NCBI GenBank assembly: GCA_947496235.1
Contig: CANMCE010000001.1
Span: forward strand, 62,001-126,000
Length of the DNA: 64,000 bases
DNA from: an uncultured Glaciecola sp.
GTDB taxonomy: Bacteria; Pseudomonadota; Gammaproteobacteria; Enterobacterales; Alteromonadaceae
Direction of reading: 5' to 3'
Shown: positions 1 through 64,000 of the stretch, in pieces
How positions within the stretch are numbered: the stretch's first letter is position 1
How the letters are laid out: each line of letters begins with the position of its first letter
Position numbers and translations under genes: made by a program
The notes under the pieces: model-generated
Seen by the model: only the letters and a program-made list of their open reading frames with translations
What the model was told of the DNA's origin: nothing
Databases searched by the model: none

Positions 1-1
1 A

Positions 2-343
2 GAAAAATTGTTTAAAGAATATCTGGATAAAATAAATATGACTGATCAAATTAAGCTCTCAAACGAAACGGTAAATCAATTACCAAACAAATTGAAATCA
101 ACATATACATTATGGGCACAAGGTCATGATTTACGATCGCTCATGTCAAAACGCACTTATTATTATCATCGGAAAGAACTTGAAAGCTACGGCATCAATA
201 TCGATCTTGCGCCATGCTCAGAACATCAAAAAGAAAACAACGTGGTACCGATGATCCGCATCCTTGAAGCAACGCCAGCTAATATTCCTCGATGGGCATT
301 TACTAAAAACTTGATCCATTCATCTGCACAACGTTCCGCATAA
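2..343 (+). CDS. Rolling-circle replication protein, C-terminal part (cut by window start)
   Basis: This open frame enters from the left edge and encodes the last 113 residues of the same Rep protein that is complete at 2480-3517; the residues are identical. It contains the conserved C-terminal domain with the segment SLMSKRTYYYHRKEL. The apparent internal start at TTG 8 is not a real start, since the full copy reads through it as leucine 235. It belongs to the preceding tandem unit. It is incomplete only because of the window edge, as far as can be seen. Confidence 0.85.
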   Translation, partial: EKLFKEYLDKINMTDQIKLSNETVNQLPNKLKSTYTLWAQGHDLRSLMSKRTYYYHRKELESYGINIDLAPCSEHQKENNVVPMIRILEATPANIPRWAFTKNLIHSSAQRSA

Positions 344-367
344 CATTAAATGGTTAAAACGTGAGAG

Positions 368-394
368 ACCAGGTACGCGTGAGGCGTGCCTGGT
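368..394 (+). other. Hairpin downstream of rep (copy 1), candidate origin or packaging structure
   Basis: ACCAGGTACGC (368-378) pairs with GCGTGCCTGGT (384-394) around a 5-base loop, with one G-T pair. There is no following T-run, so it is not a typical intrinsic terminator. In filamentous phages the non-coding region after rep carries origin and packaging hairpins; that role here is inference. Confidence 0.5.
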
Positions 395-461
395 ATTGAG
401 CGTTTAATTCATTGATTTAATTAACTTAATTACAGCCCACTATTTATCCACCATTTAATTA

Positions 462-489
462 ATTGCGTATAATGTATATTAATTAGTCT
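462..489 (+). other. Inter-unit dif-like junction (attP-type) with degenerate XerD arm
   Basis: The 28-base site has XerC arm ATTGCGTATAA (462-472), centre TGTATA (473-478) and right arm TTAATTAGTCT (479-489). Arm and centre on the left equal those of the chromosomal dif at 3636-3663, but the right arm diverges from TTATGTTAAAT after three bases. A dif-like site lacking a good XerD arm is the reported layout of TLC-type satellite phage attP. The TTA at 483-485 inside this arm is also the stop codon of the leftward 72-residue gene, so the site and the gene end overlap. Confidence 0.85.
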
Positions 490-701
490 GTATTTGGGGG
501 CAGGTAGTAAGGCGATTTTTTACGTATTTCTACCCCATATTTTTGGGAAAGTTCTTTAGCGTGACGGTAGTAAGTCTCTCGGCTCATTAAAAAATAAGGG
601 TCGAATCCTAGCAACCAAGTGATGTAAGTACCTCGCAATCTGCATGGCATTCTTACTAATAATAATTGTTGCTCAGTATTTAATGTTACGTCTTTTATCA
701 C
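483..701 (-). CDS. Stand-alone homologue of the Rep C-terminal domain (gene X-like)
   Basis: This 72-residue protein aligns by eye over most of its length with residues 245-300 of the Rep encoded at 2480-3517. Shared positions include TY..W..G.D, LMS..TYY.H.KEL and the YG(V/I).I that follows. It is clearly divergent from Rep rather than a recent copy. The start is GTG at 701-699, two bases after the TAG stop of the leftward gene at 704-1567, so the two are probably translationally coupled. In Ff phages the C-terminal third of gene II protein is also made separately as pX, which tunes replication. A similar regulator, or an inhibitor of related elements' Rep, is inference. The stop codon lies within the junction site. 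Confidence 0.75.
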   Translation of the reverse strand: MIKDVTLNTEQQLLLVRMPCRLRGTYITWLLGFDPYFLMSRETYYRHAKELSQKYGVEIRKKSPYYLPPNTD

Positions 702-703
702 AT

Positions 704-1567
704 CTAATAAGGCTCTTGGTATTCTAATTTTTTGTATACAGGAGAGTCATAATCAATGTTTATTATCGTATTATTAGGGGTTAGAAGAAGCAAATAATCT
801 AAATTCAGCTCAGTTACAGTTCCTTTTATCAACTGTCCATTGCTGTCGTAAAACTGTAAATGATCATTTTGTTTAAAGCCGTTCCAGTTACCTTTACGTA
901 AACCATTTAAAGCACTTAGAGTAACTTCTCTATCTTTCCAAGATTGGCGTTCTCTATCGAAACGGCTTAATAATGCACTACCTTTTACAGTTACTGCACT
1001 CTCAATTTTAGTTAATCGACTTGTTATATCATTAATTGCGGAAAGAATAACACTTGAATCGCCTGAAAGTTCCACTTCATTAGATATTTCAGCTGGTTTT
1101 ATAGATAGCATTTTAATCAAGGAATTTACATCCTTACCTTTGTTTTCTACAGTTTCAATTATTGATGAGCTAATTGAAGGTACATCTTTTTTAACCTTAT
1201 CGGCTCTCAAAGATTCATCATAATCATAGGTTCTCATTCCCTGTATATCGAATATCCGATTAGTTTGCTTATCCTTGATTAACACTGTCGGTAAGTTGAA
1301 TGCTTGTCTCACCCCTAATTCATATAGCACATTTGGGTTTTTCCCACTTAAATCACATAAAACCAAATCACTATGATATATTTTATCCATAATATCTATG
1401 ACAATGTAATTTGAAGAAGCTACTTCGTCAGCTCTTACTGGAGTAAACCCAGCCTTGATGCATGCCGGTTTAATTAAGTACTCGTAGACTCTAGTAAAGT
1501 GACCTTCCTCGTAAGGTTCGATATCCGCTATAGGCATAATTACAAAGCACTTTTTTTCATTATCCAT
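704..1567 (-). CDS. TIR-like / nucleoside deoxyribosyltransferase-like protein with unknown C-terminal domain
   Basis: A 287-residue protein. Residues 1-110 form a Rossmann-like domain starting CFVIMPI, followed by VYEYLIKPACIKAGF, a RADE segment, DIMDKIYHSDLVLCDLSG and NPNVLYELGVRQAF. This arrangement is typical of the TIR-like/nucleoside 2-deoxyribosyltransferase-like proteins common in bacterial immune loci. Residues 110-287 match nothing I recognise; the last 70 look like a small beta-rich fold. A ribosome binding site AAGGTGA precedes the ATG. It sits in the cargo position of a dif-integrated satellite element with a coupled Rep-domain gene downstream. An NAD- or nucleotide-consuming antiphage or inter-element competition role is inference; no catalytic residue is assigned. 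Confidence 0.65.
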   Translation of the reverse strand: MDNEKKCFVIMPIADIEPYEEGHFTRVYEYLIKPACIKAGFTPVRADEVASSNYIVIDIMDKIYHSDLVLCDLSGKNPNVLYELGVRQAFNLPTVLIKDKQTNRIFDIQGMRTYDYDESLRADKVKKDVPSISSSIIETVENKGKDVNSLIKMLSIKPAEISNEVELSGDSSVILSAINDITSRLTKIESAVTVKGSALLSRFDRERQSWKDREVTLSALNGLRKGNWNGFKQNDHLQFYDSNGQLIKGTVTELNLDYLLLLTPNNTIINIDYDSPVYKKLEYQEPY

Positions 1568-1785
1568 TTTAAATCACCTTAATAAAAGTAATGCCCGTAG
1601 GGCATGGTAGCGAGGTACGAGCGGTAACCTCTGCGATTAGTAACAAGCAACATCCTTATAATGCGCCAAGTGTTTTTTAAATAACCAATGAATTTGGCTC
1701 GCCTCTTGATTAACCCACAAAAACGAAGTTTTTGTCTTGACTGATAGCGTCATAAATTCTCATGGGTGAGACTTTTACTACCCCG
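1568..1785. other. Non-coding hairpin cluster inside the element
   Basis: No credible gene lies between the TIR-like gene and the repressor gene. The stretch has a perfect stem ATGCCC/GGGCAT (1591-1605, 3-base loop), a second stem GAGGT/ACCTC (1612-1631) and the terminator-like stem at 1717-1735. A cluster of small hairpins in a non-coding part of a rolling-circle element fits a replication origin or complementary-strand origin, but nothing seen proves it. Confidence 0.45.
1717..1735 (-). terminator. Terminator-like hairpin after the repressor gene
   Basis: ACAAAAAC (1717-1724) pairs with GTTTTTGT (1728-1735) around a 3-base loop. Read on the minus strand it follows the repressor gene by about 50 bases. 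The stem itself is A/T rich and there is no long T-run after it, so efficiency is uncertain. Confidence 0.4.
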
Positions 1786-2280
1786 TCACAAATTCCCGTC
1801 AGTGGGAATAGGGGCTAAATCTTCCTCGCAAATATGAAGCTCTACATCGAGTTCTTCCCTTATATTTTTGATGGTATCTAAATCTTCAATAAGAGCATCT
1901 TTGGCATACTGCATTCGCATATATTCATATTCACCTTCAGATTTAGTTTCATACAACGATGGCTCTGGCGTGTCATTATCATTGCAATAGCTATGAATAA
2001 TATTCAATATCACAAAGCGCCTAAGTGGCGTTAAATCAGCGATACGCTTTACAGTTCGTTTTATATATTCTGAAGTCTCAACGGCTTCATCCATGATTAA
2101 TTCATCTGTTGTACAGGACAACGCAATAGCTAATCGTTTAATAGTTTCAAGCTTTGGCTCTGATGCTCCACGTTCAATTCTCGATACTTGTGTTAACTCT
2201 ATTCCGGCTTTCTCAGCAAGGTTGCCTTGCGTCATTCCTTTTTTAGTTCTGATTGCTTTCAAATTGCTACTAATTGACAT
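1786..2280 (-). CDS. XRE-family phage repressor (RstR-like by position)
   Basis: A 164-residue protein with an N-terminal HTH (residues 5-60): LKAIRTKKGMTQGNLAEKAG, then ELTQVSRIERGASEPKLETI. The C-terminal hundred residues are acidic and not recognised, perhaps for oligomerisation. It is transcribed divergently from rep with 199 bases between, the same logic as rstR/rstA in CTX and RS1 phages of Vibrio. It probably represses the rep promoter through the repeated motif at 2296-2385. Homology to RstR itself is not claimed; only the HTH and the position support the role. Confidence 0.8.
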   Translation of the reverse strand: MSISSNLKAIRTKKGMTQGNLAEKAGIELTQVSRIERGASEPKLETIKRLAIALSCTTDELIMDEAVETSEYIKRTVKRIADLTPLRRFVILNIIHSYCNDNDTPEPSLYETKSEGEYEYMRMQYAKDALIEDLDTIKNIREELDVELHICEEDLAPIPTDGNL

Positions 2281-2295
2281 TGCACACCCGTATTT

Positions 2296-2385
2296 TTGGC
2301 TTTATATGACTAGCATACACCCATTTTTTAGCCCTACATGTTTACATGTACTTATAAAGCCAATAAGATTGGCTTTAAATGACTA
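2296..2385 (+). promoter_or_regulatory. Repeated operator-like motifs between repressor and rep
   Basis: TTGGCTTTATATGACTA (2296-2312) recurs as TTGGCTTTAAATGACTA (2369-2385), one mismatch in 17. A third, inverted half copy CTTATAAAGCCAA lies at 2351-2363, facing the second across 5 bases. A TTGACA at 2386-2391 immediately follows and is a plausible -35 for rep, with a weak TATTTG 16 bases further on. These are good candidates for binding sites of the adjacent HTH repressor. No similar repeats were noticed elsewhere in the element. Confidence 0.6.
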
Positions 2386-2416
2386 TTGACAGCTTTTTGG
2401 TGAGCGTTATTTGAAC

Positions 2417-2447
2417 AAAGTCGGGAGTCTAGTAATACCCGACTTTT
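2417..2447 (+). terminator. Terminator-like hairpin in the rep leader (possible attenuator)
   Basis: AAAGTCGGG (2417-2425) pairs with CCCGACTTT (2438-2446), giving a 9-base stem and 12-base loop followed by a short T stretch. It lies after the putative rep promoter and about 33 bases before the rep start. It could terminate or attenuate rep transcription, or be a replication structure. Confidence 0.5.
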
Positions 2448-2479
2448 GTGCCAAATTTGCACTATTTTAGGAACATTCA

Positions 2480-3517
2480 TTGATAGATTGGGCGCGTGTA
2501 CATATCCCTTTTAAACATTCACCTTTAAACGGTGGTGAAGTTGTTTCTATCGATGAGGATGGCGAAGTAGCATGGCGAATACTTAAGCGAAAGCAAGCTA
2601 TCGGTAGCTTTGACAAACGCATTTCATTTAAGAGTATTGGCGGCGACGGGCAGGGTAATGCCACTCATTTATGGATAAGTGGAAACCCTTCTAAATTCTT
2701 GCAAGGTCACAACGTATTTGGCTCGGATGACTTAGTTTCATTGATGTTCGATACATTTAGAGTTATTTGCAATCAATTCAATTTCCAACCGACACTCCAA
2801 GAATACCAAGCGATTAAAAACGGTGATTATGAACTTGGTATAGTTGATATTAATTATTCCTATGAATTACCTAAACGCGCTGACGTTCAAGCGTTTATTC
2901 GAGCCTTAGAATTTAAAGCAAAAACACGTCATGGACGACCATCCATGAAAGGTGGAACTTTATACTTCGGAAAAAATTCAGAACGCTGGGCTATAAAACT
3001 GTATGCTAAAGGAGAAGAATTAAGTACTAAAACAGGCGCTTTACCTGACGCCTTAAAACATCAAGGTATTGAAGATTGGGCTGATAACAAACTACGAATT
3101 GAACTTAGATTATTATCCAAAGAATTGGCGAAATTAGGTATTAAACATGCAGCTACATTGACGCCAGAGCTGACAGAAAAATTGTTTAAAGAATATCTGG
3201 ATAAAATAAATATGACTGATCAAATTAAGCTCTCAAACGAAACGGTAAATCAATTACCAAACAAATTGAAATCAACATATACATTATGGGCACAAGGTCA
3301 TGATTTACGATCGCTCATGTCAAAACGCACTTATTATTATCATCGGAAAGAACTTGAAAGCTACGGCATCAATATCGATCTTGCGCCATGCTCAGAACAT
3401 CAAAAAGAAAACAACGTGGTACCGATGATCCGCATCCTTGAAGCAACGCCAGCTAATATTCCTCGATGGGCATTTACTAAAAACTTGATCCATTCATCTG
3501 CACAACGTTCCGCATAA
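2480..3517 (+). CDS. Rolling-circle replication initiation protein, filamentous phage gene II/X (Rep/Cri) type
   Basis: A 345-residue protein starting at TTG with AGGA 7 bases upstream; this start gives the family's usual MIDW N-terminus. Recognisable blocks are the start MIDWARVHIPFKHSPLNGG, the central GGTLYFGKNSERW followed by KLYAKGEEL (158-182), LRIELRLL (205-212) and the C-terminal domain (246-303) with LMSKRTYYYHRKELESYGI. Family members nick the origin and start plus-strand rolling-circle replication. The tyrosine in KLYAK is a candidate nucleophile, by analogy only. It is divergent from the repressor gene and ends 119 bases before dif. Confidence 0.88.
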   Translation: MIDWARVHIPFKHSPLNGGEVVSIDEDGEVAWRILKRKQAIGSFDKRISFKSIGGDGQGNATHLWISGNPSKFLQGHNVFGSDDLVSLMFDTFRVICNQFNFQPTLQEYQAIKNGDYELGIVDINYSYELPKRADVQAFIRALEFKAKTRHGRPSMKGGTLYFGKNSERWAIKLYAKGEELSTKTGALPDALKHQGIEDWADNKLRIELRLLSKELAKLGIKHAATLTPELTEKLFKEYLDKINMTDQIKLSNETVNQLPNKLKSTYTLWAQGHDLRSLMSKRTYYYHRKELESYGINIDLAPCSEHQKENNVVPMIRILEATPANIPRWAFTKNLIHSSAQRSA

Positions 3518-3655
3518 CATTAAATGGTTAAAACGTGAGAGACCAGGTACGCGTGAGGCGTGCCTGGTATTGAGCGTTTAATTCATTGATTTAATTAACT
3601 TAATTACAGCCCACTATTTATCCACCATTTAATTAATTGCGTATAATGTATATTA
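3175..3655 (+). repeat. Direct repeat copy 2 (end of the complete element unit)
   Basis: Second copy of the 481-base direct repeat, offset 3174 bases from the first. It ends inside the chromosomal dif, where host sequence takes over. Lack of divergence suggests recent integration or amplification, or gene conversion between copies. Confidence 0.97.
3542..3568 (+). other. Hairpin downstream of rep (copy 2)
   Basis: Exact copy of the structure at 368-394, between the rep stop codon and dif. Same considerations: no T-run, possible origin, packaging or mRNA 3' end structure. Confidence 0.5.
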
Positions 3656-3663
3656 TGTTAAAT
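3636..3663 (+). other. dif: Chromosomal dif site (XerC/XerD dimer resolution), right border of the element
   Basis: XerC arm ATTGCGTATAA (3636-3646), centre TGTATA (3647-3652) and XerD arm TTATGTTAAAT (3653-3663). Centre and XerD arm are identical to E. coli dif as I recall it; the XerC arm differs at three positions. The XerD arm and everything to the right are host sequence. This places the window in the replication terminus region and identifies the element as a dif-integrated one. The XerC arm now present may come from the element rather than the original chromosome. Confidence 0.92.
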
Positions 3664-4291
3664 TAAATGTTATCCACATGTTATTAGGTTTAGCCTGTTA
3701 ATGATATTTATCAACTAATTAAATGCCCTACTTTTGATGGATTTGGAAAATAAGAATAAGATGCGTAGAAAAATAAAAAGTACTAGGTTTTATTTAATTC
3801 TTACGAAACAGAAAACCCAGACGTTAAGAATTTCTGAAGTTATCGATTGGTAATGTTTGGCTTCTTGGATATGAATATTTCTTTTATCACAAACTATATA
3901 GTTTAAAAGATTTCAGTTGTTGAGATATGAGGCAATATGTCTTTGACTCGCAGCTGTTGAAATTTTTTTTAGTTATAAAAAGTATATAAAATAATTTGGT
4001 ATAAAATTACCCAGTTGAAACCGGGCCGCTTAGATTAATCGGAACGCTTATAATGGCGTGTAATTCGCCTTTGTTGGAAAGTTTTTATACAGAAACACTA
4101 TACAATTATTTAGAGGCCAATTTGTTTAGTCCAGATTAACCTCTTGCAGATGATATAGTTGTTTATCTTTGGTTATCATTAATCAAAATATTTTAAATAT
4201 ATACAATATTTACTATACCCATTAAACTGATTTTAATAATATCTAGTTATGCGTAACAGTCGTAATAGCCTAAAAATAAAGAATCTATAGC
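3664..4291. other. Gene-free stretch right of dif
   Basis: About 630 AT-rich bases between dif and the first chromosomal gene. I see no open frame with a convincing ribosome binding site, no RNA gene and no inverted repeats of note. A 30-codon frame at 3761-3853 has no support. The 3' end presumably holds the promoter for the hydrolase gene at 4292, but no clear -35/-10 pair stands out. Confidence 0.6.
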
Positions 4292-5221
4292 ATGACCATA
4301 ATTTATTTTATTATCTTTCTTTGTATTGTTTGGCTGTTAATAATGTACAGTAATTTTGAAATTTTAGGTAAATATACCTATAAAATCTTTAATGCGTTAG
4401 AAGCTAAAAGTGCGAAATTAACAAGAAAACAAATATCGATAAATGGGCTTCCTATTGATTATTACGATAACGAAAATATAAAAAGCCCAGCATTATTATT
4501 GCTCCATGGTTTTAGTGCTGATAAGAATGCGTGGAACAGAATTGCTAAATATCTTACGAAAGATTATCGTTTGATTGTACCGGATTTATTAGGTCATGGA
4601 GATACCCCCTATTCGCCTTCAACTAATTACTCTGCCTTTACACAAGCAGAGATGTGTCAAACATTGGTCAAAGAATTAAAACTTCAAAATATTTGTGTTA
4701 TCGGGAACTCAATGGGCGGCATGATCGCAATGATCCTGCACGATAAAGCACCCAAAGAGTTTACCAAGGCCGTTTTAATTGACCCTGCGGGCGCTAAAAC
4801 AAAGTTTGCCATCGAATTGGATAGGCTTGGCGCTAATCCTTTTGCTCATAAGGATAAAAGTACAGTCATAAAGTTTTATGGGTTAACAATGGCCAAAATG
4901 CCTTTTATTCCTAAATCAGTGCTTAGTTTTATCGCAAAAAGTCAATATATAGATAAAAATCAGCAGCTTATTCATATGTTTAAAGACTTTTTTAACATCA
5001 ATGAGTTTTTCGAATTACCCTTTTCGAATTCTCCGGATGATGTACTTATTCTGTGGGGAAAAGAAGATAAGATGATGCCATTAGAAAATGCGGATTTCTA
5101 TCAAGAACTCACACATCAAGCGCCATTGATCATATATCCAGGCGTTGGTCACATGCCAATGTTCGAAATTCCTGAAAAAACTGCGAACGATATTAAAAAT
5201 TTCCTCTCTAAGACAAAATAG
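4292..5221 (+). CDS. Membrane-anchored alpha/beta hydrolase, lipase-like
   Basis: A 309-residue protein. Residues 3-20 form a hydrophobic N-terminal segment, probably an uncleaved inner-membrane anchor. The alpha/beta hydrolase fold follows: oxyanion HGF (72-74), nucleophile elbow GNSMGG with Ser140, acid Asp259 in GKEDK, and His287 in GVGHMP. The pattern resembles Moraxella/Psychrobacter-type lipases and esterases. Substrate is not predictable. It is the first chromosomal gene right of dif, stands alone, and is followed by a small same-strand HTH-like gene after 83 bases. Confidence 0.85.
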   Translation: MTIIYFIIFLCIVWLLIMYSNFEILGKYTYKIFNALEAKSAKLTRKQISINGLPIDYYDNENIKSPALLLLHGFSADKNAWNRIAKYLTKDYRLIVPDLLGHGDTPYSPSTNYSAFTQAEMCQTLVKELKLQNICVIGNSMGGMIAMILHDKAPKEFTKAVLIDPAGAKTKFAIELDRLGANPFAHKDKSTVIKFYGLTMAKMPFIPKSVLSFIAKSQYIDKNQQLIHMFKDFFNINEFFELPFSNSPDDVLILWGKEDKMMPLENADFYQELTHQAPLIIYPGVGHMPMFEIPEKTANDIKNFLSKTK

Positions 5222-5304
5222 AATACCAGCGTATTAGTTTTAAAACTTTTACGTGCGTTATTGATGTTAATTTGATGTTGAGCAATTGATATAGGAGTGA
5301 AGTT

Positions 5305-5508
5305 ATGACAGGACGTGAATTCATTCGATTTATTAGTAATCATGGGATTCCGTTAAGTTGTATCGCCGATAAACTTAATTGCAAACTCTCTACTTTAAAA
5401 TCGTTAGAAAAAATGGAAAAGATACCGCAATATTATATTAAGCGATTTATACGTGCCTTTGATCATTTATTAAATGATAATGAAATTGCTAGGTTAGCCG
5501 CCGGATAA
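5305..5508 (+). CDS. Small HTH-like protein, function unknown
   Basis: A 67-residue protein with a strong ribosome binding site (TAGGAGTGA, 7 bases before the ATG). The sequence IRFISNHGIPLSCIADKLNC with a following STLKSLEKM looks like two helices of a compact DNA-binding fold, and LNDNEIARLA could be a third element. There is no family I can name. It lies between the hydrolase and the antiporter genes, same strand. Confidence that it is expressed is moderate to good because of the ribosome binding site and clean frame. Confidence 0.65.
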   Translation: MTGREFIRFISNHGIPLSCIADKLNCKLSTLKSLEKMEKIPQYYIKRFIRAFDHLLNDNEIARLAAG

Positions 5509-5586
5509 GTAAAATTTATTTGCTATATTGGACAACTAAAGGTTTAATTAATAAAACATTTTTAGCCTTTTGAGTCTAAGCGCCTA

Positions 5587-7176
5587 ATGGAATTCGTTCT
5601 CATTTTAATCGCATTTTTGTGCGGTTTTGTATGTAAATATATACACTTACCTCCACTTGTAGGATTTTTGGTGGCTGGCTTTGTATTAAATGCATTAGGT
5701 TATTCTAATACTCCTACAATCGACACCATTGCTGATTTAGGCATAACAGTAATGTTGTTCACTATTGGTCTTAAACTCAATATTAAAGATCTCATAAAGC
5801 GTGAAGTTTGGGTGGGGGCTGTTTTACATACCAGTTTGTGGATAGCGATAATTTCTGGTGTGTTAACTCTGCTTGCCTCTATAGGTCTTCCCTACTTCAC
5901 CGGTTTATCCCTCGCCCAAGTTGCATTAATCGCATTTGCCTTGTCCTTTAGCTCCACCGTCTGTGTGGTTAAAATTTTAGAAGAAAGTGGAGAAAGTCGT
6001 ACAAGACACGGTAAGGTCGCCATCGGTATTTTGATCATGCAAGACATATTTGCGGTTATGTTTCTTGTATTTGCCACCGGTAAGGCGCCATCAATTTATG
6101 CAATAGGCTTGTTAGCCCTTATTCCTCTGGCCCCTCTACTTAAAAAGCTTTTGCAGGAAGCAGGACACGGAGAATTGTTACCTCTTTGTGGTTTTGTAGC
6201 CGCTTTGGGTGGTTATCAGCTATTTGAATTAGTTGGTGTTAAAGGCGATTTAGGCGCCTTGATCATGGGGATTTTACTTGCGAACCATGTAAAATCAGCA
6301 GAGCTAGCCAAATCCTTATTAAGTTTTAAAGATCTGTTCTTAATTTGTTTTTTCTTATCCATTGGGTTAAAAGCCTTACCCACCATAGATATGACGGTAA
6401 TCGCCTTAGGCTTAAGCCTTATTATACCCTTTAAATTTGCACTGTTTTTCTTCTTGTTCGCCGGTCTGCGCTTACGTGCCAGGACGTCTTTTTTGACTGG
6501 TTCTGTACTATCAAACTATAGCGAGTTTGGGCTAATTGTCGCGGCTGTAGCAGTGAATATGCAGATGATGACGGATGCTTGGTTAGTAATAATTGCTATG
6601 GCCGTTTCATTTTCATTTGTGGTAACTAGTGTGTTCTATCGCAAATCTCATGATATTTATCGTAAATCTAAGGATTATCTGCATAGGTATCAACGCACTC
6701 GCCCCTTATCCGAGGATGTTTACCCGTATTTTAATAACGTTGAGGTCATAGTGTTGGGCATGGGGCGTGTTGGTAAAGGAGCATTTCACGCACTATCACA
6801 ACAAATAGGCACTGCTGTTTGTGGCATGGATGCCGATGTCCAAAAAATTAAAGCGCTACAATCTGAAGGTTTAAACGCTATCAATGGTGATGGTGAAAAC
6901 ATCGATTTATGGGAAAACCTGGATTTATCTAACTTAAAGTTAGTTTTACTCGCCCTACCGTCAATTGAAGATTCATCGAATGTCACCAATCAGTTAAGAA
7001 ATGCCGGTTACATGGGTAAAATCGCCGCTATTGCTCGCTATGAAGACGAAATTCAACCCTTGCAAGATAAAGGCGTTGACGAAGTTTTCAACTTCTTCAA
7101 TGATGCAGGTTTAGGTTTTGCAGAAGAAAGTTTAGCCATAATTAATCGTCAAAAGGCTGATCTAGCAACTCAATAA
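5587..7176 (+). CDS. CPA2-family cation:proton antiporter with TrkA-N domain (KefC/YbaL type)
   Basis: A 529-residue protein: an N-terminal membrane domain of about eleven or twelve helices (1-350) typical of Na+/H+ exchangers of the CPA2 family, including the segment GITVMLFTIGLKLNI, and a cytoplasmic nucleotide-binding domain (about 383-500) with the GMGRVGKG Rossmann loop and GMDAD. Such proteins exchange K+ or Na+ for H+ under control of NAD(H) or glutathione ligands. The KefC/KefB glutathione-binding features cannot be confirmed by eye. It stands alone, with 78 bases upstream. Confidence 0.85.
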   Translation: MEFVLILIAFLCGFVCKYIHLPPLVGFLVAGFVLNALGYSNTPTIDTIADLGITVMLFTIGLKLNIKDLIKREVWVGAVLHTSLWIAIISGVLTLLASIGLPYFTGLSLAQVALIAFALSFSSTVCVVKILEESGESRTRHGKVAIGILIMQDIFAVMFLVFATGKAPSIYAIGLLALIPLAPLLKKLLQEAGHGELLPLCGFVAALGGYQLFELVGVKGDLGALIMGILLANHVKSAELAKSLLSFKDLFLICFFLSIGLKALPTIDMTVIALGLSLIIPFKFALFFFLFAGLRLRARTSFLTGSVLSNYSEFGLIVAAVAVNMQMMTDAWLVIIAMAVSFSFVVTSVFYRKSHDIYRKSKDYLHRYQRTRPLSEDVYPYFNNVEVIVLGMGRVGKGAFHALSQQIGTAVCGMDADVQKIKALQSEGLNAINGDGENIDLWENLDLSNLKLVLLALPSIEDSSNVTNQLRNAGYMGKIAAIARYEDEIQPLQDKGVDEVFNFFNDAGLGFAEESLAIINRQKADLATQ

Positions 7177-7317
7177 GCATCTAAATCTAATCACAAATGC
7201 GAACAATTATCCTTATAAATTGCTGAAATATAAAGAATTTTGTATTTTTTTATATCATGTAGTATGCTTACCCTTTAATGATTCCAACTTCCACACATAA
7301 TGGTTTAAGGTAAAAAA

Positions 7318-7788
7318 ATGCAAGGTGATATCGCCGTTATCAAAGCACTGAACGATATTCTAACGTTGGAGCTTACTTCTATTAATCAGTATTTTTTGCA
7401 TGCTCGAATGCATAAAAATTGGGGTTTTGAAAAGTTAAATAAAGCTGAATATAAAAAATCCATACTTGATATGAAGCAAGCGGATAAACTCATTGAGCGT
7501 ATTTTGTTCCTCGAAGGTTTACCGAATCTTCAGGCCCTTGGGAAATTATTTATTGGTGAAGATACCGAAGAATGTATCCAATGTGATATTACGTTCGAGC
7601 AGAGCCAAATTCCTCAATTAAAAGACGCAATTGCCTTGTGTGAACAACATAAAGATTACGTGAGTCGAGATTTGTTAACTTCACTACTTGACGATGAAGA
7701 GGAATACCTTGATTGGTTGGAAACACAACAATATCAAATTGCAGAGATGGGCATTGCAAATTATCTGCAAGCACAAATAGAGGACTAA
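7318..7788 (+). CDS. bfr: Bacterioferritin subunit, haem-binding type with altered ferroxidase centre
   Basis: A 156-residue protein collinear with E. coli Bfr, including [21 protein letters not shown] and a C-terminal NYLQAQI. The haem ligand Met52 is present. Of the ferroxidase ligands, Glu18 and Glu127 are kept but Glu51 is Asp, His54 is Gln and His130 is Tyr, so the di-iron site is probably poor or inactive. The next gene, starting 4 bases after this stop, has the complementary pattern. Mixed 24-mers of two such subunits are known from Neisseria and some others. The start is ATG preceded by a GGTAA stretch. Confidence 0.9.
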
Positions 7789-7792
7789 TAGT

Positions 7793-8260
7793 ATGCAAGG
7801 TAATGAACGCGTTATCGCTGGATTAAACAGCTTACTTGGCTATGAATTAGCCGCAATGGATCAATACTTCATCCACTCACAGATGTACCTTGATTGGGGA
7901 TTAAACAAACTTTACGAGCGCATTGCGCACGAATTTGATGATGAAAAAGGTCATGCGAGCAAGTTAATTGAAAGAATGCTATTTCTTGGTGGTGTGCCGG
8001 ACATGCAAACTAGAACAGGTTTTAAAGTCGGAAAAGACGTTAAAGAAATGCTCAAAAGTGACTTGCGTGTAGAATACGAAGTTGGTGACAAACTAAAAGA
8101 AGTTATAGCTGTTTGTGAACAAGAAAAAGACTATGTGTCTCGCGACATGTTAGTTGTACTGCTTGATGACACTGAAAACGATCATGCACATTGGTTAGAG
8201 CAGCAATTAGGTTTAATCGAGCGTGTTGGTATTCAAAATTATCAACAATCACAAATCTAA
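7793..8260 (+). CDS. bfr: Bacterioferritin subunit, ferroxidase type lacking the haem ligand
   Basis: A 155-residue Bfr with an intact set of ferroxidase residues (Glu18, Glu51, His54, Glu127, His130, and a Glu near 94). Position 52 is Lys instead of the haem-ligating Met. It starts 4 bases after the haem-type subunit and is followed by a good terminator, so the two form a two-gene iron-storage operon. One subunit should oxidise iron while the other binds haem used in iron release; this division of labour is inferred from the residues. Confidence 0.92.
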   Translation: MQGNERVIAGLNSLLGYELAAMDQYFIHSQMYLDWGLNKLYERIAHEFDDEKGHASKLIERMLFLGGVPDMQTRTGFKVGKDVKEMLKSDLRVEYEVGDKLKEVIAVCEQEKDYVSRDMLVVLLDDTENDHAHWLEQQLGLIERVGIQNYQQSQI

Positions 8261-8281
8261 ATTACCGTTGAAAGTCATTTT

Positions 8282-8305
8282 AAGGCGAGATTATCTCGCC
8301 TTTTT
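8282..8305 (+). terminator. Intrinsic terminator after the bfr pair
   Basis: AAGGCGAGA (8282-8290) pairs with TCTCGCCTT (8294-8302) with a 3-base loop, followed by T's. It serves the bfr pair; on the other strand it lies at the end of the leftward gene at 8304-8750 and may act both ways. Confidence 0.85.
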
Positions 8306-8750
8306 ATTGAACGGTAGAAAAGTTTACAATTAAGTGTTGATTGGTATTTGTTTGTCCTTCCCTACTCACTTCTATCACCATTTGCCATTGCATTTCTGGC
8401 AAATTGCAACTACCTAGGAAAAATACCCCTCTCAGCGAATTAGCGTCTTCAAAAATAACCGGCGTTTTACCCATATACATGTTGACGCCTTCCACATACA
8501 CCTTGTGAATTTGAATATTTTCACTATGCTCAAATTGAACGAACAATTCTTCTTCAGGAATTGGTGATTGTTCAAACTTTATGCTTAATCGTTGCTGGTC
8601 TAATGAGAAAGCACATTGGTTATTAATTAACTGACAATTTCCTTGTGAATTTAACACGGTGTTTACATTGTAAAATTGGTTACCCCAAAGTACTAATAAT
8701 ACAAGGGATAGCAAGGTGGTGACCGTGATGGCAATTGATTTTATTTTCAC
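8304..8750 (-). CDS. Membrane-anchored protein of unknown function
   Basis: A 148-residue protein with one N-terminal hydrophobic segment (residues 7-24) followed by an exported domain. Three cysteines (around 39, 46 and 115) could allow a disulphide. I do not recognise the family. It is encoded opposite to the cbb3 oxidase operon and ends at the shared terminator of the bfr pair. Location next to ccoN might hint at a redox or copper role, but there is no motif to support it. Confidence 0.65.
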   Translation of the reverse strand: MKIKSIAITVTTLLSLVLLVLWGNQFYNVNTVLNSQGNCQLINNQCAFSLDQQRLSIKFEQSPIPEEELFVQFEHSENIQIHKVYVEGVNMYMGKTPVIFEDANSLRGVFFLGSCNLPEMQWQMVIEVSREGQTNTNQHLIVNFSTVQ

Positions 8751-8777
8751 AATTAATTAACCGTAAACTTTCCTTTA

Positions 8778-8791
8778 TTGACTAAGATCAA
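8778..8791 (+). promoter_or_regulatory. FNR box upstream of ccoN
   Basis: TTGACTAAGATCAA matches the FNR/Anr consensus TTGAT-N4-ATCAA at 9 of 10 defined positions. It lies 173 bases before the ccoN start, and the gene for FNR is in the same block (16056-16796). Activation of ccoNOQP by FNR under low oxygen is established in many proteobacteria. No clear -10 was assigned. Confidence 0.8.
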
Positions 8792-8963
8792 GCAATAAAT
8801 AGATTGTGTATCTTTTTGTTATTAAAAACTTTATTATCTCTACTCGAATAGTGCCGAGTTTACTTTTCTTGCTCGCCCAACTCAACTAGGACGAATGTTT
8901 TAAGTAATTCAACACTGTTTATTTAGGGTTTCAATTAAAATTTTTACACGGAAACTTTCAGTT

Positions 8964-10400
8964 ATGAGCGAAACAAGCCAAGTTAAACCTGATTATAACT
9001 ACAAGGTAGTTAGGCAGTTTACTATCATGACGATTGTTTGGGGCATCGTGGGAATGACGGTAGGTGTATTGATAGCAGCTCAGCTGTTTGCTCCAGCACT
9101 TAACTTCGACCTTCCATGGCTTACTTACTCTCGTTTAAGACCTTTACATACCAATGCGGTAATCTTCGCGTTTGGTGGTTGCGCACTCTTTGCCACCAGT
9201 TATTACATCGTGCAACGCACGTGTCAGGTAAGGCTATTTAGTGACAAATTAGCCGCTTTCACATTTTGGGGATGGCAAGCAGTTATACTCGCAGCTGCAA
9301 TTTCACTTCCTCTTGGTATGACAGCGTCAAAAGAATATGCAGAACTAGAATGGCCAATTGATATTTTAATCACATTGGTATGGGTCGCCTATATAATCAA
9401 CTTTTTTGGCACCTTGATCATTCGTAAAACTTCGCATATTTATGTTGCCAACTGGTTCTTAGGAGCCTTTATGTTGACCGTTGCGGTACTGCACATTGGT
9501 AACAGTATGGCAATCCCAGTGTCCTTCACAAAATCATATTCGATTTATGCAGGTGCAGTTGATGCAATGATGCAGTGGTGGTACGGACACAACGCAGTAG
9601 GATTTTTCTTAACTGCAGGTTTCTTAGGCATGATGTACTACTTTGTACCTAAGCAAGCTGGTCGTCCTGTCTACTCGTATCGTTTATCTCTTGTGCACTT
9701 CTGGGCGTTGATTTCGCTTTATATTTGGGCTGGTCCTCACCACTTACACTACACTGCACTTCCTGACTGGACGCAGTCACTTGGCATGGTTATGTCCATT
9801 ATATTATTCGTTCCATCTTGGGGTGGTATGATTAACGGTATCATGACACTTTCAGGTGCTTGGCATAAACTTCGTACTGACCCAGTACTTAGATTCCTAA
9901 TCGTTTCCTTGTCCTTCTACGGTATGTCTACCTTCGAAGGTCCTATGATGTCTATTAAAACCGTAAACGCCTTATCTCACTATACAGACTGGACTGTAGG
10001 TCACGTTCACTCTGGTGCATTAGGCTGGGTAGCTATGGTATCAATCGGTAGCTTATATCACTTAATTCCGGTGTTATTTAATAAATCAAGAATGTACAGC
10101 ATTAAATTGATTAATGTTCACTTCTGGCTCACCACAATCGGCGTTGTACTTTACATTGTTGCTATGTGGATGTCTGGTGTTCTTCAAGGTCTAATGTGGC
10201 GTGCAGTCAATGCTGACGGTACTCTCACCTACTCTTTTGTTGAGTCACTTGAAGCTTCTAAACCATTCTATGTTGTACGCTTCATTGGTGGTGTGTTTGT
10301 CGTTGCTGGTATGTTGATCATGGCATACAACGCTTATCGCACGATTCGAGCACCAAAAGAAGAATTAGAAGGTGATGTTGCATTAGGAGCTGCCCAATGA
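8964..10400 (+). CDS. ccoN: cbb3-type cytochrome c oxidase subunit I
   Basis: A 478-residue polytopic membrane protein, the catalytic subunit of the high-affinity terminal oxidase that reduces O2 to water at low oxygen. Haem and CuB ligand regions are visible: [14 protein letters not shown] (low-spin haem), [29 protein letters not shown] and [11 protein letters not shown]. Length is usual for the family. It opens the ccoNOQP operon, overlapping ccoO by 4 bases (ATGA). An FNR box lies upstream. Confidence 0.97.
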
Positions 10401-11002
10401 AAAATCCACATGAGTTAGTCGAAAAAAACGTTGGCTTATTAACTATTTTAGTTTTAGTGGCAATTAGTTTTGGAGCATTAGCGCAGATTTTGCCATTGAT
10501 GTTCCACCAACACACCTTAGAGCCGGTAAAAGGATTACGTCCTTATACAGCGCTTGAATTGGAAGGTAGAGATATCTACATCCGAGAAGGGTGTGTCGGT
10601 TGTCACAGCCAGATGATACGTCCTTTCCGAGCTGAAACCGAACGTTACGGTCATTATTCTGTAGCCGGTGAATCCGTTTGGGAACGTCCATTCCTATGGG
10701 GCTCAAAACGAACTGGTCCTGATTTAGCACGTGTTGGAGGCCGTTACAGTGATGAATGGCATCGAGTACATTTGCTAAATCCACGTAACGTTGTGCCCGA
10801 ATCTAACATGCCTGGTTACCCATGGTTGGCAACCAATACATTAGATGGCGAAGATACAGCTAAGAAAATAGAAGTATTTAAAATGTTAGGTGTTCCATAT
10901 ACAGATGAAGACATAGCTGGTGCCAAGGAAGCAGTAAAAGGTAAAACCGAAATGGAAGCCTTAATTGCTTATCTTCAGTCACTAGGGACGCATCTAAAAT
11001 AA
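10397..11002 (+). CDS. ccoO: cbb3-type cytochrome c oxidase subunit II (monohaem)
   Basis: A 201-residue protein with one N-terminal transmembrane anchor (about 13-35) and a periplasmic cytochrome c domain. The haem motif is CVGCH (66-70) and the likely axial methionine is Met138 in ESNMPGYPW. It passes electrons from CcoP to CcoN. Its start overlaps the ccoN stop and its stop overlaps the ccoQ start (TAATG), indicating tight translational coupling. Confidence 0.97.
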
Positions 11003-11178
11003 TGGATCAAGGTATTATCGGCAGTATATTTACTGTCATCGTTTTCGTAAGTTTTATTGGGATTGTCCTTTGGGTCTTTAGCAGTAGAAACAAAAAGAAA
11101 TATGACGAAGCTGCTAATTTAGTTTTCGATGACGAAGACAACCAAGAGAAAACCAATAAGAAAGACCAGGAGTCTTAA
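11002..11178 (+). CDS. ccoQ: cbb3-type oxidase small subunit CcoQ
   Basis: A 58-residue protein found by reading the gap between ccoO and ccoP: it begins [18 protein letters not shown], has one transmembrane helix (about 5-26), then a charged, acidic-basic tail. Start overlaps the ccoO stop by one base and ccoP begins 3 bases after its stop. CcoQ (FixQ) is a small stabilising subunit of the complex in several proteobacteria. Position, size and topology make the assignment secure, although the sequence itself is poorly conserved. Confidence 0.92.
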   Translation: MDQGIIGSIFTVIVFVSFIGIVLWVFSSRNKKKYDEAANLVFDDEDNQEKTNKKDQES

Positions 11179-11181
11179 ATC

Positions 11182-12135
11182 ATGAGTATGTTTTGGACAA
11201 TTTGGATCAGTGTGATAACGCTAGGCTCTATTGCTGGCTGCTTCTTTCTGCTCCGTTGGACACTTGCAAACCAAACAGGTGTTCCCGAAGGCGAAGAAAT
11301 GGGACATGAGTTCGATGGAATCGTTGAAATTAACAACCAACTACCACGTTGGTGGACCATCCTTTTCTGGATAACTATGGTATGGGGCGTATTATATCTT
11401 GCGGCCTACCCTGGACTTGGCGCTTATAAAGGCTTTTTAGGCTGGAAGAGCTCAAACCAAGGTGTATTATCATTAGAAGAGTCAGAACAAGCGCTTAGAG
11501 CTGATATTGAAGGTAATGCTTGGAACGAGTATGCAATTCAAATTAAACAAGCTGAAGAAGAGTTTGATCCTATCTTTGCTGAATATGCAAAAATTCCAGT
11601 GGAGCAATTAGCAACTAATGACGAAGCAGTACAAGTAGGTAAGCGTTTATTCTTACAAAACTGTGCGCAATGTCATGGTAGTGATGCTAGAGGTCAAAAA
11701 GGTGGGTTCCCTAACCTAACTGACAACGATTGGTTATACGGTGGAAGCGGCGATAAAATCAAAGAAACCTTAATAAATGGTCGTCAAGGCGCTATGCCTG
11801 GATGGTTAGAGCCTTTAGGTGAACAAGGTGTTGCCGAGGTGGTTGCCTATGCTATGAGTTTGAGTGATCATCCAGACACTGATACCGCATTAGTAGATGC
11901 TGGACAAGCTCGCTTCGTAGTTTGTGCTGCTTGTCACGGTATGGACGGTAAAGGTAATCAGTTATTAGGAGCTCCTAACCTAACAGACAACATTTGGTTG
12001 TACGGTGGTTCTAAACGAGCAATTACTGAAACCCTTAACTATGGGCGTAACGGAGTAATGCCTTCATTTAAGAAAACCTTGGGTGAAGATAAAATCCACG
12101 TTGTAGCATCTTACGTTTATAGCTTATCTAATTAG
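11182..12135 (+). CDS. ccoP: cbb3-type cytochrome c oxidase subunit III (dihaem)
   Basis: A 317-residue protein with two N-terminal transmembrane segments (about 4-26 and 57-76) and two cytochrome c domains. Haem motifs are CAQCH (161-165) and CAACH (248-252), each followed by the repeated PNLTDN.WLYGG segment; axial methionines are likely near 205 and 293. It receives electrons from soluble cytochrome c. It is the last gene of the operon and is followed by a strong terminator. Confidence 0.97.
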   Translation: MSMFWTIWISVITLGSIAGCFFLLRWTLANQTGVPEGEEMGHEFDGIVEINNQLPRWWTILFWITMVWGVLYLAAYPGLGAYKGFLGWKSSNQGVLSLEESEQALRADIEGNAWNEYAIQIKQAEEEFDPIFAEYAKIPVEQLATNDEAVQVGKRLFLQNCAQCHGSDARGQKGGFPNLTDNDWLYGGSGDKIKETLINGRQGAMPGWLEPLGEQGVAEVVAYAMSLSDHPDTDTALVDAGQARFVVCAACHGMDGKGNQLLGAPNLTDNIWLYGGSKRAITETLNYGRNGVMPSFKKTLGEDKIHVVASYVYSLSN

Positions 12136-12178
12136 TCGAGTTACTCGAACTAATTTGGTAAAGTAATTACCAAGAGGA

Positions 12179-12203
12179 AAGCCTCGTTTTACGAGGCTTT
12201 TTT
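12179..12203 (+). terminator. Intrinsic terminator after ccoP
   Basis: AAGCCTCG (12179-12186) pairs with CGAGGCTT (12192-12199), 5-base loop, followed by a run of T's. It separates the oxidase structural genes from the assembly genes starting at 12245, so the latter may have their own promoter or depend on read-through. Confidence 0.9.
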
Positions 12204-12244
12204 GTATAAATTCAAATCTTAAGTAGTGATATAAGTAAAACAAT

Positions 12245-12736
12245 ATGCAAAATGAACAAGTTAAGCCTTGGTATAAACAATTTTGGCCTTGGTTTTTGAT
12301 TGCAATTCCAGTGTCTTCAATGATTGTTGCCTCAGTAGTGGTTAAATTTGCCACCGACGGCACTAATCACTTAGTCGTGGATGACTACTATAAAGAAGGC
12401 AAATCAATCAATCTTCGATTGGATCAAATTGAACGGGCTCGAGAGCTGAATATCACAACCCTACTAGCGATAGACGCGCAAAATGCAACATTAGAGTTTG
12501 TCACAGGCTTGCCTGAAACCGGTGAGGCTTTAAGATTGAATCTTTTCCACTCTACTCAACCCCATCGTGATACAGAAATTCTATTAGCAAGAGATGCTTC
12601 TGGCGTTTATCGAGGAGTAATTGATTTTCCAGTCGATGGTAAATGGCGTTTAAGGCTTACGCCAATGGATGATAGTTGGAAAATTCAACAACGCATTGAA
12701 TTACCCAAGTCGTCAGCCGTTGAGTTTAATCCATAG
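12245..12736 (+). CDS. fixH: FixH/CcoH family cbb3 assembly protein
   Basis: A 163-residue protein with a single N-terminal transmembrane segment (about 13-33) and a periplasmic domain; the N-terminal PWYKQFWPWFLIAIP and the DDYYKEGKSIN segment are characteristic of FixH. It assists maturation of the cbb3 complex together with FixI and CcoS. The next gene, fixI, starts 14 bases later. The copper-reducing ferredoxin CcoG, often encoded between ccoP and fixH, is absent from this cluster. Confidence 0.9.
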   Translation: MQNEQVKPWYKQFWPWFLIAIPVSSMIVASVVVKFATDGTNHLVVDDYYKEGKSINLRLDQIERARELNITTLLAIDAQNATLEFVTGLPETGEALRLNLFHSTQPHRDTEILLARDASGVYRGVIDFPVDGKWRLRLTPMDDSWKIQQRIELPKSSAVEFNP

Positions 12737-12750
12737 TAGTAGAAAGTGAA

Positions 12751-15156
12751 ATGAGCATAGCTATTGCTGAAGGTTGTTGTTTTCATTGCGGATTACCAAA
12801 CGAAGAAGGCAATAAATATCCAGTTGAAATAAATAACAAATTACACCACATGTGCTGTCCGGGTTGCCAAGCAGTGGCACAGGCTATTGTCGAAAATGGG
12901 CTGGCAAATTATTACGAATTTAGAACAGAGCCCGCTGCACGTGGCGATTCAGCCTTAGATAACACCATGGCTCAACTTTCTGTGTATGACGAACCTGAAT
13001 TGCAAGAAGAGTTTGTATTTGACCAAGGTAAACATAAACAAATACAGTTGACAGTTGAAGGCATTACTTGCGCAGCATGCGGTTGGTTAATAGAAAAACA
13101 ACTGGCGAAAGTAAAAGGCTTAAAACAAATTTCAGTGAATGTTTCGGCCAGAAGAGCTTTGGTGACTTGGGACGAAAGCGAAACCAAGCTATCAGGAATT
13201 CTGGCGCGCCTCAAAGCTATTGGTTATGCCTCCCTGCCTTTTCATCCTGATGAACACGAAGCGTCGTTCAAAAAAGAACAAAAAAGTTACATGAAAAAGC
13301 TGGGGCTTGCCGGCATTATGACCATGCAAGTGATGATGCTCGCCTTTGGTCAATATTTTGATGTGTTTGGGAATTTAGATGCGCAAACACAAGGTTACTT
13401 TAATGCTGTGAGCTTAATGTTAACCACACCAGTCGTTTTTTATTCTGCAAGTGTATTTTATCTAAGTGCGCTAAAAGCCATACAGGCTCGAACCGTTAAT
13501 ATGGATGTTCCTGTTACCATTGCCATATTTTCAACCTACATTGCCGGTTTGCTAGCCGTCAATGATGGCAGTGGTGAAGTGTATTTTGAATCTATCTGTA
13601 TGTTTATCTTTTTCTTGCTAATCAGTCGTTTCTTAGAACACCGTTCACGGCATAAAGCCACTGAAATATCTTCTAATATGCTTAAACTAATCCCTGCTAC
13701 AGCCAGTAAATTAGTCAATAACGACTGGGTGTCAGTGTTAGCTAAACAGCTTGTTGCTGGTGAACATGTATTGGTCAAAGCAGGTGAATCAATTCCAATA
13801 GATGGCAAAATTGTAAAAGGCCAGTCTACTATTGATGAATCTATGCTAACCGGTGAGTTTGAGCCGGTATTTAAAGCGCAGGGGCAACAAGTCTACGCGG
13901 GTACCGTAAACCAGCAAGCTAACCTTGAAATCGAAGTGACTAGTCAATTAAAGTTTGCCATGATGAATCAAATTCTTCGCTTGCAAGAAGTTGCTTTAGC
14001 GCGAAAACCCAAGATTGCAAAAATGGCAGATACCTTCTCTCGTTATTTTGTATCTATTGTTTTAATGATCAGTGCGTTAACTTATATTTATTGGCATCTG
14101 CAAGACAGTACAGATGCCTTTTGGATCACTATTTCTGTTTTAGTTGCAACCTGCCCTTGTGCCCTAGGATTGGCTACTCCCTCTGCCCTAACTTGTGCCA
14201 TGGCAAAATTGAATAAATTAGGCATATTATTAAAAAGAGCCGATGCTTTAGAGCAAATGACCAACGCCACAGACATAATATTCGATAAGACCGGCACCTT
14301 GACTCAGGGTAAATTCTCTATTCAACAAATACATATGTTGTCTGATAAGTACTCACAAGATTACGTTATGCAGTTGGCAACATTCATCGAAAAACGCTCT
14401 GAACATCCCATAGCTAAAGCTTTTGACTACGGATTTGACGCCCATGATTTCCAACTAGAAGATTATCAAATCACTATTGGTCAAGGCGTACTAGCAAAGG
14501 TGAATGGAAATTTAGTGGTAGTGGGATCTAAACGCTTTATTAAATCGCAACTAAACAATGCAGAGGTTTGCGATACCATTAATGCCAATGTGTATATTGC
14601 AATAAATCATGAAATCGTTGCAGCCTTTTTAATTACCGACACAGTATTACCTGAGACTCAAAAAGTGATCAGTGAATTAAATGACTATTCGTTATGTATT
14701 CTAAGCGGTGATGAGCAAAAAAACGTGAATAATATTGCAACAGAGATTGGAATTAATCGCGCCGTTGGTGAACAAACGCCTGAAGGAAAGCTCAATTATG
14801 TACAACAAGAACAAGCGAAAGGTAAATCATTAATAATGCTAGGCGATGGCATTAATGATGCCCCTGTATTAGCGGCTGCTGATGTGTCTGTTGCGGTCGG
14901 AAACGCCTCTGATTTAGCCAAGAATGCAGCTGATGTCATCTTAATCAATCCCAAATTAAATGCCTTGGTTGATTTGATAAGCATGGCGAAACGCACAAAA
15001 ACTAAAATAAAACAAAATATTATTTGGGCGCTTAGTTATAATGTCATCGTTCTGCCGTTTGCAGTAATGGGCTTACTAAGTCCTTGGCAAGCTGCATTAG
15101 GCATGTCCTTAAGTTCGATTATTGTTGTGTATAACTCTACTCGTTTAATGCGTTAA
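12751..15156 (+). CDS. fixI: Copper-translocating P1B-type ATPase for cbb3 assembly (FixI/CcoI)
   Basis: An 801-residue P-type ATPase. In order: a cysteine-rich N-terminal segment (CFHCG, CCPGCQ), an HMA domain with GITCAACG near residue 105, transmembrane helices, TGE, the metal-binding CPC near 468 followed by ALGLATPSALT, the phosphorylated Asp in DKTGT near 513, and GDGINDAP near 697. FixI-type pumps deliver copper to the binuclear centre of cbb3 oxidase rather than mainly giving resistance. It lies between fixH and ccoS with short gaps. Confidence 0.95.
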   Translation: MSIAIAEGCCFHCGLPNEEGNKYPVEINNKLHHMCCPGCQAVAQAIVENGLANYYEFRTEPAARGDSALDNTMAQLSVYDEPELQEEFVFDQGKHKQIQLTVEGITCAACGWLIEKQLAKVKGLKQISVNVSARRALVTWDESETKLSGILARLKAIGYASLPFHPDEHEASFKKEQKSYMKKLGLAGIMTMQVMMLAFGQYFDVFGNLDAQTQGYFNAVSLMLTTPVVFYSASVFYLSALKAIQARTVNMDVPVTIAIFSTYIAGLLAVNDGSGEVYFESICMFIFFLLISRFLEHRSRHKATEISSNMLKLIPATASKLVNNDWVSVLAKQLVAGEHVLVKAGESIPIDGKIVKGQSTIDESMLTGEFEPVFKAQGQQVYAGTVNQQANLEIEVTSQLKFAMMNQILRLQEVALARKPKIAKMADTFSRYFVSIVLMISALTYIYWHLQDSTDAFWITISVLVATCPCALGLATPSALTCAMAKLNKLGILLKRADALEQMTNATDIIFDKTGTLTQGKFSIQQIHMLSDKYSQDYVMQLATFIEKRSEHPIAKAFDYGFDAHDFQLEDYQITIGQGVLAKVNGNLVVVGSKRFIKSQLNNAEVCDTINANVYIAINHEIVAAFLITDTVLPETQKVISELNDYSLCILSGDEQKNVNNIATEIGINRAVGEQTPEGKLNYVQQEQAKGKSLIMLGDGINDAPVLAAADVSVAVGNASDLAKNAADVILINPKLNALVDLISMAKRTKTKIKQNIIWALSYNVIVLPFAVMGLLSPWQAALGMSLSSIIVVYNSTRLMR

Positions 15157-15165
15157 GAGGATGCT

Positions 15166-15366
15166 ATGAGTATAATTTATGTGTTAATTCCCTTGGCGAT
15201 TATTATAGTAGCAATAGCCATAGGCGTTTTTTTCTGGGCAGTACGAAATAATCAGTTTGATGATTTAGAGCGTCAAGGTTATAGCATCCTTTTTGACGAT
15301 GATGTTGAAAGTAAAGAAAAAGACAAAAATGAACAAAAAGCTGCATCTGATAAAATAGATGAGTGA
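15166..15366 (+). CDS. ccoS: cbb3-type oxidase assembly protein CcoS
   Basis: A 66-residue protein with one transmembrane helix (about 3-25), the family's VRNNQFDDLERQGYSILFDDD segment and a charged tail. CcoS is needed for insertion of redox cofactors into the oxidase. It starts 9 bases after fixI and overlaps the next gene by 8 bases, indicating one transcript. Confidence 0.93.
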   Translation: MSIIYVLIPLAIIIVAIAIGVFFWAVRNNQFDDLERQGYSILFDDDVESKEKDKNEQKAASDKIDE

Positions 15367-16027
15367 CCTTTCTATATTTTCGGCATTTTTAGTGGGACTG
15401 GCCGGTAGCGTGCATTGTATCGGCATGTGTGGCGGTGTGATTTCAGCGTTCTCCTTCGCGACACCGCCAAATGCGAATAAACAACTTTATTCTCTCGCCT
15501 ACAACCTTGGTAGGATATTGACCTATGCCTTTTTAGGAGCAATTACCGGATATTTAGGCAGCATTGTTTCCAGCAGTTTGGTAACTGATGTTCCTGTTTT
15601 ACGTTATGTCAGCATCGCTTTTTTATTTCTGTTGGCATTTTATATTAGTGGGATCTGGCGTTTGCTGTCGCATTTAGAAGCTGCGGGAAAGATTATTTGG
15701 AAGCGCATTCAGCCCTTAAGTAAGAAGTTTTTACCGGCCAAAACACCGTTTCACGCCATTGCATATGGCGCCATCTGGGGATTTCTTCCCTGTGGGCTAA
15801 TTTATTCAGCCTTAACTTGGAGCCTAGCATCCGGAAGTGCTACTCAAGGCGCTTTATTGATGTTTAGTTTTGGGTTAGGCACCCTGCCTTCCCTGTTGAT
15901 CATTAGCTTTGGATTACAAAGTTTACTGCCTTACTTTCAACACCCTATAAGTCGTTATCTAATAGCTGCGAGCATATTCTTAAGTGGATTAATTTTGCTT
16001 TTTCAGGAATTTGGCGTTACAGTGTAG
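15359..16027 (+). CDS. Sulfite exporter TauE/SafE-like family membrane protein (UreH/DsbD-like)
   Basis: A 222-residue protein of about six transmembrane helices with the conserved GLAGSVHCIGMCGG near the start and GFLPCGLIYSAL in the middle; the Cys pairs resemble those of DsbD/CcdA-related transporters. Members are regularly encoded beside cbb3 assembly genes in gammaproteobacteria and may take part in copper handling or thiol transfer; the substrate is not established. Its ATG lies inside the end of ccoS (8-base overlap). Confidence 0.85.
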   Translation: MSDLSIFSAFLVGLAGSVHCIGMCGGVISAFSFATPPNANKQLYSLAYNLGRILTYAFLGAITGYLGSIVSSSLVTDVPVLRYVSIAFLFLLAFYISGIWRLLSHLEAAGKIIWKRIQPLSKKFLPAKTPFHAIAYGAIWGFLPCGLIYSALTWSLASGSATQGALLMFSFGLGTLPSLLIISFGLQSLLPYFQHPISRYLIAASIFLSGLILLFQEFGVTV

Positions 16028-16055
16028 TCACTTAAATCTACATTTATAAAACGCA

Positions 16056-16796
16056 ATGTCAAACGTACCTGAACTTTCCATTCATTGTCAAAGTTGCAGT
16101 TTTAGCCATCTTTGCCTGCCAGTGGCACTTAATAAAAACGAATTAGAATCACTTGATGACATCATTGAGCGCAAACGCCCTTTGCATAAACACGATAAAT
16201 TAGTCAGAGCTGGGGATAAATTTCACAGTTTATATGCGGTACGATCTGGTTCATTTAAGTCTTATGTCAGTGATAAAGACGGCGTTGAACAGATAATAGG
16301 TTTTCATTTCCCTGGGGATATTATTGGTTTTGATGCCTTAAAAGAAAACTTACACCAAAGTTATACACAAGCCTTAGAAACAGCTATGGTGTGTGAACTT
16401 CCCTATCAAACACTTGAGCAGGTATCAGTTCGTTATCCTAAGCTTAGACAACAAATTATGCGTTTTATGAGTGCTGAGATAAAACACGATCATGATTTAA
16501 TGATGTTGTTGAGCAAGCGTAGTGCTGAAGAACGTTTATTACATTTCATCAGTCATTTGTCACAACGCTTTGATGAGCGTGGGTTTTCTGCCAGACAATT
16601 TAACTTATCAATGACCCGTAATGAAATTGGTAACTACCTAGGCTTAACGGTTGAAACTATCAGTCGTTTATTGACTAGATTTCAAAAAGAAGGCTTAATC
16701 AAAGTCGAAGGTAAACTCATTACTATTGAAAACGTTGATGGACTTAAACAGCGCCTTCCTGAATCAGACATTCCATTTACTGCGGTAAACGAATAA
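16056..16796 (+). CDS. fnr: FNR/EtrA oxygen-sensing transcriptional regulator
   Basis: A 246-residue CRP/FNR regulator, strongly similar to E. coli FNR over its length. The [4Fe-4S] cluster cysteines are Cys11, Cys14, Cys20 ([10 protein letters not shown]) and Cys113 (MVCELPY). The C-terminal HTH keeps Glu200, Ser203 and Arg204 in [10 protein letters not shown], the residues that read TTGAT half sites. It should activate ccoNOQP through the box at 8778-8791. It lies directly after the oxidase assembly genes and is followed by a terminator. Confidence 0.96.
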
Positions 16797-16832
16797 GTTA
16801 CTGACTTTCTAGAGTTTAATTGATCTATCCCA

Positions 16833-16865
16833 AAGAGGTTATGTTCTATACATAACCTCTTTTTT
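16833..16865 (+). terminator. Intrinsic terminator after fnr
   Basis: AAGAGGTTATG (16833-16843) pairs perfectly with CATAACCTCTT (16851-16861) across a 7-base loop, followed by T's. Confidence 0.92.
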
Positions 16866-16901
16866 ATATACTGGCTATGTATCAATATAAGGAGATAGAC
16901 C

Positions 16902-17804
16902 ATGTTTGCTTGTACCCATATTCTCGCCGTTTTCGATCCTCATACCCACGAACTACAACCGGCACTCGCTAGAGCTTTAACATTGGCAAAAAGGGTCGAT
17001 GGCTGCAAGGTGACTCTTGTATCATGTATTTACGACAGTACTTTCGATATGACGAATATTCTAACGTCTGAAGAAAGATTCGACATGAAACAAGCGCTTG
17101 TGCTTAGCCAAAAGGAAAAAATGCAAAAGGCCTTGGCTCAGTATCCGGATGCAGAAGTAAATATTGAGGTTGTTTGGCATAAAAAGGTACATAAAGGACT
17201 CGTCAATTTAGCTACCGAAGAAAACTGTGATCTCATCATTAAATCCTGTAAAGCCCATGAAAAAATTGGACAAAAGCTCTTCACACCGCACGATTGGCAA
17301 TTATTACGCGAAAGTTCTGTGAATGTTCTGATGGTCAAAGATCATGACTGGCCTGACAATGGAAAAATTGTCGCAGCATTAAGTATCAATGCCAATGACA
17401 AAACCCACAGTTTACTCAACGACAAAATCGTTGCTACAGCTCAGGCTTTGACCGGCGCGTTAAATGCTGAATTGCATTTAGCAAACACTTTTGTCGGCGC
17501 TCCGATACATGTCAGCGTTGAAGTACCTAGCTTCTCAGCCGAAGTTTATAATCAAACATTAAAGGAAAAGCACACTGAATTAATGAAAGCGGTAGCTAAA
17601 ACTGAAAATATTCCCGAATCCAATTTACATATTGCAGAGGGTTTACCCGAGGATATTATTCCTGAATGGTGCAGTGAATTAGATGCCGAAATGCTAGTAC
17701 TAGGTTCAGTAGGACGCAGTGGTTTAAGCGCAGCTTTATTAGGAAATACTGCCGAGCACATCATTGACCAATTGAATTGCGATACTTTAGTCGTTAAACC
17801 TTAA
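16902..17804 (+). CDS. uspE: Universal stress protein UspE
   Basis: A 300-residue protein made of two tandem Usp domains (about 1-150 and 155-300). The second ends with the ATP-binding-type segment LGSVGRSGLSAALLGNTAEHII. A ribosome binding site AAGGAG lies 8 bases upstream. The order fnr-uspE-ttcA is shared with Shewanella and, roughly, E. coli. UspE affects stress survival and cell aggregation; the direct biochemical role is not known. Confidence 0.94.
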   Translation: MFACTHILAVFDPHTHELQPALARALTLAKRVDGCKVTLVSCIYDSTFDMTNILTSEERFDMKQALVLSQKEKMQKALAQYPDAEVNIEVVWHKKVHKGLVNLATEENCDLIIKSCKAHEKIGQKLFTPHDWQLLRESSVNVLMVKDHDWPDNGKIVAALSINANDKTHSLLNDKIVATAQALTGALNAELHLANTFVGAPIHVSVEVPSFSAEVYNQTLKEKHTELMKAVAKTENIPESNLHIAEGLPEDIIPEWCSELDAEMLVLGSVGRSGLSAALLGNTAEHIIDQLNCDTLVVKP

Positions 17805-17816
17805 TTCATAGTTAGG

Positions 17817-17872
17817 CACAGCAAAAAGTACATTATTTTCTATTGAATAATGTATAATTTTGCTGTGTTTTA
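17817..17872 (+). terminator. Long bipartite stem-loop after uspE
   Basis: CACAGCAAAA (17817-17826) pairs with TTTTGCTGTG (17858-17867), and inside it ACATTATT (17830-17837) pairs with AATAATGT (17846-17853); a T-rich stretch follows. It probably terminates uspE transcription ahead of ttcA. Confidence 0.8.
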
Positions 17873-17892
17873 GTTATTGAGATTGAGTAAAG

Positions 17893-18786
17893 GTGTTAGC
17901 AACCTCTTCCAACAGTTTTAAAAAATTACAAAAAAGAATTCGCCGAGAAACTGGAAAAGCCATTATTGATTTTTCAATGATTGCTGATGGCGATAAGGTT
18001 ATGGTGTGTCTTTCTGGTGGCAAAGACAGTTATACACTATTAGATACTTTGTTATATTTGCAAAAAGTCGCGCCTATTTCCTTTTCTATAGTGGCGGTTA
18101 ATCTAGACCAAAAACAGCCTGGTTTTCCTGAGCATGTGCTGCCAGAATACTTGCAAACCTTGGGGGTTGAGTATCGTATCGTTGAAGAAGATACTTACTC
18201 CATTGTAAAAGATAAAATTCCTGAAGGAAAAACCACCTGTTCACTTTGCTCTAGGCTTAGACGTGGCATTCTATATACCACTGCAAGTCAAATTGGTGCC
18301 ACAAAGATCGCGTTGGGTCACCATAGAGACGACATGCTAGAAACTTTATTTTTAAACATGTTTTATGGTGGCAAATTAAAATCTATGCCAGCCAAATTAG
18401 TCAGTGATGATGGTAATCATACGGTAATTCGTCCACTGGCCTATTGCGCCGAATCTGATATTGCTAAATATTCTGAAGCCATGCAGTTCCCAATTATTCC
18501 TTGCAATCTTTGTGGATCTCAAGAGAATTTACAACGTAAAAACATCAAATTGATGCTTCAAGACTGGAATAAACGTTTCCCAGGGCGCATTGAATCAATG
18601 TTCAGAGCAATTCAATCGGTTACGCCATCGCATTTATTGGATCGTAATTTATTTGATTTTGAACAATTAGAAAGTAATTTTGATTATAAAGCACAAGGGG
18701 ATACCGCATTTGATACAGAAGATAATTTTGTTCAACGCTCCCCCATTGAAGATTCTTCTACTATATCCATAGTAGAAATTAAATAG
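17893..18786 (+). CDS. ttcA: tRNA 2-thiocytidine(32) synthetase TtcA
   Basis: A 297-residue PP-loop ATPase that thiolates cytidine 32 of certain tRNAs. The PP-loop SGGKDS is at 41-46, and the iron-sulphur cysteines are Cys116/Cys119 ([10 protein letters not shown]) and Cys204 (CNLCGS). Start is GTG; no ATG upstream fits, and the ribosome binding site is weak, so the exact start is somewhat uncertain. rssA follows 12 bases later on the same strand. Confidence 0.95.
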
Positions 18787-18798
18787 TAAGGATACTAA

Positions 18799-19707
18799 GT
18801 GAAAATTGGAATTGCACTTGGCGCAGGCGCGGCTAGAGGTTGGGCACATATTGGTATTATAAAAGCCCTTGAGGAACTTGGCGTTAAGATAGACGTAGTT
18901 GCAGGTTGTTCTATTGGAGCATATGTCGGTGCAGCATACGCCAGTGGTAAGTTAAATGAACTTGAAGAATGGGCAAATACCTTGTCTGAATGGCAAGTAT
19001 TTACCTTGTTGGGTATCGGCTTTCGTCGAGGCGGTCTTGCGAGCGGGCAAAAAGTATTTGAAAAACATAGAAATGAATTCTGTGCTAAATCTTTTGAAAC
19101 TATGCAAAAACCCTTTACTGCAGTGGCAACAGATCTCTATTCAGGTAAGGAAGTCATATTTAATAAAGGCGATATTAATGATGCTATCCAAGCTTCCTGT
19201 GCTATCCCTGCCCTATTTGCGCCCATAGAACATGAAGGGCGATGGTTAGTTGATGGTGCGGTTGTAAACCCAGTGCCTGTAAATCAATGTCGTCAACTTG
19301 GCGCAGATTTCGTAATCGCAGTAAACCTATCAGCCGATTTTCGACCTGAGTTGATTGAAAAGTTCGAACATGAACATGAGGAAGTGCAACAGCGGACTGA
19401 CGAATTCATGGAAAAAGGCAGTTCCGGTTTTATGAAACAATGGTTCTCCCCGACGCCAAAATCAGATAAAAAGTCTCCACCTGGGATCATGGGCGTAATG
19501 TCGTCTGCGTTAGAGATATTGCAAGCGAGAGTTACAAGATCTCGTTTAGCGGGTGATCCGCCGGATATTTTGATAGAACCACAACTTCGAGATGTTGGCT
19601 TATTAGATTTTCATAGAGCGGAAGAACTGTCTATTGAAGGATACAAAGCCGTTCAGCGTTTGTCACAACAAATTCAATATCAGTTAAATATTACTCAAGA
19701 AGATTGA
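18799..19707 (+). CDS. rssA: Patatin-like phospholipase RssA family
   Basis: A 302-residue patatin-like protein: GAGAARGWAHIG (glycine-rich oxyanion motif), nucleophile GCSIG with Ser38, and catalytic DGA near 152. Start is GTG, directly giving MKIGIALGAGAARG. RssA-type proteins are predicted serine lipid hydrolases; their substrates are unclear. The 3' end overlaps the leftward DUF2987 gene by 13 bases. Confidence 0.88.
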   Translation: MKIGIALGAGAARGWAHIGIIKALEELGVKIDVVAGCSIGAYVGAAYASGKLNELEEWANTLSEWQVFTLLGIGFRRGGLASGQKVFEKHRNEFCAKSFETMQKPFTAVATDLYSGKEVIFNKGDINDAIQASCAIPALFAPIEHEGRWLVDGAVVNPVPVNQCRQLGADFVIAVNLSADFRPELIEKFEHEHEEVQQRTDEFMEKGSSGFMKQWFSPTPKSDKKSPPGIMGVMSSALEILQARVTRSRLAGDPPDILIEPQLRDVGLLDFHRAEELSIEGYKAVQRLSQQIQYQLNITQED

Positions 19708-20327
19708 GTGAGCGCAGTAATACGCAATGGCGTTTCGGTAAACTCAATGGTGACAAGATCCTTTATGTCTTGCTCTGATAATTCAAGTCGACCATTGATG
19801 ATTTCGTGACCAGATTTGAGTTTTTCGTAGTTCAAATCGTCAAAGTGAATAACTAGACCAGAAACCGAAGGCATCATAAAAGATAAAAAGCCGCCCATAT
19901 CTTCAAAGAAAATTGCATACTGATTGAATAACTCAGTCAATTCCTGTTGTGAATATGCATTTTTTACTAATTCTGGAATAGTTTCTAATTGAACAGACAT
20001 ATCGCATTTATTAGCTGCATCATTCAATTGTAAAATGACTTTTGCATTTACCATATTCAGTGCCCGCTCAAGGGGGACTGTAAATCTGTTTTCACTGGTA
20101 ATATTGATAGGAATCTGTTTTTTATCAGTACTTATTCTAGCCTCGGTTATTTCGCACATAGTTTGTCTTTCTATATGTCTCAAACCAAAGGCAAATTGTA
20201 ATTTATTAGTGTCTTCACTATTTAATTTGCGTACATGGCTATAAAAACTCTTATATTCTAATACAAGTTCTTCCGCCGCACTTAAACCAGAAAACACACT
20301 TAAAACTACAATTAAAAAATACTTCAC
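19695..20327 (-). CDS. DUF2987-type exported protein
   Basis: A 210-residue protein with a cleavable signal peptide (MKYFLIVVLSVFSGLSAAEE; cleavage after SA near 17). Two cysteines (about 68 and 119) may form a disulphide. It resembles DUF2987 proteins of Alteromonas and Vibrio relatives, function unknown. Start overlaps the stop of the upstream glucosaminidase gene by 4 bases, so both are in one leftward operon. Confidence 0.7.
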   Translation of the reverse strand: MKYFLIVVLSVFSGLSAAEELVLEYKSFYSHVRKLNSEDTNKLQFAFGLRHIERQTMCEITEARISTDKKQIPINITSENRFTVPLERALNMVNAKVILQLNDAANKCDMSVQLETIPELVKNAYSQQELTELFNQYAIFFEDMGGFLSFMMPSVSGLVIHFDDLNYEKLKSGHEIINGRLELSEQDIKDLVTIEFTETPLRITALTQSS

Positions 20328-21106
20328 GTTGAAATTAATTCCCTGTTGATACGAATCATTTGTTTTAATTCTTCAATGTATTCTTCACCACGCTCCGAAT
20401 ACTTGCTTAAACCCTCGACTAACCGGGTCGCCGCTATTTTTTGTTGATTTTCTCTAAGTTCTTGGCGAATTGTACGAAGCTCTTTATAAGCCGGATGGCT
20501 ATTCAGATTTCTCATGTAGGAGTACATCGCACTAGAAAGATTATCAAATTTAGCTACTTCATGTGATGCGCCATCATTGCGTCGTTTGGGTACAAAGCCG
20601 CAATTTTCAACAAAACACCAAAGCCCAAAGAAGTTATAACCTTTTCGAGCAAAGCGAGAAGTTCCCCAAGCAGATTCGTTCGCGCTTTGGATTAGAACTA
20701 ACTCAGCAGGAATAATATCAACTTTAGCTAATAGTTTGTCGAAAATAACGAGTTCAGGTTGATCCTCATCAACGCGATATTCATCTAACAAAAACGCAAG
20801 TTCTCTTTGCTGCTTTTCGGTTAACTCTTCCCCTGCGACATACTTAGCCCGCCAGGCTTGTATATTTTGCCGGACTTTTAAAATATATTCGTTTTGGGAC
20901 GCAATGGCAGGTTTTAAATAATCAAAGAAAGCTTTCTTTTTTTCTTTAACATTGCTGATTTCAGCGAAATTAGGTACAGGGTCGTCAGAATATTCCACTT
21001 CAGGAATATCCATCACCTCGGAAGGCTCTGGTTGCACCAACCAAATGAGTGCAAGCACTAATACTGAAACGAATATCGAAATACCAATAATTTTAAACTT
21101 ATGCAT
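20324..21106 (-). CDS. Bax-like glucosaminidase-domain peptidoglycan hydrolase
   Basis: A 260-residue protein with an N-terminal membrane anchor (about 7-25) and a C-terminal FlgJ/LytG-type glucosaminidase domain. The catalytic-type glutamate lies in QSANESAWGTSRFA, followed by NFFGLWCF and a SSAMYSYMRNLNSHPAY segment, as in E. coli Bax. It should cleave peptidoglycan glycan strands in the periplasm. The gene is within a leftward run between a membrane protein gene (8-base overlap) and the DUF2987 gene (4-base overlap). Confidence 0.87.
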   Translation of the reverse strand: MHKFKIIGISIFVSVLVLALIWLVQPEPSEVMDIPEVEYSDDPVPNFAEISNVKEKKKAFFDYLKPAIASQNEYILKVRQNIQAWRAKYVAGEELTEKQQRELAFLLDEYRVDEDQPELVIFDKLLAKVDIIPAELVLIQSANESAWGTSRFARKGYNFFGLWCFVENCGFVPKRRNDGASHEVAKFDNLSSAMYSYMRNLNSHPAYKELRTIRQELRENQQKIAATRLVEGLSKYSERGEEYIEELKQMIRINRELIST

Positions 21107-21821
21107 CGAAAACTCCTGTAGTTTCAGGGCGATTTATCTCTGTAGTAAGGGTTTTACAGAATAAATCCTGATACAAAATCGCTTTTACATTATGTATATA
21201 CGGTAAAATCCAGATAAAGCCTAACCCAAGGCTCGCAAATCCTGCGAGCATTAGACCGAAAAATATTAAATATAGCAACGCAATTTTATTAAAGTGCTGG
21301 TGCGTCATCTTTACGGATAAAATGGCTGCTTTAAGTGGACCAAGTTGCTTATCTGTAATCAATGGAACTATGAATGTTGACACCATATAGACATAAAATG
21401 CTGGCAATACAAGCAACATGAGCCCAATTTGGGTAAGTAAATCAATTACCACTGCAACTAATCCAAGTGCTGGTAGGAACTTGAAATATTGGAATATTTG
21501 AAATGGACTTGGCTTTAGCTTTCTAGCGGATGTTAGCGACATCATCAAAATACCTGCCCACATCGGGGATATAATTAAGGTATAAAAGAAAAATGCTAAA
21601 GAAAAACTTGGATCTTCAATTTTCTGTATATCTTCAATAGAGCTTATATTAAAGGTATTAACCACGTAAACAGAGAAGATCATAGTAACCGCTAAAATGA
21701 CGACCAACCCTTGGAATAAAGTAAAAGTATTTTGTTTACTGAGCACAAGCGCTCTTTCAAAGAGTTTTCTTACATCTATAGTTTCATTCGGCACTGAATT
21801 CTCTGGCAACTGATTTTCCAT
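21099..21821 (-). CDS. Polytopic membrane protein of unknown function
   Basis: A 240-residue protein with about six transmembrane segments (for example near 37-58, 78-98, 113-140, 175-205) and a hydrophilic N-terminus. The overall look is of the YciC/glycerophosphoryl-diester-like membrane families, but I cannot assign it firmly. It overlaps the next leftward gene (Bax-like) by 8 bases and follows the LysE gene with a 6-base gap, so it shares an operon with both. Confidence 0.65.
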   Translation of the reverse strand: MENQLPENSVPNETIDVRKLFERALVLSKQNTFTLFQGLVVILAVTMIFSVYVVNTFNISSIEDIQKIEDPSFSLAFFFYTLIISPMWAGILMMSLTSARKLKPSPFQIFQYFKFLPALGLVAVVIDLLTQIGLMLLVLPAFYVYMVSTFIVPLITDKQLGPLKAAILSVKMTHQHFNKIALLYLIFFGLMLAGFASLGLGFIWILPYIHNVKAILYQDLFCKTLTTEINRPETTGVFDA

Positions 21822-21827
21822 AGTTTA

Positions 21828-22454
21828 TTAGTTATTTACCACTAGTAGTATGGCCATGCATATTAACACAATCCCCATAGCTCGATCGAACCAATAACCC
21901 TTTTGTTGATAAAGTGATCGAATTTTATGGTGGCTCGTCATAAAGCTTATAAAGATAAACCAACATCCTGTAGCAAACGCTAGATAACATCCGTAGATTA
22001 TTTTAGCTGTTAAGCTGGTTTCTAACGGAATTGCCAAAGAAAACAAAGCGAGAAAAAACAAGGTAGCTTTTGGATTGAGCCCATTGGTAATAAAACCTAT
22101 CCAAAATGCTTGCTGAGTTGTTTGCACTTTTACATTATTCAGATCTTCAGGATTATCAACTGATGAAGCACTCCGCAAACCTGAAATACCTATATAAATT
22201 AGGTATGCCGCGGCTAAGTAAAGCAATACATTGTAAATCCACTGATTGGCTTTGATCAAAAGTCCTATACCCAGCAAAGAATAGGCTACGTGAACTAGAA
22301 TACCAACACCCACACCTATGCTTGTCCAAATCGCTAGCTTTCTTCCCTGCTGCAAGCTTTGCTTTAACACCACCGCGAAGTCTGGTCCAGGACTGGCCAC
22401 TGCAACTGCGTGCATGACAGCAATGGTAAGCCAAACACCAAGATCTAAACCCAT
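21828..22454 (-). CDS. LysE/RhtB-family amino acid exporter
   Basis: A 208-residue protein of about six transmembrane helices with the family signature AVASPGPDFAVVLKQSLQQG near the N-terminus and GLNPKATLFFLALF in the middle. The start is set at ATG 22454, two bases after the sseA stop and with GGGAG upstream; a longer frame to 22508 would run into sseA and lacks a ribosome binding site. Exports an amino acid or related metabolite; which one cannot be predicted. Confidence 0.88.
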   Translation of the reverse strand: MGLDLGVWLTIAVMHAVAVASPGPDFAVVLKQSLQQGRKLAIWTSIGVGVGILVHVAYSLLGIGLLIKANQWIYNVLLYLAAAYLIYIGISGLRSASSVDNPEDLNNVKVQTTQQAFWIGFITNGLNPKATLFFLALFSLAIPLETSLTAKIIYGCYLAFATGCWFIFISFMTSHHKIRSLYQQKGYWFDRAMGIVLICMAILLVVNN

Positions 22455-22456
22455 TA

Positions 22457-23320
22457 TTAACTCCCAGTTTTTATAGGTAAATGCTGCTCTTTGCCCCATT
22501 GCGACCACGAACCATCAAATACTTTCAACGGTTTCAGATCTAGCATATCTGCCGCTTGCGCTAGAATACAGGCAGTTACACCACTACCACAGGAAAATAT
22601 GAGCCCATTTTCTTTTTCAATATCAGCTAACAAATGTGAAATTTCGGCTATTGATTTAAATTCGCCATTTTCCTGTTGTAAGTTTTTATAGTGTAAGTTG
22701 ACGGAATTAGGAATATGACCAGAGCGCAAACCTACGCGAGTTTCTTGCTCTTGCCCTGAAAATCTACCCGGACTTCTAGCATCTAGCAGGCTATATGTGT
22801 TTGTTTCAATATTACTTAATACTTCATCAGCATTCACAAAAACATAGTCTGTACTAGGCTTGGCAACAAATGAATCGATTTTGTTAGCACTGATACAGGA
22901 TGAAGTTACTTGCCGTTCTTCTTGCAACCACTTTGGTAAACCACCAGACAACACAAATACATCAGAGACCCCTGCACTCTTTAACATAAACCAGACTCTT
23001 GAAGCGCAAAAATTGCCAAAATCATCGTACACAATCAAAATATTGTCTGGATTAATGCCTAGTTCATTCATGGCTGTTTCAAATTCATCTAAGGAAGGCA
23101 TGGTGTTCGAATAAGGACTAGATTTATCAACAACATCATGTTGAAAATCAAAAAAAATAGAGTTCGGAATTCTAACTTCAGGGTTTTGCTTCACAATGTC
23201 AGGTTTAACACCCGGCCCCGACGAATCCATAGTGGTAAACAATAACTGAACGTTTTTGTTACGCCAGATATAGTTATTTTCAATGATTAGTTGTAATTCT
23301 TGCGTGCTTATAATTGACAT
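22457..23320 (-). CDS. sseA: 3-mercaptopyruvate sulfurtransferase-like, two rhodanese domains
   Basis: A 287-residue protein with two rhodanese domains; the C-terminal one holds the active-site cysteine Cys244 in CGSGVTAC, the loop characteristic of mercaptopyruvate sulfurtransferases (thiosulfate sulfurtransferases usually have CRKG). The N-terminal domain has no catalytic Cys loop. It transfers sulphur from 3-mercaptopyruvate to thiol acceptors. It is first of the leftward run with lysE after 2 bases. Confidence 0.88.
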   Translation of the reverse strand: MSIISTQELQLIIENNYIWRNKNVQLLFTTMDSSGPGVKPDIVKQNPEVRIPNSIFFDFQHDVVDKSSPYSNTMPSLDEFETAMNELGINPDNILIVYDDFGNFCASRVWFMLKSAGVSDVFVLSGGLPKWLQEERQVTSSCISANKIDSFVAKPSTDYVFVNADEVLSNIETNTYSLLDARSPGRFSGQEQETRVGLRSGHIPNSVNLHYKNLQQENGEFKSIAEISHLLADIEKENGLIFSCGSGVTACILAQAADMLDLKPLKVFDGSWSQWGKEQHLPIKTGS

Positions 23321-23468
23321 ACACTTACCCCTGTAAACTCGGGAGCAAGTGTAACATGTAGTTGATTTTCGGTGAAAATAAAATATGAATTTGAAAAATA
23401 GTTCTGGTTAAATATTAAGATAGATCTGGCAAAACGGACAATGGCTACACCGTTTTTTAAACATTTCT

Positions 23469-23582
23469 TTAATGATAGTATTCATCTAGCGCGTTGAAGT
23501 CAGGCATTACTTCTTCAAGGGCTTTTTTAGCTTTCTGATAAACCGTTTCTAGCTCTTGCTGATCATCATATTCTTCGTACAT
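23469..23582 (-). CDS. Possible 37-residue acidic small protein
   Basis: Between sseA and the tRNA cluster, the minus strand has an ATG at 23582 preceded by AAGGAAAATAC, a good ribosome binding site at normal spacing, and a 37-codon frame ending at TAA 23469. The product starts MYEEYDDQQELETVYQKAKK and reads as a single acidic amphipathic helix with tyrosines at both ends. No family is recognised. It is the only coding candidate in the 428-base gap 23321-23748, which is otherwise empty as far as I can see. Confidence 0.5.
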   Translation of the reverse strand: MYEEYDDQQELETVYQKAKKALEEVMPDFNALDEYYH

Positions 23583-23748
23583 GTATTTTCCTTTTACAGG
23601 TTAAGAAAAAATTATTGGACCTAGACCATAATCATTAAAATTGAAAGTTCATGGCAAAGAAAGAACGTATTGATTTAATTGTACACAGGCTAATAAAGGA
23701 CGCAAACTATAGAAAGTTAATGTCAATTCAAATAAACATTTGAGGAAA

Positions 23749-23835
23749 TGGTGCCCGGGGCCGGACTTGAACCGGCACACTGTTATCAGCGAGGGATTTT
23801 AAATCCCTTGTGTCTACCAATTTCACCACCCGGGC
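23749..23835 (-). tRNA. tRNA-Leu(UAA)
   Basis: Minus-strand cloverleaf with 5' GCCCGGGTGG and encoded 3' CCA at 23751-23749. The anticodon stem GGGAT...ATCCC encloses a loop with TAA, and a long variable arm is present as expected for tRNA-Leu. Last of a Gly-Cys-Leu cluster downstream of pgsA. Confidence 0.95.
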
Positions 23836-23859
23836 ATGGGTGCTTACCGTAGCAGTAAG

Positions 23860-23934
23860 TGGAGGCGCCGACCGGATTCGAACCGGAATAGTACGGATTT
23901 GCAATCCGCTGCATCGCCATTCTGCCACAGCGCC
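23860..23934 (-). tRNA. tRNA-Cys(GCA)
   Basis: Minus-strand cloverleaf with 5' GGCGCTGTGG, anticodon loop TTGCAAA (anticodon GCA), T arm with GGTTCGAATCC, discriminator U and encoded CCA. Middle of the Gly-Cys-Leu cluster. Confidence 0.96.
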
Positions 23935-23968
23935 GTGATTCCAAGTTATAAGTCAAAGACTTAAAATT

Positions 23969-24044
<76 letters not shown>

Positions 24045-24116
24045 ATATTTTGTTTAGCTAGCGTTCTTTGCAACATCTGGTTCGCCAAGCCTTGTCAATC
24101 ACTTCGTGACGAGGCA

Positions 24117-24154
24117 TGTGCTCTACCAACTGAGCTATTCCCGCATATTTTGTT
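24117..24154 (-). pseudogene. 5' remnant of a second tRNA-Gly
   Basis: The 38 bases 24117-24154 repeat 24017-24054 exactly at an offset of 100. They cover the 5' half of tRNA-Gly (acceptor strand and D arm) and about 10 bases of upstream leader. The sequence beyond (24060-24116) does not form anticodon and T arms, so this is a broken duplicate. A tandem tRNA-Gly array that lost one member by internal deletion is the simple explanation. Confidence 0.75.
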
Positions 24155-24301
24155 GCTCACATTTCAAGTTTCGTTACAGCCCCTCGAAATGTGGGCAGAA
24201 TTCTACCGAGATAAATGTATCTGTCAACTACTAAAATTCGATTATTATTCTGTTCAGCTATTTTTTAAACAGAACGCTGTAAAAATAACCTTTTCTGGGT
24301 G

Positions 24302-24871
24302 TTAATCAATGCGTTTTAGGGCTTTCCATGCCGCATTTGAATATACAATCATGGACCATACCGATAAAAACGCGGCAATCCACAGTAATATTTTACCTAA
24401 AAATACCCAATAAATTGGAAAGCCCATAAAATAGTCCAAACCAGACAGCAGTCCAATAAGGGCTAACATTTGTGACATAGTTTTCGCTTTTCCAATCAAA
24501 TTTACTTTTACGGCGTCAGAAACACCATGCTGGCCCATCCATTCCCTTAAGGCCGATACATAAATCTCTCGAATTAAAATAATGATGGCGGGTATTGTAA
24601 TATGTGGCGTAGCGAAGGTATGCGTAACCATCACCAGTGCTGCGGCAACGATTAATTTGTCTGCTACAGGGTCTAAAAAGGCACCAAATGCGGTCGATTG
24701 TTTAAGTTTACGTGCTAAATACCCGTCAAACCAATCCGTAATAGCGGCTAACCAAAAAATAAATGCGCCAAGTTCACGCGCCCATTTCCAATCTAAAAAA
24801 TACACCGCAACAAAAACGGGAATCAACACTACTCTGAAAATAGTGATGATATTGGGTAATGTCCAAATCAT
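24302..24871 (-). CDS. pgsA: CDP-diacylglycerol--glycerol-3-phosphate 3-phosphatidyltransferase
   Basis: A 189-residue membrane protein with the CDP-alcohol phosphotransferase signature DWFDGYLARKLKQST followed by GAFLDPVADKL (about 44-71), here with the usual Asp residues complete. It makes phosphatidylglycerol phosphate, the first committed step to PG and cardiolipin. The order uvrY-uvrC-pgsA-tRNA-Gly-Cys-Leu is conserved across gammaproteobacteria. Confidence 0.95.
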   Translation of the reverse strand: MIWTLPNIITIFRVVLIPVFVAVYFLDWKWARELGAFIFWLAAITDWFDGYLARKLKQSTAFGAFLDPVADKLIVAAALVMVTHTFATPHITIPAIIILIREIYVSALREWMGQHGVSDAVKVNLIGKAKTMSQMLALIGLLSGLDYFMGFPIYWVFLGKILLWIAAFLSVWSMIVYSNAAWKALKRID

Positions 24872-24921
24872 AAATCTACATCAATAATCTAACTACTGGC
24901 TATCTTATCAAACATTTAGCG

Positions 24922-26754
24922 TTATGAATGCAAATATTCATAGATAGTTTCTGCTAATTCCTTACTAATTCCGGGAATTTTTGATAAATCGTCTTTACTG
25001 GCTTTTTTCAGCCCATGCAAGCCGCCTGTATATTTTAATAAACTTTGTCGCCGTTTCGCGCCAACACCAGGTATATCCTGTAATCCTGATGTATTTTTAG
25101 CCTTTTGTCGTCGGTTTCGATGCCCTGTAATAGCAAATCGATGAGACTCATCTCGAATGTGTTGTATTAAATGCAGTCCTGGCTGATCCGGCTGTACTGG
25201 AATTTGTTGGTGCGAATAAGCAAAGATTAGGGTTTCTAAGCCAGGTTTTCTTGATGTGCCTTTTGCAACACCAACTATTTGCGGCTTACAATCATCCGGC
25301 CAATCTTTAAAATGTTGCTCAGCTTGTGAAAGTTGACCTTTACCCCCATCAATTAATAAAAGGTCGGGAATTTTCGCATCTTTATTTGGTGATTTATAAC
25401 GTCGCTTTAATGCCTGCGCCATGGCCGCATAGTCATCACCAGGCGTAATGCCCTCAATATTAAAACGTCTATAATCTGATTTTAACGGTCCGTTTCGATC
25501 AAATACTACGCAGGATGCTACTGTTTGTTGACCAGAAGTATGAGAAATATCAAAGCATTCCATTCGTTTAATGGGCGAATCGGTTTCTAAAATGGCTTCT
25601 AAATCAGTAAACCGCTCAAACAAGGATAATTGCTGATTTTGCTGTGTTTCTAATGCATTTAATGCGTTTTTCGACGCTAATTCCAAGTATTTACGCTTTT
25701 CGTCTCTAGCTCCCTCATAAAAGCGCACCTTTCTCCCCGCTTCCACCGACAAAACATCTTGAATATCATCAATTTCATCTAGTTTAATTGGAATAACAAT
25801 TTGTTTGGGAATGGTTTTATTGCCAGCTAAATAGAACTGCAACACAAAAGCACTAAATACTTCTTGTTCAGATGAACCTTTGGGCACCTTGGGGAAATAG
25901 GCTTTACTGCCTAAAAGCTGATTATCACGAATAAAAATACCGTAGATGCTGGCTATTCCGTTTTTAAAGGCAAAACCAAATACATCTAATTCTTGCTGAG
26001 ATGCGCTTATTAACTGGCGCTCTTGTACTTTTCTCAACGCACTAATTTGATCTCTATATTTAGCTGCGGCTTCAAAATTCAAAGATTCACTGGCCGTTTC
26101 CATCTTTTTCACTAAGGAATCAATTACAGCCGTATTTTTGCCTTTAAGAAATAAGGTAGCCAGCTGTACTTGTGCATTGTATTCGTCGTCACTCACATAA
26201 CCTTGCACACAAGGTGCACTGCATCGCTGCATTTGATATTGCAGGCAAGGCCGCGAACGATTTCGATAGTAACTATCTTCACATTGACGAATTGGAAACA
26301 GCTTTTGCAGTGATCTAAGTGATTCTCGTACAGACCAGGCACTTGGATAAGGCCCAAAATACTGGCCTTTCTGTTTTTTACTTCCCCTATGAAAACTTAA
26401 ACGAGGATGTTTGTGTTCAGACAGAAAAATATAGGGATAGGATTTATCGTCACGTAAAACAACATTGTATCTAGGGCGATATTTTTTTATATAGTTGTTT
26501 TCTAACAGAAAAGCTTCAGTTTCACTGGAAACCAAGGTAACGTCTATATTGGCTATATGGCTAACTAAAGTCGCTGTTTTTCGATCTTCATGATTAGATT
26601 TAAAATAACTGCTGAGGCGATTTTTTAAGTTTTTTGCTTTGCCGACATATATAACGTCATTCGCGGCGTTATACATACGGTATACGCCCGGGGCAGTTGT
26701 AAGATTTTTTAAAAAGTGTTCAGCATCAAAAGTTGAATCCGAGCTAGCTGACAT
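24922..26754 (-). CDS. uvrC: UvrABC excinuclease subunit C
   Basis: A 610-residue protein with an N-terminal GIY-YIG nuclease domain (PGVYRMYNAANDVIYVGKA, about 18-36), the cysteine cluster CLQYQMQRCSAPC, a UVR domain near 200-235, the C-terminal endonuclease domain and helix-hairpin-helix motifs (DIPGVGAKRRQSLL and IPGISKELA). Makes the 3' and 5' incisions in nucleotide excision repair. Starts 9 bases after uvrY stops. Confidence 0.97.
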   Translation of the reverse strand: MSASSDSTFDAEHFLKNLTTAPGVYRMYNAANDVIYVGKAKNLKNRLSSYFKSNHEDRKTATLVSHIANIDVTLVSSETEAFLLENNYIKKYRPRYNVVLRDDKSYPYIFLSEHKHPRLSFHRGSKKQKGQYFGPYPSAWSVRESLRSLQKLFPIRQCEDSYYRNRSRPCLQYQMQRCSAPCVQGYVSDDEYNAQVQLATLFLKGKNTAVIDSLVKKMETASESLNFEAAAKYRDQISALRKVQERQLISASQQELDVFGFAFKNGIASIYGIFIRDNQLLGSKAYFPKVPKGSSEQEVFSAFVLQFYLAGNKTIPKQIVIPIKLDEIDDIQDVLSVEAGRKVRFYEGARDEKRKYLELASKNALNALETQQNQQLSLFERFTDLEAILETDSPIKRMECFDISHTSGQQTVASCVVFDRNGPLKSDYRRFNIEGITPGDDYAAMAQALKRRYKSPNKDAKIPDLLLIDGGKGQLSQAEQHFKDWPDDCKPQIVGVAKGTSRKPGLETLIFAYSHQQIPVQPDQPGLHLIQHIRDESHRFAITGHRNRRQKAKNTSGLQDIPGVGAKRRQSLLKYTGGLHGLKKASKDDLSKIPGISKELAETIYEYLHS

Positions 26755-26763
26755 TCCACCCCA

Positions 26764-27405
26764 TTAAGCGCTTGTTTGAATTAATTTATGACGTAAAGCT
26801 AAATGTGTTAGTTCAACATCTGAACCTATTCCCAGTTTTTCAAACATTCTGTATCTATAGGTATTTACGGTTTTAGTGCTCAAACTGAGTCTTTTAGCAA
26901 TTTCAATGACGCGCACGCCTTTGGTTAACATCATAGTAATCTCAAGCTCTCTATCACTGAGTTGATCAAAAGGACTTTCTGAGGAAACATCTAATTGGCC
27001 AATGGCAATTTGTTGGGCAATTTCAGGTGAAATATATTTTTGTCCACTAGATACTTTATAAATAGCGTTTATCATCTCGCTATATTCAGCATCTTTGGTC
27101 AAAAAACCATATGCGCCAGCTTGCATAATTTTAATGGGTATAGGGTTTTCTTTGTGCATAGATACACAAATCACTCGGGTTCCGTCACAAAACCTGAGTA
27201 CTTTTTTGGTTGCTTCTAAACCACCAATACCTGGCATAGAAACATCCATAAGGACAATGTCAGGCGAGTTTTTTCGACAATACTCGACCGCTTCTTCCCC
27301 ACTTCCAACTTCACCAACGACTTTAAAGTCTTTGACGTCATTTAATATTCGGCTTATCCCTGTCCTTACGAGCTCATGGTCATCCACTACTAATATCTTG
27401 ATCAC
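26764..27405 (-). CDS. uvrY: GacA/UvrY/VarA-type response regulator
   Basis: A 213-residue NarL/FixJ-type regulator: receiver domain with acidic Asp8/Asp9, phospho-acceptor Asp54 in VLMDVSMPG, and a C-terminal LuxR-type HTH (about 143-205) with LSDRELEITMML and LSLSTKTVNTYRYRMFEKL. In this family the regulator responds to the BarA/GacS kinase and drives small RNAs that sequester CsrA/RsmA; those partners are not in the window. Co-localised with uvrC as usual. Confidence 0.95.
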   Translation of the reverse strand: MIKILVVDDHELVRTGISRILNDVKDFKVVGEVGSGEEAVEYCRKNSPDIVLMDVSMPGIGGLEATKKVLRFCDGTRVICVSMHKENPIPIKIMQAGAYGFLTKDAEYSEMINAIYKVSSGQKYISPEIAQQIAIGQLDVSSESPFDQLSDRELEITMMLTKGVRVIEIAKRLSLSTKTVNTYRYRMFEKLGIGSDVELTHLALRHKLIQTSA

Positions 27406-27574
27406 GTCGCAATTGAACCTGTTTGTTATTATTTACCGTATATGGAAACATCTACAGTATTATATAAAAACATCCAATATGAAATACTTTTTTGCCTATT
27501 TAAAGGGGTTACATCCGTATTTAAAGAATGCTTTTTAATACCTTTAAATATTATTGATGAGAAACAAGCATAAA

Positions 27575-27599
27575 AAAACCCCGCAAATGGCGGGGTTTT
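27575..27599 (-). terminator. Intrinsic terminator after tRNA-Ser
   Basis: AAAACCCCGC (27575-27584) pairs with GCGGGGTTTT (27590-27599). On the minus strand a long T-run follows (27578-27572), just after the tRNA-Ser gene, so it ends that transcript before uvrY. Confidence 0.9.
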
Positions 27600-27607
27600 C
27601 TTAAATG

Positions 27608-27699
27608 TGGCGGAGAGCGAGGGATTCGAACCCCCGGAAGGTTTGACCCTTCGCTTGATTTCAAGTCAAGTGCATTCAACCGGACTCTGCCAGCTCTCC
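27608..27699 (-). tRNA. tRNA-Ser(UGA)
   Basis: Minus-strand class II tRNA with 5' GGAGAGCTGGCAG, anticodon stem CTTGA with loop containing TGA, a long variable arm and encoded CCA. Followed closely by an intrinsic terminator, so it is a single-gene transcript. Confidence 0.95.
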
Positions 27700-27912
27700 T
27701 TAAGTGGTGCGAATATTAATTAGCTATAACACATTTGTAAAGCGCAAATCCGCAATTTTTGCATAAAAAGCTGATTGTTTGCGTATAAAACGCACAGATT
27801 TAAAAATTTTTACATTTGTGACTACGATTTAACTTGAAAAACTGAACCAAAACCCATAAAACTACACTAAGAATAGTTTAGTAAATTACTCAAGTTTTAA
27901 ACGGAGAAAAAA

Positions 27913-28572
27913 ATGGACAGGCGTACTATGTACACTACTTCGGTCGAAAGGCCAGCAATTGAAATTAACAAAGTGTTGCGAAACACTTATATGCTGTTGG
28001 CGTTAACTCTTGGCTTCAGTGCAATAACTGCGGTAATTGCAATGATGATTGGTATCGGCGGTGGTATGAGTTTAGTCTTAACACTTGCCGCATTTGGAAC
28101 GTTATTTTTGTTGAGGAGTAAGGCGAATTCTGCAGCAGCTTTGCCTATTACTTTCCTCTTTACCGGTTTAATGGGTGCAAGTTTAGGTCCTATCCTTAAT
28201 TACTACGTAGCCGCAGGATCTGGTGCTCTTGTGTTTCAAGCATTAGCAGGTACAGCGTTAATATTCTTCACGCTATCTGCTTATGTACTAATCACTAAGA
28301 AAGACTTTAGTTTCTTGGGTGGCTTCTTATTTGTAGGTCTTATGATTGCAGTTATCGCAGTTATTGCTAATATCTTTTTAGGAATGGCAGCACTATCTCT
28401 TGCGATTAACGCCGTTATCTTATTTATCATGTCAGGTTTTATACTGTTTGATACAAGCCGTATCATTCACGGTGGTGAAACAAACTATGTTATGGCAACA
28501 GTATCTTTATACTTGAACATTTATAATATTTTCATCTCTTTACTTTCACTTTTAGGCGCTTCAGACGACTAA
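27913..28572 (+). CDS. Bax inhibitor-1 (BI-1)/YccA-family membrane protein
   Basis: A 219-residue protein with seven predicted transmembrane helices and the family hallmarks: an N-terminal soluble stretch, the GLMGASLGPIL segment, and a C-terminal FDTSRIIHGGETNYV. YccA of E. coli interacts with and modulates the membrane protease FtsH; BI-1 homologues may conduct Ca2+ or H+. A ribosome binding site (GGAG) lies upstream and a strong terminator downstream. Confidence 0.93.
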   Translation: MDRRTMYTTSVERPAIEINKVLRNTYMLLALTLGFSAITAVIAMMIGIGGGMSLVLTLAAFGTLFLLRSKANSAAALPITFLFTGLMGASLGPILNYYVAAGSGALVFQALAGTALIFFTLSAYVLITKKDFSFLGGFLFVGLMIAVIAVIANIFLGMAALSLAINAVILFIMSGFILFDTSRIIHGGETNYVMATVSLYLNIYNIFISLLSLLGASDD

Positions 28573-28593
28573 AAATGAATTAGCAATTAAAAG

Positions 28594-28618
28594 ACGCCCC
28601 ACTTGGGGCGTTTTTTTG
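28594..28618 (+). terminator. Intrinsic terminator after the BI-1 gene
   Basis: ACGCCCC (28594-28600) pairs with GGGGCGT (28605-28611), 4-base loop, followed by seven T's. Confidence 0.93.
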
Positions 28619-28655
28619 TTTATAATCGTAATGTTAGCAATTTTCAGATGTATAA

Positions 28656-29030
28656 ATGACAACATTCGCCCTGTTTATTACACAATCCCCTACTCAAGCT
28701 AACGCTACTCATGCGTTAAGGTTTTGTCGTGCGACTTATGCTTCTGGAAATAAAGTAGCCCAGGTATTTTTTTATGGCGATGGGACGCTATTAACGCTTG
28801 ATGCAGATGGAGATAATACTGAGTTAGCTAGAATTCAACAGCAGTGGCTTGCTTTAGCACAAGAGCACGGTTTTAAACTATGTGTTTGTCCCACGGCTGG
28901 AGAAAAAAGAGGACTATGTGACCAAGAAGGAAATGCTCGTTTTAACTACGCTCAGGGCTTCTTTCCTACCGGTATGATGGACTATTTTGCGACTCTAAAA
29001 TCACCAGAAGTGATAGGAGTGCAATTTTAA
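28656..29030 (+). CDS. tusD: Sulfurtransferase complex subunit TusD
   Basis: A 124-residue DsrE-like protein. The sulphur-relay cysteine is Cys78 in KLCVCPTAGEKRG, matching E. coli TusD Cys78. With TusB and TusC it forms the hexamer that accepts sulphur from TusA and passes it to TusE for 2-thiouridine at tRNA U34. Its stop overlaps the tusC start by one base. Confidence 0.94.
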   Translation: MTTFALFITQSPTQANATHALRFCRATYASGNKVAQVFFYGDGTLLTLDADGDNTELARIQQQWLALAQEHGFKLCVCPTAGEKRGLCDQEGNARFNYAQGFFPTGMMDYFATLKSPEVIGVQF

Positions 29031-29383
29031 TGGGTTATATTGTTATAGTTTCCACTGAGTCACCATTAAGAAATACCTTACCATTGGATGCACTAGAAGC
29101 TGCATTATCAGCAAGCAACTTAGATACGCATGTACACTTTGTGCTCTCAGGTCTAGGGATCCTTCAATTGGTTAAGCAACAGACTTCAACCCGCTTAGAC
29201 AATGTTAATCTTTACAAGAAATTGAAGCTACTGCTCATGTATGAGATCGATGATATATACATCACCCAGTTACCAGAGCAGTTCAATCAAGAGATGCTAT
29301 CGGATGAAATTGAAGTATCTCTATTATCTGAAAATGAATATGCCAGTTTACTTTCAAACGCTCAGTCGGTATTGGTGTTTTAA
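29030..29383 (+). CDS. tusC: Sulfurtransferase complex subunit TusC
   Basis: A 117-residue DsrF-like subunit of the TusBCD complex, without a catalytic cysteine (no cysteine seen). The segment LDNVNLYKKLKLLLMYEIDDIYI aligns with the family. Overlaps both neighbours by one base. Confidence 0.9.
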   Translation: MGYIVIVSTESPLRNTLPLDALEAALSASNLDTHVHFVLSGLGILQLVKQQTSTRLDNVNLYKKLKLLLMYEIDDIYITQLPEQFNQEMLSDEIEVSLLSENEYASLLSNAQSVLVF

Positions 29384-29643
29384 TGATTATATTAATGTCA
29401 AAAAGTGATGTAGAACAACTACAGCCGTTTAATCAAAAGGGTAATCTAGTAGTGCTAATGATGGATGCTATCTACGCCATAGATAAATTGCAGGACTTTG
29501 CTGGTGACTTATTCGTATTAGAAACAGATTGGCAAGCCAGTGGATTACCTAAACCTAGCATAAAGAACAAGCAGGTAGAATTTATCGATGATCAGAAATG
29601 GGTAAATTTATGTGCTCAACACGCGCCCGTTATAAGGCTATAA
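29383..29643 (+). CDS. tusB: Sulfurtransferase complex subunit TusB
   Basis: An 86-residue DsrH-like subunit, third gene of tusDCBE. Small, with a MMDAIYAI core typical of TusB and a single cysteine in the C-terminal half. Assignment rests on size and position between tusC and tusE. One base separates it from tusE. Confidence 0.87.
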   Translation: MIILMSKSDVEQLQPFNQKGNLVVLMMDAIYAIDKLQDFAGDLFVLETDWQASGLPKPSIKNKQVEFIDDQKWVNLCAQHAPVIRL

Positions 29644-29644
29644 A

Positions 29645-29980
29645 ATGACAGTATTAATTGTTGGAGATGAAAAGTTAGCCTTGGATAAAAATGGTTACCT
29701 AGAAAACCAAGCACTTTGGCATCAAGGTGTCGCCGAGGCTTTTGCAAAGCTTGAAGGTATTCAACTAACAGAACAACACTGGGAAGTGATACATTTCGTG
29801 CGCGACTTTTATCAAGAATATGACACTAGCCCGGCAATCCGTATTTTAGTGAAATCTCTTAAAGAAAAATTTGGACCCGATGTTGGCAATAGTCGCTATT
29901 TGCAGCGCTTGTTTCCAGATGGACCGGCAAAGATGGCAAGTAAATTAGCGGGTTTACCTAAACCCGCTAAATGCCTATAG
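29645..29980 (+). CDS. tusE: Sulfur relay protein TusE/DsrC
   Basis: A 111-residue DsrC family protein with the hallmark core HWEVIHFVRDFYQEYDTSPAI and a flexible C-terminal arm ending AKCL, where Cys110 is the penultimate relay cysteine. It hands sulphur to MnmA. The end of the gene carries an 11-base inverted repeat and converges on serS two bases later. Confidence 0.96.
   Translation: MTVLIVGDEKLALDKNGYLENQALWHQGVAEAFAKLEGIQLTEQHWEVIHFVRDFYQEYDTSPAIRILVKSLKEKFGPDVGNSRYLQRLFPDGPAKMASKLAGLPKPAKCL
29945..29970. terminator. Hairpin at the tusE/serS convergence
   Basis: TTAGCGGGTTT (29945-29955) pairs with AAACCCGCTAA (29960-29970) within the last codons of tusE. There is no strong T-run on either side, so it may be a weak bidirectional terminator or an mRNA end-protecting stem. 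Confidence 0.4.
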
Positions 29981-29982
29981 CG

Positions 29983-31661
<1,679 letters not shown>

Positions 31662-32945
31662 TCAAGCCTTTCCTTTTGTTTTTTCGTATTGATCCAATTG
31701 TTCTAAATAAGCTTGTTTTGCCAATAATGTTTTTTCAAAGCCCCTTTCGTTGGGCTTATAAAAATGTTGAGCATCTACATCTTCGGGTAAATAGCTATAA
31801 TTTGGAACATAGGCATTTTCAAAATTATGCGCATAAGCATACCCTTCGCCATGACCTTGTTCCTTTGCAAATTTGGTAGGTGCATTGCGTAAATGTAGAG
31901 GCACAGGCGAATTAATAAATTCTTTTGCAGCCAGCTGTGCTTTTTTAAATGCATTATATACTGCATTACTTTTAGGTGCGAGAGCGCAATAAATCACAGC
32001 TTGAGCAACAGCTCTTTCGCCCTCCGCCTGTCCAACTCTATGATAAATATCCCACGCATTTAGACACATGGTTAATGCTTTTGGGTCTGCGTTGCCAATG
32101 TCCTCTGACGCTATTGCAAGTAATCTGCGACAAATAGGTACAATATCTGTACTGAGCAGTAACAGCCGTGAAAACCAAAATAATCCACCATCTACTGAGC
32201 TACCACGGATAGACTTATGAAATGCAGATAACAGATCATAGTATTCATCACCGCCTTTGCTAAAGGCGCCTATAGTTTCACCTGCAAATTCATACACTAA
32301 CTTATCGTCAATAACATCGGAAGTTTCTTTTTCCAATTGGGAAACTGCGACTTCCAAAGTAGAGAGTAATTTTCGAGCGTCCCCATTGGAAACATTTAAT
32401 AAGGCTTCTCGCCCTTCTGCATTGATGTTTATTCCGCCCAAATTATTTAACGCTTTATCGATGAGTGAATTCAATGCAACTTTATCAAGCGGTTTTAAAC
32501 TTAAAACCTTTACTCTCGAAAGCAACGCATTATTGATAGAAAATGCAGGGTTTTCAGTAGTAGCGCCAATTAAAATGATGTCTCCAGATTCAACATACGG
32601 CAAAAGAGCGTCTTGCTGTGATTTATTAAATCTATGGATTTCATCTACAATCAAAAGGTGAGACGACTTAATCAAGCTATCTGAGTTGGCATCACCGATA
32701 CGCTTTATATCTTTCACGCCTGCGTTGATTGCCGACAGAAAGGTAAATGGAAGCTTCATTTCATTGGCCACCACATGGGCAAGAGATGTTTTACCGCAAC
32801 CTGGTGGCCCATAAAGTATCATTGAAGGCAGCTTTTGTTGTTTCAATAATGCGGTTAGAAAACCATTTGAACCAACAATATGCTCCTGCCCTGCATAATC
32901 CGCTAAATGCTTGGGCCTTAAAAGATTTGCCAGTGGGTTATGCAC
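31662..32945 (-). CDS. rarA: Replication-associated recombination protein A (RarA/MgsA)
   Basis: A 427-residue AAA+ ATPase: Walker A GPPGCGKT (about 45-52), Walker B LIVDEIHRFNKSQQD, sensor segment GATTENPAFSIN and the C-terminal tetramerisation region (HLRNAPTKFAKEQGHGEGY). Acts at stalled replication forks. Part of the conserved ftsK-lolA-rarA-(crcB)-serS block. Confidence 0.96.
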   Translation of the reverse strand: MHNPLANLLRPKHLADYAGQEHIVGSNGFLTALLKQQKLPSMILYGPPGCGKTSLAHVVANEMKLPFTFLSAINAGVKDIKRIGDANSDSLIKSSHLLIVDEIHRFNKSQQDALLPYVESGDIILIGATTENPAFSINNALLSRVKVLSLKPLDKVALNSLIDKALNNLGGININAEGREALLNVSNGDARKLLSTLEVAVSQLEKETSDVIDDKLVYEFAGETIGAFSKGGDEYYDLLSAFHKSIRGSSVDGGLFWFSRLLLLSTDIVPICRRLLAIASEDIGNADPKALTMCLNAWDIYHRVGQAEGERAVAQAVIYCALAPKSNAVYNAFKKAQLAAKEFINSPVPLHLRNAPTKFAKEQGHGEGYAYAHNFENAYVPNYSYLPEDVDAQHFYKPNERGFEKTLLAKQAYLEQLDQYEKTKGKA

Positions 32946-32953
32946 GCATTTAC

Positions 32954-33577
32954 CTATCGTTGATCATCTATCTCGTACGAGTCTTGAATCTCGGGAATAA
33001 ACGTATTCAGGGACAACATAGGGTTTACTTTAATGTCTGAAAAAGCAATATCGTTAATCTGTCCTTGAGCATCAGTAGCAACTAGGTTGGTCAAACGATT
33101 ATTTTGATCAAAACTTAGTTTTACTGCTTTTACACTAGCCTGTGGATCCGTGGACCAAACCACGAAAAAATCACCCGACTTTTCGACTTTTACCGATTGC
33201 CAAGCATCCTTGTCGTTGGTAATTAATAAGGATAATGGATTAGTTGCAATCACATCCTCTTGTCCCAGAATAGTAACCTGCTCAACGAAAGGATCTATGT
33301 TAAATACTGACTCGCCGTCTGCAATCAATAAAGATTCATCTGGATAGGTAACCTGCCAACGTAGTTTACTCGGTTTGCCTAATGCGATTGTTCCTGAGCT
33401 TTTTTGTAACTCTTCTCCCATCGCATTGCTAATGGTTTGTTCAAATTTGGCTGAATAACTGGTAAATGTTGCTAATATTTTTTGTAGCGCCGCTTGATCT
33501 TCAGTATCTTTGGCGCTCACCACAAAAGACACAAAAAAACATAGTGTTAACAGAATCGATTTTTTTAAATACTTCAT
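32954..33577 (-). CDS. lolA: Outer-membrane lipoprotein carrier protein
   Basis: A 207-residue periplasmic protein with a signal peptide (about 1-22, ending VSA) and the LolA fold; the FEQTISNAMGEELQKSSGTIALGKPSKLRW region is typical. It shuttles lipoproteins from LolCDE to LolB. Located between ftsK (1-base gap) and rarA as in E. coli. Confidence 0.95.
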   Translation of the reverse strand: MKYLKKSILLTLCFFVSFVVSAKDTEDQAALQKILATFTSYSAKFEQTISNAMGEELQKSSGTIALGKPSKLRWQVTYPDESLLIADGESVFNIDPFVEQVTILGQEDVIATNPLSLLITNDKDAWQSVKVEKSGDFFVVWSTDPQASVKAVKLSFDQNNRLTNLVATDAQGQINDIAFSDIKVNPMLSLNTFIPEIQDSYEIDDQR

Positions 33578-33578
33578 A

Positions 33579-36020
33579 CTATCCCTTTACTGGCGGAGGT
33601 GCTAAAACCTCTCTGTTGCCATTATGGCCTGCTGCACTTATGACGCCGTCAGCTTCCATTTGTTCCACAATTCGTGCTGCGCGGTTGTAACCAATTCTAA
33701 ATTTACGTTGTACTGAGGAAACCGATACCTTTCGTGTTTCAGTTACGAAAGCGACTGCTTCATCATAAAAAGCGTCGTATTCTTGATCACCTTGTTCTGA
33801 CTGTTCGCCTGGTAATAGTATTTCACTCCCCGTATCGCCGGAAAGAATTTCATCTATATAATCGGGTTCGCCCCTAGCTTTCCAATCAGCGACTACTGCA
33901 TGCACTTCATGGTCATCAACAAAAGCACCGTGAACACGAGTGGTGACGCTAGTTCCCGGTGGATTGTAAAGCATGTCGCCCATGCCTAACAAAGATTCTG
34001 CACCTTGTTGATCAAGTATGGTACGCGAATCAATTTTGCTGGACACTTGAAACGCTATACGTGTAGGAATATTTGCTTTAATTAAGCCTGTTATTACATC
34101 AACCGAAGGTCGCTGGGTAGCAAGAATTAAATGAATACCAGCCGCCCTCGCCTTTTGCGCTATTCTAGCAATTAATTCTTCGACTTTTTTCCCAACTATC
34201 ATCATCATGTCGGCAAATTCGTCCACAATTACAACGATAGAAGGTAACTTATCCAATGCTGGTGCTTCTGGATCCATACTTTGTTCGGGAGTCCAAAGCG
34301 GATCTGGTATAGATTCTCCCCGCGCAGCAGCTTGTGCAATTTTTTTATTGTAGCCTTTGAGGTTTCTCACTCCTAATGCGGACATTAAACGGTAACGACG
34401 CTCCATTTCACCGACACACCATCGCAATGCATTTGAAGCTTCTTTCATATCGGTTACAACTTCTGCAAGCAAATGAGGAATCCCCTCATACACCGAGAGT
34501 TCAAGCATTTTGGGGTCAATCATAATTAAGCGAACATCTTCAGGCGTTGATTTATAAAGCAAGCTCAAAATCATCACATTAACCCCAACAGATTTCCCTG
34601 AACCTGTCGTTCCTGCTACCAATAAGTGCGGCATTTTAGCTAAATCGACTACCACAGGGTTACCAGATATATCTGCGCCCAATACCATTGTCAGAGGTGA
34701 TTCATTTTGTTGAAATTCCTGACATTCGATGACTTCACTCAAACGCACCATTTCTCGATGTTTATTGGGTAGTTCTAAACCAATAACGGATTTACCTGGA
34801 ATAACTTCAACGACACGTACAGAAATCGCTGACATTGCTCGCGCAAGATCTTTTGCTAAGCCGGTAATCCGGCTAACCTTCACACCAGGGGCTAAATCAA
34901 GTTCAAATCGCGTAATAACTGGCCCTGGTAGCACATCCACTACAGTGGCTTCTATATTAAAATCAGCCAATTTAGCTTCTAGTAATCGCGACACCTGTTC
35001 TAGTTCTTCAGGGGTAATTGGGTTTTGTTTTTTGTCGGAACGTTCAAGTAGGTCAAATGATGGCAAAGGCGCCATATTTTGATCAGCAGCATGATTTGTA
35101 GAATTTTTAGTAAGATCTAATGTTGGCTCTTTAGTTTGCGTTACATTTTTCTCAGGTTCATTAGCGTTTGTTTCAGCCTTAGTCTCTACTTTCTTATCCT
35201 GCTTAGGTTCTTCATCCGCAAATATCTCTTCAGGGATAACAAACTCTGGAGTAATGCGTTTTTCAGCCAAAGGCTCTGGTCGTAAACTCGTGACATTTAC
35301 CTTTTTACTTTCTGTAGAAGTCGATTTACTTTCAATTTTTTCTTTGTTGTGCCCTATGCTAGGCGTACTAACTGACATATTGGAAAGTAATTTTGGCACT
35401 TCCACGGTTTTTTTAGTGGTCCAAATAGTCGCTTCGCCAATAGCATCAATAATTCGCATCCAAGAAATACCAGTCGCTAATGTAAAGCCTGTGCAAAAGA
35501 AACAAAGTAATAATAAAACAGCACCTACAAAATTAAAGTGGGGAAGCAAAGCACTGCTGATAATATCGCCCATGGCGCCGCCAGCAGAGACCATATAAAT
35601 ATCGTCGAAATTGATACTAGCAATGCCAGTAAATCCGAAAATTAGAAACACAACACCTATTAGGCGCAGAGAAATTGTCAGATAATCTAACTCTTTTGGG
35701 TTCTTTAAATGTAAAAATAAGTACCAACCAATAAAGGCTAGACCAAAAGGCACTAAATACGCGGTCATTCCAAAAGTAAACAATAAGATATCAGCACAGT
35801 AGGCGCCGACGGCTCCCATCATATTATTGACTTCAGTTTCAAAACCCGCCTGACTCCAGCCAGGATCACTAGGATGAAATGATGCTAATGCAACAAGCAA
35901 GAAAAAAGCAAAGCCACACGACAAAATCATGCCGACTTCGATTAATCGCTGCACACCTGATAAACGAGACATATTGATACTTTTCTTATTAATATTTTTT
36001 AAATAACTTAACGCTTGCAT
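33579..36020 (-). CDS. ftsK: DNA translocase FtsK
   Basis: An 813-residue protein: N-terminal membrane domain of four to five helices, a short low-complexity linker (about 210-320), the RecA-like motor with Walker A GTTGSGKS and Walker [13 protein letters not shown], and a C-terminal winged-helix gamma domain ([22 protein letters not shown]) that reads KOPS and activates XerD. It is shorter than the 1329-residue E. coli protein because of the linker. Two start codons are possible (36020 or 35972), neither with a strong ribosome binding site. FtsK is the partner for the dif site at 3636-3663. Confidence 0.95.
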
Positions 36021-36060
36021 AGAGTAACATAGCGGAACCTTTTTGGGATAATTTCAATCA

Positions 36061-36546
36061 CTATTTCATACTAATTTTGATTTTTGCCGTATGTTTCACT
36101 TCTTCCATTACCACATAAGTACGAGATTCACTAACGCCCGGTAGCCTTAACAAGGTATCCCCTAAAAGTTTTCGGTAACTGGACATATCCGCGACTCGCG
36201 TTTTTAACAGAAAATCAAAATTACCAGAGACTAAATGACATTCTTGAATATCTTCATGCTCGTGTACTGCCGCAGAAAATTCTGCAAAAATGTCTACCGA
36301 CGTTTTTGTTAAGGTTATTTCAACAAAAACTAGCATTGCAGCTCCCAGTTTCTCGGGATTTAATCGGGCATTGTAACTCTCAATATAACCCTGTGTTTCT
36401 AATCGTTTGACTCTTTCAAGACAAGGACTAGCTGATAGGCCGACCTTTTTAGCTAGTTCTACATTTGAAATTCTGCCATTGCTTTGCAATTCAGACAAAA
36501 TTTTACGGTCTATTCGATCTATGTGTTTAGGTGTTTTTACAAGCAT
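36061..36546 (-). CDS. lrp: Leucine-responsive regulatory protein
   Basis: A 161-residue AsnC/Lrp regulator: N-terminal HTH (IDRKILSELQSNGRISNVEL, then LSASPCLERVKRLE) and a C-terminal RAM/ACT effector domain. The position upstream of ftsK matches global lrp of enterobacteria. It is divergent from ald with 137 AT-rich bases between, which suggests it also controls ald. Confidence 0.94.
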   Translation of the reverse strand: MLVKTPKHIDRIDRKILSELQSNGRISNVELAKKVGLSASPCLERVKRLETQGYIESYNARLNPEKLGAAMLVFVEITLTKTSVDIFAEFSAAVHEHEDIQECHLVSGNFDFLLKTRVADMSSYRKLLGDTLLRLPGVSESRTYVVMEEVKHTAKIKISMK

Positions 36547-36683
36547 ATAAAATCTGGCAGATGGTGCTGTTTACAAAATAATATACCGCCTCATGTTAAA
36601 AAAACAAAATTTTAAATTAATTAAAATCCGCTAGAATAAAAAATTCATACTAAATATACCACCTAACGACAGAGACAAATAAT

Positions 36684-37814
36684 ATGATAATTGGTGTTCC
36701 AAAAGAAATAAAAAACCATGAATACCGTGTTGGTTTAACGCCAGCCGCTGTGAAAGAGTTTGTGTCAAATGGACACGAAGTATTAGTTCAGGTTGACGCT
36801 GGCACAGCTATCGGCTTCACCGATGATTTATATCAAGCGGCAGGTGCGAGTATGATTAGTGGGCCTGAAGAAATCTTTCAACGTGCTGAAATGATCATCA
36901 AAGTGAAAGAGCCTCAGCCAAATGAATGTAAAATGCTAAGAGAAGGACAAATTCTCTATACCTACCTTCACTTAGCACCAGATCCGACGCAGACAGAATT
37001 GTTGGTAGCTTCAGGTGCTACCTGTATTGCTTATGAGACTGTGACCGATCGCACAGGCGCCCTACCTCTACTCGCCCCTATGTCCGAAGTTGCTGGTCGA
37101 ATGTCTGTTCAGGCTGGAGCGCATTATTTAGAAAAAGCGCATGGCGGTAGTGGAACACTTTTAGGTGGTGTTCCCGGTGTTGCACCTGGAAAAGTGCTTA
37201 TTATTGGTGGTGGTGTAGTAGGTATCAACGCAGCCAAGATGGCGATAGGTATGGGAGCTGACGTAACTATTTTAGACCGTTCTCTTACTCGTCTTCGTCA
37301 ATTGGATGATATTTTCGCTGGTAGATTACATACAGTGTTTAGTACCGAAGATGCTATTGAACATTACTCTTCAAGAGCTGATCTGGTAATTGGCGCAGTG
37401 TTAATTCCTGGCGCGGCAGCACCTAAGCTGTTGACTAAAGAACATATTAAAAACATGAAACCTGGTTCAGTGTTAGTTGACGTAGCCATCGACCAAGGTG
37501 GCTGTTTTGAAACATCAAAAGCTACCACGCACCAGGATCCTGTATATATGGTTGATGATGTAGTGCATTATTGCGTTGCCAACATGCCAGGCGGTGTTGC
37601 AAGAACATCAACGATGGCTCTAAATAATGCAACTTTACCTTTTGGACTTGCACTAGCTAACAAGGGTGCCAAGAAGGCATTGCTAGAAGACCCTCATTTA
37701 TTAGCAGGTTTAAATGTACACAAAGGCATTGTCACTTACAAAGCGGTACAAGATGCGTTAGGTGATAAATTAAATTTAACTTATGAATCGCCAGAAATTG
37801 CTCTGGAAAAATAA
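36684..37814 (+). CDS. ald: Alanine dehydrogenase
   Basis: A 376-residue protein starting [20 protein letters not shown], with the Rossmann loop [15 protein letters not shown] (about 173-187) and [10 protein letters not shown] near the C-terminal end. It catalyses the reversible NAD-dependent deamination of L-alanine to pyruvate and ammonia. Divergent from lrp; followed by a terminator that faces pyrF. Confidence 0.95.
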
Positions 37815-37831
37815 TAGGTTAACTACACAAA

Positions 37832-37857
37832 GGGACCTTTTAAAGGTCCCATTTTTT
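37832..37857 (+). terminator. Intrinsic terminator between ald and pyrF
   Basis: GGGACCTT (37832-37839) pairs with AAGGTCCC (37843-37850), followed by ATTTTTT. The T-run overlaps the stop codon of the converging pyrF. Confidence 0.88.
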
Positions 37858-38566
37858 ATTGTGTTATTGAATGGTTAATTTGCTCTAGAACAGATGCAGG
37901 CGTTTGCGCCTTAGTGATTGGGCGACCTATAACCATGTAATCTACGCCAGCAGCTATTGCTTGAGGTGGTGTCATTACGCGCTTTTGATCATCATTACTG
38001 CTGCCTTCAGGACGAATACCAGGCGTTACCAGCTTAAAATCCTTACTTAATTTACTACGCAATATTTTAGCTTCCATGGCTGAACAGACCACGCCATCAG
38101 CGCCGGATGATTGGGCTAAAGTTGCCAGTTCTACCACCTTAGATTGTATGTCATCACCGCCGTATACTGGCGTAAATTGACGCTGGTCCATACTGGTTAA
38201 AACAGTAACCGCGGTTAATAAAGGTTGAGCATGTGAACTTTCAGCTGCCTCTTTTGCCGCGGCTATCATGTCAGGACCACCAGACGCGTGAACATTGGTC
38301 ATCCAAACGCCTAATTTAGCAGCAGCTGCTACTGCTTTTGCTACTGTGTTTGGAATATCGTGGAATTTTAAATCTAAAAATACATCAAATCCTTGATCGA
38401 CCAGATATCTTACCCAGTCTGGACCAAACAAAGTAAACATTTCTTTGCCGACTTTTACTCGACATTTATTTGGAGATAATTGTCCAACCAATGCTTTGGC
38501 AGTTTCTAAACAATCGTAATCTAAGGCAACAATAACTGCAGGAGAAATTGCTTTATTCACCATCAA
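37856..38566 (-). CDS. pyrF: Orotidine 5'-phosphate decarboxylase
   Basis: A 236-residue TIM-barrel enzyme with the signature [17 protein letters not shown] (catalytic Asp-x-Lys-x-x-Asp), and C-terminal TPGIRPEG and VIGRPIT phosphate-binding segments. Makes UMP from OMP. The start overlaps the end of lapB by 14 bases, as in E. coli where lapB-pyrF are neighbours. Confidence 0.96.
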
Positions 38567-39722
38567 GCCCCTTAATAGGTTTAATTACAGACCATTTCTT
38601 GCACGAAGGACACAACCAATAGAGTTGCCGTCCCGAAAAGCCACAACTATGACAGCGGTATTTTGGTCTGATAGATATCTGTTTGTCGATTAACGTCAAT
38701 AAATCGTTAATGCTCTTTTGAATATTTTCATCTTTGGTTTGCTGCAAATACAAAGCTAAAAGTGCTTTAAATCCGCGCATTGTAGGATGTTGTTTTAATT
38801 GTTTTAACAAGGTTTCAGTCGCAAGCTGTATTTCACCGCGTTTCGCAATTATGTTAACTTTTGCAATATATGAAGACGCACATTTTTGCCAATAGGGTTC
38901 AAGCATTTTCTCTAGCTTGTCCCAACCATCAGATTTACTGGCGCATATTTCTAGATAAGGAATAGCTTCACTTAACCAATCTAAGTCCCTTTTGGGCACT
39001 TCAGATAAATAATCCATAGCAAGACCATATTCTTGCTTTTCAATTGCCAATTGTCCTAGTGCTAACCAAGGTCTTACTTCTTTGCCTTCCACCATAATAG
39101 CTTTTTTAAGGGTCATATCAGCATTTTCAATTTGATTTTGCTCTAGCTGTTCAGATGCTTGTTCACAATAAAAATGTGACAGTAGTAAATACATGAAATT
39201 GTCATTTGGCGTAATTTTTAAACTACGACTCGCCAATTCAATAGCTTTATGCCATTCCTTAGTCACCTGATAGATACTGAAAAGTTTGCGTTGTGCGACT
39301 GGGAAATGTTTATCATCATCTAACAGTTGTAAGAAGACGCCTTCCGCTCTTTCGAGAAAGCCAGCAAGTAAATAGTCTGTACCTAACTCAACAAGCGCCA
39401 ATGCTTCTTGCTTTTTATTGATTTCTTCACGACTGATGAGATTTTGATGAACTCGAATTGCTCTATCTAATTCACCTCTATGACGGAAGAAATTTCCCAT
39501 AGCAATATGGGTTTCAACAGTGTCATTGTTGACACTTATCATTTTCATAAAGGTATCCACTGCCTTATCAGGTTCATCCGATAGCAGGAAATTAAGACCT
39601 TTATAATAATGTGTAGATAAGATACTGGACTGTTTGCGTTGAGCACTTCGTAAACTATTGCGCCCCATCACCCAGCCATAGGCTGCTGCAACCGGCAATA
39701 GAAGAAAAAGAACTTCAAGCAT
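38553..39722 (-). CDS. lapB: Lipopolysaccharide assembly protein B (YciM)
   Basis: A 389-residue protein with an N-terminal membrane anchor (about 1-18), a series of TPR repeats and a C-terminal rubredoxin-type metal site (CHSCG...WLCPSCKKW). With FtsH and YejM it controls LpxC and thus LPS synthesis. Encoded 6 bases after lapA. Confidence 0.95.
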
Positions 39723-39728
39723 TTGAGG

Positions 39729-39986
39729 TTAGGTGTCCTGTTTAATTTTAGCGAGCTTGCGTTTTAACAAACCCATTTTAACTTTAAGACTCAGGTATCT
39801 TGTAAGAATTGTGCTGAAACCAATACAAAAACCAATCAACAAAGAAACTACCATGAAGGTAGACAATCGCATGTCGATTTGAGCGATCAGGTAATTGACT
39901 GTTACAATCTCGGTGTTGCGGGAGCCCACAACTATAGCTAATAAAATTAGCAGTACCACTAAAATACTAAGTAGTATTTTTCTCAT
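39729..39986 (-). CDS. lapA: Lipopolysaccharide assembly protein A (LapA/YciS family)
   Basis: An 85-residue protein with two transmembrane helices (about 3-20 and 43-64) and a charged coiled C-terminal tail, plus the VTVNYLIAQIDMRLS segment typical of this DUF1049 family. It lies between ihfB and lapB, the standard order. Confidence 0.92.
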   Translation of the reverse strand: MRKILLSILVVLLILLAIVVGSRNTEIVTVNYLIAQIDMRLSTFMVVSLLIGFCIGFSTILTRYLSLKVKMGLLKRKLAKIKQDT

Positions 39987-40010
39987 ACCAATCCTTGCTA
40001 ACGCGAACGT

Positions 40011-40289
40011 TTAAAGATCGACGCGCTCTCTCAATTCTTTACCCGCTTTGAAGTGAGGAACATGTTTCCCTGTTAAATCAACAGTAGCCCCTGTTTTTGG
40101 GTTACGACCAACTCTAGGCGCTCGATAATGTAATGAAAAACTACCAAAGCCACGAATCTCAATACGCTCACCTTTTTGCAACGTTTGCGCCATTTGTTCT
40201 AAAAGTTCTTTTACCGCAGTTTCGAGTTCTTTGCCTTGTAAACTACCGGTTTTAAGACTTAATCGTTCGATCAATTCGGATTTAGTCAC
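40011..40289 (-). CDS. ihfB: Integration host factor beta subunit
   Basis: A 92-residue DNA-bending HU/IHF protein with the DNA-intercalating [12 protein letters not shown] arm. The start is placed at GTG 40289: it has a full GGAG 7-8 bases upstream and gives the canonical (M)[10 protein letters not shown]-terminus. A longer version from ATG 40304 adds five residues with a poorer ribosome binding site. Sits between rpsA and lapA as in E. coli. Confidence 0.93.
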
Positions 40290-40340
40290 AGCTAACTTCT
40301 CCATAATTGTTCACGTCCTCTGTAATTTTGACATAAAAAA

Positions 40341-40362
40341 AGAGCGGCTAAAAAGCCGCTCT
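40341..40362 (-). terminator. Intrinsic terminator after rpsA
   Basis: AGAGCGGCT (40341-40349) pairs with AGCCGCTCT (40354-40362) with a 4-base loop. On the minus strand seven T's follow. It separates rpsA from ihfB. Confidence 0.93.
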
Positions 40363-40375
40363 TCCTAAAAGGCTA

Positions 40376-42043
40376 TTATTCGCCTTTCGCAGCTTTGAAA
40401 GCCTCAGCCATAGCGCTTAAACCAGCGTCTTCTTGCTTGTTAACTTTATCAAGGGCTTCTTTTTCATCCGCTTGATCTTTTGCTTTAACAGACAAGTTAA
40501 CGACGCGATTCTTACGATCTACGCCAATATATTTCGCTTCAATTGTATCGCCTTCACTGAACATTTCGCTAGCATCTTCTACGCGGTCACGTGAAAGGTC
40601 ACCGATACGGATATAACCTTCAACTTCTTCTGCAAGTTGAACTGTTACGCCTTTAGCATCGGCTGCGATAACAGTACCATTAACAATAGCACCTTTTTTG
40701 TTATCTGTCAGATACTTATTGAAAGGATCTTCTTCAATTTGCTTAACGCCTAGTGAAATACGCTCACGCTCTGGGTCGACTTGAAGAACAACTGCAGTAA
40801 TTTCGTCACCTTTTTTATAGTCACGAACAGCTTCTTCGCCCGCTTTCTGCCATGAAATGTCAGATAAGTGAACTAGTCCATCGATACCACCGTCTAGGCC
40901 GATAAAGATACCAAAGTCAGTGATAGACTTGATCTTACCAGTAACTTTGTCACCTTTTTCGTGTGACTTAGCAAAGGTTTCCCAAGGATTGTCAATGCAC
41001 TGTTTTAGACCTAGAGAAATACGACGACGCTCTTCATCGATTTCAAGCACCATAACGTTTACAACGTCACCTAGGCTTACAACTTTAGATGGGTGGATGT
41101 TTTTGTTAGTCCAGTCCATTTCAGATACATGAACAAGACCTTCTACGCCATCTTCAATCTCAACGAAACAACCGTAGTCAGTTAAGTTTGTAACAGCACC
41201 GCTTAATCTAGAGCCTTCAGGATAACGTTCTGCAATTTCTTGCCATGGATCGTTGCCCATTTGCTTCATGCCTAATGAAACACGAGACTTGTCTTTGTCA
41301 AACTTAAGTACTTTAACATTGATTTCGTCACCCACATTTACGATTTCACTTGGGTGTTTAACACGCTTCCAAGCCATATCAGTGATGTGAAGTAATCCGT
41401 CAACGCCACCTAAGTCTACGAATGCACCATAGTCTGTAAGGTTCTTAACGATACCTTTAACTTCATCACCTTCTTCAAGGTTAGACAGAAGTTGATCGCG
41501 CTCAGCACTGTTTTCCGCTTCGATAACTGCACGGCGAGAAACAACTACGTTGTTGCGTTTAGCATCTAATTTGATTACTTTAAATTCTAACTCTTTACCT
41601 TCAAGGTGAGCAGTTTCACGTACTGGACGTACGTCAACTAAAGAGCCTGGTAAGAACGCGCGTACTGTGTTTACTTCAACAGTAAATCCGCCTTTAACCT
41701 TACCATTGATAATACCCTTGATAGTAACTTTTTCTTCGTAAGCTTTTTCAAGCTCTAACCAAGCTTCATGACGCTTAGCTTTTTCTCTTGAAAGAATAGT
41801 TTCACCGAAGCCGTCTTCAACAGCATCAAGTGCAACGTCTACAGAGTCGCCAACAGCGATTTCAAGGGTGCCATCTGCTGCTTTAAATTGGTCAGCAGGA
41901 ATAGCACTTTCTGATTTAAGACCTGCGTCAACTAAAACGATGTCTTTATCAATAGATACTACAGTACCTTTTACAATAGCACCTGGACGGGTTTCTAGTT
42001 GTTGTAGGCTTTCTTCAAAAAGTTGTGCAAAATTTTCAGTCAT
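40376..42043 (-). CDS. rpsA: 30S ribosomal protein S1
   Basis: A 555-residue protein of six S1 RNA-binding domains, visible as repeated G.V..I.DYG.FV.L..GVDGL.H.SD/E blocks. It binds mRNA leaders and unfolds them on the 30S subunit. Length matches E. coli S1 (557). Follows cmk on the minus strand, the usual order, and has its own 82-base leader. Confidence 0.97.
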
Positions 42044-42125
42044 ATGTTAATTAATCATGTAATCCGAGCACTATTCCTTAGTGACGGGGTAGTTGTAAAA
42101 TACAGCTTCATCCTGATGCTGCTGG

Positions 42126-42806
42126 TTAAACATTATAAAGCTTAGAATCTATAAATTCTTTTGCTTTTTCAAAAACTTGAGTAATACTCAAGCCGGTCGA
42201 ATCTAATTCAAAAGCGTCTTCGGCAGGCCGCAAAGGAGCTACAATTCTGTTCGAATCCCGCTCATCTCTTGCCTTGATGTCTTCTAAAAGGCGCGAGATT
42301 TTAACATCAAGCCCCTTATCTTTCAACTCTTTATAGCGTCTCTCTGCTCTAGCCTCTGCACTGGCGGTTAAAAACACCTTAGCAACAGCATCTGGGAATA
42401 CCACTGTTCCCATGTCTCTACCGTCTGCTACCAAACCTGGTGACTGAGCGAATCCTCGCTGACGTCGTAATAGCGCTTCCCGTACTAACGGGATTGCAGC
42501 CACTTGAGAAGCGGCACTACCCACTTCTTCATTACGAATATCGTAAGTGACATCCTCGCCTTCTAAAATTATTCTTGTACCATGTTCACTCGATTCAAAT
42601 GTGACATCTAAACCGGCTGCTAGTGGCGAAAGTCCTGACTGATCATGTAGATCAATATTATGATGCAGAGCCGCTACCGCTAATACTCGGTAAATAGCGC
42701 CGCTATCAAGAAAATGCCAGTCTAATGTTTGCGCCAGTTTTGCACTTAAAGTTCCTTTACCTGCTCCACTTGGACCATCAACCGTTATTACGGGCACGTT
42801 TTCCAT
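42126..42806 (-). CDS. cmk: Cytidylate kinase
   Basis: A 226-residue NMP kinase with P-loop [11 protein letters not shown] near the start and [15 protein letters not shown] in the middle. Start set at ATG 42806, giving [18 protein letters not shown], which fits the family; a frame extending 13 residues further has no support. Phosphorylates CMP and dCMP. Confidence 0.95.
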
Positions 42807-42875
42807 CGTCGTCTTCTTATCTATATAGTTAAGTCGCGGCGGCATTATACTGCCCTAGTTTTTTAACGCAATGTT

Positions 42876-42904
42876 AAAAAGCGAATACATTAGTATGTAT
42901 TCGC
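42876..42904 (-). terminator. Intrinsic terminator after aroA
   Basis: GCGAATACAT (42881-42890) pairs perfectly with ATGTATTCGC (42895-42904). Read leftwards, a T-run follows at 42880-42876. It lies between aroA and cmk. Confidence 0.85.
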
Positions 42905-42914
42905 CCTAAGAAGG

Positions 42915-44198
42915 TTAATGAGAGATGCTGGCTAACTCTGAGAAGTAATTAGGGAAGGTTTTAGCTGTACACTTGGGATCGTTAATAACCACCCCTGCTG
43001 ATTCATCTAAAGCAACTAGAGAAAAACACATAGCCATTCGATGATCATTGTAGGTGTCTATTTCAGCCGTTAATATTTTTTCTGGAGGTGTGATACAAAT
43101 ATAATCTTCGCCCTCTTCTACTTTTGCACCGACTTTGCGAAGCTCAGTAGCCATGGCTGACAATCTATCCGTTTCTTTTACTCGCCAGTTATAAATGTTT
43201 CTTATACAGGTTTGTCCATCAGCAAATAATGCCGTTGTTGCTATGGTCATGGCTGCATCAGGAATATGGTTCAGATCTAAATCAACACCTTTTAACTGTC
43301 CTGAGGTTACTGAGATGGCATAATCCTGCCATTCTACCTTGGCTCCCATGGCTTCTAATACATCAGCAAACTTTTTATCACCTTGTACTGAGGCTTTACC
43401 TACGCCGTGAACAGTCACCTTACCACCTTTAATAGCGGCTGCAGCCAGAAAGTAAGATGCAGAAGATGCATCGCCTTCTACCACAAACTCTGTAGGCGCT
43501 ACATAAGACTGCTCAGCGGTAATTGTAAATTTAGAATAATCTTCATTCACCACATTTACGCCGAATTTTGCCATAGCATCTAACGTAATATCGATGTAAG
43601 GTTTTGAAACCAAGTTGCCTTTAATAAAAATGGTAATATCCCTTTGTAATAAAGGCGCAGCCATCAATAAAGCGGTTAAAAACTGGCTAGATACGCTGCC
43701 ATCAACGGTAAATTGGTCGGTTTTAATATCTGCTTTTTGAATAGAAATAGGTGGATAATTTTCATTTTTTAAATATGAAATTTGCGCACCAGCTTCAATC
43801 AAGGCGTTTGCTAAATCCCCAATAGGACGTTCTTCCATTCGCGGTTCGCCCGTTAAAACAACATCTACATCGCTAAAAGCTAAGGCAGCACACAAAGGGC
43901 GCATTGCAGTTCCTGCATTGCCTAAAAATAGCTCTGTTTTTTGCGAATAAGAAAACTTACCACCCAACCCTTTAACTAAACATTCAGTGTTCTGGTTTCT
44001 TAATTCAAATTCAACACCCAGTTTATTTAACGCATTAAGCATATGGCGGATATCATCACTGTCGAGTAAGTTAGTTACCCTTGTCGTACCTTTTGCCAGT
44101 GCTGCTAATAACAACGCTCGGTTACTTAAACTCTTTGACCCTGGCAATCTTATTTCACCGTCAACCGATGAAATAGGCTGTAACGTTAACTGCTCCAT
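42915..44198 (-). CDS. aroA: 3-phosphoshikimate 1-carboxyvinyltransferase (EPSP synthase)
   Basis: A 427-residue class I EPSP synthase: [20 protein letters not shown] (phosphate/PEP binding), [11 protein letters not shown] and the [10 protein letters not shown] and [10 protein letters not shown] segments. Sixth step of the shikimate pathway. Its ATG shares a base with the serC stop, so serC-aroA are coupled as in many gammaproteobacteria. Confidence 0.97.
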
Positions 44199-45283
44199 TA
44201 CCCATTAACCCTTTCAAACTCGTGCATAAATTCAACTAATTTCTGAACACCCTCTAATGGCATAGCATTATAGATACTCGCACGCATGCCGCCGACAAAT
44301 CTATGCCCTTTTAATGCATGCAAGCCAGCTTCGTTGGATTGTTTTAAAAACAACTCGTCTAATTGGCTATCTGCTAACTGAAAGGTTACATTCATTTTAG
44401 AACGGTTTTCCGGATGCACTTGATTACTGTAAAAATCAGAAGCATCAATGGCTGAATATAAGGTTTCTGCTTTTTGAATATTCACTTTCTCTAATGCATC
44501 AACGCCGCCTTGCTCTAGCAACCATTCAAATACTAAACCTGCTAAATACCAGCTAAAAGTGGGTGGAGTGTTATACATGCTGCCATTTGAGGCTTGTTTT
44601 TGATAATCAAAAATTGCCGGCGTATCTTTTCTCGCTAATCCGATAAGATCTTTACGCACAATAACCACTGTTAATCCAGATGGACCTATATTCTTTTGGG
44701 CTCCAGCATAGATAATACCGAATTTATTCACATCTATATTCTTGCTCAGAATATTCGACGACATATCAGCAACTAAGGGGACATCCCCTGTTTCTGGAAT
44801 CCAATTAATTTCGATACCGTCTACAGTTTCGTTCGAACAGTAGTGGAAGTAAGCAGCTTTGGGATCAATTTCCCATTCAGATTGATGAGGTACATAAAAC
44901 AAGTCGTTTTCTTTTCTGACTTTAGCAACGACCTGTGTTTGCATGTATTTTTCAGCTTCTGTAACAGCTATTTGCGACCATTGTCCGGATAACAAATATT
45001 GAGCTAGATCGCCGCGTTGAGCCAAATTTAATGGCACTGAAAAAAACTGCCCGCGTCCGCCGCCTTGTAGAAATAGAACTTCATAGTCGTCGTTAATGTG
45101 CATCAGTTTTCGCAGATCTTGTTCTGCCTTTTCTGCACAAGCCATAAAAGCTTTTCCGCGGTGACTAACTTCCATGACGGACGTGCCTAAACCATTCCAA
45201 TCAAGGAGTTCAGCTTGTGCTTTTTGTAACACGGCTTTAGGGAGAGTGGCTGGGCCAGCACTAAAATTGTAAATATTTTGCAT
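44198..45283 (-). CDS. serC: Phosphoserine aminotransferase
   Basis: A 361-residue PLP enzyme. The cofactor lysine lies in [16 protein letters not shown]. The start is placed at ATG 45283 ([23 protein letters not shown] upstream); a 25-residue longer frame enters the hairpin after gyrA. Serves serine and vitamin B6 synthesis. Confidence 0.96.
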
Positions 45284-45330
45284 AGGTTTCTCATGCGACC
45301 ATCTTTCATGGTCTGTAGTACTATTAAACA

Positions 45331-45355
45331 ATAAGCGGCTAAAGTTGCCGCTTAT
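45331..45355 (-). terminator. Hairpin between gyrA and serC, probable gyrA terminator
   Basis: ATAAGCGGC (45331-45339) pairs with GCCGCTTAT (45347-45355), 7-base loop. On the minus strand it follows gyrA and is trailed by TTGTTT, a modest T-stretch. Confidence 0.65.
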
Positions 45356-45385
45356 CACCTATTTCCGTCGTTTTACTAATTAATT

Positions 45386-48034
45386 TTATTCTTCGTTTGG
45401 TGATTCACTGTCGTTTTCAGAAGCAGTGCTATCTGTTGCTTCGGTAGTCGCATTTTCTGACGTTTGCTCATCGTCTTCAGAAATGTCTATACCATCATCA
45501 ACCACTTCTTCTATTCGTTGAATGCCAACAAGTTTTTCATTTTCACCTGTACGTATTAAGCGCACGCCTTGGGTATTTCGACCAACCAAAGACACCTCTG
45601 ATACTCGTGTTCGAACCAGAGTTGCTTGGTCTGAAATTAGCATAATCTCATCCGTATCTAACACTTGTACCGCACCGACTACAGCGCCATTTCTTTCAGA
45701 AACTTTGATTGAGACAACACCCTTGGTCGCACGACTTTTCGCTGGATATTCTTCAATAGGCGTACGCTTACCAAAGCCATTTTCTGTTGCCGTTAGTATA
45801 TTACCTTCAGCTTTAGGAATAATAAGAGATACAACCTTTTCATTGTCCATAAGCTTAATACCACGGACACCCGTTGCCGTTCTACCCATAGGTCTTACTT
45901 GTTGCTCAGCAAACCGCACCACTTTACCCGCATCTGAAAACAGCATTATTTCACTGTTACCATCTGTTAGGTCGACACCAATTAATTCATCACCTTCAGT
46001 CAAATTCACTGCGATAATACCGTTCGCACGTGGTCGTGAATATTGGGTAAGCTCAGTTTTCTTAACTGTACCTTGTTGAGTTGCCATCAATACAAAATAA
46101 CCTGGTTCGAATGACTTAATTGGCAAGATAGCAGTAATGCGTTCCCCATCTTCTAATGGCAAGATATTCACTATTGGACGTCCGCGCGCATTTCTGCTGG
46201 CAAGCGGCAGTAGATATACCTTCAACCAATATAAGCGTCCACGTGTTGAGAAGCACAATATATGGTCATGAGTATTGGCTACTAACAAGCGCTCGATGAA
46301 ATCTTCATCTTTCATCTTGGTTGCAGATTTACCTTTACCACCACGACGCTGAGCTTCGTAGTCTGAAAGTTTTTGATACTTAACGTAACCTTCCCTTGAT
46401 AAGGTCACTACTACTTCTTCTCTTTCGATTAGATCTTCGAGGTCGATGTCATGAGATGCAGCAGTAATTTCTGTGCGTCTTTCATCTCCGAATTCATCGC
46501 GAATAGCAACTAGTTCTTCGGTGATTACTTCCATCAAACGTACCGCACTGCCAAGAATTTCTAATAATTCAGCAATGAGTTCGATAAGTCCGCGATATTC
46601 TTCAAGGATCTTATCGTGCTCTAGACCGGTTAATTTATTTAATCTTAGATCAAGGATAGCTTGTGCTTGTTCTTCGGTTAAATAATATTGCCCATCTCGA
46701 ATACCATATTCTGCTGATAACCAGTCAGGACGAGCTGCGTCATTACCGGCTCTTTCAAGCATTTCAGCTACATCGCCTAATTCCCAAGGACGTGAGATCA
46801 ATGACTTTTTAGCATCCGCTGGGCTTTGACTTTGCTTAATCAGTTCAATTACAGGGTCAATATTAACAAGCGCAATAGCAAGACCTTCTAAAATGTGTGC
46901 TCGGTCTCTTGCTTTGCGAAGTTCGAATACTGTTCGGCGAGTCACAACTTCTCGTCGATGCAGTATGAAAGATTCTAATACTTCTTTTAAATTAAAGACT
47001 TTAGGTTGGTTCTTTTCTAGAGCAACCATGTTGATACCAAACACGCTTTGTAACTGCGTATTTGCGTATAAATGATTGAGTAACACCTCAGCTGATTCGC
47101 TTCGTTTTACTTCAATTACGATGCGCATCCCGTCTTTATCAGACTCGTCGCGAAGTGCAGATATACCCTCTACTTTTTTCTCTTTAACTAGCTCAGCAAT
47201 TTTTTCAATTAAACGCGCTTTGTTAACCTGATAAGGGATTTCGTTGATGATAATGGTCTCTTTACCATTTTCTTCTTGTTCGATTTCCGCTCGGGCTCTT
47301 AGGTAAATCTTACCTCGACCGGTTTTATAAGCATCTATGATACCTTGACGACCGCTAATAATAGCCGCAGTAGGAAAATCTGGACCTGGAATGTGCTCAA
47401 TCAGTTCTTCAATGGTGATATCAGGGTTTTCGATAACGGCGATACATCCATTGATAACTTCAGTAAGGTTATGTGGCGGAATATTGGTCGCCATACCAAC
47501 GGCGATTCCAGAAGATCCATTTACTAGCAAGTTAGGAACTTTTGTTGGGAGCACATCTGGAATTGATTCTGTGCCGTCGTAGTTGGGTACAAAATCTACT
47601 GTTTCTTTTTCTAAGTCAGCTAAAAGTTCAGACGCTATTTTAGCCATACGAACTTCGGTGTAACGCATTGCTGCTGCTGAGTCACCGTCAACTGAACCGA
47701 AGTTCCCTTGCCCGTCTACCAACATATATCTAAGTGAAAACGGCTGGGCCATCCTAACGATAGTGTCGTAAACCGCAGAGTCACCATGAGGGTGATACTT
47801 ACCAATTACGTCACCAACAACACGCGCAGACTTTTTATAAGGCTTGTTGTAGTCGTTTTTGAGCTCGTTCATGGCGAATAGAACACGGCGATGTACCGGT
47901 TTTAAGCCATCTCTCACATCAGGTAAGGCTCTACCTACGATTACGCTCATTGCGTAATCGAGGTAACTGTTTTTTAATTCTTCTTCAATATTTATAGGGG
48001 AAATGTCTTTGGCATTGTCAGTCATAAACTGCAT
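45386..48034 (-). CDS. gyrA: DNA gyrase subunit A
   Basis: An 882-residue type II topoisomerase subunit: N-terminal breakage-reunion domain with the active-site Tyr in [10 protein letters not shown], and C-terminal beta-propeller repeats with a GyrA box-like QRRGGKG. The quinolone region reads [17 protein letters not shown], with Ser and Asp at the positions of E. coli Ser83 and Asp87, so there is no classic resistance change. The acidic Ser/Asp/Glu tail is long. Start could also be ATG 48025 (MTDNAKDI), which is better spaced from AAGGA. Confidence 0.97.
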
Positions 48035-48231
48035 GGTCCTTGTTTATGTAAACAGTCTTTTTCTGAGTATATCCATCATCAAAATGGAGCTTTCTCTTAC
48101 TTTAACTGGTACTTTGTTATTATCACCTTTTATTAACATCTGATAGTACCACAAAACTTTCGAAATTTGATAAATAAAAGTGTAATGAATTCGTATTTAT
48201 GTATAAAAAGTGCAATAATACCAAGGTGTTG

Positions 48232-48247
48232 ACCTAAGATCTTAGGT
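48232..48247. promoter_or_regulatory. Perfect 16-base palindrome upstream of ubiG
   Basis: ACCTAAGATCTTAGGT is a perfect palindrome centred 42 bases before the ubiG ATG, in the divergent gyrA/ubiG spacer. It could be a dimeric regulator site, or a short hairpin followed by a T-rich tract. No matching regulator is recognised. Confidence 0.45.
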
Positions 48248-48281
48248 TGTTTATTTTTCAACCATTTTTATGAAATAACAT

Positions 48282-48992
48282 ATGTCTACTACAACTAACA
48301 TCGACGTTGAAGAACTCGCGAAATTTTCTGAACTGGCCGCTTACTGGTGGGATCAAGAAGGTGCGTTTAAATCACTACACGACATCAACCCGTTAAGAGT
48401 TGATTATATCGAATCACAAGTTGGTGGTTTATTTGGCAAGGAAGTTTTAGATATAGGTTGCGGTGGTGGCATTTTAGCAGAAGCTCTAGCGTTAAAAGGT
48501 GCATCAGTCACAGGCATAGATATGGTAGAAGCTTCTTTAGAAGTAGCCAAACTACATAAATTAGAATCTGGCGTACAAGTTAAGTATTTGCTTACCACAG
48601 CAGAAGAGTTTGCTGCGGATAATAGTAACAAGTTTGACGTGGTTTGCTGTTTAGAAATGCTTGAACATGTCCCCGACCCTTCTTCTATTGTTAAGGCTGC
48701 AAGTCAATTAGTGAAACCAGGCGGACAGGTTATATTTTCCACCATTAATAGAAATCCCAAATCATGGGCGTTGGCCATAGTGGCAGCCGAATATATTTTA
48801 GGCTTAGTCCCCAAAGGAACTCATGATCATAAAAAGTTCATAAAACCATCGGAACTTGTTGGTATGATTGAGTCAACGGATTTAGTTGTTAACGACATGA
48901 TAGGTCTACATGCCAATCCTCTGTTAAATAACTATTATTTATCGAAATCTAACATCGATGTTAATTATTTCGTAAGTACAGAAAAAGTCTGA
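48282..48992 (+). CDS. ubiG: Ubiquinone biosynthesis O-methyltransferase UbiG
   Basis: A 236-residue SAM-dependent methyltransferase with motif [17 protein letters not shown] (about 51-66), then [13 protein letters not shown] and a membrane-association stretch. It starts with the family's [20 protein letters not shown]. It does both O-methylation steps of ubiquinone. Divergent from gyrA, as in E. coli. Confidence 0.96.
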
Positions 48993-49199
48993 TTTATCCA
49001 AGACAATTTGCACGCATAAAAAACATACTGAATGTTGTAATTTTATCCATTCTACTAATCACATTTTGGACTAAAAAAGTAATTTTTTGTGCTTAAAAAT
49101 TAGAGAAAAAAACTTGCAACGGTAGTAAGGCTATTTAATTGTGAGTTATCGGGTTAGCTATTACTAACCAAATTATTCCATTCTAAAAAAATCAACTAA

Positions 49200-49215
49200 C
49201 CACTACATATTGTGG
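49200..49215 (+). promoter_or_regulatory. NrdR box 1 upstream of nrdA
   Basis: CCACTACATATTGTGG agrees with the NrdR consensus ACACWATATATWGTGT at 13 of 16 positions. Paired with a second box whose start is 33 bases (about three helical turns) downstream, the usual NrdR spacing. Confidence 0.75.
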
Positions 49216-49232
49216 TTGCAAACCATTTCAAG

Positions 49233-49248
49233 ACTCATTATCTTGTGT
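49233..49248 (+). promoter_or_regulatory. NrdR box 2 upstream of nrdA
   Basis: ACTCATTATCTTGTGT agrees with the NrdR consensus at 13 of 16 positions. Less palindromic than box 1, but in the right phase with it. Confidence 0.65.
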
Positions 49249-49364
49249 CTGACTACTTACTAAGAATTAACAACGTTGTATCTCCTTAATTCTTCAGTGC
49301 GCTTACACATTAGTAAGTAGATCCGACGTATTCGGAATAACATTACAACAAGAGCATAAGAATA

Positions 49365-51686
49365 ATGAACAACAATCTTTTGGTTACTAAAAGAGACGGC
49401 CAACAAGAGCCGATTGATCTAGATAAAATCCATAAAGTAGTTACTTGGGCCGCAAAGGGCTTGAACAACGTTTCCGTATCCCAAGTAGAAATCAAAGCTC
49501 AAATCCAATTTTACAATGGTATTAAAACAGCAGAGATACACGAAACCTTAATCAAATCAGCGGCAGACTTAATCTCTACAGATGCGCCTGATTATCAATA
49601 TCTTGCTGCGAGATTAGCCATATTTCACCTGCGTAAAAAAGCGTATGGGCAGTTTGAACCCCCTACGTTATTTCAGCACGTTACTAAGATGGTTGATTTA
49701 CAAAAATACGATTCACATTTGCTAGAAGACTATAGTGAAGCAGAATTTAATCAAATGGATGAATTCCTCGACCATTGTCGTGATATGAACTTCAGTTATG
49801 CTGCTGTTAAGCAGTTAGAAGGTAAATATTTAGTACAGAATCGAGTCACAGGCGAAATTTACGAATCAGCGCAATTTTTATACGTGTTAGTTGCCGCCTG
49901 CTTGTTTGCCAAGTATCCAGCAGAAACGAGAATGGATTACATCCGCCGTTTCTACAATGCAGCATCCACTTTTAAGTTGAGTTTACCTACGCCAATCATG
50001 GCAGGTGTTAGAACGCCAACCAGACAGTTTAGTTCTTGCGTATTGATTGAAACCGGTGACAGCCTTGATTCTATAAATGCCACCGCTAGTGCCATTGTGA
50101 AATATGTGAGCCAGCGAGCAGGCATTGGTATTAACGCAGGCAGAATTAGAGCTTTAGGTAGCCCAATTCGTGGTGGTGAAGCCTTCCATACGGGTTGTAT
50201 TCCTTTTTATAAGTATTTTCAAACTGCTGTTAAAAGCTGCTCTCAAGGCGGTGTTCGTGGCGGTGCAGCAACCCTGTTCTACCCACTTTGGCATCTCGAA
50301 GTAGAAAACTTATTGGTGTTAAAAAACAACCGTGGTGTTGAGGAAAACCGTGTTCGCCATCTAGATTACGGTGTGCAATGTAACAAGCTTATGTACACTC
50401 GTATGATTAAAGACGGTTACATCACACTGTTCAGTCCATCTGATGTACCTGGTTTGTATGACGCATTCTTCCAAGATCAGGAAAAGTTTGAAGAGCTGTA
50501 TGTAAAATACGAAAACGATGACAGTATTCGTAAGAAGCGTATTAAAGCAATCGAACTTTTTGGTTTATTCATGCAAGAACGAGCAAGTACGGGCCGTATT
50601 TACCTGCAGAATGTTGACCATTGTAACACCCATAGCCCATTCAACCCGAAAGTGGCACCTGTTAGACAAAGTAATCTTTGCTTAGAAATTGCATTACCAA
50701 CAAAACCATTACGCAATGTTGATGATCCTGAAGGTGAAATTGCTCTTTGCACACTTTCTGCTTTCAACTTAGGTGCAATCAAAAGCCTAGATGACTTTGA
50801 AGAACTTGCGGATTTATCAGTTCGAGCACTTGATAGCTTGTTAGACTATCAAGATTACCCTGTACCAGCAGCCTACAATGCAACTATGGGCCGTCGCACA
50901 TTGGGTATTGGTGTTATTAACTTTGCTTATTACTTAGCTAAAAACGGCGTTAAATACTCCGATTTCAGCGCTAATAGCTTAGTACATAAAACATTTGAAG
51001 CTATTCAATATTATTTGTTAAAAGCATCAAATAATCTTGCAAAAGAAAAAGGTGCTTGTCCTAAATTTAATGAAACCACCTATGCTCAAGGCCTTTTACC
51101 AATAGATACCTATAAAAAAGACCTTGATAATATCTGTAATGAAGAATTGCATTATGACTGGGAAGCGCTGCGTAAAGATATTTTAGAGCACGGCCTTCGT
51201 AACAGTACATTATCTGCCTTAATGCCATCTGAAACTTCATCACAAATATCTAATGCCACTAATGGTATTGAACCACCAAGAGGCCACATTAGTATTAAAG
51301 CAAGTAAAGACGGTGTACTTAAACAAGTTGTTCCAGAATATGAAAATCTTAAAGATAAGTACGAGTTACTTTGGGATATTCCTTCTAACGATGGATATTT
51401 GCAACTTGTCGCGATTATGCAGAAGTTTATTGATCAGACAATATCGGCCAACACCAGTTATGACCCTGGTAAGTACGACAACAATAAAGTACCAATGAAG
51501 GTATTATTGAAAGACTTGCTTACTACTTATAAATTAGGTGTTAAAACACTTTATTATCACAATACACGTGATGGGGCTTCTGATAAATCTGATGCCGAAT
51601 TGGCTGCAGCAAATGCGAAACCAGAAGTACAAACTGAAATCATTGAAGACGACGACGGTTGTGCCGGCGGCGCTTGTAAAATTTAG
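49365..51686 (+). CDS. nrdA: Ribonucleoside-diphosphate reductase class Ia, alpha subunit
   Basis: A 773-residue protein with an N-terminal ATP-cone (LLVTKRDGQQEPIDLDKI), the ten-stranded catalytic barrel with active-site segments such as SNLCLEIALP, and the C-terminal thiol pair Cys766/Cys771 (CAGGAC) that exchanges with thioredoxin or glutaredoxin. First gene of nrdA-nrdB-yfaE; the ATP-cone gives overall activity control by dATP. Confidence 0.97.
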   Translation: MNNNLLVTKRDGQQEPIDLDKIHKVVTWAAKGLNNVSVSQVEIKAQIQFYNGIKTAEIHETLIKSAADLISTDAPDYQYLAARLAIFHLRKKAYGQFEPPTLFQHVTKMVDLQKYDSHLLEDYSEAEFNQMDEFLDHCRDMNFSYAAVKQLEGKYLVQNRVTGEIYESAQFLYVLVAACLFAKYPAETRMDYIRRFYNAASTFKLSLPTPIMAGVRTPTRQFSSCVLIETGDSLDSINATASAIVKYVSQRAGIGINAGRIRALGSPIRGGEAFHTGCIPFYKYFQTAVKSCSQGGVRGGAATLFYPLWHLEVENLLVLKNNRGVEENRVRHLDYGVQCNKLMYTRMIKDGYITLFSPSDVPGLYDAFFQDQEKFEELYVKYENDDSIRKKRIKAIELFGLFMQERASTGRIYLQNVDHCNTHSPFNPKVAPVRQSNLCLEIALPTKPLRNVDDPEGEIALCTLSAFNLGAIKSLDDFEELADLSVRALDSLLDYQDYPVPAAYNATMGRRTLGIGVINFAYYLAKNGVKYSDFSANSLVHKTFEAIQYYLLKASNNLAKEKGACPKFNETTYAQGLLPIDTYKKDLDNICNEELHYDWEALRKDILEHGLRNSTLSALMPSETSSQISNATNGIEPPRGHISIKASKDGVLKQVVPEYENLKDKYELLWDIPSNDGYLQLVAIMQKFIDQTISANTSYDPGKYDNNKVPMKVLLKDLLTTYKLGVKTLYYHNTRDGASDKSDAELAAANAKPEVQTEIIEDDDGCAGGACKI

Positions 51687-51704
51687 CTTTAGGGCAGTAG
51701 CAAA

Positions 51705-52835
51705 ATGAAATATACCACTTTTAATCAGCAACCCGTTGATACTATGCAAGAGCATATGTTCTTTGGTAAGCCGGTGAATGTAGCTAGGTATGACCAGCAA
51801 CGCCACCCTATCTTCGAAAAGTTAATTGAAAAACAAATTTCGTTTTTCTGGCGACCAGAAGAAGTTGATGTAAGCAAAGATAGGGTTGATTTTTTGAAAT
51901 TAACGGACGCTGAAAAACATATTTTCAGCTCCAACTTAAAATATCAAACCCTTTTGGATTCTGTTCAAGGTAGAAGCCCAAATATTGCGTTTTTGCCTAT
52001 TATTTCGCTCCCTGAGTTAGAAACCTGGGTAGAAACCTGGTCGTTTTTTGAAACTATACATTCACGTTCATACACACACATTTTGCGCAATTTATTCAAC
52101 GACCCAAGCGCCGTTTTTGATGATATTGTTGTCAATGAAGAAATTAAAAAGCGTGCAACTGATATTTCCAAATATTATGACGATTTAATTTTTTACACTC
52201 AGTTATATCAAACCCGTGGTGAAGGCGTGTATGACGTAGATGGATATACCCATGAGGTTAGCATTCGTAACTTAAAGAAAAAGCTGTTTTTGTGTATGAA
52301 TTCAGTGAACGCTTTGGAAGCGATACGTTTTTATGTTTCTTTTGCTTGTACCTTTGCCTTTGCAGAACGTGAATTAATGGAAGGTAATTCTAAAATAATT
52401 CGCCTTATCGCTCGGGATGAAAATATTCATTTAACCTCCACTCAGCACATTTTGAATCTTTGGGCCAAAGGAAAAGATGATCCCGAAATGGCAGAAATTT
52501 CAAAAGAACTTGAACAGGAAGCCAAAGATATTTTCATGTTAGCAGTGCAACAAGAAAAAGAATGGGCAAGTTACTTATTCAAAGACGGTTCTATGCTTGG
52601 CTTGAACGAAGAAATTCTTTGCCAATATGTTGAATATATTGCTAACCAGCGCATGGCGGCAATAGGTTTAGGCCAACCTTATGAATCTAAAAGTAACCCG
52701 CTTCCATGGATGAATAACTATTTATCTTCCGATAATGTACAAGTAGCTCCTCAAGAAACAGAAATTAGCAGCTACTTAGTTGGTCAGATAGATAGCGAAG
52801 TAGGTTCAGAAGACTTTGAAGAATTCGAGCTATAA
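51705..52835 (+). CDS. nrdB: Ribonucleoside-diphosphate reductase class Ia, beta subunit
   Basis: A 376-residue di-iron/tyrosyl-radical protein. Iron-ligand segments are visible: [17 protein letters not shown], the [12 protein letters not shown] helix and [17 protein letters not shown]. The C-terminus is acidic (EDFEEFEL), matching the peptide that docks to NrdA. Follows nrdA after 18 bases. Confidence 0.97.
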
Positions 52836-52840
52836 AATAA

Positions 52841-53113
52841 GTGTTTGTAAAAGATAAGCAACCAACGCAGGTGTGTGTCAATTCACACACCTGTTTTTCG
52901 TTTAAAAACGAAGAAAATCTTCTTATTGCAATGGAAAAACAAAATATTGATGTTCATTTTCATTGTCGAGAGGGGTTTTGTGGTGCTTGCAGAACTAAAC
53001 TTGTGTCAGGAGAGATAGAGTACATAATTGATCCTCTCGCTTTTATTGATGACGATGAAGTCTTAGTCTGTTGCTGTATTCCAAAATCAGATGTTGAATT
53101 GAAAACTTATTAA
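52841..53113 (+). CDS. yfaE: [2Fe-2S] ferredoxin YfaE, diferric-tyrosyl radical cofactor maintenance
   Basis: A 90-residue plant-type ferredoxin with cluster cysteines Cys42, Cys47, Cys50 (CREGFCGAC) and one of Cys77-79. Start is GTG, 5 bases after the nrdB stop. YfaE regenerates the active NrdB cofactor in E. coli, where it has the same place in the operon. Confidence 0.95.
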   Translation: MFVKDKQPTQVCVNSHTCFSFKNEENLLIAMEKQNIDVHFHCREGFCGACRTKLVSGEIEYIIDPLAFIDDDEVLVCCCIPKSDVELKTY

Positions 53114-53114
53114 A

Positions 53115-53140
53115 AAAGGCTGTTATAAACAGCCTTTTTT
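53115..53140 (+). terminator. Intrinsic terminator after yfaE
   Basis: GGCTGTT (53118-53124) pairs with AACAGCC (53128-53134), with flanking A's and T's extending the stem and six T's following. Ends the nrd operon; the A-run side could also act for leftward transcription of purC. Confidence 0.9.
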
Positions 53141-53172
53141 GTATTACTTGCCTCAGATTTAGCATTCACTCG

Positions 53173-53895
53173 TTAAAGCGACAAGCCTATCCGTTCAGCT
53201 ACTTCAATGTATGATTCAACTACTGAACCTAAGCCTTGTCTAAATCTATCTTTATCTAATTTCTTTTTCGTTTCCGCGTCCCATAGACGGCAGCCATCTG
53301 GGGTAAACTCATCACCCAACACAATGCTTCCATCTGCAAAAACACCAAACTCTAACTTGTAATCAACCAGCAACATTCCGCCAGATTTAAACAATGGTGA
53401 AAGCACATTATTAACTTCAAATGTAAGTGCCTTCATTTGATCAATTTGCGCCTGAGTTGCCCAGTTGAAGGCAATAGCATGACTTTCATTGACCATGGGA
53501 TCGTGCAATGCATCATTTTTAAAAAAGAATTCAAAAGTAGGTGGTGATAAAACAGTCCCCTCTTCTACTCCTAGACGCCTACAGAGTGAACCAGCAGCAT
53601 AGTTTCTCACTACACATTCTAACGGAATCATTTTTAACTTTTTAACTAATGATTCTGTATCAGATAACAAGCTTTCTACCTGGGTTTTGATCCCCGCAGC
53701 TTCTAACTTTTGCATAATGAAATGATTAAACTTATTATTCACTTCACCTTTGCGATCCAACTGCTCAATTTTTTCACCGTCAAATGCCGAAGTATCATTT
53801 CTGAATTCGAGGATTAGTTTGTCATCTTGATCAGTTGTGTAAACAGTTTTAGCCTTACCGCGGTATAACTCACTGACTTTATTTACATTTTGCAT
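53173..53895 (-). CDS. purC: Phosphoribosylaminoimidazole-succinocarboxamide (SAICAR) synthase
   Basis: A 240-residue SAICAR synthetase beginning [17 protein letters not shown], with [17 protein letters not shown] and LVDYKLEFG and [13 protein letters not shown] segments. Purine pathway. Last gene of dapA-bamC-purC, the order found in E. coli. Confidence 0.96.
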
Positions 53896-53910
53896 TAATG
53901 CTTTCCCGAA

Positions 53911-55014
53911 TTAAATATCTAAATCATTAGCCGCCATGTATTCTGAAAATACTGCGTACACTGATTGTGCTAGTTCTTCAGAAAATGCGTTATTATCAGA
54001 ATCTTTGAAAGTTACTATGGTTTTGTTATCAGAAGATTCGACTGAAAGTCTGTAGTCATCTTCTTCTAAATCCAATTCATCACTGCCGAAAAAGCTTGAA
54101 AACCAAGATTCATCCGGCCCATTGTATTTGACGAACATTATGCCTGAGGATTGATCCAAATCGACCACATCAAAATTCATTTTACGTAATACTAGCTGTA
54201 ATCTAGGCCAAGCATTAGCATATTCAGCGTCAATAACATAAATGGGTTCACCGTCTTCACTTACTTTAAATTCAGAAGCAAAGCCTTCTCTAATTAAATT
54301 AATACGCTGATTTCGTTCTAAACGAATTCCAAAATCGTATTCTGCAATTATATAGTTTAAGAAGTTGACTTCATCATTACGGGTATCTAAAGGATCTCTA
54401 TTTACTAAAATTGAATTACCTTTTTCATCTAAATACTCGACTAATTCAGATTTTAACGCTGCTGTTCTCCCATGAGGCGCCATTTCTAGACTTAGTTTGA
54501 AGCGTTTAGCGTGCTCAATATATTCATCTGAAATACTGTACCAGCTACTTTCAATTTCTTTCTTATCAACTACCCAATCAGTAATAAGGGTGTTGTTTTC
54601 CTTATCAAACTCTTCCACGCCAATTTGATTAAGCTCTAAATACGCGAGTACAGTGTCCCAAATAGTTTTATCTAAAGATTCATTATCATTGATTTGATCG
54701 AATAATACCTTAGCGTCTCTACTTCCCTCTTCTACGTGAGAACCAGCAACTAGAGGAATCACTAAGCGAGGAGACTGTACACTTACTTCCGGACCGATCA
54801 ATGGTTTTCCTGAAGCACTACTTTCGAGTGTAGGTATAGCATATTGAGTGCTGCTTTCGGGTGCATCGAGTTCTTGAGGAACTTCTAATGTACTTTGAAG
54901 TGATTTTTCAAGGTAATCAAATTCACCTGAAGCCTGTTTTCTTGATTGCGATGTTGAACACGCGCTAAGCGCTGACATAGTCAATAAGACTACTAGGACC
55001 TTGTGGTTTTGCAT
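53911..55014 (-). CDS. bamC: Outer membrane assembly lipoprotein BamC (NlpB)
   Basis: A 367-residue lipoprotein: signal peptide with lipobox LSAC (Cys19), then an unstructured stretch and two helix-grip domains (about 100-210 and 250-360). Component of the BAM complex that inserts outer-membrane proteins. It lies 4 bases after dapA, and purC follows after 15 bases. Confidence 0.92.
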   Translation of the reverse strand: MQNHKVLVVLLTMSALSACSTSQSRKQASGEFDYLEKSLQSTLEVPQELDAPESSTQYAIPTLESSASGKPLIGPEVSVQSPRLVIPLVAGSHVEEGSRDAKVLFDQINDNESLDKTIWDTVLAYLELNQIGVEEFDKENNTLITDWVVDKKEIESSWYSISDEYIEHAKRFKLSLEMAPHGRTAALKSELVEYLDEKGNSILVNRDPLDTRNDEVNFLNYIIAEYDFGIRLERNQRINLIREGFASEFKVSEDGEPIYVIDAEYANAWPRLQLVLRKMNFDVVDLDQSSGIMFVKYNGPDESWFSSFFGSDELDLEEDDYRLSVESSDNKTIVTFKDSDNNAFSEELAQSVYAVFSEYMAANDLDI

Positions 55015-55018
55015 TTTA

Positions 55019-55897
55019 TTATATTAATCCTAATTTCGATAATCTTTGTTCGATTACATTTTGCGTAGATAGTTCAGGTTGAACCATAGGTAATCGTAAT
55101 ACTGGTGATGACATCAAGCCCATTTTATATAATGCCCACTTAGGAACAACTGGGTTTGGCTCAATAAACAAATCATGATGTAAGCCAGCTATTTCGTCAT
55201 CCACAGCCTTGGCTTTATCAAACTCACCCGCTAGAGATAACTTACACATAGTTGCCATTTTATCAGGTACAATGTTTGCCGTCACTGAAATAACGCCATC
55301 GCCACCTTGGCACATAAAGCTGCAACCTGTAGCATCATCACCACTTAACAATAAGAAGTCTTTGCCTAGAGCTGCCCTTTCTTCATGTAAACGAGCCAAA
55401 TTACCAGTAGCATCCTTGAGCCCAACAATATTTTGATGCTTAGCTAAACTTACAACGGTTTCTGTTTTCATATCTGCAACCGTTCTTCCTGGTACATTAT
55501 ACAACAGTAAAGGTAAGTCTGTGGCATCAGCAATTGCATTAAAGTGTGCAATCATTCCAGTTTGTTGAGGCTTATTATAATAAGGGACAACGCTCAAAAA
55601 TCCGGCTATAGGCAAATGCTCCATCTGCTTAGATAGATAAATTGCTTCATCTGTAGCATTGGCACCATTACCCGCTAAAACAGGCACAGCTCCGGCTGTG
55701 TAGTCAGTAATTTGTTTAACAACATCTATGTGCTCTTCCATCGGAAGCGTAGCAGACTCGCCGGTAGTACCAACGGCAACTATCCCATCGGTTCCATTTT
55801 CGATATGAAACTCTACAAGTTTTTGTAAACTAGCGTTGTCGATTGTCCCGTCTTCAAGCATTGGCGTGACGAGCGCAACATAACTACCTTTAAACAT
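55019..55897 (-). CDS. dapA: 4-hydroxy-tetrahydrodipicolinate synthase
   Basis: A 292-residue class I aldolase-fold enzyme. The Schiff-base lysine is in IVGLKDATGNLAR, the Tyr in LLLYNVPGRT and the TT motif in VGTTGESATL. Start set at ATG 55897 (MFKGSYVALVTPM) with TGGGAG upstream; the longer frame to 55981 has no ribosome binding site. Lysine/diaminopimelate synthesis. Divergent from gcvR as in E. coli. Confidence 0.96.
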   Translation of the reverse strand: MFKGSYVALVTPMLEDGTIDNASLQKLVEFHIENGTDGIVAVGTTGESATLPMEEHIDVVKQITDYTAGAVPVLAGNGANATDEAIYLSKQMEHLPIAGFLSVVPYYNKPQQTGMIAHFNAIADATDLPLLLYNVPGRTVADMKTETVVSLAKHQNIVGLKDATGNLARLHEERAALGKDFLLLSGDDATGCSFMCQGGDGVISVTANIVPDKMATMCKLSLAGEFDKAKAVDDEIAGLHHDLFIEPNPVVPKWALYKMGLMSSPVLRLPMVQPELSTQNVIEQRLSKLGLI

Positions 55898-56046
55898 AGA
55901 TACTCCCAAATTGTTATGGCGCAATAGTAGTGTTCTAAATTCACAAAAACAAGCATAAAGAATGCTATTTAGTGATAACATATTAAATTATCGACTTTCA
56001 CCAGATGAATACTGCAGTTTCACCCAGAAGTTAGGATCATTTTTGT

Positions 56047-56601
56047 ATGCAGCAAGAACTCATTATTAACGTATTAGGCACACATAAACTGAACGTGTTG
56101 AGTGTTATTGCCAGTTGTATTAATGACAATCATTGTAATATTTTAGATTCTCGGCACGCAATTTATGGAGAAGATTTTTCCATCAGCTTAATAGTCAATG
56201 GTGAAGGTTCAAGTATTAATCGCTTAGAAGTAGCTGTGTCAAAATTATGCATGGACCACCAGTTGCTTTGTATGATGAAGCGCACCAAGGGACACGTTAG
56301 CCAAAATTTAGAAAAGATGATTTTGTTAAAATTTTCAGGGCAGGATGCCGCTGGAGTTATTCAAAAAGTCACGCACCTTATGACAAAAAATAATGTATCA
56401 ATCAGTGCATTACGCCAAAAAACGGAACAAAAGGCGCAAAACACTACATTGCAATGTAAAATGGTTTTGTCTGCACCATCTGATCTAGATCTCATTGTTT
56501 TCGATACTAAGGTCAAAGATTTACTGAACAGTCTGGGATTGTCCGGACAAATTAGCCATCAAATTACAAAGGAAGACAATGAATACATTGAAAGCTGGTG
56601 A
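56047..56601 (+). CDS. gcvR: Glycine cleavage system transcriptional repressor GcvR family
   Basis: A 184-residue protein of two ACT domains (about 5-80 and 90-175) without a DNA-binding domain. GcvR binds glycine and antagonises GcvA in E. coli. The start ATG 56047 is preceded by a weak ribosome binding site. Its end overlaps the bcp start by 23 bases, in a different frame. Confidence 0.9.
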   Translation: MQQELIINVLGTHKLNVLSVIASCINDNHCNILDSRHAIYGEDFSISLIVNGEGSSINRLEVAVSKLCMDHQLLCMMKRTKGHVSQNLEKMILLKFSGQDAAGVIQKVTHLMTKNNVSISALRQKTEQKAQNTTLQCKMVLSAPSDLDLIVFDTKVKDLLNSLGLSGQISHQITKEDNEYIESW

Positions 56602-57040
56602 TAAAGCGCCCGCATTTACCCTAAATGATCAAACTGGCCAGCCGGTTAGCCTATCGGATTTTTCAGGTAAAAAAGTACTGGTTTATTTTTATCCAAAAGC
56701 GATGACGCCTGGATGTACAGTGCAAGCACAAGGTCTACGAGACATAGCAGCTGAATTAGACGCTAAAAATACTGTTGTACTCGGCATAAGTCCAGATGCG
56801 GTAAAACGATTAGAAAAATTCTATGAAAAAGAATCACTTAATTTTTCATTACTATCGGATGAAGACCATGCTGTAGCTGACGCTTTTGGTGTCTGGGGAC
56901 TCAAGAAATTTATGGGCAAAGAATACGATGGAATTCATCGTATAAGTTTTCTAATCGATGAAAACGGCACCATCGAAACTGTATTTAACAAGTTTAAAAC
57001 CAAAGAGCATCATCAAGTGGTGTTAGAAGCGCTAGCCTAG
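56579..57040 (+). CDS. bcp: Thioredoxin-dependent peroxiredoxin Bcp/PrxQ, single-cysteine form
   Basis: A 153-residue peroxiredoxin. The peroxidatic Cys46 sits in TPGCTVQAQGLRD; the usual resolving cysteine five residues later is Gln51, and no other cysteine occurs in the protein. It should therefore be recycled through an intermolecular or glutathione/thioredoxin mixed disulphide. Reduces hydrogen peroxide and organic hydroperoxides. Overlaps gcvR by 23 bases. Confidence 0.94.
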   Translation: MNTLKAGDKAPAFTLNDQTGQPVSLSDFSGKKVLVYFYPKAMTPGCTVQAQGLRDIAAELDAKNTVVLGISPDAVKRLEKFYEKESLNFSLLSDEDHAVADAFGVWGLKKFMGKEYDGIHRISFLIDENGTIETVFNKFKTKEHHQVVLEALA

Positions 57041-57094
57041 CCAAATTGTTGAAGTAAGTGCACTGTCAACTTTAATGAAAGTGCACTTGTTATT

Positions 57095-58162
57095 TTACGC
57101 TTGAGAGGTATAAATTTCAGGGGAAGACCATGCTGTGATCAGTGCCTTGACCAAGGTTGCCAAAGGAATTGCAAAGAAAACGCCCCAAAACCCCCATAGC
57201 CCACCAAAAAGCAAGACCGCAATAATTATATAGAGAGGATGTAAACTTACCGCTTCTGAAAATAAAAGAGGTACCAATAAATTTCCATCTAATGCTTGAA
57301 TAACCAAATACACTACCATCAACCAACCAAATTCAGCGCTTAGGCCGAATTGAAATAAGCCCACAATGGCAACAGGAACAGTCACTGCGGCTGCGCCAAT
57401 AAAGGGTATCAGCACAGATAATCCAACCAAGACCCCAAGTAGCACAGCAAATCTTAATTCCAATATTGAAAAAGCAATAGTCGTTACTGTACCGACAATG
57501 AGAATTTCAATGACCTTACCTCTGATATAATTTGCAATCTGAGTATTCATTTCTTCACCCACTTGGGTTATTAATCTGCGCTCTTTAGGAAGTATGCGGC
57601 TAATCCCATCAACGAAGGTTTGCTTATCACTCAGCATGAAAAAAACCATCAAGGGGACAAGTATCATATAAATAAACAGCGCCGCAACAGTCCCTAAAGA
57701 ACTGAAAGATACCGACACTATAGTTTCTCCAAAATCTACTAGCTTTTCATTAATTCCAGCCATTGCGGAATTAATGTAGGAAACTTCAATAGTATTGGGA
57801 TATTTTTCTGGCAAGCTGGCTATCCACTGTTGAGCAGAGTCCCATATCACTGGGATCTCCTTAGCGAGATTAACACTTTGCTTTGAAATAACAGGTAATA
57901 AACTCACTGTGGTAATGAAGCATATAAAGAAAAACACTACGATTACAAAGGTCGTTGACAATACCCTACCAACCCCTAAATTTTGCAACTTAGTTACCGG
58001 AACGTCCAATAAATATGCAATCACAACTGCTACCAAAACTGGCATCAGAATATTTCCCAATAAATACATCATGAGCGCACTGAACAGTATCAATAGAAGC
58101 AACATTAATGCATTAGGATCTGAGAACTTTCTTTTATACCAATCGCCTAACACGGTAAACAT
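57095..58162 (-). CDS. perM: AI-2E family transporter / PerM permease
   Basis: A 355-residue protein with about eight transmembrane helices and a large central cytoplasmic or periplasmic region (about 90-150); the VPLMVFFMLSDK segment, IANYIRGKVIEILIVG and the LIPFIGAAAVTVP and LLFGGLWGFWGVFFAIPLA segments are typical. Transport substrate uncertain. In E. coli perM also lies beside bepA; here the two are divergent. Confidence 0.88.
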   Translation of the reverse strand: MFTVLGDWYKRKFSDPNALMLLLLILFSALMMYLLGNILMPVLVAVVIAYLLDVPVTKLQNLGVGRVLSTTFVIVVFFFICFITTVSLLPVISKQSVNLAKEIPVIWDSAQQWIASLPEKYPNTIEVSYINSAMAGINEKLVDFGETIVSVSFSSLGTVAALFIYMILVPLMVFFMLSDKQTFVDGISRILPKERRLITQVGEEMNTQIANYIRGKVIEILIVGTVTTIAFSILELRFAVLLGVLVGLSVLIPFIGAAAVTVPVAIVGLFQFGLSAEFGWLMVVYLVIQALDGNLLVPLLFSEAVSLHPLYIIIAVLLFGGLWGFWGVFFAIPLATLVKALITAWSSPEIYTSQA

Positions 58163-58319
58163 TAATTATAAAACCCTGTATGATAAAATTTCGTATAACC
58201 TATTCTAAGCTATTTTTTTGTATCCGGACCAAACTTATTGGTTATATTTTGAAACTAATTGATAGCTTCCTATGTCTTTAATATATAAAACAATGATAAT
58301 GCGCTTTTTGGAATTCTTG

Positions 58320-59783
58320 ATGTCAAAGCCACTTTTCAAAATATGGACTGGTACAATTTTGAGCTTACTGGCATTTGCTAGCTTGGCACAAATTAGTCAC
58401 AACAATAAAAATCAGCTACCAGAAATTGGTGTAGTGGCCTCTGATGCTCTCACTATTGATAAAGAAAAAATCCTTGGCGATGCCATTATGCGTCAACTTC
58501 GAGGTCAGGCGCCCTTACTGAATGATCCAGTGTTGCAAGAATACATCCAAGACATTGGAAACCGGCTTGTGGTCAATGCCGATAATACTCGCTTCCCGTT
58601 TACTTTTTTCATAATTAATAATCCAGTATTAAATGCATTTGCTTTTTACGGCGGGCACATAGGCGTACATTCTGGTTTAATTACAAAAGCAGAATCAGAA
58701 AGTGAGTTAGCATCCGTATTATCTCACGAGATAGCCCACGTTACGCAAAGACATTTAGCGCGCAGAGCGCAATCCCAGCAAAGAAGTGGTCCATTACAAA
58801 TTGCTACCTTAATCGGCAGCATCTTAGTTGCCTTGGCAGATGCAGAAGCAGGAATGGCAGCTATTTCAGCGTCAATGGCGGGAAATCAACAAGCACAGAT
58901 TAACTTCACTCGTCAGAATGAACAAGAAGCCGACAATATTGGCATAAATATTTTGTATCGTGCTGGCTTTGACCCAGAGGGTGCCCCGGCGTTTTTTGGT
59001 CGATTGGCCGAACAAAATAGAGGTAGTTCAAACGAATTAGCATTCTTGAGAACTCACCCTCTGCCTAATGACCGAGTCGCAGAAACGGTTACCCGTGCAC
59101 GCGCTTATGGCAAGCGGAATCTTCCACCTAGTCTCCCTTTCCTATTAGCAAGAGCGAGAATTGATGCACGTTATTTGCTAAACCCAGACTACGCCATCGC
59201 TCGCTATCAACAACAGGTAAAATCAAATACAGGGGTTTATTTATCAGCCGCTCAATATGGTTTAGCCATTGCCTTATTTGAAGACGAGCAATATACAGCT
59301 TCTGAAACTTTAGTCACAACACTGCTATCTCAGGATAGCGAAAATCTATTTTATTTAGATTTATTGACTGATATTTATCTAAAACAAAACAATCCAACGA
59401 AATCAATAAACTTGCTTACGCCATTATGGCAATTTAAACCTCAAAATCGAGTATTGGCGCTTAATCTAGCGAACGCGCATTTGGAGGCTGAAAATTACGG
59501 TACTAGCATTCAAATTTTACGAGACCTACTTTTGGTCCACGAAAATGACATTGTTGCTTATCAACTGTTAAATGATGCTTACCAAAGAACGCAAAATAAA
59601 AAAGATGCGCATATTACACAAGCGCAAATTTATTCGCTTATTTCAGCTTATCCTCTGGCAATCAATGAATTGCAGTTTGCCTATAATTTTGCTGAAGGTG
59701 ATGTGTTAGAGCGCCAGAGAATTAAAGGCCTGATAGAGAAAATGAGGATGGCTCAAGAGTCTATTCAGCGTTTGAGTATATAG
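58320..59783 (+). CDS. bepA: Periplasmic M48 metalloprotease/chaperone BepA
   Basis: An M48 peptidase with a signal peptide (MSKPLFKIWTGTILSLLAFA), zinc-binding HEIAH, a downstream EQEAD third ligand, and C-terminal TPR repeats. Start 58320 (487 residues) gives a clean signal peptide and has GGA 7 bases upstream; frames starting at 58272 or 58299 lack ribosome binding sites. BepA checks LptD and BAM assembly at the outer membrane. The 3' end overlaps the converging thioredoxin gene by 23 bases. Confidence 0.92.
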   Translation: MSKPLFKIWTGTILSLLAFASLAQISHNNKNQLPEIGVVASDALTIDKEKILGDAIMRQLRGQAPLLNDPVLQEYIQDIGNRLVVNADNTRFPFTFFIINNPVLNAFAFYGGHIGVHSGLITKAESESELASVLSHEIAHVTQRHLARRAQSQQRSGPLQIATLIGSILVALADAEAGMAAISASMAGNQQAQINFTRQNEQEADNIGINILYRAGFDPEGAPAFFGRLAEQNRGSSNELAFLRTHPLPNDRVAETVTRARAYGKRNLPPSLPFLLARARIDARYLLNPDYAIARYQQQVKSNTGVYLSAAQYGLAIALFEDEQYTASETLVTTLLSQDSENLFYLDLLTDIYLKQNNPTKSINLLTPLWQFKPQNRVLALNLANAHLEAENYGTSIQILRDLLLVHENDIVAYQLLNDAYQRTQNKKDAHITQAQIYSLISAYPLAINELQFAYNFAEGDVLERQRIKGLIEKMRMAQESIQRLSI

Positions 59784-60246
59784 CTTTATCTTGATTGATA
59801 CTGTCAATCAAGGATTGCGCCGTCTGTTCTCCAAATAATTTGCCGGCGACACTCCCATCGGGTCTAATGACAAAGGTGGCGGGCAAGTATTGGGGCTTTT
59901 CAAACGGAAAAGCTGTTTTGACTTCGGCAACTAGCGGAAATGCCATATTATATTTTTGTTTAATGCTAGACAGTTTTTGTTCGCTAAGAGTATCGTAACT
60001 TACTGCAAAAAGGTGCACGTCAGATTGCTTTTGGTTTTGAAATAAAACTAATTCAGGTACCTCTTTTAAACAAGGCGCGCACCATTCTGCAAAGTAATTT
60101 ACAATGACATAATCGCCTGTAAAGTCATCGAACGAATATTTTTTATTATCTAATGTACGAAAATCGTACGCTTGAGTTGAATATATGAAAAATCCCGTAG
60201 ATAAGGCTACAATTCCAACAAAAAATAAAAGAGCACGCGACTTCAT
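59761..60246 (-). CDS. TlpA-like membrane-anchored thioredoxin
   Basis: A 161-residue protein with an N-terminal signal anchor (about 5-24) and a thioredoxin-fold domain with the active site CAPC (Cys56-Cys59) in EWCAPCLKEVPEL and cis-Pro segment PATFVI. TlpA/ResA-type proteins reduce periplasmic disulphides, for instance in cytochrome c or copper site maturation. Convergent with bepA. Confidence 0.88.
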   Translation of the reverse strand: MKSRALLFFVGIVALSTGFFIYSTQAYDFRTLDNKKYSFDDFTGDYVIVNYFAEWCAPCLKEVPELVLFQNQKQSDVHLFAVSYDTLSEQKLSSIKQKYNMAFPLVAEVKTAFPFEKPQYLPATFVIRPDGSVAGKLFGEQTAQSLIDSINQDKAIYSNAE

Positions 60247-60279
60247 GTTATTTAACCCCTTTTTCCAGTGGAGAAAATA

Positions 60280-61663
<1,384 letters not shown>

Positions 61664-61665
61664 AA

Positions 61666-63585
61666 ATGCGAATATTATTTGTTTTTATTGGTCTTTTAAT
61701 GCTTTCTGCATGCGGTGGATCAGGAAACACAGATAATAATCCGCAACCGGCCCCTACACCGCCGTCAATTGGGGAAATTTCTCCGCTTTTCGTGAGTAAC
61801 GGCATTCAGGTCTATGGACAGCAAGACGCAGTAATTGGCGAGACCGTGGGATTTGTTTTAATAGACGAAAATAACCAAAATTTTTCTGTAGATTGGACCC
61901 AAATTTCGGGACCAACATTGGATATTCTAGCAAATAATTCTAAAACTATAGGTGTCACACCGTCGCAAGCAGGAAATTATTTGTTCAGGGCCAATATCCA
62001 GAGAAGCAATGCAAGTCTAGCTATTGACATCAATTTTACCGTTTCCAATCAAAGCAGCGCTTCTGCTAGCGTTATGCTAGACCATGCAGTGACAGAATTA
62101 GGCAATGTCAGCTTGCACGTTCACAACGCGGAAAATCTTCAATTACAGAGTATTGAATGGACGCAATTGGCAGGACCGCTTATAAGTGAACTTACAGAAC
62201 AAGACGATTTTTTGTTTTTTGAAGCGCCAGAAGTTACAGAGGACACTTTGCTCGTATTTGAAATGTCAGCTACCTATAATAATGGATCTCAGGCTTCTGA
62301 TCTGGTTTTTGTTTTAATTCAAAATACCAATTTCGATAGAAATGGTCTGTTTTATAGTAATGGTTACTTTGTTACTCAAGATATGCATGCTTACAATTCC
62401 GACAGCCCGCATAAACAAGCACTTGAATCCTGCGTTTATAATAATCAAATTCCGGCAACGCCAACATGCACCTTTGCTGATTTACCGCTCATTGGTACAC
62501 AAACTACAACCCCCACAGTGGAGGATATACTTGATCGTACATTAGTTTCCCATGACTGGATGGGTGACAGATTTCGTCAATATTTAGAAGGATCTGTTGC
62601 TGGTCAAGACATGTTAAACCTTCTCAGAGGCGTGACAGCAATTGTTATCTCTTATGATGTTAGACCATCATTTTATTGGAGTGCAACCGGCGCTATCTAC
62701 TTAGATGCAAATAATTTTTGGATGTCAGCTTCAGAAAGAGACACCTTAAATGATCAACCTGACTATCGCAGTGACTTTGGAAGTGATCTGCAATTTTCAA
62801 TATTTTGGCGCTATGTAAAAAATAACGCATATTACCCACTCAATGTATACCCTAAGAACAACCGAGGACCTCGGACTTTTTATGATTTAGAGGCCAGCAT
62901 TTCTTGGCTGATGTATCACGAGCTAGCCCATGCCAATGACTTTTTTCCTCCCAACAGTTGGAGCAACATGGACCCTAGCACCACGCCATTAGCCTATTTT
63001 CGCGCAAATGGCACTAATTCCGATATCTTAAATGACCAGTACCCGTTAACTTCCAGTGAAATGCATGCTCTTGCAGACGTTAGGTTTGGAGGTGAGTCGG
63101 CGACCAATCAACAAAGGAATTATACCGCAGCAAATGTGCGTGACTTTTTTGAACCTGACATAGCACCATCATTTTATGCTTATTACACAGAAAGAGAGGA
63201 TTTCGCGACCCTTTTTGAACGTTTTATTATGTTACATCGATTAGGTGCCGCAGCAGATTTAGGTATTTTAGCGAATCAAAACAATAATAATTACCAAGTT
63301 ACTTGGGGGCAGCGAAACCGTATTAGTCATCCAAGTTTGGCTGCGCGCACTATATTTGCAGTTGAAAAAGTCTACCCAGAATTGGGAGATGTGACCTCAC
63401 TCTTGAACAACCTACCTTCCCCAAAAGCATTCTCATTCGGTAGTCCATGGTTTGAAACCTTACAACTTGATCAAACATCAAATGGGTTTGAGTTCAATGA
63501 AATGCCTCTGGATGAACGAAAGATGCGGTTGTTGCAACAGCAAAATTATCCCCATCATGGTATCCAGTTAAAGATTAAAGACTAA
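61666..63585 (+). CDS. Large lipoprotein with PKD-like repeats and an HExxH metalloprotease-like motif
   Basis: A 639-residue protein. Lipobox LSAC gives Cys16 (MRILFVFIGLLMLSACGG), then a Gly/Asn/Pro-rich linker, two immunoglobulin/PKD-like repeats (WTQISGPTLDIL and WTQLAGPLISEL, about 35-220) and a C-terminal domain with WLMYHELAHANDFFPP near residue 425. HELAH fits a zinc HExxH site; a downstream acidic ligand (possibly in EREDFATLFERF) is plausible. I do not know the family. It begins 3 bases after the DUF2069 gene and overlaps the end of hda by 11 bases. Confidence 0.75.
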   Translation: MRILFVFIGLLMLSACGGSGNTDNNPQPAPTPPSIGEISPLFVSNGIQVYGQQDAVIGETVGFVLIDENNQNFSVDWTQISGPTLDILANNSKTIGVTPSQAGNYLFRANIQRSNASLAIDINFTVSNQSSASASVMLDHAVTELGNVSLHVHNAENLQLQSIEWTQLAGPLISELTEQDDFLFFEAPEVTEDTLLVFEMSATYNNGSQASDLVFVLIQNTNFDRNGLFYSNGYFVTQDMHAYNSDSPHKQALESCVYNNQIPATPTCTFADLPLIGTQTTTPTVEDILDRTLVSHDWMGDRFRQYLEGSVAGQDMLNLLRGVTAIVISYDVRPSFYWSATGAIYLDANNFWMSASERDTLNDQPDYRSDFGSDLQFSIFWRYVKNNAYYPLNVYPKNNRGPRTFYDLEASISWLMYHELAHANDFFPPNSWSNMDPSTTPLAYFRANGTNSDILNDQYPLTSSEMHALADVRFGGESATNQQRNYTAANVRDFFEPDIAPSFYAYYTEREDFATLFERFIMLHRLGAAADLGILANQNNNNYQVTWGQRNRISHPSLAARTIFAVEKVYPELGDVTSLLNNLPSPKAFSFGSPWFETLQLDQTSNGFEFNEMPLDERKMRLLQQQNYPHHGIQLKIKD

Positions 63586-64000
63586 GGGTTTGCTTAACAA
63601 AAGGTATGGTGAGCTTTCGCTGATCTTGTAAAGACGCTTTGTCTAATTGCTCGATTGCATCAACAAGAGAGTTCATGTCTCTGGCGTGCCTTTTGAGCAG
63701 GTAATTGACAACATCATCGGATATTTCTAGGCCTTTATTTTTTACCAACAATTTTACTGTTTTTGCTTTTTCAGGTTCACTTAGTTCCTGCACCATGAAT
63801 GTAGTCCCCCAAGTAAGTCGAGATGCCAAGTCTGGAAGGGAAAACTGACTAGAAGCTACGCTTGTACTAGATGAAAAAATAAGGGTCTTATTACCTAATT
63901 CACGACATTTATTTATAAAATCAAAAACACCGACTTCCCAATTTCTATGACCTGCAATTGCATCAACGTTATCCATGCAGATTAAATTACAAGAAATAGC
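63575..64000 (-). CDS. hda: DnaA regulatory inactivator Hda (5' end beyond the window)
   Basis: The C-terminal 141 codons of a DnaA-like AAA+ protein: Walker B (ICMDNVDAIAG), sensor 1 (KTLIFSSSTSVAS), DLASRLTWG arginine-finger box and the C-terminal lid (RHARDMNSLVDAIEQLDKAS, then RKLTIPFVKQTL). There is no DnaA domain IV, which identifies Hda, the factor that with the sliding clamp promotes hydrolysis of DnaA-ATP. Note VDAIAGHRNWE where the family usually has a longer acidic DD-hUD box. Cut by the window edge. Confidence 0.92.
   Translation of the reverse strand, partial: AISCNLICMDNVDAIAGHRNWEVGVFDFINKCRELGNKTLIFSSSTSVASSQFSLPDLASRLTWGTTFMVQELSEPEKAKTVKLLVKNKGLEISDDVVNYLLKRHARDMNSLVDAIEQLDKASLQDQRKLTIPFVKQTLSL

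Follow-up and report, generated by a model that had tools for sequence, protein, structure and literature searches.

A tandem TLCphi-type element at dif of a Glaciecola genome carries a candidate Xer accessory factor beside its hybrid attachment site

The window analysed here is a 64,000-nucleotide stretch of contig 1 of the 4.4-Mb host genome (G000:C1:62001-126000), and its left edge cuts through a tandem array. Positions 1–481 are repeated exactly and directly at 3175–3655, an offset of 3174. The first 461 positions (plus strand) are the 3′ end of a left unit, with the Rep C-terminus at 2–343 and the post-Rep hairpin at 368–394; the left flank completes this unit beyond the window edge, from C1:59288. 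The two complete 3174-bp units show 0 differences in a pairwise comparison over all positions. From left to right, the sites are a hybrid att at C1:59288, a hybrid att at 462–489 (plus strand) and an intact chromosomal dif at 3636–3663 (plus strand), which forms the right end of the array. A scan of both strands gave one att site per unit. Left of the array lies a 92-bp relic of a third unit, which together with its adjoining site matches the unit 3′ end at 96.4% over 112 bp, hairpin covered.

The initial annotation had read the repeat, its offset and the bordering dif-type sites as tandem copies integrated at dif, and had named leftward extension and a search of related dif loci as checks. 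Both agreed with that reading: the assembly to the left contains the complete second unit (a copy outside the window and not part of that annotation) and the 92-bp relic, and related units were found at dif in other genera. The objection that the repeat might be an assembly artefact fails on the same two grounds. The array sits at the only dif of the host, and integration at the chromosomal dif is characteristic of the class to which we assign it below. Exactly one dif match was present in 12 of the 13 genomes of the genus, the remaining one (G005, 93% complete) having zero, and apart from the host, the relic was absent from the stretches fetched from the 11 other dif-bearing genomes. The cumulative GC skew reaches its maximum approximately 16 kb to the right of dif within the 120 kb examined.

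Each unit has four genes, with Rep on the plus strand and an XRE repressor, a cargo gene and a small gene designated X72 on the minus strand. Rep (345 aa, 2480–3517) matches PF05144, PF05155 and TIGR01629 and is thereby a member of the phage II/X replication family, which is also found in plasmids. The XRE-type repressor (164 aa, 1786–2280) was, like Rep, correctly described in the initial annotation. X72 (72 aa, 483–701), which was missing from its gene list, begins right after the cargo stop, and its 3′ end overlaps the second arm of the att site. Coat, assembly and integrase families were unmatched by all four unit proteins in Pfam, PHROGs and PADLOC (for the XRE protein, the PHROGs result covers the best 25 of 43 matches), consistent with the earlier statement that such genes are lacking; the coat and assembly genes of a complete member of Inoviridae are not recognised in the unit. 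The cargo gene (287 aa, 704–1567) encodes a protein with a TIR-like N-terminal part, residues 28–129 of which match a PADLOC TIR effector (E 2e-10). This agrees with the earlier view that the cargo is foreign to the satellite backbone, and the protein is a putative defence protein, with relatives in 54 records from phages and 83 from plasmids. The cargo varies among units: Alteromonas flava has a DUF4145 protein and one of 298 aa that matches no family, and NORP44 has no cargo between the repressor and X72.

The element very probably replicates as a rolling circle. A candidate rolling-circle origin lies upstream of Rep at 2417–2463 (plus strand), where a hairpin with the loop GTCTAGTAATA is followed by TTTTGT and an inverted repeat. 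CGACTTTTGT follows the hairpin upstream of Rep in all five elements compared, and the loop is identical in three of them, with Aliagarivorans one base off and NORP44 different. The Rep of Lineavirus I2-2 (Inoviridae) is 43.8% identical over its length to the unit Rep; I2-2 is, however, a complete phage of 6744 bases, whereas the unit has neither coat nor assembly gene. Short similarity to the intergenic region of I2-2 (901 bases) was detected in Aliagarivorans (E 4e-4) and A. flava (E 0.007), and was not significant for the window (E 0.33) and two other elements. In the interval between Rep and dif, a strong hairpin is predicted at 3542–3568 (plus strand), a region that folds at a z of −4.87; it is a candidate packaging signal or single-strand origin. 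Post-Rep hairpins are also predicted in other elements (predictions without controls), and CGTGA in the hairpin loop region is common to the window, A. flava B and the element of G067, a genome of the same family, while the stems differ.

These features bear on the question of whether the unit is ever packaged, as the satellite-phage label of the initial annotation would require. The unit could instead be a rolling-circle plasmid of phage ancestry that integrates but never enters a coat, an alternative to which we give somewhat less than an even chance. It would account for the lack of coat and assembly genes and of Zot in the host genome, and plasmid records of approximately 2 kb with related Reps exist in Acinetobacter and Xanthomonas. 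On the other side stand the candidate phage-type origin, with the short I2-2 similarity in two relatives, and the strong post-Rep hairpins, which leave packaging by a passing helper possible; any transfer would then occur in the coat of that helper. A Zot-type ATPase (PF05707) was searched for in 13 genomes and found in five, four times adjoining a Rep of approximately 40% identity (G039, G073, G102 and G120) and once on a separate contig (G055). It was not found in G012, G022, G067, G072, G091, G159, G181 or the host, which is still compatible with a helper that infects.

In the hybrid site, TGCGTATAATGTATATT is retained from the local dif and covers its XerC arm and entire centre, while the XerD arm is replaced by a non-canonical second arm with AGTCTG from position 485. 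Two reviews, in their available text, define the TLCphi class by the same layout, in which att agrees with dif in its XerC arm and centre and is degenerate in its XerD arm, and describe its integration as begun by XerD without need of FtsK (PMC4246890, PMC5357621). The element was assigned to this class on the basis of att layout, and integration by Xer at dif with the TLCphi layout is close to certain. The likeness to RS1 and TLC satellites drawn in the initial annotation therefore holds for TLCphi and not for the CTXphi/RS1 class of IMEX, which was rejected because it requires two inverted dif-like att sites and each unit has one. As described in the same sources, TLCphi of Vibrio cholerae shares with the unit dif integration, the att layout, a replication module of its own and the absence of morphogenesis genes (PMC4246890, PMC5357621). 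It differs in having a DUF3653-type factor where the unit has X72; the unit measures 3.2 kb and carries a TIR-like cargo. The gonococcal genomic island also has an att with the XerC arm, the dif centre and a divergent XerD arm, but it measures 57 kb and is described, in the text available, as FtsK-activated (PMC5357621). Hence an accessory factor is not necessarily required by this layout.

Relatives of the unit were collected by scanning an X72 profile against one genome per species (84,980 species), which yielded 12 loci: A. flava, A. portus, Alteromonas sp. a30, Pseudoalteromonas sp. P1-9, four Marinobacter, Neiella litorisoli, Aliagarivorans taiwanensis and two MAGs. Five of these loci duplicate contigs of genomes in our own set and were counted once. 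X72 is rare, since it stands alone in 4 of 394 genomes of the order (G000, G091, G159 and G181), the other matches lying inside Reps. A. flava has two units (2761 and 3202 bp) and two relics (215 and 295 bp), and single units are present in NORP44 (3135 bp) and Neiella (2372 bp). A PF23343 Rep takes the place of the PF05144 Rep in the 2761-bp unit of A. flava, in Neiella and in A. portus. In three Marinobacter, the element spans 725–726 bp from dif to the hybrid site, X72 is the sole gene recognised, and no Rep was recognised; in the fourth, what was found of the element was limited to the hybrid site and the 3′ part of X72. A single unit with one att makes up the entire Aliagarivorans contig (L096, 1-3169), and because the contig ends do not overlap, a circle and a collapsed array are indistinguishable.

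X72 is, by profile comparison, a free-standing Rep C-terminal domain. Its comparison with that domain gave 98.4% (E 5e-15), and each of the 12 X72 proteins scanned, from 11 genomes, matched PF05155 at E ≤ 1, with a best value of 1.6e-6; the window X72 gave E 0.026, under the Pfam cut-off. Fold searches with X72 returned no match. Comparison with seven proteins of DUF3653, to which we take the TLCphi factor XafT to belong, gave 0.2% (hhalign, shallow alignments), i.e., no profile similarity. A PF12375 match, looked for as the sign of a TLCphi-type XafT, was absent from the host genome.

An intact hybrid site, defined by ≤1 mismatch in a 17-base core, lies 2–111 nt past the X72 3′ end in 8 of 12 loci and, with the window included, in 9 of 13 genomes. 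A. portus and one MAG have divergent site candidates, with 4 and 6 mismatches respectively, the P1-9 contig ends at the position of the site, and a30 has X72 but lacks such a hybrid site. Of the 18 intact core sites present in these 12 loci, 7 are dif, 9 adjoin X72 and 2 adjoin an X72 relic. This linkage is only partly unbiased, as the loci were selected through X72; an att-first search with the exact pattern found 2 of 394 genomes, both of them X72 carriers. AGTCTG forms the second arm in 9 of the 12 readable genomes, and in five of them (NORP44, one MAG and three Marinobacter) it lies 30–111 nt past the X72 stop. A different sequence stands in one Marinobacter (GGTCTG) and in Neiella (GGTTCG), and a30 is the third exception.

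X72 accompanies Reps of two families, PF05144 or PF23343. The window X72 shares 88.5% identity with the copy in A. portus, which has a PF23343 Rep, and 69% and 38% with the copies in NORP44 and Aliagarivorans, both with PF05144 Reps; the Aliagarivorans X72 is 66% identical to that of Neiella (PF23343 Rep). By these identities, X72 similarity is independent of Rep class, and Rep has been exchanged among X72 elements. In a 48-codon core of X72, all six pairs of the four Marinobacter copies (which are non-independent) show 0 nonsynonymous and 2–8 synonymous differences, and the non-coding parts of the three short elements are 72–78% identical. These counts indicate purifying selection on X72 in Marinobacter elements without a recognised Rep, and hence a role independent of an adjacent Rep gene.

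Help to Xer is the simplest role for X72, because a DNA-binding domain would be fixed next to an att that lacks a XerD arm, and we put the chance that X72 is a Xer factor at close to even. It is rather unlikely that X72 is instead a replication regulator that modulates Rep at the origin, its proximity to att being mere conserved gene order. The gene X protein of Ff phages is a model for such a regulator. As the nearest homologue of X72 is a domain of Rep, and PF05155 matches throughout, binding at the origin is as natural a guess. This alternative is weakened by the occurrence of X72 with PF23343 Reps of another family, by the selection that maintains it in Marinobacter where no Rep is recognised, and by the sister element of G067, which has a 61%-identical Rep and no X72. 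The last point was counted in favour of a function at dif, since the sister element occupies a non-dif site. That the array is an inert relic is very improbable: relics do exist, namely the 92-bp piece at this array, two in A. flava (215 and 295 bp) and the rep fragments at dif in G012 and G072, but the two copies have 0 differences in 3174 bp and their four reading frames and both sites are intact.

Overall, we consider it fairly probable that the array is a dif-integrating tandem element that replicates as a rolling circle and whose X72 aids Xer. The 3.17-kb integrative element would use the XerC and XerD of the host at dif, and would replicate from its filamentous-phage-type Rep under control of the XRE repressor. 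The att of the circle would retain the XerC arm and the whole dif centre with no recognisable XerD arm; as that arm and the entire centre are retained, both strand exchanges should be possible and the reaction reversible. Each integration would leave an intact dif on the right, and repeated integration would build the array. X72 would most likely bind the conserved arm AGTCTG and recruit or activate XerD there, the part that XafT plays in TLCphi.

The element is thus best described as a variant of the known TLCphi-type kind with a credible new accessory factor. Elements with a XerD-less att must make XerD act, and XafT, cited in PMC9765430, is the one encoded factor known. XafT resembles X72 in being a small element-encoded protein with the role proposed for X72 at a XerD-less att (PMC9765430); it differs in profile, and X72 originates from a Rep domain. 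If the proposal is true, X72 solves this problem in a second, unrelated way, and the Marinobacter forms of 725 bp are a very small natural integration cassette. A wider reading, which we hold only tentatively, is that X72 is a second, independently evolved Xer factor derived from the DNA-binding tail of an initiator, that X72 and the att arm form a portable cassette for integration at dif that also exists alone as a 725-bp selfish element, and that the X72-less sister element uses an undescribed single-recombinase dimer resolution at the terminus in Alteromonadaceae without XerCD/dif. The gonococcal island, in which this att layout works with FtsK, makes this reading less likely.

The sister element in G067 (91% complete, 300 contigs) contains the Rep, a repressor and small genes; X72 was not found in the element, nor dif in the genome. 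Direct repeats of 22 bases, spaced 2796 bases apart, flank it (L028, G067:C181, 7110-11361). The repeat at the Rep 3′ end runs on into a palindrome (CTATGTCCGATACT, four bases, AGTATTGGAC), and the other repeat comprises a single arm plus the centre, with a degenerate arm beyond. As judged from these arms, the site follows the hybrid logic and orientation of the dif elements at another target. Adjoining the palindrome is a gene for a 434-aa tyrosine recombinase (PF00589), whose best NCBIfam match is XerC, far below the cut-off. At E ≤ 1e-60, 42 of the 97 genomes of the family have such a recombinase of approximately 430 aa. Among 16 recombinase loci fetched (L119–L134), a two-arm site (≤6/32 mismatches) was found in 14, upstream of the gene in 12 and downstream in 2; the other two have a one-arm site, one of them at a contig start. 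In 14 chosen places (L150–L163, with G018 a repeat), 10 showed an upstream palindrome with 11-base arms and ≤1 mismatch, a count without a shuffle control, 2 had weaker palindromes and 2 had none. Both arms had changed together in several of these places.

Canonical dif, at ≤2 mismatches, was absent from all 10 recombinase genomes examined. XerD scored above the NCBIfam cut-off in 0 of these 10 versus 3 of 3 controls in a search for XerD only; sub-threshold matches exist, the best with 215 bits (G052). The recombinase lies at 0.486–0.502 of the contig in seven of nine near-complete genomes, those whose contig start bears DnaA motifs, and at 0.746 and 0.979 in the other two, which lack such motifs at the start. 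Placed at the terminus, the recombinase and palindrome look like an undescribed single-recombinase dimer-resolution system, and the sister element would thus point to possible dimer resolution in Alteromonadaceae without dif. LME-1 and XerL of Legionellales are a precedent for a mobile element revealing single-recombinase dimer resolution (PMC9765430), which the G067 element may parallel, although the order and the site are different. A 2009 survey, in its available text, placed Colwellia psychrerythraea among the bacteria without dif/Xer and asked for the replacement (PMC2731167); no paper naming one was found in a search of mainly openly readable literature. The question now has a candidate gene and site, and our guess is that the genomes with the recombinase include Colwellia.

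Several further loci were observed beside dif or X72. Decayed Rep fragments adjoin dif in G012 (L034, 7478-8306) and G072 (L035, 7818-8541) as relics of related elements. In G039 (L032, 2608-9896), an inovirus with Zot lies next to dif with another hybrid site and, among the reading frames tested, no separate X72. In Alteromonas sp. a30 (L095, 5995-6621), the site that follows an X72 relative mirrors the usual hybrid, its XerD arm being good and its XerC arm poor, and a PF05840 Rep lies in the vicinity. In four genomes from other families (L079, L080, L081 and L083), DUF3653 proteins occur no more than approximately 400 bp from dif, with no second hybrid site within approximately 8–10 kb of the DUF3653 loci (L111–L114), and these dif-linked proteins are possibly domesticated. 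Finally, in the inovirus record Dulem virus 58 (PP511691.1, 1313-1480, minus strand), a hypothetical protein encoded separately from the Rep gene includes an X72-like stretch.

What the first reader, a model, noticed from the sequence alone, without database searches (positions are those of the whole stretch)
1..3663. Tandem satellite-phage-like element integrated at dif, with no structural genes
A 481-base exact direct repeat at a 3174-base offset, a gene II/X-type Rep, a divergent XRE repressor and bordering dif-type sites together define a Xer-exploiting filamentous element in tandem copies. The unit has no coat, assembly or integrase gene, like RS1/TLC satellites of Vibrio cholerae, but is set here in an Alteromonadales chromosome and carries unrelated cargo. 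The Rep-plus-repressor backbone and dif integration are known in principle; this gene content is one I do not recognise.
Basis: partly seen in the sequence, partly recalled or inferred. Interest (0 to 1): 0.85.

Follow-up and report, generated by a model that had tools for sequence, protein, structure and literature searches.

The report
Tiny tandem phage satellite at dif
Two identical 3.2-kilobase copies of a stripped-down filamentous-phage parasite sit at the chromosome's dimer-resolution site; it can probably copy itself but shows no coat genes, and it carries a small, oddly placed DNA-binding gene beside its attachment site that may help it use the host's recombinases.

Summary
The window starts inside a tandem array of two identical 3174-bp units (the first mostly left of the window), ending at a perfect dif (3637-3663). 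Each unit has a gene II/X Rep, a divergent RstR-like repressor, a TIR/nucleoside-deoxyribosyltransferase-fold cargo, a 72-aa gene ("p72"), and no recognised coat, assembly or integrase gene. No Zot gene was found in the host genome, so no resident helper was seen. The RS1/TLC comparison holds: the attachment site has the TLC layout (XerC arm and central region like dif, XerD arm degenerate). New here: (1) a hairpin with a TAGTAATA loop before Rep, with covarying stems in relatives and present in a small plasmid and an apparently complete inovirus: the likely rolling-circle origin; (2) p72, a detached copy of the Rep C-terminal domain, usually beside the att site with an AGTCTG-type motif in place of the XerD arm, found with two Rep families and in that inovirus. 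I propose, unproven, that p72 does the job of TLC's XafT (XerD activation); a pX-like replication regulator is the main rival. New variant of a known kind.

The parts
1..481 (+). right end of the left unit (Rep C-terminus 1-343, terminator-like hairpin, XerC-side end); the rest of that unit lies left of the window
482..3655 (+). complete 3174-bp unit, identical to the unit on its left
463..490 (+). unit-unit attachment site: XerC arm TTGCGTATAA, central TGTATA, degenerate XerD side TTAATTAGTCTG
   Evidence: TLC-type layout per PMC4246890 section 9
483..701 (-). p72: 72-aa stand-alone homologue of the Rep C-terminal domain; its stop codon lies inside the att site
704..1567 (-). cargo: 287-aa TIR / nucleoside 2-deoxyribosyltransferase-fold protein (phrog_3634); ends 2 bp before the p72 start
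1786..2280 (-). XRE repressor, RstR-like
2296..2385 (.). three TTGGCTTTA boxes (2296+, 2355-, 2369+) between repressor and Rep: candidate operators
   Evidence: function inferred
2418..2445 (+). hairpin AAGTCGGG-AGTCTAGTAATA-CCCGACTT: candidate rolling-circle origin
2480..3517 (+). Rep, gene II/X family, 345 aa
3543..3567. terminator-like hairpin after Rep (read by eye; the scan does not list it)
3637..3663 (+). right junction = intact dif

Best explanation
A filamentous-phage satellite that uses the host's Xer recombinases. Rep nicks the loop of the hairpin at 2418-2445 and drives rolling-circle replication; the RstR-like repressor silences Rep in the lysogen through sites in the shared intergenic region; having no integrase, the circle recombines with dif through an att site of TLC layout, and repeated integration gives tandem copies; packaging and transfer need the coat and assembly proteins of an inovirus that was not found in this genome. 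p72, probably cotranscribed with the cargo, would bind the altered XerD side of att (AGTCTG) and activate XerD without FtsK, as XafT does for TLCphi. The cargo is probably a nucleotide-cleaving enzyme of the TIR/NDT superfamily, plausibly anti-phage. Shown: gene content, tandem copies, junctions, conserved hairpin, p72's descent from Rep and its usual place beside att. Inferred: all functions.
For: Two exact units ending at dif; tandem copies are usual for filamentous phages at dif (passages of PMC7307601). Rep in PF05144/PF05155 and TIGR01629. RstR-like repressor. The same plan (XRE divergent from Rep, dif on the Rep side) in L046, L051, L054, L055, L057 and L060; one relative is a contig with 99-bp identical ends (L052). 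Origin hairpin with covarying stems, and in a plasmid and an inovirus. TLC-type att. p72 matches the Rep C-terminus (hhalign 98.3%); an att core with at most 2 mismatches lies within 200 nt after its stop in 9 of 11 sites, against 73 of 4000 random windows; p72 goes with Reps of two families and with an apparently complete inovirus (L279).
Against: No helper in the genome: Zot family 0 matches in G000; in the genus 1 of 13 genomes has one match just over the cut-off (20.7 against 20.3 bits). No shared packaging signal found: outside p72 and Rep, own unit and L279 share no blastn match at E 0.05. p72 without a close att core: G055 (best 5 mismatches), G388 (4), Dulem virus 58 (none under 3 mismatches), L148 (exact core but 784 nt away), so by genome or phage 7 of 11 have it close. 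p72 and the presumed XafT-like proteins show no profile similarity. p72's homology to Rep fits a replication role at least as well. The repressor is below the RstR cut-off.
Confidence: 0.62

Rival explanations
1. An integrating rolling-circle plasmid of inovirus descent that lives at dif and spreads by transformation or conjugation, not in virions.
For: No helper found in this genome. 61 plasmid records carry a related Rep, and 20 of the 30 listed are 1.8-2.2 kb; pTA144 Up shares the origin hairpin, though the Vibrio gigantis plasmid tested (L302) does not.
Against: RstR-like repressor; p72 with an att is shared with an apparently complete inovirus; relatives sit at dif like RS1/TLC.
Confidence: 0.27
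2. p72 is not a recombination factor but a detached pX-like regulator that limits Rep activity or blocks competing II/X phages. (This concerns p72 only and is compatible with the satellite reading.)
For: It is a copy of the Rep C-terminal domain; in Ff phages pX is that domain and regulates replication (recalled). Dulem virus 58 has it with no att core near. The distant Rep beside it in G388 is still a II/X Rep by Pfam.
Against: It also occurs beside a Rep of family PF23343, in which Pfam found no G2P_X_C domain, and it usually abuts att.
Confidence: 0.45
3. Dead remnant: an old prophage reduced by deletion.
For: No helper found; a broken relative lies at dif in G009.
Against: Two units identical over 3174 bp, all four genes open, and a similar gene plan in other genomes.
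Confidence: 0.08

Closest known systems
TLCphi satellite (Vibrio cholerae)
   Same: Replication module without structural genes, integration at dif, att with XerC arm and central region like dif and a degenerate XerD arm (PMC4246890, section 9 and passages)
   [quoted passage not shown] details recalled); none recognised here, p72 in a comparable place; different cargo
RS1 satellite of CTXphi
   Same: RstR-like repressor divergent from a phage Rep, small tandem unit at dif (RS1 layout recalled)
   Different: No gene between Rep and att here; TIR-like cargo and p72 instead
Inoviridae with II/X Rep (I2-2; L279; Dulem virus 58)
   Same: Rep family; stand-alone p72 in L279 and Dulem virus 58; origin hairpin in L279
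   Different: They carry morphogenesis genes; this unit shows none
Small plasmids with II/X Rep (pTA144 Up)
   Same: Rep family and origin hairpin
   Different: Only Rep and two hypothetical proteins annotated; no att or p72 search was made on it

Membership tests
dif-integrating filamentous-phage satellite (RS1/TLC kind) | II/X-type replication protein | tested here: met
dif-integrating filamentous-phage satellite (RS1/TLC kind) | insertion at dif with dif-like att, no integrase | tested here: met
dif-integrating filamentous-phage satellite (RS1/TLC kind) | no coat or assembly genes | tested here: met
   none among the 4 genes and one hydrophobic ORF; other short ORFs not scanned
dif-integrating filamentous-phage satellite (RS1/TLC kind) | packaging by a helper inovirus | not testable with these tools
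   no Zot in the host genome; needs an experiment
TLCphi type | att with dif-like XerC arm and central region, degenerate XerD arm | tested here: met
TLCphi type | XafT-like XerD activator | tested here: inconclusive
   profile of 6 presumed XafT-like proteins (label recalled) has no hit in the unit at E 1e-3; p72 not detectably related to them
RS1 type | RstR-family repressor | tested here: inconclusive
   NF041951 E 2.1e-20, 73 bits against a cut-off of 80
RS1 type | rstB and rstC after rstA (recalled) | tested here: not met
   119 bp without an ORF of 40 aa or more between Rep and att; RstB and RstC sequences themselves not compared
complete inovirus | gene I (Zot) and coat genes | tested here: not met

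The most novel reading that the evidence does not exclude
p72 is a Rep-derived Xer activator: a detached copy of the gene II/X C-terminal domain that recognises the AGTCTG side of att and lets XerD start recombination without FtsK. It would be a second solution, separate from XafT, to the same problem, carried as an att module between satellites with Reps of two families and inoviruses.
Probability: 0.32. Interest if true: 0.8.

Novelty: new variant of a known kind. Interest (0 to 1): 0.6.

Why it matters
It extends dif satellites, best known from Vibrio cholerae, to ~3-kb elements in other Gammaproteobacteria, many marine. They lack the coat genes that virus catalogues look for (the p72 scan of IMG/VR gave one locus; a profile found one more among Rep loci), and draft contigs can end inside them. 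It supplies a candidate origin for II/X Reps and a small, testable candidate for an unrecognised Xer accessory factor, and it shows a variable cargo slot that can hold defence-like genes: TIR-like here; a DUF4145 protein resembling PD-T7-4 in Alteromonas flava (E 1.1e-6); a protein with a sub-threshold HEPN match in Porticoccus. Of 10 relatives' proteins tried, only that one matched PADLOC.

Tried and rejected

Literature: the listings showed no title that describes this element or p72. Seen as passages: PMC4246890 (section 9 whole), PMC9765430, PMC11389934, PMC11630473, PMC7307601. [quoted passage not shown]

Caveats of counts: each locus's hairpin was picked for best pairing before arms were shuffled, and shuffled sets were not picked anew, so 0 of 2000 overstates the case. 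18 sequences were tried (own and L046-L062, 17 of the 35 loci); L062 was dropped from the count, and for L058 another stem was picked than the aligned one. Random windows come from the same loci and include true att sites; 3 of the 11 sites are from one genome.

Full report
WHAT IS THERE. Window 1-481 repeats exactly at 3175-3655. The window is G000:C1:62001-126000, and a second match, window 370-3655 at 100%, lies at C1:59196-62481. In the stretch fetched around it (L003) the 3174-bp unit occurs twice, letter for letter, at 13308 and 16482. The right junction is TTGCGTATAATGTATATTATGTTAAAT; at the left and middle junctions the first 19 of these bases are the same and the XerD side reads TTAATTAGTCT. 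On the chromosome side of the left unit 112 bp resemble the unit's right end with 4 mismatches: probably the scar of an older element.

THE SITE IS DIF. 12 of 13 genus genomes (own included) match the right flank next to dif; the 11 relatives have dif-like 27-mers with 0-3 mismatches there. In G009 the alpha/beta hydrolase and Kef-type genes right of dif are shared (40% and 64% identity), and a broken Rep lies just left of dif. The loci held for the other relatives, 1.6-3 kb, gave no such protein match, so wider synteny is shown for G009 alone. GC skew is positive left and negative right, turning some 10-20 kb to the right.

RELATIVES. Of 395 genomes of the family 20 have a Rep match at E 1e-3. 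p72 matches 12 of 395; by frame length 6 are stand-alone (G000, G022, G388, G146, G055, G198) and 6 are Rep C-termini. In the order 7 of 394 match, 4 of them stand-alone (own, G397, G487, G465). In named genomes 35 loci have a Rep relative. Alteromonas flava (L046) carries an array with att sites at 5033, 5328, 8530, 11291 and dif at 11506: a 3.2-kb unit with p72, a DUF4145 cargo, XRE, Rep and a 152-aa protein, then a 2.8-kb unit with p72, a 298-aa protein, a 95-aa protein (RHH match below cut-off) and a Rep of family PF23343 (4.6e-34), with two short remnants. G487 (L189) holds a 2.4-kb unit with p72, a relative of that 95-aa protein and a Rep 51% like the PF23343 one, between att and dif. 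G388 (L183) has p72 with a distant II/X Rep (25% identity to own; PF05155 1.7e-13, PF05144 6.3e-6). So p72 goes with two Rep families; whether PF23343 and II/X Reps are distantly related was not tested. p72 is not uniformly better conserved than Rep: own against A. flava 87% and 61%, NORP44 69% and 59%, Aliagarivorans 38% and 60%. Contigs end in or at the element in G388, G198 and G215, as expected of collapsed repeats.

ORIGIN. Before Rep lies AAGTCGGG-AGTCTAGTAATA-CCCGACTT, ending 42 bases from the start codon. Of 18 sequences tried 17 were counted: 130 of 136 stem positions pair against a mean of 91 (maximum 112) when 3' arms are dealt out anew; 14 distinct stems; 13 of the 17 picked loops end in TAGTAATA, and L049, L050 and L060 have close variants (see caveats). 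In 19 further or repeated loci a stem with a GTAATA or GTAACA loop end was found in 11, among them pTA144 Up, L279, L062, the Shewanella locus L063 and IMG/VR loci L081, L084, L086 and L104, and not in 8, among them I2-2 (L092), the Vibrio gigantis plasmid and the dif phages L192, L193, L194 and L196; the other 60 kb of the window give 4 stems, none with such a loop. I read it as the double-strand origin of this Rep lineage; an RNA element in the Rep leader is possible.

ATT AND P72. The review PMC4246890 (section 9) says the TLC att has a XerC site and central region almost identical to dif and a XerD site of very little similarity, and that its integration is XerD-first and needs no FtsK. 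This unit's att has that layout. PMC9765430 (passages) says an IMEX of V. [quoted passage not shown] I recall the original paper (not held) as reporting XafT-like proteins in many such elements. In phages at dif such as L194 (Zot PF05707 1.8e-19) a probable helix-turn-helix gene ends near att as p72 does; calling it XafT-like is my recall (one relative, L057, matches DUF3653 weakly). The att core starts 4 nt after the p72 stop in own, A. flava and Aliagarivorans. Of 11 p72 sites tested 9 have a core with at most 2 mismatches within 200 nt. By eye, [AG]GTCTG stands beside the core at a like distance in own, A. flava, NORP44, Aliagarivorans, G198, L279 and G388, not in G487; in NORP44 and L279 it lies outside the p72 gene, so there it is kept as DNA. 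The att sites of L194, L051, L053, L056 and L057 lack it. The att pattern occurs without mismatch only in G000 (2), G022 (4) and G215 (1) of 395 genomes; with one mismatch allowed 13 genomes match, against 5 for the reversed control. Against: G055, G388, Dulem virus 58 and L148 have p72 without a close core.

HELPER. G000 has no Zot match. A 6972-base contig with 127-base identical ends (L279), also present in an Alteromonadaceae assembly (L073/L185), has gene I (phrog_1675 6.9e-59; PF05707 2.8e-21), a minor coat gene (phrog_1944 2e-7), Rep, an open 66-aa p72 (PF05155 27.8 bits, over its cut-off) and an att core (2 mismatches) 47 nt after it; its presumed major coat and gene III proteins match no PHROG at E 0.01, so 'apparently complete' is my reading. 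Inoviruses with this att set thus seem to exist and could help this family; no link to this unit is shown.

VERDICT. An RS1/TLC-like dif satellite, a new variant with two notable parts. Satellite-like anatomy is well supported, packaging is inferred, the p72 role is a hypothesis.

Noticed in passing
L046 4998-11520: Alteromonas flava has an array at dif of two different satellite-like units with Reps of different Pfam families sharing p72 and att, plus two short remnants.
   Followed up: yes
L183 590-886, L056 6109-6420, L055 2783-3088: A ~100-aa protein with similar wording (by eye: F.G.A.H...DEFLH...LFD) recurs in three elements; no Pfam hit for the L183 copy and no PADLOC hit for the L183 and L056 copies.
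   Followed up: partly
L003 453-6273: Four consecutive long genes that look like photolyase/cryptochrome family members lie left of dif (from the translations; no family search made).
   Followed up: no
window 7318-8260: Two adjacent bacterioferritin-like genes (from the translations; no family search made).
   Followed up: no
G388 C5 end (L184), G198 C34 end (L190), G215 C14 end (L297): Contigs stop inside or just past the satellite's left att, so draft genomes may hide such arrays.
   Followed up: partly
L187 4170-5453: A HipA-like gene stands beyond the att of the NORP44 element (from the translation).
   Followed up: no
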